Source: Spirochaetaceae bacterium (GTDB lineage Bacteria > Spirochaetota > Spirochaetia > SZUA-6 > Bin103). Taken from it: a stretch of 21,039 nt of DNA. A program made the position numbers and the translations under genes. The stretch is taken from positions 1 through 21,039 of the forward strand of contig JAPPNY010000150.1 in NCBI GenBank assembly GCA_028818385.1, read 5' to 3'. Below are positions 1-21,039 of this stretch, one piece after another. Position 1 is the stretch's first letter. Each line of letters starts with the position of its first letter. Under the pieces are notes generated by a model that did no database searches, was not told where the DNA came from, and saw nothing but the letters and a program-made list of their open reading frames with translations.

Positions 1-521
1 ACGCGCTCCTCCTGACTCGCTCTCCCGAAACCGGGGATTGCCGGACAGGAACTAACTATGCTCAGACAGTCGACCTACGAGTCCCTCGTGAAGTGTTCGG
101 GGAGGTTGCCTCGACGCCGCTCGTGCGCCGCCACTCGGACGCGGCGAGCATTGCCGGCCTCGTCAAGGAGGGCTCCGTACAGGTGGTCAAGGTGGCCTCG
201 CACCGCAAACTCCCGCTTGCACTCGGCCGCGGTGAGGCCGCCGCCATCCGACTCTGGTTCGATTCCGATGGGGATCTGTTGTTGTCCGATGACGGTCGTG
301 CGATCCGCACGTGTCGTATTCTGCGACTGCCGTTCACGAGTTCGCCACGTGTCGTTGTCGACCTGTACAGGTGTGGAGCAATCCGCCTGAACCGGGCGAG
401 GAGAGCCCTTGAGATGTTGGCGGTAGCAGGAAGATACAGCCGCGATGTCGTAGCTGCTGCGTTGACGGCGCTGCAGGAGGAGCATGAAGATGACCAAGCC
501 GACAACGATCCGTCTCTCTGA
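1..521 (+). CDS. PIN-domain (DUF3368-like) toxin, 5' end outside the window
   Basis: The frame is open from base 3 to the TGA at 519-521. Upstream of the first possible start (GTG at 93) the translation still looks like a PIN domain (a segment ending VPREVFGEV, which resembles the helix with the second acidic residue), so the real start probably lies left of the window. The rest has the DUF3368 pattern: a GRGEAAAI helix, the core strand LLLSDDGRA with the conserved Asp, and a C-terminal helix pair. PIN domains of this kind are Mg-dependent RNases, usually toxins. The first catalytic Asp is not visible because the N-terminus is missing. The 3' end overlaps the following antitoxin-like gene, which supports a toxin-antitoxin unit. 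The order (toxin first) is the reverse of the usual UPF0175-DUF3368 arrangement. The target RNA is unknown. Confidence 0.72.
   Translation, partial: ALLLTRSPETGDCRTGTNYAQTVDLRVPREVFGEVASTPLVRRHSDAASIAGLVKEGSVQVVKVASHRKLPLALGRGEAAAIRLWFDSDGDLLLSDDGRAIRTCRILRLPFTSSPRVVVDLYRCGAIRLNRARRALEMLAVAGRYSRDVVAAALTALQEEHEDDQADNDPSL
475..480 (+). promoter_or_regulatory. Shine-Dalgarno site deciding the antitoxin start
   Basis: AGGAGG lies inside the end of the toxin gene. It is 3 nt from the ATG at 484 and 9 nt from the in-frame ATG at 490. The second spacing is the more usual one, so 490 is preferred. Confidence 0.5.
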
Positions 522-792
522 CGAGGTCCTGAACGAACTCGACCGGCGCGCGCGAGCCCGCGGCAAGGATCGTGCGACGCTGTTGCGGGAGTTGCTTCAG
601 GACGCACTGGACCGGGACACGGAAGATGAAGTGCTAGCTTCGTATCGTGCCGGTCGACTTTCGCTGTCACAAGCCGCTTCACGACTCGGCACCGACGCAT
701 GGTCGTTGTTTGACATTCTGGCGCGGAGGGGGGAAACGTTGAGCGTGTCGCTGGAGGACTGGATGGACTCCGGATCGTCACGATCCGCGTAG
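490..792 (+). CDS. RHH / UPF0175-type antitoxin
   Basis: A 100-residue protein (102 if the ATG at 484 is used). The first 40 residues have the ribbon-helix-helix pattern: a short strand TTIRLSD followed by EVLNELDRRARARG and a second helix. The C-terminal half matches the UPF0175 antitoxin pattern (EVLASYRAGRLSLSQAASRLG, then a DAWSLFDILARRG helix). Such proteins neutralise PIN toxins and usually repress their own operon through the N-terminal DNA-binding part. The gene overlaps the upstream PIN gene by about 30 bp, so the two are almost certainly translationally coupled. The stop codon TAG lies within the TANNNT box that precedes the next gene. The family assignment is by pattern recognition; the pairing follows from context. 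Confidence 0.75.
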   Translation: MTKPTTIRLSDEVLNELDRRARARGKDRATLLRELLQDALDRDTEDEVLASYRAGRLSLSQAASRLGTDAWSLFDILARRGETLSVSLEDWMDSGSSRSA

Positions 793-795
793 ACT
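790..795 (+). promoter_or_regulatory. TANNNT -10-like box before the 802 gene (leaderless type)
   Basis: TAGACT ends 6 nt before the ATG at 802, and there is no Shine-Dalgarno sequence. The box overlaps the stop codon of the antitoxin gene. The same arrangement occurs at four other starts in the window, which suggests transcription begins at or next to the start codon. Confidence 0.35.
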
Positions 796-801
796 GACGG
801 C

Positions 802-1962
802 ATGAAGATCACCTCTGTCGAAACGCTCTGCCTGTCGCGGGCCCACGAGCCCGAACGCCAGTGGATCACCGGCTCGATCCGGGCGGTCAAGGCCGACTGC
901 CCCATCGTCGTCATCGACACGGACGAAGGCGTTCGCGGCATCGCCGAGCCCAGCGCCTACGGCACTCCGTCGCGCATCCGCGAGCGTGTCACCGAGCTGG
1001 CAGCCGGCCTGATCGGCCGCGATCCGCTCGATCCGGACATCACGCCCCGGCTTACCGGTGGCGACCGCAGCGACGACATCCCGCTGGCCGGCATCGACTC
1101 CGCCCTCTGGGACCTGCGCGCCCGGCTCGCCGGCCGGCCGGTGAGCGAGGTGCTCGCCTCCGTCGGCGGCCCCGCCACCAACCCGCCGCTGCGACGCGTG
1201 CGCCTGTACGCGTCCGGCGGCGTCAGCTACGACTGGGAGGACGATCCCGAACAGCTCGTGCGGGAGGCGCTCGCCCATATCGCCGCCGGCTACACGGCGT
1301 TCAAGATGCGCGTCGGCACCGAGTGGAGCCGCTCGGGAGTCGACGCCGCCCGCATGATCGACCTGCTGCGCCGCGTTACCGACGCGGTGGAGGGCCGCAT
1401 GGAACTGATGCTGGACGGCAACTGCCGGCTGAACGAAGCCGACTCCCACACGATCGCCGGCGCCCTGGACGAGCTGAAGTGGACGTGGTTCGAGGAGCCC
1501 ATGCCGCGCGATCCGGAGACGTACGCCCGGCTCAACCGCGCCGTCGATCTGCCGATCACCGGCGGCGAGGTGTTCAGCCGGGCGGAGCAGTTCGATCCCT
1601 ACCTGGAGGCGGGCGCGCTGGCGATCGCCCAGCCCGACGTGGGCGTCTGCGGCATCGGCGAGTGGCTGCGCACCGTCGAGCGCGCCCACCAGTGCGGGGT
1701 CGACATCTGCCCCCACTCCTGGCACAACGGCCTGATGGGGGTCGCCCACGCCCACGCGGTGGCCGCGCTTCCGCGGCCGCGCGTCCTAGAGCTCTGCATG
1801 GTGCAGGGACCGCTGCAGTGGGGGATCCTCCGAGATCCGCCGACGATCGAGGACGGGCACCTGCTGCTGCCGGACGGCCCTGGCTGGGGCGTGGAGCTCG
1901 CCGACGACCTGGAAGCGCGCTTCCCCTATCTCGACGGCCACTACACCGCCCCACTCGACTGA
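802..1962 (+). CDS. Mandelate racemase / muconate lactonizing enzyme family protein (enolase superfamily)
   Basis: A 386-residue enolase-superfamily enzyme of full length. It has an N-terminal capping domain (about 1-130) and a beta/alpha barrel. Visible catalytic features are the KMR motif (K168, R170), the metal ligands D205 (LMLDGN), E231 (WFEEP) and E256 (GGE), the D279 (QPDVGVCG) and H305 (CPHSWHN) pair typical of the mandelate-racemase group, and E330. Members abstract the proton alpha to a carboxylate. Most of those with this D-H pair are sugar-acid dehydratases or racemases. The exact substrate cannot be read from sequence. The gene stands alone between the toxin-antitoxin pair and the convergent tyrS, with only 9 nt before the tyrS stop. 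No ribosome-binding site is visible; a TAGACT box lies 6 nt upstream of the ATG. Confidence 0.9.
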   Translation: MKITSVETLCLSRAHEPERQWITGSIRAVKADCPIVVIDTDEGVRGIAEPSAYGTPSRIRERVTELAAGLIGRDPLDPDITPRLTGGDRSDDIPLAGIDSALWDLRARLAGRPVSEVLASVGGPATNPPLRRVRLYASGGVSYDWEDDPEQLVREALAHIAAGYTAFKMRVGTEWSRSGVDAARMIDLLRRVTDAVEGRMELMLDGNCRLNEADSHTIAGALDELKWTWFEEPMPRDPETYARLNRAVDLPITGGEVFSRAEQFDPYLEAGALAIAQPDVGVCGIGEWLRTVERAHQCGVDICPHSWHNGLMGVAHAHAVAALPRPRVLELCMVQGPLQWGILRDPPTIEDGHLLLPDGPGWGVELADDLEARFPYLDGHYTAPLD

Positions 1963-1971
1963 CGCGCTCGC

Positions 1972-3156
1972 CTAACTCCGGGTAATCCTGGCGAACCGCC
2001 GCTTGCCCACCTTCAACACGCTGCCGTGTGCCGGACGAACCTGAGCGGACGGGTCTGCGACGCGCACGCCGTCGATGGAGACGGCACCCTGCTCGACAAG
2101 CTGGCGAGCCTCGCGATTGCTGGATGAGAATCCGGCAAGGGACAGGAGCCGAACGATCCAGATCTCATGACCCTCGACGCCGGTCACGTCGACCTCCGGC
2201 ATGTCGTCGGGTGTGTTCCGTTCGCGAACCACCGACGTGAACTCGGCCTCTGCCCGGTCGGCCGCCTCGACGCCGTGGTACATGGCGACGACGCGGCGAG
2301 CCAGGCTCACCTTTGCGTCCATCGGATGTTCGGATCCGTCTTCCCGCCGCGCCGCCATCCGGGAGATTTCGTCCATCGGCACGTCCGATGCCAGCTCGAA
2401 GTAGTGCCCGATCAGGTCATCGGGAATGGACATGAGCTTCCCGAACTGCTCGGCCGGCGCCTCGTCGATGCCGACGTAGTTGCCGAGGGACTTGCTCATC
2501 TTCTCGACGCCGTCCGTCCCGACGAGCAGCCCCATGAGCATGACCACCTGCGGATCCTGGCCGGCGTTTCTCTGCAGGTCGCGCCCGACGAGGTTGTTGA
2601 ACTTCTGGTCCGTGCCTCCAAGCTCGATGTCCGCCCGGATCATGACTGAGTCATGTCCCTGGCAGAGCGGATACATCAGCTCGTGCACGAAGATCGGCTG
2701 CCGGGCGGCAAACCGCTTGGAGAAGTCGTCCCGTTCGAGCAGGCGTGCGACGGTGTACCGGGAAGCGAGCGCGACCACGTCGGAGAAGCGCATCGTGCCG
2801 AGCCAGTCCGAGTTGTAGAGGATCTCCGTTCGGTCACGATCGAGGATCTTGTACAACTGCTGTTCGTAGCTGCGGACGTGCTCGACCACTTGGTCGCGCG
2901 TCAGGATCGGGCGTGTCTTCGAGCGTCCCGAAGGATCGCCGATCGTCGCCGTGAAGTCGCCGATCACGAGGCAGGCGATATGGCCCAGGTCCTGGAACTG
3001 CCGCAGCTTCCTCAAGACAACCGCGAAGCCAAGGTGCACGTCCGATGCCGTCGGGTCGATGCCCAGCTTGACCCGCAGGGGTCTCTGCTCCGCCTGGGCC
3101 AGCCGCAGGAGCCGGGCGAGTCCGTCTTCCGGAACGACTTCCTCCACCGCCCGCAT
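1972..3156 (-). CDS. tyrS: Tyrosyl-tRNA synthetase (TyrRZ type)
   Basis: This class I synthetase charges tRNA-Tyr in the cytoplasm. From the ATG at 3156 it has 394 residues. The HIGH-type signature reads HLGF (41-44), followed by the conserved block RKLRQFQDLGH, the tyrosine pocket ELGGTDQKFN (178-187), KMSKS (219-223) and a C-terminal S4 RNA-binding domain (about 337-385). Relatives normally start about ten residues earlier with a helix like the one coded just upstream (DEQCAVLM), yet there is no ATG, GTG or TTG in that stretch. Two CTG codons at 3189-3187 and 3186-3184 lie 6 and 9 nt after AAGGA (3200-3196), so a CTG start overlapping the stop of the upstream dioxygenase gene is plausible. 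Placement directly behind a PhyH gene is unusual for a housekeeping gene. Confidence 0.95.
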   Translation of the reverse strand: MRAVEEVVPEDGLARLLRLAQAEQRPLRVKLGIDPTASDVHLGFAVVLRKLRQFQDLGHIACLVIGDFTATIGDPSGRSKTRPILTRDQVVEHVRSYEQQLYKILDRDRTEILYNSDWLGTMRFSDVVALASRYTVARLLERDDFSKRFAARQPIFVHELMYPLCQGHDSVMIRADIELGGTDQKFNNLVGRDLQRNAGQDPQVVMLMGLLVGTDGVEKMSKSLGNYVGIDEAPAEQFGKLMSIPDDLIGHYFELASDVPMDEISRMAARREDGSEHPMDAKVSLARRVVAMYHGVEAADRAEAEFTSVVRERNTPDDMPEVDVTGVEGHEIWIVRLLSLAGFSSSNREARQLVEQGAVSIDGVRVADPSAQVRPAHGSVLKVGKRRFARITRS

Positions 3157-3182
3157 CAGGACCGCGCACTGTTCGTCGACTG

Positions 3183-4034
3183 TCAGCAGGTCACGTCCTT
3201 GCCCTCGGAGCCGAACACGGCCATGCGCTCCTCCAGGCTGATGAGCTCGGCGCCGGCGGGCCGGTAGTGGAACTGCACCGCGCGGCGCCGCTCGTCGCTC
3301 GTGTTCGGGGCGGTGCCGTGCTGCATGAAGCTGGAGAAGAACAGGCAACCGCCCGGCTCCAGCGGCACGGCTAGGGTCCCGAGCGGGTCCACGTCCGTAT
3401 CGCAGATCTGCCAGTCGCGGCGCTTGAAGTGCACGACCGGCCCCTGCAGGTGCGATCCGGGCTTGACGAGCATGCAGCCGTTGCCGGTCGTCGCCCGGTC
3501 CAGTGCGATCCAGACGCCGACCACCCGCGTCCGCAGCTCCAGGTCGAAGTAGGCATGGTCCTGGTGCCACGGCTTCTCGCGCCCGACGCGAGGCGGCTTG
3601 AGCAGCGCCATGTCCTGGAACAGCAGCGGCTCCTCGCCGATGATGCGGCGGACCACGCCCATCAGGGCGGGGTCTTCCGACAGCGTGCGCAGGCGCTCGT
3701 CATGGCCGACGAACCACATGAACTTGCGCACGTAGTCCTGACGCTCTTCGGCAGCCATGCCGTCGAGCGTCGCCGGATCCACGCTCGACTCGTAATCCAC
3801 GCTGTCGAACGTGGGGCTGCTGCCGGCCAGGAGGTCGAGCAGGCCGTCCAGCGCATCCTGCACCCGGTCGATGGCGAACGCCTCGTGCACGACCAGGTAG
3901 CCCTGCTCGCGAAAGCGGGCGATCTCCCGTTCCGTGACCGAATCGAACCCCGTCACGCCCTCCGCCAGACCGTCGTAGCGGTACAACCCGTCCGGAGCGG
4001 GAGTGCTCGCCTGGGTCTCCGTCGCGGTAGCCAT
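3183..4034 (-). CDS. Phytanoyl-CoA dioxygenase (PhyH) family protein
   Basis: A 283-residue Fe(II)/2-oxoglutarate-dependent oxygenase of normal length. The iron triad is H157 and D159 (PWHQDHAYF) plus H239 (FMQHGTAPNTS). The arginine run at 249-251 (DERRRAVQFHY) should hold the residue that binds 2-oxoglutarate. The N-terminal part has the usual FREQGYLVV segment. Members hydroxylate small molecules or lipid-derived acids; the substrate is not predictable here. The ATG at 4034 was chosen because the protein pattern begins there. The open frame runs further upstream but into the neighbouring gene. Its TGA lies within the CTGCTGA stretch where tyrS may start, so the two genes are probably cotranscribed. 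Confidence 0.88.
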   Translation of the reverse strand: MATATETQASTPAPDGLYRYDGLAEGVTGFDSVTEREIARFREQGYLVVHEAFAIDRVQDALDGLLDLLAGSSPTFDSVDYESSVDPATLDGMAAEERQDYVRKFMWFVGHDERLRTLSEDPALMGVVRRIIGEEPLLFQDMALLKPPRVGREKPWHQDHAYFDLELRTRVVGVWIALDRATTGNGCMLVKPGSHLQGPVVHFKRRDWQICDTDVDPLGTLAVPLEPGGCLFFSSFMQHGTAPNTSDERRRAVQFHYRPAGAELISLEERMAVFGSEGKDVTC

Positions 4035-4042
4035 GGTCCGCC

Positions 4043-4048
4043 AGTATA
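4043..4048 (-). promoter_or_regulatory. TATACT -10-like box before the PhyH gene
   Basis: On the minus strand TATACT ends 8 nt before the ATG at 4034. There is no good Shine-Dalgarno sequence and no clear -35 box. It could drive a leaderless PhyH-tyrS transcript. Confidence 0.4.
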
Positions 4049-4072
4049 GCCGAGTCGCTCCGCGAGCCGGCG

Positions 4073-4630
4073 CTAGCGGCCGGGATACCACTCGCGCTCG
4101 ACGCGCGGGTCGGAGGCGACCTCGATGTAGAAAGAGCGCTGGCTCGGCGTCATCCGCTCCAGCGCGGCGCGGCCGGGGAAGAAACGGTGAAACTTCATCC
4201 CGGCGTGGTGGTACTTGTAGAACAGGGTCACCCGCTCGCGATCGCTGTCCCATGGCGCGGCGCCGTGGCAGAGCGCCTCGGTGAAGATCACCACGGAGCC
4301 GGCCCGGCAGGGCACGCAGCGGATCAGCGACCGGTCGACGCCGTGCTCGAAGTTCTTCATCTCCTCCGGGATCGGGAAGTTGGCCTTGTGGCTGCCGGGG
4401 ACGCAGGCGAAGCCGCCCTCCTCCTCGTCGACGTCAGTGAGGTTGAAGGCGACCACCGTGTGGCCGCTGAAGATGCGCCCGTTGGACTGGCAGTACATCA
4501 GCGTCAGGTCCTGACCGTTGCTGTCGAACTCGCCGCCGCCGTGCAGCGGCAGGCCGGCGAATCCCTTGCGCCGGATGTACCCGTAGCTGATCTCCAGCCG
4601 CAACTCATGGTGGATGATCACCTTGAGCAC
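4073..4630 (-). CDS. PhyH-family dioxygenase, N-terminally truncated
   Basis: 185 residues from a GTG. The sequence matches the C-terminal two thirds of a PhyH subfamily with an LHGGG motif, a GHTVVAFNLTDV strand, the EEGGFACVPGSHKANF block, a distal iron histidine in FTEALCHGAAPW and an arginine in RERVTLFYKY. Family members are about 300 residues. Homology-like sequence (RIDIPRVIDVLKVII) continues upstream of the GTG to about 4660, with no start codon before an in-frame TGA at 4696-4694. The gene has therefore lost about 100 N-terminal codons and is probably not functional as a dioxygenase. The break point coincides with the start of an unrelated PhyH remnant on the other strand. Confidence 0.75.
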   Translation of the reverse strand: MLKVIIHHELRLEISYGYIRRKGFAGLPLHGGGEFDSNGQDLTLMYCQSNGRIFSGHTVVAFNLTDVDEEEGGFACVPGSHKANFPIPEEMKNFEHGVDRSLIRCVPCRAGSVVIFTEALCHGAAPWDSDRERVTLFYKYHHAGMKFHRFFPGRAALERMTPSQRSFYIEVASDPRVEREWYPGR

Positions 4631-4638
4631 GTCGATGA

Positions 4639-4803
4639 CGCGCGGAATGTCGATGCGCCATGACCGCCGGCTACATGCCGGACGGCTCGGTGTTCAACGG
4701 CATCCAGAACGTCCTCTCCGACGCTCAGGTGGCAGCCCTGAAGGTCGGCGATCCGCTCGACGACGACACCCAGAACCCGCTGCTGTGGCGCCGGACGGCC
4801 TGA
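4639..4803 (+). pseudogene. C-terminal remnant of another PhyH gene
   Basis: Read on the plus strand after an in-frame TGA at 4636-4638, this stretch codes for a tail highly typical of PhyH proteins: TAGYMPDGSVFNGIQNVL, then a DAQVAALKVGDPLDDD stretch and NPLLWRR before the TGA at 4801-4803. Only about 50 codons remain, and the whole catalytic domain is missing. An ATG at 4660 could start a 47-residue peptide, but no ribosome-binding site precedes it. It belongs to a different PhyH subfamily from the truncated gene on the opposite strand. The fragment marks a rearrangement. Confidence 0.65.
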
Positions 4804-4834
4804 GAGGCGTCCCGGCGTAGAGCCGAGGGACCTC

Positions 4835-5716
4835 CTATGCGAGGTGCTCCTTGAAGAACGCCACGGTTCGCTCCCATGCCAACTCTGCCGCCGCCTGGTC
4901 GTAGCGGGGCGTTGAGTCGTTGTGAAAGCCGTGCTGGGTGCCCGGGTAGGTGAGCATCTGGTAGCTCTTGCCATGCTCCTGGAGCGCGGCCTCGTAGCCG
5001 GCCCGGGACCGGTTCACGAAGTTGTCGTTCTCGGCGTAGTGGATGAGCAGCGGCGCATGGATATTGCCGACCTCTTCCGTGGGTGGCGCCGGGCCGTAGA
5101 ACGGCACGCCGGCATCGAGATCGGCGCCCAGCGTGACCGCCAGCACGTTGGTCATGCCGCCGCCCCAGCAGAAGCCGGTGGCTCCCAGCTTGCCGCTACA
5201 GAGGTCGTGCTCCTTCAGGAAGCGGGCGCTGTTGATGATGTCCTGCCTGAGCTTGTCCGGGTCCAGGGAGCGCTGCATGGCGCGCCCGTCATCGTCGTTG
5301 CCGGGATAGCCGCCGATCGGCGCCAACCCGTCCGGCGCCAGGGCCAGGAACCCCGCGACGGCGGCACGGCGCGCGACGTCCTCGATGTAGGGATTGAGGC
5401 CGCGGTTCTCGTGGATGACCACCACGCCGGGAAACGGCGGGTTGCCGGCAGGCTGCACGAAGTAGCCGCGCATCTTCCCGGAGGTGCCGCCGGGTGACGG
5501 GTAGTCGACGTAGAGCGCCTTGATACGCTCATCGGTGAAGGAGATGGTCTGCGCCTCGGCGTAGCGCGGCAGGAGCGCTTGCGCCATCGTAAGCGCCGAC
5601 ACCCCGCCGACGGTGATGGCCGCCGACCGCGACAGGAACTCCTTGCGGTCGATGCGGTCGTGGGTGTAGTCGTCGTAGAGGTCGTATACGCGCGGATCGA
5701 TGTCCTTCCTGTCCAT
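4835..5716 (-). CDS. Dienelactone hydrolase family protein (YghX-like) with export leader
   Basis: A 293-residue alpha/beta hydrolase. The probable nucleophile is C183 in GFCWGGG, with D231 (AENDNF) and H262 (QHGFHND) completing the triad; the HENRG motif (102-106) carries the conserved Glu. Overall the pattern matches the YghX-like branch, including the N-terminal segment with a Tyr/Asp-rich stretch followed by DRKEFLSRS and a hydrophobic run to about residue 55. That leader resembles a Tat signal, but with Arg-Lys in place of the twin Arg. The ATG at 5716 follows GGAGG by 4 nt and is preferred over the GTG at 5731, which precedes that site. Known family members hydrolyse lactones or esters; the substrate here is unknown. 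It lies 21 nt upstream of nothing related on its own strand: the next gene rightward is a peptidase that ends at 5738. Confidence 0.88.
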   Translation of the reverse strand: MDRKDIDPRVYDLYDDYTHDRIDRKEFLSRSAAITVGGVSALTMAQALLPRYAEAQTISFTDERIKALYVDYPSPGGTSGKMRGYFVQPAGNPPFPGVVVIHENRGLNPYIEDVARRAAVAGFLALAPDGLAPIGGYPGNDDDGRAMQRSLDPDKLRQDIINSARFLKEHDLCSGKLGATGFCWGGGMTNVLAVTLGADLDAGVPFYGPAPPTEEVGNIHAPLLIHYAENDNFVNRSRAGYEAALQEHGKSYQMLTYPGTQHGFHNDSTPRYDQAAAELAWERTVAFFKEHLA

Positions 5717-5737
5717 CTTGCCTCCGACCACGCCAAC

Positions 5738-6703
5738 TTAGCACGGCCGCGACGTGGAGAACCGGGCGGTGGCGCGAGTCAGTTCCCCGGTGATCGCCGC
5801 GTCTGCGTGTCCGGCGTCGTTCACGATCACCAGCTCGGCGCGTGGCCATGCGTGTCTGAGTTCCCACGCGTTGGCGATCGGCGCCTGAAAATCGAAGCGG
5901 CCGTTCACCAAAATCCCGGGAGTGTCCCGCAGCGCCCCGGCTCCGCGCAACAGGAAACCGTCTTCCAGCCACGCGTAGTGCCGGACGTAATGCGTGACAA
6001 GACGCGCGAACGCCAGCGCAAACCTGCGGTCTTCAAAGCGCGCCGACAGTCCCGCAGCGGGCGGCCAGGCAGGCGTCGCCGACTCCCACAGGCACCACTC
6101 GAACGCGGCCCGCTCATGTACGGCCGGGTCTGGGTCATACAGCATACGGTGATACGCATCGACGACATCGCGATCCGCGCCGGCGAGCGGTGCCGCCGCT
6201 TGCAGACGCTCCCACTGCTCCGGAAAGAACCTCGCCAAGCCCCCTCGGAACAGCCAGTCGAACTCCACGTGCCGTCCGGTCGTGACACCGAACAGAATGA
6301 GCTCCGTGACGCGGTCCGGAAAGCGTTCGGCGTACGTCAGTGCCAGGGTGCTGCCCCACGAGCCGCCGAGCACCAGCCATCGCTCGACTCCCAGGTGCCG
6401 GCGCAACGCCTCCATGTCGTCGACGAGATGCCACGTGGTATTGGTCTCCCGGTCAGTGTCGAGGGCGCTCGCATGGGGCGTGCTGCGCCCGCAGCCTCTC
6501 TGATCAAAGAGCACGACACGATAGGCATCCGGATCGAACAGCCGGCGCTGCCAATCCGTGCACCCGGAACCGGGGCCGCCGTGCACGACGACTGCCGGCT
6601 TTCCGCGCGGATTGCCGCAGGTCTCCCAGTAGACGAGGTTCCCGTTGCCGACGGCCAACATGCCGCGCTCGTACGGTTGGATCGGCGGATGGAGCGCTGT
6701 CAC
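5738..6703 (-). CDS. pip: Proline iminopeptidase (alpha/beta hydrolase, S33)
   Basis: A 321-residue cytoplasmic enzyme that removes N-terminal proline from peptides. The oxyanion-hole motif HGGPGSG (41-47), FDQRGCGRS (66-74), the nucleophile S115 in GGSWGS, D271 (NGRFD) and H299 (NDAGHA) all match family S33 closely, and so does the length. The GTG at 6703 was chosen because relatives begin a few residues before PPIQPYERG, and this start gives the usual N-terminus. The open frame extends 49 codons upstream into the GNAT gene and that part is not homologous. There is no clear ribosome-binding site. It is 34 nt downstream of the GNAT gene and is probably cotranscribed with it. Confidence 0.9.
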   Translation of the reverse strand: MTALHPPIQPYERGMLAVGNGNLVYWETCGNPRGKPAVVVHGGPGSGCTDWQRRLFDPDAYRVVLFDQRGCGRSTPHASALDTDRETNTTWHLVDDMEALRRHLGVERWLVLGGSWGSTLALTYAERFPDRVTELILFGVTTGRHVEFDWLFRGGLARFFPEQWERLQAAAPLAGADRDVVDAYHRMLYDPDPAVHERAAFEWCLWESATPAWPPAAGLSARFEDRRFALAFARLVTHYVRHYAWLEDGFLLRGAGALRDTPGILVNGRFDFQAPIANAWELRHAWPRAELVIVNDAGHADAAITGELTRATARFSTSRPC

Positions 6704-6737
6704 GTCCGTAGCCCGATCCCCGGATCCGAACGCACCG

Positions 6738-7145
6738 TCACTTCTCCATGCGGAGGACGGCGACACGGAACCCGTATCCTCGATAGAAGGCGACCGCCTC
6801 CTCGTTGTGGGCGAACACGTCGAGCCGCACCGGCTTCCCGGACCAGACATTCGCGTACATCCAGTCCATCAGCGCCGTGGCGATCCCACGCCGGCGCTGG
6901 CCGCGGGCCACGAAAAGCTGGCGCAGATAGTAGTGCTTGCCGTCGTCACGGAAGAGGCAGTAGCCGGCTGTCACGCCGCCGGACCGCGCGACATAACACG
7001 TGTATCCCTCTTGCATCCACGTGATCATTCGCTCGGCGAGCTCGGCCCGAGTCATCGGATTGGGATGTTGCTCGTCCTCGATGAGCTGCCGGTTGAGCTC
7101 GGCCAACTCCTCCGCGTCCGACTCATCCGCTCTGTTGATCGTCAT
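6738..7145 (-). CDS. GNAT-family N-acetyltransferase
   Basis: A 135-residue single-domain GNAT protein. The acetyl-CoA binding loop is QRRRGIA (83-89) after the strand LRQLFVA. The C-terminal NEEAVAFYRGYGF (114-126) is the standard GNAT motif. The acceptor (protein, amine or antibiotic) cannot be inferred. The ATG at 7145 gives a normal N-terminus. No Shine-Dalgarno sequence is present, but TATCAT lies 8 nt upstream. It is transcribed divergently from the DUF6817-like gene and is followed at 34 nt by the proline iminopeptidase. Confidence 0.87.
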   Translation of the reverse strand: MTINRADESDAEELAELNRQLIEDEQHPNPMTRAELAERMITWMQEGYTCYVARSGGVTAGYCLFRDDGKHYYLRQLFVARGQRRRGIATALMDWMYANVWSGKPVRLDVFAHNEEAVAFYRGYGFRVAVLRMEK

Positions 7146-7161
7146 GTTCAGTCATGATAAT
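7135..7161 (+). promoter_or_regulatory. Possible sigma-70-like promoter for the 7190 gene
   Basis: TTGATC (7135-7140) and GATAAT (7156-7161) are separated by 15 nt, a little short. A start of transcription near 7168 would fit translation from the ATG at 7190 rather than the one at 7154. Confidence 0.3.
7154..7159 (-). promoter_or_regulatory. TATCAT -10-like box before the GNAT gene
   Basis: On the minus strand TATCAT ends 8 nt before the ATG at 7145, with no Shine-Dalgarno sequence between. This is the leaderless arrangement also seen at 802, 4034, 8697 and 16581. It overlaps the plus-strand GATAAT of the divergent gene. Confidence 0.35.
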
Positions 7162-7189
7162 CTGTATCGCTTCAGGATCGGATGGAAAC

Positions 7190-7750
7190 ATGATTCAACA
7201 GAAGCACCTCGACCTCCTGCTTGAGCTGGATACCGACACGAACCCCCATAGCGGCGGAGCCCTGTTGGATCACCTGCGCGGAACCCATGACCTCCTGCAG
7301 GCGTGGGGCAACGATCCGGCGGTCTGTGTCGGCGGGTTGTTCCACAGCATCTACGGCACGCAGGCGTACTTGACTCAGTCCGCTTCCCTCGACGACCGTC
7401 AACGCATCCGTGCAGTGATCGGCGAGCGCGCCGAACGACTGGCATTCCTTTTCTGCGTTTCGAATCGCAGTGACTTCTTCGAAGCAGTGGGGAAGGACAC
7501 TGCCACGCTCTGGGATCGCGTTCATGAAGAGGCCGCGCCGGTCACCCAGGACGAGGTGCGCGACCTCATCGAAATGGAACTGGCCAACTGGGTGGAATTC
7601 ATGCCGAGACTGTCGTTCACGGACGATGAGCTCACCGGATTCGAAGCCAAGGTCGAACACAACAGGGGCCTCATCACCACGCGCTCGTACACCGACGTCA
7701 AGGCGGCCATCGAGAACAAACGCCGATGTATGTCCGGCACCGATGCCTGA
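7190..7750 (+). CDS. DUF6817-like protein (HD-hydrolase-like small protein)
   Basis: A 186-residue protein from the ATG at 7190. The segment around 20-60 (SGGALLDHLRGTHDLL, a WGN turn, then VCVGGLFHSIYGT) holds H28, H33 and H52 and strongly resembles DUF6817, whose histidines recall HD-type metal phosphohydrolases. A RAVIGERAERLAFLFC segment follows, also typical. No function is established that I know of. An ATG at 7154 would add 12 residues that look unlike the family and would overlap the divergent promoter region, so 7190 is preferred. The gene stands alone, and the next gene on the right is convergent. The 92 nt after it (7751-7842) show nothing recognisable. Confidence 0.7.
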   Translation: MIQQKHLDLLLELDTDTNPHSGGALLDHLRGTHDLLQAWGNDPAVCVGGLFHSIYGTQAYLTQSASLDDRQRIRAVIGERAERLAFLFCVSNRSDFFEAVGKDTATLWDRVHEEAAPVTQDEVRDLIEMELANWVEFMPRLSFTDDELTGFEAKVEHNRGLITTRSYTDVKAAIENKRRCMSGTDA

Positions 7751-7842
7751 CCGGAGCGCTGCTATCGGGAGATACGCAGAGGGCCGATCTGGTACGAGGT
7801 CGTCCGCGTGAGCCTGGTCAAGGACCTGCCGTTGTCGATTTT

Positions 7843-8256
7843 TTACAGCTCGGCGGCCAGTCGCCTCCGCAGCGCGTCGACGGCCGCGAGCGTTTCCTCC
7901 GCTCTGGCCACGGAGTCCTCGGCTTCGTCGCACGTGATAGACTCGAAGTCACCGTAGTCGACGTCCTCCCGACGAGACAGCAGCGTCTTGACGTGTTTGA
8001 CGATCGAAATGGGGAGCAACTCGGTCTTGATGAAGTGCAGGCTGAGCATCGTGACGGCGCCGGCATGAGACCCCGGATCTACGCCTTCGAGTATGAGCAG
8101 GGAGCGGACTGCGGCAAGCGCCGCGTAGTAGCTGCGGTTCACCGAGGTGTTGAGGCGGCCCTGTTCGAGGTTCGCGCGGGCGTCGTCGAGTGCGGCCTGT
8201 GCCTTCTCGAACCTGATGCCGCTCAGGGCACGCTTGTCATCAGCGGAGAGGGTCAA
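7843..8256 (-). CDS. HEPN-domain protein (toxin partner of the MNT gene)
   Basis: A 137-residue, mostly helical HEPN protein. Characteristic pieces are the N-terminal KAQAALDDARANLE helix, NRSYYAALAAVRSLL (40-54), and a SHAGAVTMLSLHFIKT segment (63 on). HEPN proteins paired with a nucleotidyltransferase usually act as RNases. Here the histidine common in relatives (RxYYAxFH) is replaced by A48, which may mean weak or no RNase activity. The start is TTG at 8256-8254, overlapping the TGA of the upstream MNT gene in TTGA. That is a classic translational coupling, and no strong independent ribosome-binding site exists. Confidence 0.82.
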   Translation of the reverse strand: MTLSADDKRALSGIRFEKAQAALDDARANLEQGRLNTSVNRSYYAALAAVRSLLILEGVDPGSHAGAVTMLSLHFIKTELLPISIVKHVKTLLSRREDVDYGDFESITCDEAEDSVARAEETLAAVDALRRRLAAEL

Positions 8257-8576
8257 ACCTGAATGCTCTCGGCGCTGACGTTCTGGTAGAAAGGGGTATG
8301 ACGCTGCCGCTCAAGGTCGAACGTGGCCACATCCTTGATCACCGGATCGAAGGAGATGCCACTGCGCTGCTCATGCTCGACGCACAGATCGATTATCGAC
8401 CGCTCCAATTCGAGCGTGCGCTCACGCACGACGACCAGGATATCAAGATCCGAGTCGCCGCGGTGATCTCCCCTCACGCGCGAACCAAACGCGTGCACGG
8501 AGACGACGAGATGCGGGAGCGTGTCCCGTAACTCGGCGCCAAAGTGGGCCAGTGCCGCGCGCGTGTGAGCAAACAT
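8253..8576 (-). CDS. MNT-type nucleotidyltransferase (antitoxin)
   Basis: A 107-residue minimal nucleotidyltransferase. The signature GSRVRGD...SDLD is complete: G31-S32, then D43 and D45, with a third acidic residue probably at D77 (ISFDPVI). Partners of HEPN toxins in this family neutralise the toxin, in the MntA-HepT case by AMPylating it. The ATG at 8576 follows GGGAGG with 7 nt between, a strong ribosome-binding site that decides this start over upstream in-frame codons. The stop overlaps the HEPN start, so the pair forms a two-gene operon. The 120 nt to the divergent 8697 gene hold both promoters. Confidence 0.88.
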   Translation of the reverse strand: MFAHTRAALAHFGAELRDTLPHLVVSVHAFGSRVRGDHRGDSDLDILVVVRERTLELERSIIDLCVEHEQRSGISFDPVIKDVATFDLERQRHTPFYQNVSAESIQV

Positions 8577-8685
8577 GGTGGACCCTCCCAATGTAGCACG
8601 GGCTGTGGGTCGGCACGGTCCTGTTCGCTGCACAACCCGACCCGACCGTCGTCCGCGCCGCTGTCGCAACGGGCATCGGCCCGAG

Positions 8686-8691
8686 TATGAT
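8686..8691 (+). promoter_or_regulatory. TATGAT -10-like box before the metallohydrolase gene
   Basis: TATGAT ends 5 nt before the ATG at 8697 and there is no Shine-Dalgarno sequence. This is the leaderless arrangement shared with four other genes in the window. Confidence 0.35.
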
Positions 8692-8696
8692 CGGCC

Positions 8697-11252
8697 ATGG
8701 CCACGCCCGCATCCGACCTCTTTGCCCCGCTGTCCCTGGCCGGCGCGTACAACGCCGACCGCAACGCCCTTCCGGAGCCGCTGTCCCCGCCGTCCGACCT
8801 TGCCACGTCATTCGGGAGTCAGGCGTTCCGTGGCGTGCCATTCGACCTGGGCTCTGCCGGCGGTCCCAACGTCGTGCTGGTCGCCGGCTCACCGGCCACC
8901 GTGTCGGCGGGCGGACGTCCCGCCCGCTACCTGGTCTTCCTGCACCAGGTCGAGGATCGCGCCTCCAACTACCTGACCGGGTTCGCGGACACCGGCGTGG
9001 ACGGCAACGAGCTGGGCGACCACGTCGCCGACTATGTGCTGCGCTACGCCGACGGCTCCGAGCACGTGCATCCGATCCGGCGCCGCTTCGCCATCCAGCA
9101 GGCGCGCATCGGCTGGGGGGCCAGTGCGTTTGCCGCCGTGCCGATGTACGAGGATCGCGTGGTTGCCTCCGCCGCGGAGGACGAAGCGGCCGGCAGGCTC
9201 TCCACCGTGGGCTACGGCCGCGGCGAGACCCGGCACGGCTCCGGCCGCGACGGAGGACAGGACGTGGCGTGGCTGTACGCGCTGCCCAACCCTCACCCCG
9301 ACCGCCCCATCGACGCGGTCGAGCTGCGGCCCGGGGCCGAGCGCTGCGCGGTGTACGGCATCGCCACCACCGACCTGACCGACCATCCGCTGCGTCCCGG
9401 GACACGGCGCAAGGTGCGATTGGACCTGCCGCCGGGAGCCTCCTTCGGAGCCGACCGCCAGCTTGCCGGCCTGGAGCTGGACCTCGGCACCATCATCTCC
9501 GCGCGTCCCGCACTGGACTACGACCATGCCGGGTGGACCGACGGCGACGGTGCGACCGCCCCCGACGTGCAACCCGCCGTCTCCACCACCCGCGCGCTGG
9601 TGGAGTACGCCGCGCACCCGGACGCCAAGCTCCATGCCGGCGGCCGGGCGTACCCCCTACGCGAGCTGGAAACCGGCACCGCCGCGGTGGCCGCGGCGGA
9701 GCGGCCTGTGAAGATCCGCGTCGTGGAACGCGGCTCGTCTCAGCCGGTCGCGGTGCGCCTTCACCTGCACGGCGCGGCCGGCGAGTACCTGCCCCCGAAG
9801 GGCAATCACCGCACTGTCAACGGCAACTGGTTCGAGGACAACTACGGCGAGTTCGTCAACGGCGCCAACCAGTACGCCTACATCCCGGGCGAGTGCGTGG
9901 CCGACCTGCCGCTTGGCGACCTCTACGTGGAGATCGCCCGCGGCTATGAGGTACAGCCGTTGCGCACGCGCGTGACCGTCGAGCCGGACACCGAAGAGCT
10001 GACGTTCGAGCTGGACCGGGTGCTGCGCTGGCGCGAGCGCGGCTGGGTCACCGCCGACACCCACGTGCACTTCCTGAGCCCGCAGACCGCGCTCCTGGAG
10101 GGGGCTGCCGAGGGCGTCAACGTCGTCAACCTGCTGGCCAGCCAGTGGGGGGAGATGTTCAGCAACGTCAGCGACTTCGACGGCGCCACCACGCTGGGCG
10201 CGCGCGACTTCGGCGGCGCCGGCGAGTTCCTGGTCCGCGTCGGCACCGAGAACCGCATGCAGGTGCTCGGCCACATCTCGCTCCTGGGCTACTCCGGGCC
10301 GATGATCCATCCGCTGTGCACCGGCGGACCGTCGGAGTCGGCGATCGGCGATCCGCAGGAGGTCACCATGGCGGACTGGGCCGCCCGCTGCATCGATCAG
10401 GGCGGCGTGGTGGTGATGCCGCATGGCCCCAACCCGCAGTGCGAGCGCGCCGCCGACATCGTCCTTGGCGTGATCGACGCGATGGAGATGATGACCTTCA
10501 ACCCCTGCGAGGGTCAGATCAATCCGTACGGCATCGCCGACTGGTACCGCTACCTCAACCTGGGCTACCGGCTGCCGGTGGTGGGCGGCTCCGACAAGAT
10601 GGCCGCCGCCTCGCAGCTCGGCGGCGTGCGCACCTACACCCAGCTCGGCGAGCGCGAGTTCACCTACGACAACTGGATGGCGGCCATCAAGGCCGGCAAT
10701 ACCTTCGTGACGGTGGGCCCACTCGCGCAGATCACGGTCGAGGGCGCATCACCCGGCGGCATCGTCGACCTGCCGGCCGGCGGCGGCAGCGTCTCCGTCG
10801 AGTGGCGGGTCGAGTCGGTGGCGGTGCCGATCTCCACGGTGGAGCTGATCTGCGGCGGGGTCATAGTCGAGGAGTCCGACGGCGCCGGGCAGCTTGCGGC
10901 AGCAGCCAGCACCACGGTACGCGTGGACGGCTCCACCTGGATCGCGCTGCGGGTCCGCGGCAGTTACCGCGGCCGGGCCTCCGACATCGCCGCCCACACC
11001 AGCGCCGTGCAGGTTCGGGTGGACGGCGCGCGGCCGTTCTCCGCCCACGACGCCGGGTTGATCCTGGACCAGATCGAGGGCGCCATGGCCTACGTCGACA
11101 CCATCGCCCCGCGCCCGGACGCCGAGCGTTACCGGCAACTCCGCGCCACCCTGGAGGGTGCCTGGAACCGCCTGCACCAGACCATGCACCGCCACGGCGT
11201 GTTCCATGACCACGTGCCGCTGCACGACCACGCCGAGCACCACGAGCACTGA
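8697..11252 (+). CDS. CehA/McbA-family metallohydrolase with histidine-rich tail
   Basis: An 851-residue protein. The N-terminal 440 residues are beta-rich domains without catalytic motifs, including a SFGSQAFRGVPFDLG segment common in proteins of uncultured marine bacteria and a region (340-440) resembling a carboxypeptidase-regulatory-like fold. A PHP-type metallohydrolase domain follows: DTHVH (H456, H458), TENR (E518), LGHISLLGY (H526), MPHGPNP (H576) and GGSDKM (D633). A small beta domain covers about 675-775. The last 25 residues contain ten histidines. CehA and McbA hydrolyse the carbamate carbaryl, but most relatives have unknown substrates and this one need not be a carbaryl hydrolase. 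No signal peptide is evident. No Shine-Dalgarno sequence is present; TATGAT lies 5 nt before the ATG. It reads divergently from the HEPN/MNT operon. Confidence 0.8.
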   Translation: MATPASDLFAPLSLAGAYNADRNALPEPLSPPSDLATSFGSQAFRGVPFDLGSAGGPNVVLVAGSPATVSAGGRPARYLVFLHQVEDRASNYLTGFADTGVDGNELGDHVADYVLRYADGSEHVHPIRRRFAIQQARIGWGASAFAAVPMYEDRVVASAAEDEAAGRLSTVGYGRGETRHGSGRDGGQDVAWLYALPNPHPDRPIDAVELRPGAERCAVYGIATTDLTDHPLRPGTRRKVRLDLPPGASFGADRQLAGLELDLGTIISARPALDYDHAGWTDGDGATAPDVQPAVSTTRALVEYAAHPDAKLHAGGRAYPLRELETGTAAVAAAERPVKIRVVERGSSQPVAVRLHLHGAAGEYLPPKGNHRTVNGNWFEDNYGEFVNGANQYAYIPGECVADLPLGDLYVEIARGYEVQPLRTRVTVEPDTEELTFELDRVLRWRERGWVTADTHVHFLSPQTALLEGAAEGVNVVNLLASQWGEMFSNVSDFDGATTLGARDFGGAGEFLVRVGTENRMQVLGHISLLGYSGPMIHPLCTGGPSESAIGDPQEVTMADWAARCIDQGGVVVMPHGPNPQCERAADIVLGVIDAMEMMTFNPCEGQINPYGIADWYRYLNLGYRLPVVGGSDKMAAASQLGGVRTYTQLGEREFTYDNWMAAIKAGNTFVTVGPLAQITVEGASPGGIVDLPAGGGSVSVEWRVESVAVPISTVELICGGVIVEESDGAGQLAAAASTTVRVDGSTWIALRVRGSYRGRASDIAAHTSAVQVRVDGARPFSAHDAGLILDQIEGAMAYVDTIAPRPDAERYRQLRATLEGAWNRLHQTMHRHGVFHDHVPLHDHAEHHEH

Positions 11253-11278
11253 GCGCGCCGGCGATCCGTTCCGCGCGA

Positions 11279-12034
11279 CTACCGGCGCATCGCCTCACGA
11301 GCCGCCGCGATGCTTCGGGCCACCTGAATCAGCGGGGCGACCCAGAACTCAGCGCGACGGCTGGCAAGGTGATCGAGCAGTGTGCCGAAGTCCTCGCCGG
11401 TCACCGGGAGGTGTCCCTCGTCCACACCGTGAAAGGTCAGGATCGTCCACATTCCCAGCTCCCGCCCCCGCTCGACCGCGGCGATCAACTGATCGGCACT
11501 CATGTACTCACACCGCACCGACCGCAGACACCACAGGTCCGCATGAACGGGAGAGTTGTAAGGCGTGGAGTTCTCGCTGCCGCCACGGGCAGCCGTGAAG
11601 CGCCCGGCAACGAGCGGCACATAGCTGCGTCGGGTCGCGCCTTGACCGACGAACGTGTCGTAGCACGGGTAGCAGAAGCTGAAGGACTCGACATCGGGAA
11701 AGGCCCCTCGCAGGCGACGGTCCGACTCGTCGAGCTCGGCCGCCATGTCCTCCAGCGTCAGGTCCTCGAGCCCCCTGGCATCGGCTTCCGAGCGGTGGGC
11801 GCGGCTGCACCAGTGATGGACGGTGTGGTTGCCGATCTCGTGACCGCGCCACTGCGGCTCTCGGAAGCGCTCCAGCCGCTCGGCATCGTCGGTCTTGACG
11901 TAGAACGTGCCGGCCATCGCCCGGGCGTCGAGTGCCGGGACGACGGCATCCAGATGGCTGTCCATGCCGTCGTCGAACGTCAGGCTGACGGCGCTGTCCC
12001 GGCCGCCAAACCAGGCCGGATGGACCGGGCTCAC
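11279..12034 (-). CDS. Polysaccharide deacetylase (NodB homology) family protein
   Basis: A 251-residue carbohydrate esterase family 4-like protein. Motif 1 is TFDDG (D21, D22). Motif 2 is HEIGNHTVHH, with the zinc ligands H70 and H74. A YPCYD segment stands where motif 3 is usually found, and ILTFHGV (H202) is the last catalytic motif. Such enzymes remove N-acetyl or other acyl groups from sugars, or act on amides. No signal peptide is seen, so it may work on a small or intracellular substrate. The start is GTG at 12034, preceded by GGAGAG at a good distance. The next gene upstream on the same strand, the repeat protein, ends 73 nt away. Confidence 0.87.
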   Translation of the reverse strand: MSPVHPAWFGGRDSAVSLTFDDGMDSHLDAVVPALDARAMAGTFYVKTDDAERLERFREPQWRGHEIGNHTVHHWCSRAHRSEADARGLEDLTLEDMAAELDESDRRLRGAFPDVESFSFCYPCYDTFVGQGATRRSYVPLVAGRFTAARGGSENSTPYNSPVHADLWCLRSVRCEYMSADQLIAAVERGRELGMWTILTFHGVDEGHLPVTGEDFGTLLDHLASRRAEFWVAPLIQVARSIAAAREAMRR

Positions 12035-12107
12035 CGAGTTCTCTCCAACATCCCCGCTCCGCTGCGTTCACGTTCGCTCAACGGGTTCCCCCCATATCGT
12101 CTGCGCC

Positions 12108-14006
12108 CTAAGGACTGGTGACGATCGTGCCGTTGTCTCCCACCGCCACGAAGCGCCCGTCGCCCCAGGCGACGTCCATCAGGCGATCAAGGGTACCAAC
12201 GTCGCCGGCCGGATCCCAGCGGTCGCCATCTGCGCTGATCATGACGCTGCCTCCGCGGTAGCTGACCGCCACGAAGCGCTCGCCACTCCATGCGACCGCC
12301 GTGAGGTGCTCGCCGGCCAGATAGTCGTGGTCGTCCGCCAACTCCCATTGATCGCCGTCGCGGCTGTGCACGACCGCGCCCTCGTTGCCCCACCCCACGG
12401 CGACGAGTTTCTCACCGCTCCATGCCAAGCCTTCGAAGCCGTAGTAGTACCTCCGACTGCCGTCATCACGCGCCGGTTCGTGCCGATACGGCACGGCGGG
12501 CCGGGTCGCGAGCTGCCACGTGTCGCCGTCGGTGCTGTGGACGACGATGCCGTAATATCCGACGGCGACGAAGACCTCGCCGTTCCACGCGACGTCGTTT
12601 AGCGTCTCCGTGGTGGCACTGTCGGCAGCCGGCGACCAGCGGTCGCCGTCGTCGCTGTGCATGATGGCTCCGTCGTGGCCGACAGCGACGTAGCGCTCAC
12701 CATTCCAGGCGACCGCGTGAGGGGTCTTCAAGGACATGCGCGCCCGCTGCCAGCGATGGCCATCCGAGCTGTAGGCGACGCCGTAACCGACGGCAACGAA
12801 ACGGTCGCCGTCCCAGATGACGTCGTTGATACGGAACCCTGGATCGCCGCTGGCTTCCTGCCATTCCTGCCCGTCGAAGCTGTGCACGATCTCGGGCGGC
12901 CAGCCGCCTACCGCTACGAACCGGTCTCGGCCCCACGCGACGGCTTGCAGGTCGGCTCGAGCCGTGCCGGAGCCCGCCTCGCTTGCCTCCTCCCACAAGA
13001 CTCCGTCCGGGCTGTGCAGGATGGGACCGTTGGAGTCGATAGCGACGAACCTGGAGCCTCCCCAGGCAACGGCTCGGAACTCCCCCCTTCCATGCCACAA
13101 CGCCCGCTCCCAAGCATCTCCGTCACCGCTGTGCAGGATCGTATAGGACCCGATCGCGACGAAGCGCTCACCGCTCCAGACGATGTCGCTCAACGGCCCC
13201 GAGGCCCCGGCTGGCGTGAGGCTTGCCGGCTTCCAGTGATAGCCGTCGGCGCTGTGGACGATCACGGTCCGGTGCTCCTCGTCAGATCCCACGGCAACAA
13301 ACATCTCTCCGTTCGAGGCGACGCCGGTGAGAGTCGCCGAGATGCCGGTGTCCGCCGGCTGCCAGCGCTCGCCTTCGGCGCTGGAAACGACCGTGCCGTC
13401 GCTGCCGACGGCCGTGAACCGGCCGCCGGCCCACGCGACCCCATGAAGATCGGCGCGGGTCGCCCTTTCCCGCACTCGCCTCCAGCGGTCGCCGTCGCTG
13501 CTCTCTATGATCAGGCCGTCATCGCCAACCGCCACAAAGCGACCGTTGCCCCACGTGACGCTCTCCACGTCTCCCGAACCTCTGAAGCGTGCCCGTTGCC
13601 AGCGATCGCCATCGCTGCTGAACACGATCTGGTAGCCGCTGACCGCGACGAAGCGGCCACCGCCCCACGCCACGTCCCGGAGCCAACCTGAGCTGACGGC
13701 ATAGCCTGCTTCGACCCAGCGGTCGCCGTCGCTGCTGTGCACGATGAGTCCGTCGTCGCCGACCGCGACAAAGGTCTCACCGTTGGAAACGACACTCCAC
13801 AGGCTCGCTCCCGTCGTTCCCTCCGGAGATACGAAGCCACCGCCTCCCCGGACCAGCCGCCACACCGAGCCCGCGGCATCACCCAAGGAAGGGTCAGCGG
13901 TCTGAGCAACTGCCGTCGCCAGCGAGAGGAACAGACAGAGCACCACCGCCAACAGGGCCTCCGCGACGCTCCTCAACGGATCATGCCGCCGAGATCTCTG
14001 TCCCAT
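12108..14006 (-). CDS. Secreted protein of 14 beta-propeller repeats
   Basis: 632 residues. The ATG at 14006 is preceded by GGAGG with 7 nt between and gives a clean signal peptide: basic start, hydrophobic core at about 14-33, and a likely cut in AVA-Q (34/35). The ATG at 14042 would put 12 extra residues before it and is rejected. From about residue 67 to the end I count fourteen repeats of about 40 residues built on the pattern VAW-G-RFVAVG-DG-IVHSSDGDRW. The last repeat lacks its final W-containing strand, while the N-terminus just after the signal peptide has a spare one (SVWRLVRGG), as in circularly closed propellers. No catalytic motif is visible. It is probably a periplasmic or extracellular binding or scaffold protein. 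Confidence 0.85.
   Translation of the reverse strand: MGQRSRRHDPLRSVAEALLAVVLCLFLSLATAVAQTADPSLGDAAGSVWRLVRGGGGFVSPEGTTGASLWSVVSNGETFVAVGDDGLIVHSSDGDRWVEAGYAVSSGWLRDVAWGGGRFVAVSGYQIVFSSDGDRWQRARFRGSGDVESVTWGNGRFVAVGDDGLIIESSDGDRWRRVRERATRADLHGVAWAGGRFTAVGSDGTVVSSAEGERWQPADTGISATLTGVASNGEMFVAVGSDEEHRTVIVHSADGYHWKPASLTPAGASGPLSDIVWSGERFVAIGSYTILHSGDGDAWERALWHGRGEFRAVAWGGSRFVAIDSNGPILHSPDGVLWEEASEAGSGTARADLQAVAWGRDRFVAVGGWPPEIVHSFDGQEWQEASGDPGFRINDVIWDGDRFVAVGYGVAYSSDGHRWQRARMSLKTPHAVAWNGERYVAVGHDGAIMHSDDGDRWSPAADSATTETLNDVAWNGEVFVAVGYYGIVVHSTDGDTWQLATRPAVPYRHEPARDDGSRRYYYGFEGLAWSGEKLVAVGWGNEGAVVHSRDGDQWELADDHDYLAGEHLTAVAWSGERFVAVSYRGGSVMISADGDRWDPAGDVGTLDRLMDVAWGDGRFVAVGDNGTIVTSP
12111..13808 (-). 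repeat. Fourteen tandem propeller repeats (about 115-165 bp each)
   Basis: Each unit codes for one W-G-x-x-RFVAVG ... SSDGDRW repeat. Unit length varies (longest is the eleventh, with an insert rich in Arg and Tyr), and DNA identity between units is moderate. It is an old protein repeat and not a recent DNA amplification. Confidence 0.8.
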
Positions 14007-14048
14007 GAGCCTACCTCCGCACGTTGTGGCTTCAATGTCCACATGGGC

Positions 14049-14063
14049 GTACCCGAGGGGTAC
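14049..14063. promoter_or_regulatory. Perfect 6-bp inverted repeat in the leader of the repeat-protein gene
   Basis: GTACCC-GAG-GGGTAC lies 43-57 nt upstream of the ATG at 14006. It could be an operator or a small mRNA hairpin. No T-run follows on either strand, so it is not a typical terminator. Nothing else is recognisable in 14007-14150. Confidence 0.3.
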
Positions 14064-14150
14064 TGCATCTGACGCCTCACCTCACCGCTTGGCCCGAGTG
14101 CGAGTGACTTCGAGTCGATCTTGAATCACTCATAGGCATTTCCGCTCAGC

Positions 14151-15257
14151 TCAGAGCAGGCGATCGGTTCTGACGTCGGTGCGATCCCGGTCCAGGTCCA
14201 TGCCCAAGCCGGCCGCAGCGCCCAGCGTCAACGCCCCGTCGCGCACGCTCACTGGCGTGCGGATCAGGCCGTCGGCGGTGCGCGCCCGCTCGCCGATCTC
14301 GCCCATGACCCACGGCAGGAACATCGCGTTCCGCACCGCGCCCATGAGGCCGGCCGCGGCGAAGCCGCCGTTGCCGTCGTCGGGATCGATCTCGCAGTTG
14401 ACGCCGAACGCTTCGGCGGCGCGGGCGATCTTCAACGCCTCGGTGATGCCGCCGACGTCCGGGATGCGTACCCGGATCAGGTCGGCCGACTGCCGGGACA
14501 GGTGCGTCGCTGCCTGCCGGGCGGCATCCGGGCCGCCGACGGTCGCCAGGACCGGGGTATCGAGCTCCGTGGCCAGCAGCGCCAGCGTTTGGCCGTCCGC
14601 GCCCGGGAGCGGATCCTCGAACCACGTGTAGCGGGCCTCGTCGAGCGCGCGGCCGATGGCCAGCGCCTCCAGGTGGCCGCCGACAGGAACGCCGCGGTAC
14701 AGCAACGGGAAGTCCGCCGGCACCGCGTCCCTGACCGCGCGGACCGCATCCAGAACGCGCTTCCGCACGGCGGCCGGCGCCTTGGCTCCGATCGGCGTGG
14801 TGGTGCCCGCGACCCGATAGCCGCGGTAGCCGTCACGCACGGCGCCCGCCGCCTCAGCCGCGGCTTCGTCCGTGTCGCAAGCCGCCTCGCCCGAGAGACA
14901 GGCCGGGATCTCCGTCCGGAAGCCGCCGATCGCACGGTAGAACGGCAACCGCAGCGCCTTCGACCAGAGGTCCCAGAGCGCGATGTCCACGCCGGCCAGG
15001 CCCGCCGGGTCGCTTCCGGACGCGGCGGCGCGCAGATCGCGCCAGAGGCGCTCCCGGTCGGCAAGCGGCCGCCCGGCGAGCGCCGCGCGCATGCGGTCGA
15101 CGGTCGCCGCCTCCGGAAGCCGGTCACGGCAGATCAGCGCCGCGCCCCAGACCTCCGCGCCTGCTCCCTCCGCAGAGATGCGCACGACGCCGACCGGCGC
15201 CTGCACCTGCAGCCGCGTGATCGTCGCTTCCGCCAGCACGCTTCCATCCACCGCCAT
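14151..15257 (-). CDS. Degenerate enolase-superfamily protein (probable pseudoenzyme)
   Basis: A 368-residue protein with the full architecture of the mandelate racemase group: capping domain, the GLAGVDIALWDLWSKA helix (86-101) and the barrel. The active site is mostly gone. The KxK position reads Y-R-V-A (R148, A150), the first metal ligand D is R188 (LLYRGV), the second is kept (E214, WFEDP), the third is V240 (LATVGG), the later Asp is kept (D267, IPDVGG) and the His position reads D291 (CEIDPD). With one of three metal ligands left, normal Mg-dependent chemistry is unlikely. The ATG at 15257 overlaps the TGA of the upstream intact paralogue (TGATG), so the two are translated together. 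It may be a structural partner or have a new activity. The frame is intact and codon use matches the neighbours, so it does not look like a decaying gene. Confidence 0.8.
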   Translation of the reverse strand: MAVDGSVLAEATITRLQVQAPVGVVRISAEGAGAEVWGAALICRDRLPEAATVDRMRAALAGRPLADRERLWRDLRAAASGSDPAGLAGVDIALWDLWSKALRLPFYRAIGGFRTEIPACLSGEAACDTDEAAAEAAGAVRDGYRGYRVAGTTTPIGAKAPAAVRKRVLDAVRAVRDAVPADFPLLYRGVPVGGHLEALAIGRALDEARYTWFEDPLPGADGQTLALLATELDTPVLATVGGPDAARQAATHLSRQSADLIRVRIPDVGGITEALKIARAAEAFGVNCEIDPDDGNGGFAAAGLMGAVRNAMFLPWVMGEIGERARTADGLIRTPVSVRDGALTLGAAAGLGMDLDRDRTDVRTDRLL

Positions 15258-16435
15258 CACACCACCTCCAGCGCTTCCGACTCGATCCGCTCCCAATCGG
15301 GCTCCGGCACCGGCAGGTCGCCGCACTGGATGCGCATGTGCCCGTCGTCGATCACCTTGATGCCCTGGAACGTGAGGGTCGCCGGGTCCTGCGGCGGCGG
15401 CAGCGGCCCCTCCGAGCCGTACTCGTAGAGCGGGTCGTTGTGGATGGCCAGCACCACGTGCGAGTTGCCGCCGTGCACGTCCAGGCCGAAGGTCTCGGCG
15501 AGCTGCGCCAGCTTCATCTGGCCGGTCAGCCCGATGGCTCGTTGGCGGACGATGTCCGTGGCCTGCATGGCGATGAATGGCGACGCGTTGAACGGCTGCC
15601 CGGCCAGCGACCCGATCCACTCCATGGCCATCACCGGCAGGTCCAGCGCCGCGCACAGCTTCTTCAGGCCCATCAGGTCGAAGTCCTGCAGCGGCTCCTC
15701 GATCCAGGCGTAGCCCAGGCGCTCCATCTCCCGGCCGATCCTGATCGCCTCGTCACAGGTGTAGTGCTCGACCGCGTCGTGGATGAGGATGAAGTCGTCT
15801 CCCATCGCCTCCCGCAGCGCCCGGAACAGCTCGGTGTTGCCGGCGACACCGCGGTAGGAGTGGTCCTTGCCGCCCTTGAAGCCCTGCTCGCGCGCCTTCA
15901 TCGCATCGGCGACGTAGTCGTCGACGGTCCTGCCGCCGATGTTGCGGTAGGCCGGGATCGAGTCGCGCGCGCCGCCGAGCAGGCGGTAGAGCGGCAGGCG
16001 CGCATGGCGGCTGGCAAGGTCCCAGAGCATCTCGTCGACGGCCTGGATCAGGCCGCGGCCGGTGTACATGAACCGCTGCGTGTACCAGAGGCGCTGCCAG
16101 ACGCGCTCGCGGTCGAAGGCGTCCATGCCGATGAGCAGGTGGGCGATCTTCACCTGGAACTCCCTCGCCTGCCATGCCAGCTCGCTCGCGCTGAATCCGC
16201 TGGCGTAGGTCGCGTGCGCGTCCAGGTCGCCGTCGGTGACCAGGCGCAGAATCAGGTCGTAGGCAGGCGCCTGCTCACGGTATTCCGGGATTTCGGCGTC
16301 GGAGCCGATCCCCTCGCCGTGGGTGAACAGGCCGGAGAGGCCCGGCGGCACCAGCTCCATGCCGCCGCGGCCGACCGCGGCCCGTTCCCGCTCGCCTGCG
16401 GCGACGACGTAGAGCTTGACTTCCTTGATCAACAA
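15257..16435 (-). CDS. Enolase-superfamily (mandelate racemase group) dehydratase-like enzyme
   Basis: 392 residues if started at TTG 16435. The active site looks complete: lysines K187 and K190 (GFKGGKD), metal ligands D220 (LIHDAVE), E246 (WIEEP) and E272 (AMEWIG), D294 (QATDIV) and H321 (DVHGGNSHV). The HGGN-HV motif is reminiscent of sugar-acid dehydratases such as L-rhamnonate dehydratase, but the substrate is not certain. The start is unusual. AGGAGG lies 8 nt before TTG 16435, and family members begin at about IKEVKLYVV, whereas the GTG at 16459 lies upstream of that site. It is the first gene of a leftward pair with the degenerate paralogue and is divergent from the aldo/keto reductase gene, with 145 nt between. 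Confidence 0.87.
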   Translation of the reverse strand: MLIKEVKLYVVAAGERERAAVGRGGMELVPPGLSGLFTHGEGIGSDAEIPEYREQAPAYDLILRLVTDGDLDAHATYASGFSASELAWQAREFQVKIAHLLIGMDAFDRERVWQRLWYTQRFMYTGRGLIQAVDEMLWDLASRHARLPLYRLLGGARDSIPAYRNIGGRTVDDYVADAMKAREQGFKGGKDHSYRGVAGNTELFRALREAMGDDFILIHDAVEHYTCDEAIRIGREMERLGYAWIEEPLQDFDLMGLKKLCAALDLPVMAMEWIGSLAGQPFNASPFIAMQATDIVRQRAIGLTGQMKLAQLAETFGLDVHGGNSHVVLAIHNDPLYEYGSEGPLPPPQDPATLTFQGIKVIDDGHMRIQCGDLPVPEPDWERIESEALEVV

Positions 16436-16568
16436 CGAGGCGCCCTCCTCGCCGCTCACCGTGCTTGGGGGAGGGCCGCGTGTCAAAGCGCGCAGGCGCG
16501 GCCGGAGTAGCGTCTCGCCGGGACGCGACCGAGGCCGCAGGCCCGTTCCGCCGCGCCACCCGTGCGGG

Positions 16569-16574
16569 TATGCT
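16569..16574 (+). promoter_or_regulatory. TATGCT -10-like box before the aldo/keto reductase gene
   Basis: TATGCT ends 6 nt before the ATG at 16581, and no Shine-Dalgarno sequence is present. This is the same leaderless arrangement as at 802, 4034, 7145 and 8697. Confidence 0.35.
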
Positions 16575-16580
16575 CCGCGC

Positions 16581-17534
16581 ATGCACGCGATCGAATACGA
16601 ACGCCGCCGGCTGGGAAAGACCGGCCTGCAGGTGCCGGTGCTCGGCATCGGCGGCGCACAGCTCGGCCGCCGCGGCGGCACGCACGACGAGCACCTGGGC
16701 GTGGACACGGTGCTGGCCGCGCTGGAGGCCGGCATCGACCTGATCGACACCTCGGCGTCCTACATCGGCGGCGAGAGCGAGCGCTACATCGGCATTGCCC
16801 TGCAGGAGTGGTACCGCCGCGGCCACCGGCGCGAGGACCTGATCATCGAGAGCAAGGCCGGCTCGCGCCAGCGGCCGCACGACTATTCCTACGACGCGAT
16901 CATGTCCAGCACCGAGCTGAGCCTGCGCGCCCTGCAGACCGACTACCTGGACGTCATGCTCGTGCACGACCCGGAGGAGATCGAGCCGGTGCTCGCGCCG
17001 CACGCGGCCCGCGACGCGCTGCTGGACCTCAAGCGGCAGGGCGTCATCCAGCACCTCGGGCTGGGCTGCCGCCCGCACGCGCACCACCAGGCCTGCATCG
17101 CCACCGGCGACTTCGAGGTGTCGCTGACCTTCCGCGACCACAACCTGATCGAGCGCTCGGCGCTGGCCGGCGTGGTGGAGCCGGCGGTGGCGGCCGACGT
17201 GGGCCTGTTCAACGCCTCGATCATGCTGAGCGGCCTGCTCGGCGGCGACGACCCGGTCCGGGTGGCGGCGAGCGCTGCCGGCGTGGCGCCGGACCAGGTG
17301 GAGATGACCGAGGAGTTGCGCCGTGCCAGGCGGATGCACGACTGGTGCACGGCTCGCGGCCTGGATCTGCACGTCGTCAACCTGCACTACTGCCTGCGCG
17401 AGACGCGCTTCGCGTCGGTCCTGCTGGGTTTCTCGACGCCGGACCGCGTCGCGCAGAACATCGCGGCCTACCAGCAAGAGGTCGATCCGGCGGTCTGGGA
17501 AGAGCTGGACCGGGACTTCCCGGACTTCGCGTGA
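16581..17534 (+). CDS. Aldo/keto reductase (sugar dehydrogenase-like)
   Basis: A 317-residue NAD(P)-dependent oxidoreductase with the complete AKR tetrad: D56 and Y61 (DTSASYIGG), K92 (IIESKAG) and H129 (MLVHDPEEIEP). The N-terminal RRLGKTGLQVPVLGIGG and the GESERYIG helix are typical of the branch that contains L-galactose and D-threo-aldose dehydrogenases. It probably oxidises a free aldose to its lactone or reduces a carbonyl; the substrate is unknown. The ATG at 16581 gives the family N-terminus, while the longer open frame upstream is not homologous. It is followed at 16 nt by a Gfo/Idh/MocA gene and is divergent from the enolase-superfamily pair. Confidence 0.9.
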   Translation: MHAIEYERRRLGKTGLQVPVLGIGGAQLGRRGGTHDEHLGVDTVLAALEAGIDLIDTSASYIGGESERYIGIALQEWYRRGHRREDLIIESKAGSRQRPHDYSYDAIMSSTELSLRALQTDYLDVMLVHDPEEIEPVLAPHAARDALLDLKRQGVIQHLGLGCRPHAHHQACIATGDFEVSLTFRDHNLIERSALAGVVEPAVAADVGLFNASIMLSGLLGGDDPVRVAASAAGVAPDQVEMTEELRRARRMHDWCTARGLDLHVVNLHYCLRETRFASVLLGFSTPDRVAQNIAAYQQEVDPAVWEELDRDFPDFA

Positions 17535-17550
17535 GGAGGGTACGTCCGAG

Positions 17551-18648
17551 ATGAAGCGAGAAAAGCTGCGGGTCGCCGTGGTCGGCGGGTGCGGCGACTG
17601 GGGCCGCCGCTACACGTACGCCTACTCCCGCCACCCGGAGGCGGAACTGATCGCCCTGGTCGACACCGCCCGCGCGCGCCGCGCGCGGTTCGCCGAGCAC
17701 TTCGGGATCCCCCGCCAGTTCGACACGGTCGAGGAGCTGCTGGCGTGGCAGGTGCCGGACGTGGTCGCCAACATCCTGCCGGTGAGCGCCGCCCGCGATG
17801 CCGTGATCGCGTGCGCGGAGGCGGGCGTCAGGGGGATCTCCTGCGAGAAGCCGATCGCCGCGAAGCTGGCCGACGCCGATGCCATGATCGCCGCCTGCGA
17901 GGAGCGCGGCGCGGCGTTCGCGTGCGGCACCGCGTGGTGGGAGGTCCACCAGGTGACCCGGATCGGCGAGTGGGTGCGCGACGGCGCCATCGGCCGGCTC
18001 ACCGGGGCGGCGATCGACGGCTTCCTGGCGGAGGGCGACCAGGTGTCCGGCCTGGGCTGCGTGATCCTCAACTTCCTACGCTTCGCCACCGGCGACGAGG
18101 TGGCCTGGGCGGAAGGCTGGACGGTGCCCGAGGAGGCGGCTGCCAGCGACGACGACTGCGCCGCGTACGGGACGCTGGGCATGACCGGCGGCTACGAGTG
18201 CATTGCGGCGCGAGAGGTGCCGGCGGAGGGCGCCCACAGGGTGGCGCTGTTCGGAGAGGACGGCGCCGTGTACCTGGCCGGTGGCGACGGCACGGTGCTG
18301 ATCAAGGGCACGGGGACCAGCGCGCGCCCGGTACGGCCCGAGTTCCTGGACGAGCCGACCGACGACGAGCGGCTCGGGGGGAAGTTCCTGGGCGTCGTTG
18401 ACAGCTTGATGAACGCCGTGCGCGAGGGCCGCCCCGCCCCGTGCAGCGGCCACGACTACCGGCAGGTGCTCGAGATCGCTGCCGCCATCAAGCTGTCGGC
18501 GCGCGAGGGACACCGCCGGGTGGCGTTGCCGCTCGCCGACCGGTCCGCAACCGTGCTGCCGATGCCCTACCGCTGGCACGGCGGCGACGTCACCGGCTGG
18601 GAGGTGATCAACCGCGGCGAGCCCACTCCCATTCACCCGGCCGACTGA
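17551..18648 (+). CDS. Gfo/Idh/MocA-family oxidoreductase
   Basis: A 365-residue dehydrogenase. The Rossmann motif is VVGGCGDWGRR (10-20), and the catalytic lysine is K100 in CEKP. A C-terminal alpha/beta domain ends with the conserved NAVREGRPAPCSGHDYRQVLE helix region near residues 290-310. Members oxidise or reduce sugars, inositols and their derivatives using NAD(P). The gene has a GGAGG-type site in the 16-nt gap behind the aldo/keto reductase gene and surely belongs to the same transcript. Together the two may take an aldose through successive oxidations, feeding the dehydratase-like proteins encoded divergently; this pathway is an inference from neighbourhood only. Confidence 0.9.
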   Translation: MKREKLRVAVVGGCGDWGRRYTYAYSRHPEAELIALVDTARARRARFAEHFGIPRQFDTVEELLAWQVPDVVANILPVSAARDAVIACAEAGVRGISCEKPIAAKLADADAMIAACEERGAAFACGTAWWEVHQVTRIGEWVRDGAIGRLTGAAIDGFLAEGDQVSGLGCVILNFLRFATGDEVAWAEGWTVPEEAAASDDDCAAYGTLGMTGGYECIAAREVPAEGAHRVALFGEDGAVYLAGGDGTVLIKGTGTSARPVRPEFLDEPTDDERLGGKFLGVVDSLMNAVREGRPAPCSGHDYRQVLEIAAAIKLSAREGHRRVALPLADRSATVLPMPYRWHGGDVTGWEVINRGEPTPIHPAD

Positions 18649-18661
18649 CTCAGGCCCCCGT

Positions 18662-19096
18662 CTACGCAGGCGCCTGGAGGACCACAGGGCGCGACCGAGG
18701 GTAGGAGGCGATGGCGCGGTCGAACGTCACCATCGTCAGCCCGGCGGACGCAGCGAACGCCACCAGATAGGCATCGGTCCATACCTTTGGCGAGTAGGTC
18801 CGGGACGAGGCGTACTCGCGCCACAGCCGCTCCAGTCCCGCCGCTTCGGCCACGAATCCCGTCCGTTCGTCACCGCTCAAGGCGTCGTAGCACGACCATG
18901 CATCCCGCAGCGTGAGCGCTTCAGCGCCGAAGACGCTGGGATTGCTCGCGAGCCGGAGAAACCCCTGCTGGGTGACGCGGCACCACAGGGCGGTGCGGAC
19001 GCCGACGGTGTCGAACCACGTCCTCGCCGTCCCATGGTGCGCATGGACCTCGAAGGCCAGTGCCAGCCAGACGTTAACGTCCGGCAGCACGCGCAT
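18662..19096 (-). CDS. vapC: PIN-domain toxin (VapC family)
   Basis: A 144-residue PIN protein. The acidic centre is visible as D6 (LPDVNVWLAL), D108 (WTDAYLVAFA) and D126 (TFDRAI). The TQQGFLRLASNP block (43-54) is typical of the VapC branch that cleaves structured RNA. The ATG at 19096 was chosen because the PIN strand starts there; the open frame upstream runs inside the antitoxin gene. The start overlaps the antitoxin's 3' end by 23 bp, the usual antitoxin-first order. The stop lies 13 nt from the end of the convergent Gfo/Idh/MocA gene. Confidence 0.9.
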   Translation of the reverse strand: MRVLPDVNVWLALAFEVHAHHGTARTWFDTVGVRTALWCRVTQQGFLRLASNPSVFGAEALTLRDAWSCYDALSGDERTGFVAEAAGLERLWREYASSRTYSPKVWTDAYLVAFAASAGLTMVTFDRAIASYPRSRPVVLQAPA

Positions 19097-19328
19097 CCTC
19101 CTCGGCCAGGGCGCGCGCAAGCGAGTCTTCCGTAATCCGCAGGGAGCCGGGAGTCTTCGAAGGCACCAGCGGCAGGGACACCCGGTGCCCCGCACCGCCC
19201 AAGGCACTGTGGGTGAGATGTTGTTCCAGCGCCTCGGTCACGTAGGCCCGCAGGCTCTTGCCGTCGAGCGATGCCGCCGCTTTCGCGCGGCGCAGCAGCG
19301 GATCGGGGATGTCGATAGTCGTTCTCAT
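19074..19328 (-). CDS. vapB: RHH antitoxin (VapB type)
   Basis: An 84-residue protein. The N-terminus MRTTIDIPDPLLRRAKAAA is a ribbon-helix-helix DNA-binding pattern, followed by a SLRAYVTEALEQHL helix and a disordered Pro/Ser stretch. The C-terminal SLARALAEEDARAAG segment probably wraps the toxin. Such proteins bind VapC and repress the operon. The ATG at 19328 gives the normal family start. The ATG at 19364 would place the palindromic operator inside the gene and is rejected. No Shine-Dalgarno sequence precedes the start. Confidence 0.85.
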   Translation of the reverse strand: MRTTIDIPDPLLRRAKAAASLDGKSLRAYVTEALEQHLTHSALGGAGHRVSLPLVPSKTPGSLRITEDSLARALAEEDARAAGR

Positions 19329-19331
19329 CAA

Positions 19332-19356
19332 AGGCATATTTGTGTAAAATGTGCCT
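19332..19356. promoter_or_regulatory. Palindromic candidate operator of the vapBC operon
   Basis: AGGCATATTT-GTGTA-AAATGTGCCT has 10-bp arms with one mismatch and a 5-bp centre. It ends 3 nt before the vapB start on the minus strand and is AT-rich in a GC-rich setting. RHH antitoxins usually bind such sites. Confidence 0.6.
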
Positions 19357-19416
19357 CCCGTCAACCGGTATCCGTAGTGCTGATCGGTACGTCCGGGCTT
19401 CGACGTCGGGGCCGGC

Positions 19417-20043
19417 TTACTCGCTGACCAGGTGGACCATGCCCTGGAACTCCAGGATCGTGGTGCCGCCGTCTTCTCGGGCGAGCTCGATGCGGGAGTG
19501 GCCCTGCGCCGACGAGCGGCCCGGCTGGACCACGCCGTCGGCGAAGCAGCCGACCACCTCTCCCAGGAACAGGTCGTGCGATCCCAGGCTGACCACCTCG
19601 CGCACCTTGCACTCGAAGTTGATCGGGCACTCGGCGATGTGCGGGGACTTGATGCGCTTGCCCGGCAGCGGCGTCAGGCCCGTCTCCTTGAACTTGTCGA
19701 CGACGGCGTCCTTGGCGCGCGACAGCCGGCCGCAGGCGGCCACGGCCTCGCGCAGCCGGTCCGTGGGGACGTTCAGCGCGAAGTCGCGGGCACGCCGCAG
19801 CAACTCGTGCGTCCCGCGTTTGAAGTAGTCGCCGGTGATCTCCTGCACGCTCACCGCCACCCCCAGGTAGAACGGCAGCCGGTTGAGCCATCCCCACCCA
19901 ACCGACGGCATGATGTTGGGGATGCCGGTCTCCTCGTCCAGGACGCTGATCAGCGCCGGGGTGACCGGCAGGAAGCCGGGTGTGTCGAACTCCTGGCCCC
20001 GCGGCGGGACGGAGCGATCGTGAGGTGTGTAGACTTTCGCCAT
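19417..20043 (-). CDS. Flavin reductase-like (FMN-binding split barrel) protein
   Basis: A 208-residue protein resembling the flavin reductase / DIM6-NTAB family. Recognisable pieces are the early PVTPALISVLDEETG strand pair, the NRLPFYLGVAVS segment, FALNVPTD, the central IAECPINFECKV strand (typical ECP-NFEC element), the LGSHDLFLGEVV strand-turn-strand, and a short C-terminal barrel strand. Such proteins bind FMN and either reduce free flavin for a partner oxygenase or use it directly; no partner oxygenase is adjacent. The ATG at 20043 begins the family-like part. It lacks a clear ribosome-binding site and a TANNNT box. The open frame upstream overlaps the divergent gene and looks random. 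The 60 nt (19357-19416) between it and the vapBC operator hold nothing recognisable. Confidence 0.8.
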   Translation of the reverse strand: MAKVYTPHDRSVPPRGQEFDTPGFLPVTPALISVLDEETGIPNIMPSVGWGWLNRLPFYLGVAVSVQEITGDYFKRGTHELLRRARDFALNVPTDRLREAVAACGRLSRAKDAVVDKFKETGLTPLPGKRIKSPHIAECPINFECKVREVVSLGSHDLFLGEVVGCFADGVVQPGRSSAQGHSRIELAREDGGTTILEFQGMVHLVSE

Positions 20044-20116
20044 CGGGCGGTGACGATGGCGAAGCCGGTCCGGGTCGTCAACGACGCGGCCGCATCCCCG
20101 ACGTGGAGAGGAATCG

Positions 20117-20992
20117 ATGACGAGTGAGGGCGTGCGCAACATCGGCGCCGACAGACAGCTCTTCGTCGATGCTTTCTGGATCTCCTCCGCGACCGGAGTT
20201 TCCCGCAAGCTGCACGCTCCGCGGAAGCGCGAGACCGTCCTGGAACGGGACAGGCCGTGGGAGCACGACCACGTCTCCTACATGGCCACCATGCAGGACG
20301 GCGACAAGCTCCGGGCGTACTACCGCTGCGGAAGGATCTCGACGACGGAAGCGGTGACGGAGATCACGGCGTACCAGGAGAGCGCCGACGGCATCCACTG
20401 GCACAAGCCCAACCTCGGCATCCTGGAGTACGAAGGTTCCCGCGACAACAACATGGCCCCGTTCAGGGACGACAATCCGGGCGTTCCCGCCGACGAACGG
20501 TACAAGGCCGTGGTCCGTACCAGGGACCTGTGGGCCCTGGCCTCCGCTGACGGACTGCGCTGGCGGTTGCTGCAGAAGGACCCGATCTCCACCGCCCGCC
20601 CCTTCGATTCCTTCAACGTCTCGTTCTGGGACCCCTGGCGCGAAGAGTACGTCGCCTATACGCGCGGCAAGGCCGGCACGGAGGGCAGCTTCGTCGGCCC
20701 GACCGGAGGCACGGGCGGCGTGCGCTGGATCAGGAGAACGACGTCGAAGGACTTCCGAGACTGGAGTCCTCCGGAGGACATCGATACCGGGGACACGCCG
20801 TTCGAGCACCTGTACACCAACTCATGTGTGGCCTACCGGCGCGCACCGGGGACGTACCTCATGTTCCCTTCCAGATTCGTCCCGGAGCGGGAGCCCACGC
20901 CGGGCTGGCACGGAGGACCGGGCGTGAGTGACATCGTGTTCATGTCCAGCCGCGACGGCATCCGCTTCGACCGCAGCTTCATGGAAGCGTAA
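20117..20992 (+). CDS. Five-bladed-propeller glycosidase-like protein (GH32/43-like), short at the C-terminus
   Basis: 291 residues. The pattern is that of a family of sialidase- or GH32/43-like proteins often found in uncultured bacteria: QLFVDAFWI at the start, RPWEHDHVSYMATMQDGD, SADGIHWHKPNLGI, FDSFNVSFWDPWREEY, TTSKDFRDW, FEHLYTNSC, then GVSDIVFMSSRDGIRFDRSF. Related proteins, as far as I recall, run well past this last motif (about 450-500 residues), but here a TAA follows at 20990-20992. The C-terminal part appears lost or lies beyond a frameshift; the window ends 47 nt later. Substrate unknown. GAGAGG lies 5 nt before the ATG. It reads divergently from the flavin-reductase-like gene, with 73 nt between. 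Confidence 0.7.
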   Translation: MTSEGVRNIGADRQLFVDAFWISSATGVSRKLHAPRKRETVLERDRPWEHDHVSYMATMQDGDKLRAYYRCGRISTTEAVTEITAYQESADGIHWHKPNLGILEYEGSRDNNMAPFRDDNPGVPADERYKAVVRTRDLWALASADGLRWRLLQKDPISTARPFDSFNVSFWDPWREEYVAYTRGKAGTEGSFVGPTGGTGGVRWIRRTTSKDFRDWSPPEDIDTGDTPFEHLYTNSCVAYRRAPGTYLMFPSRFVPEREPTPGWHGGPGVSDIVFMSSRDGIRFDRSFMEA

Positions 20993-21039
20993 CTGTTCAG
21001 GCGTAGGGTAGGTTCGTTCGACAGATTTCGGCAACCGGT

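Follow-up and report, generated by a model that had tools for sequence, protein, structure and literature searches.

Why is an intact enolase-superfamily enzyme encoded side by side with a relative whose active site appears to be gone? The question is raised by two genes, here called P1 and P2, that follow each other in tandem on the minus strand of a 21,039-nucleotide stretch of a Spirochaetaceae genome (contig JAPPNY010000150.1, hereafter the window). An earlier note, made from the letters alone, had described the two as an overlapping pair of enzyme and pseudoenzyme and had proposed that the second protein is a dedicated inactive partner of the first. The features of the locus are:

16244..16408, minus strand: codons 10-64 of P1, the capping loop between strands 1 and 2
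15257..16435, minus strand: P1, 392 aa, TTG start, enolase-superfamily enzyme
15264..15269, minus strand: GGAGGT, ribosome-binding-site-like, 6 bases ahead of the P2 start and within the 3' end of P1
15255..15259, minus strand: TGATG junction, with base 15257 common to the P1 stop and the P2 start
14151..15257, minus strand: P2, 368 aa, inactive partner as predicted from its residues
16581..17534, plus strand: aldo/keto reductase, divergent neighbor of the pair
17551..18648, plus strand: Gfo/Idh/MocA oxidoreductase, neighbor of the pair

The overlap of stop and start codon was described correctly, and the same one-base overlap of the TGATG type is present in a second locus (L001).

P1 Retains a Complete Active Site

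P1 carries both MR_MLE domains past the Pfam cut-offs (C-terminal PF13378, 1e-24; N-terminal PF02746, 3.3e-5) and a full mandelate-racemase-type site, consisting of the K190-x-H192 motif of strand 2, the metal ligands D220, E246, and E272 at the ends of strands 3, 4, and 5, and the D294-H321 Asp-His dyad of strands 6/7. Each of these residues was the same in 54 out of 54 P1 homologues, a sample that, like the 85 P2 proteins used below, was picked from longer lists and does not give population frequencies. Among the P1 rows taken from genome loci the site was complete in 21 out of 23, the exceptions being the frame-shifted copy of L013 and the cut copy of L038. From its residues P1 looks like a working Mg-dependent enzyme. 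Since none of the curated NCBIfam equivalogs was matched at its cut-off (the best was the L-talarate/galactarate dehydratase, 110.8 bits vs 500), its reaction class can only be inferred and is most likely the dehydration or epimerisation of a sugar acid. The nearest solved relatives of P1 are 1rvk/4hch from Agrobacterium tumefaciens (4hch is titled D-glucarate dehydratase), which are the best match in sequence and fold for both P1 and P2. Their K-x-H motif and the D, E, E, D, and H residues align with those of P1, but the identity is only ~30% and the enzyme consists of one polypeptide that has a capping region of its own.

P2 Is a Full Barrel with a Decayed Site and No Capping Loop

P2 shares 33% identity with P1 across 243 aligned columns. 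Its MR_MLE N- and C-terminal domains are both past the Pfam cut-offs, its predicted single-chain structure is the full two-domain enolase-superfamily barrel, and its best solved relative is again 1rvk/4hch. At the metal-binding positions R188 and V240 replace acidic residues and only E214 is retained; R148 replaces the lysine, E289 sits at the H321 column, and D259 is retained. Judged by the residues that the superfamily itself requires, P2 is dead, and the observation of an enzyme/pseudoenzyme pair in which the second protein has lost two of three ligands, the lysine, and the histidine next to a complete P1 site is confirmed. The further statement that both proteins share the same architecture holds for the domains and the overall fold but not for the capping loop, which covers the active site in the enolase superfamily: these ~50 residues are gone from P2 and from all P2 rows listed (20 out of 20), metal-intact ones included.

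Within the chosen set of P2 homologues, at least one metal-ligand acid is gone in 84 out of 85 sequences and D259 is constant in all 85, and a histidine occupies the H321 column in 37 out of 85, where the register is uncertain. In the clade of P2 that contains the window, E214 is constant, the first-ligand column varies between R, G, and A, and an acidic loop of strand 7, NCEIDPDDGNGG, has 8 of 12 residues invariant among 12 aligned orthologues. This loop leaves room for a new role of P2 in the window clade.

The Gene Pair Is Conserved across Bacterial Groups

When one genome per species was scanned with two peptide patterns taken from the close P2 family, 17 loci were found, of which three contain P2-family genes. 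The gene order is P1-P2 in L001 and L013 (both titled Spirochaetia/Spirochaetaceae), as in the window, and P2-P1 in L002 (titled Latescibacterota) and throughout the phylum of L002. Whole-genome searches of 64 genomes of that phylum, in which loci were kept if they scored above other families, identified 20 P2 loci, 20 P1 loci, and one P1 fragment that lies by P2 at a contig end. All 20 P2 loci adjoin P1 or a fragment of P1; in G042, P2 itself is divided between two contigs. Neighboring pairs, by which the earlier note proposed to check its reading, are found at 20 of the 21 P1 loci of the phylum as well as in L001 and L013. In the remaining genome (G063) a contig end cuts P1 on the side on which P2 is expected, and no P2 was detected elsewhere in the assembly at E 1e-50. 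The gap between the two genes ranges from -4 to 64 nt across loci except in G061, where 1.37 kb with an opposite-strand frame lie in between. None of the 26 matches of the whole-genome search in this phylum contains an internal stop. Five couples of P1 and P2 protein clusters with equal longest-contig size (7830, 16217, 46704, 48865, and 4964) suggest, without proving it, that further pairs exist. Overall, the P1/P2 pair is old and conserved across different bacterial groups.

The genes around the pair vary from locus to locus, as judged by eye, while the pair is constant. The aldo/keto reductase is arranged in L001 as in the window and was not matched at E <=1e-8 in any of 15 loci from the L002 phylum; a Gfo/Idh/MocA gene near the pair has a strong homologue in L001 and L013 and a weak one in L055 and L054. 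In two genomes a seeming third enolase-superfamily gene directly follows P1, again by eye (L051 5265-6464, minus strand, in G059; L049 to 9555, plus strand, in G055), so that these runs read P2-P1-third. Both pair genes of L013 (7008-8997, from a Spirochaetaceae MAG) are frame-shifted, which is either an assembly error or real decay.

The window itself holds a third enolase-superfamily protein (802-1962, plus strand) that by eye retains a K-x-R motif, the D, E, and E residues, and a histidine motif of the form PHS; its score against P2 is 58.5 bits, and it is absent among the matches listed for P1. A 644 aa protein (12108-14042, minus strand) displays many W-x-x-V...S-x-DG-x-x-W repeats by eye, has only weak or partial Pfam matches, and resembles a secreted beta-propeller. 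Two small overlapping frames (7843-8669, minus strand) are by their look presumably a toxin-antitoxin pair of the nucleotidyltransferase/HEPN type, and the frames at 93-792 (plus strand) and 18662-19207 (minus strand) are taken to be PIN-domain toxin-like, the former adjoining what we take to be a small DNA-binding antitoxin-like frame.

Searches of Spirochaetota and Chloroflexota genomes covered samples of these larger groups. Among 247 genomes sampled from the phylum of L001, P2 (E 1e-72) or P1 (E 1e-90) was found in the genome of L001 alone, and among 297 genomes of its class two, those of L001 and L013, were found to have P1. Two of 400 Chloroflexota genomes contain P1 at full score, and in neither was a P2 found beside P1 or elsewhere above background. 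A third Chloroflexota match (360 bits, L071) was rejected as P1, as it belongs to another family in the tree. The P1-only lineage is nested inside the paired P1s, beside the partners of decayed P2s, with moderate support (82/98), suggesting that P2 was lost or that P1 was transferred alone. As these two genomes carry P1 alone, P1 can dispense with P2 in at least one lineage.

Stepwise Decay within a Single P2 Clade

All P2 sequences form one clade (support 100/100, bootstrap 100). Classified by the residues at the three ligand columns, the 23 P2 rows from genome loci consist of ten D-E-E (with K-x-H), one D-E-A, seven D-D-V, one D-A-A, one cut D-A-?, two R-E-V (the window and L001), and one frame-shifted sequence. 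The D-E-E proteins branch first and the rest form one nested clade (100/99) in which the D-E-A copy branches first. The simplest reading is that the third ligand was lost once and that further losses then differed by lineage; the inner order of the decayed clade is less sure because, as flagged by the tree program, long branches meet inside it and several rows are of odd composition. Rows that were frame-shifted, cut, or badly trimmed were kept outside the trees (the L013 pair, the P2 of L042 and L063, and the P1 of L038 and L061), and seven long-branch rows, including the P2-like P0060, were also dropped from the final tree. The D-E-E proteins have a glutamate in place of the histidine at the H321 column and are without the capping loop, and because of this it is unlikely that P2 ever worked alone as an ordinary enzyme of the enolase-superfamily kind. 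The nearest relatives of P1 in the tree are other enzymes rather than P2, and P2 did not arise from P1 by a recent duplication.

Dead P2s Are under Purifying Selection, with No Measurable Excess in the Pocket

The dN/dS ratios (Nei-Gojobori, codon bias uncorrected) of dead P2s lie between 0.17 and 0.32 in 22 comparisons and those of their P1s between 0.03 and 0.12. The comparison of the window with L001 gives 0.116 for P1 and 0.316 for P2, and in the D-D-V group P2 (0.17-0.29) exceeds P1 (0.03-0.11) in 21 out of 21 comparisons. Within the close D-E-E group the two proteins are similar (P1 0.08-0.14, P2 0.06-0.16, six comparisons); distant D-E-E comparisons (P1 0.18-0.65, P2 0.14-0.42) were left unused at dS 0.5-1.2 and with one cut P1. 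Dead P2s are under purifying selection, as befits a maintained paralogue, and the dN/dS check proposed in the earlier note speaks for its reading.

The conservation of the pocket was compared with that of the barrel on 17 self-chosen columns, two of them beside an insertion, and 5000 random column sets. The P1 pocket has an entropy of 0.12 against 0.83 for the barrel (none of the 5000 random sets reached a value this low), and nine D-E-E P2s have 0.07 against 0.52 (fraction 0.0006). The decayed pockets showed no measurable excess of conservation over the barrel (window clade 0.39, D-D-V 0.17, D-A-A 0.13, 5000 random sets each), a test whose power is limited in groups this small or closely related (20, 37, and 14 rows). 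Dead P2s look as if they are kept as proteins and less as active sites, because purifying selection acts on them and yet their pocket shows no such measurable excess. The same result disfavors the alternative raised in the earlier note, a turn of P2 to metal-independent chemistry.

Potential Explanations for the Gene Pair

The explanation that we lean toward, with somewhat better than even confidence, is that P1 and P2 assemble into a hetero-oligomer that acts on a sugar acid and in which P2 is the dedicated non-catalytic subunit. P1 would supply the Mg-dependent site with its K-x-H base, D/E/E metal ligands, and D-H dyad, and P2 would be a full barrel, stripped of its capping domain and its chemistry, that may serve in the assembly, stability, or regulation of P1. 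We find it an even call whether the heteromer had a particular history, in which P2 at first bound metal but already lacked the capping loop, and then lost its site step by step along nested lineages, starting with the third metal ligand and continuing with residues that differ by lineage, with the two genes staying together even as their order was reversed. The idea of a dedicated inactive partner stands in so far as the pair is conserved and P2 is under selection; it is weakened by the two Chloroflexota with P1 and no P2, which speak against an obligate pair, and by the metal-intact basal P2s, whose D-E-E ligands and K-x-H motif would fit an ancestor with two working enzymes. The columns that stay fixed in dead P2s (D259, and E214 in the window clade) would likewise count against a mere subunit.

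These last points are shared by a rather unlikely alternative, namely that the two proteins act separately in one pathway and that P2, once a second sugar-acid enzyme, turned in some lineages to metal-independent chemistry or ligand binding. Pathway enzymes commonly cluster and conserved adjacency fits two steps of one pathway; the nine D-E-E P2s combine the full ligand set and K-x-H with their conserved pocket (0.07 vs 0.52), the window clade conserves its acidic strand-7 loop, and D259 (85/85) and, in an uncertain register, the H321-column histidine (37/85) persist. Three dead P2 groups without measurable pocket conservation (0.39, 0.17, and 0.13), the R/G/A variation at the first ligand in the window clade, and the missing capping loop in the 20 P2 rows listed speak against this alternative. 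It is improbable that P2 is merely a decaying gene, left over from two enzymes of which one is no longer needed, its adjacency inherited. The dN/dS of dead P2s is two to six times that of their partner P1s, and the nesting of the P1-only Chloroflexota (82/98) indicates that loss probably happened, but the ratios (0.17-0.32, 22 pairwise) are not close to 1, internal stops are absent from all 26 matches with a frame shift in L013 only and in both genes, the dead P2s make up a single long-branched clade, and the pair remained intact through the change of gene order. A transient regulator or chaperone of P1 that binds substrate or product without being a stable subunit would share the genomic evidence of the subunit, and the complete fold of P2 could still bind a ligand; the lack of measurable pocket conservation in the three decayed groups speaks against this reading, which is most improbable.

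Known Systems and Implications

To our knowledge, the characterised bacterial enzymes of the enolase superfamily are homo-oligomers. An enolase dimer with one live and one dead subunit was reportedly engineered from one enzyme in 2006; it resembles the proposed P1-P2 complex in that a live subunit is paired with a dead one from the same superfamily but is lab-made from one enzyme, whereas P1 and P2 are two natural, long-diverged genes. In a limited literature search, partly of excerpts, this dimer was the only case found and no natural enzyme/pseudoenzyme pair in the superfamily was. The nearest natural precedent found is the aspartate transcarbamoylase of Pseudomonas, in which, according to the sections consulted, an inactive dihydroorotase homologue is needed for activity and assembly (PMC7053772). 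Like the proposed P2 it is an inactive homologue of a metal enzyme that serves a partner enzyme, but its partner is unrelated, whereas P1 and P2 belong to one superfamily and the need for P2 is a proposal. Many enolase paralogues are described in SAR202 (PMC6946804) and in Gulf of Mexico bacterioplankton (PMC5596340), and the passages covered of these two studies do not mention a conserved enzyme/pseudoenzyme pair. The many mandelate-racemase-like paralogues of SAR202, among which the passages covered describe no inactive member (PMC6946804), compare with 30, 45, and 41 A3-profile matches (fragments included) in G001-G003. An enzyme with a pseudoenzyme partner is thus a known kind of arrangement, of which our limited searches found no natural enolase-superfamily case described.

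The conserved pair also carries a warning for annotation, as 10 of 120 listed proteins are named 'L-alanine-DL-glutamate epimerase-like enolase superfamily enzyme' by one source. The enolase superfamily is a textbook case of one scaffold giving rise to many reactions, and a conserved pair of a live and a dead member would add pseudoenzyme partners to this repertoire. Because natural intermediates exist (D-E-E, D-E-A, D-D-V, D-A-A, and R-E-V P2s, each by an intact P1), the order in which a subunit decays, with heteromerisation before or after the loss of catalysis, is directly testable.
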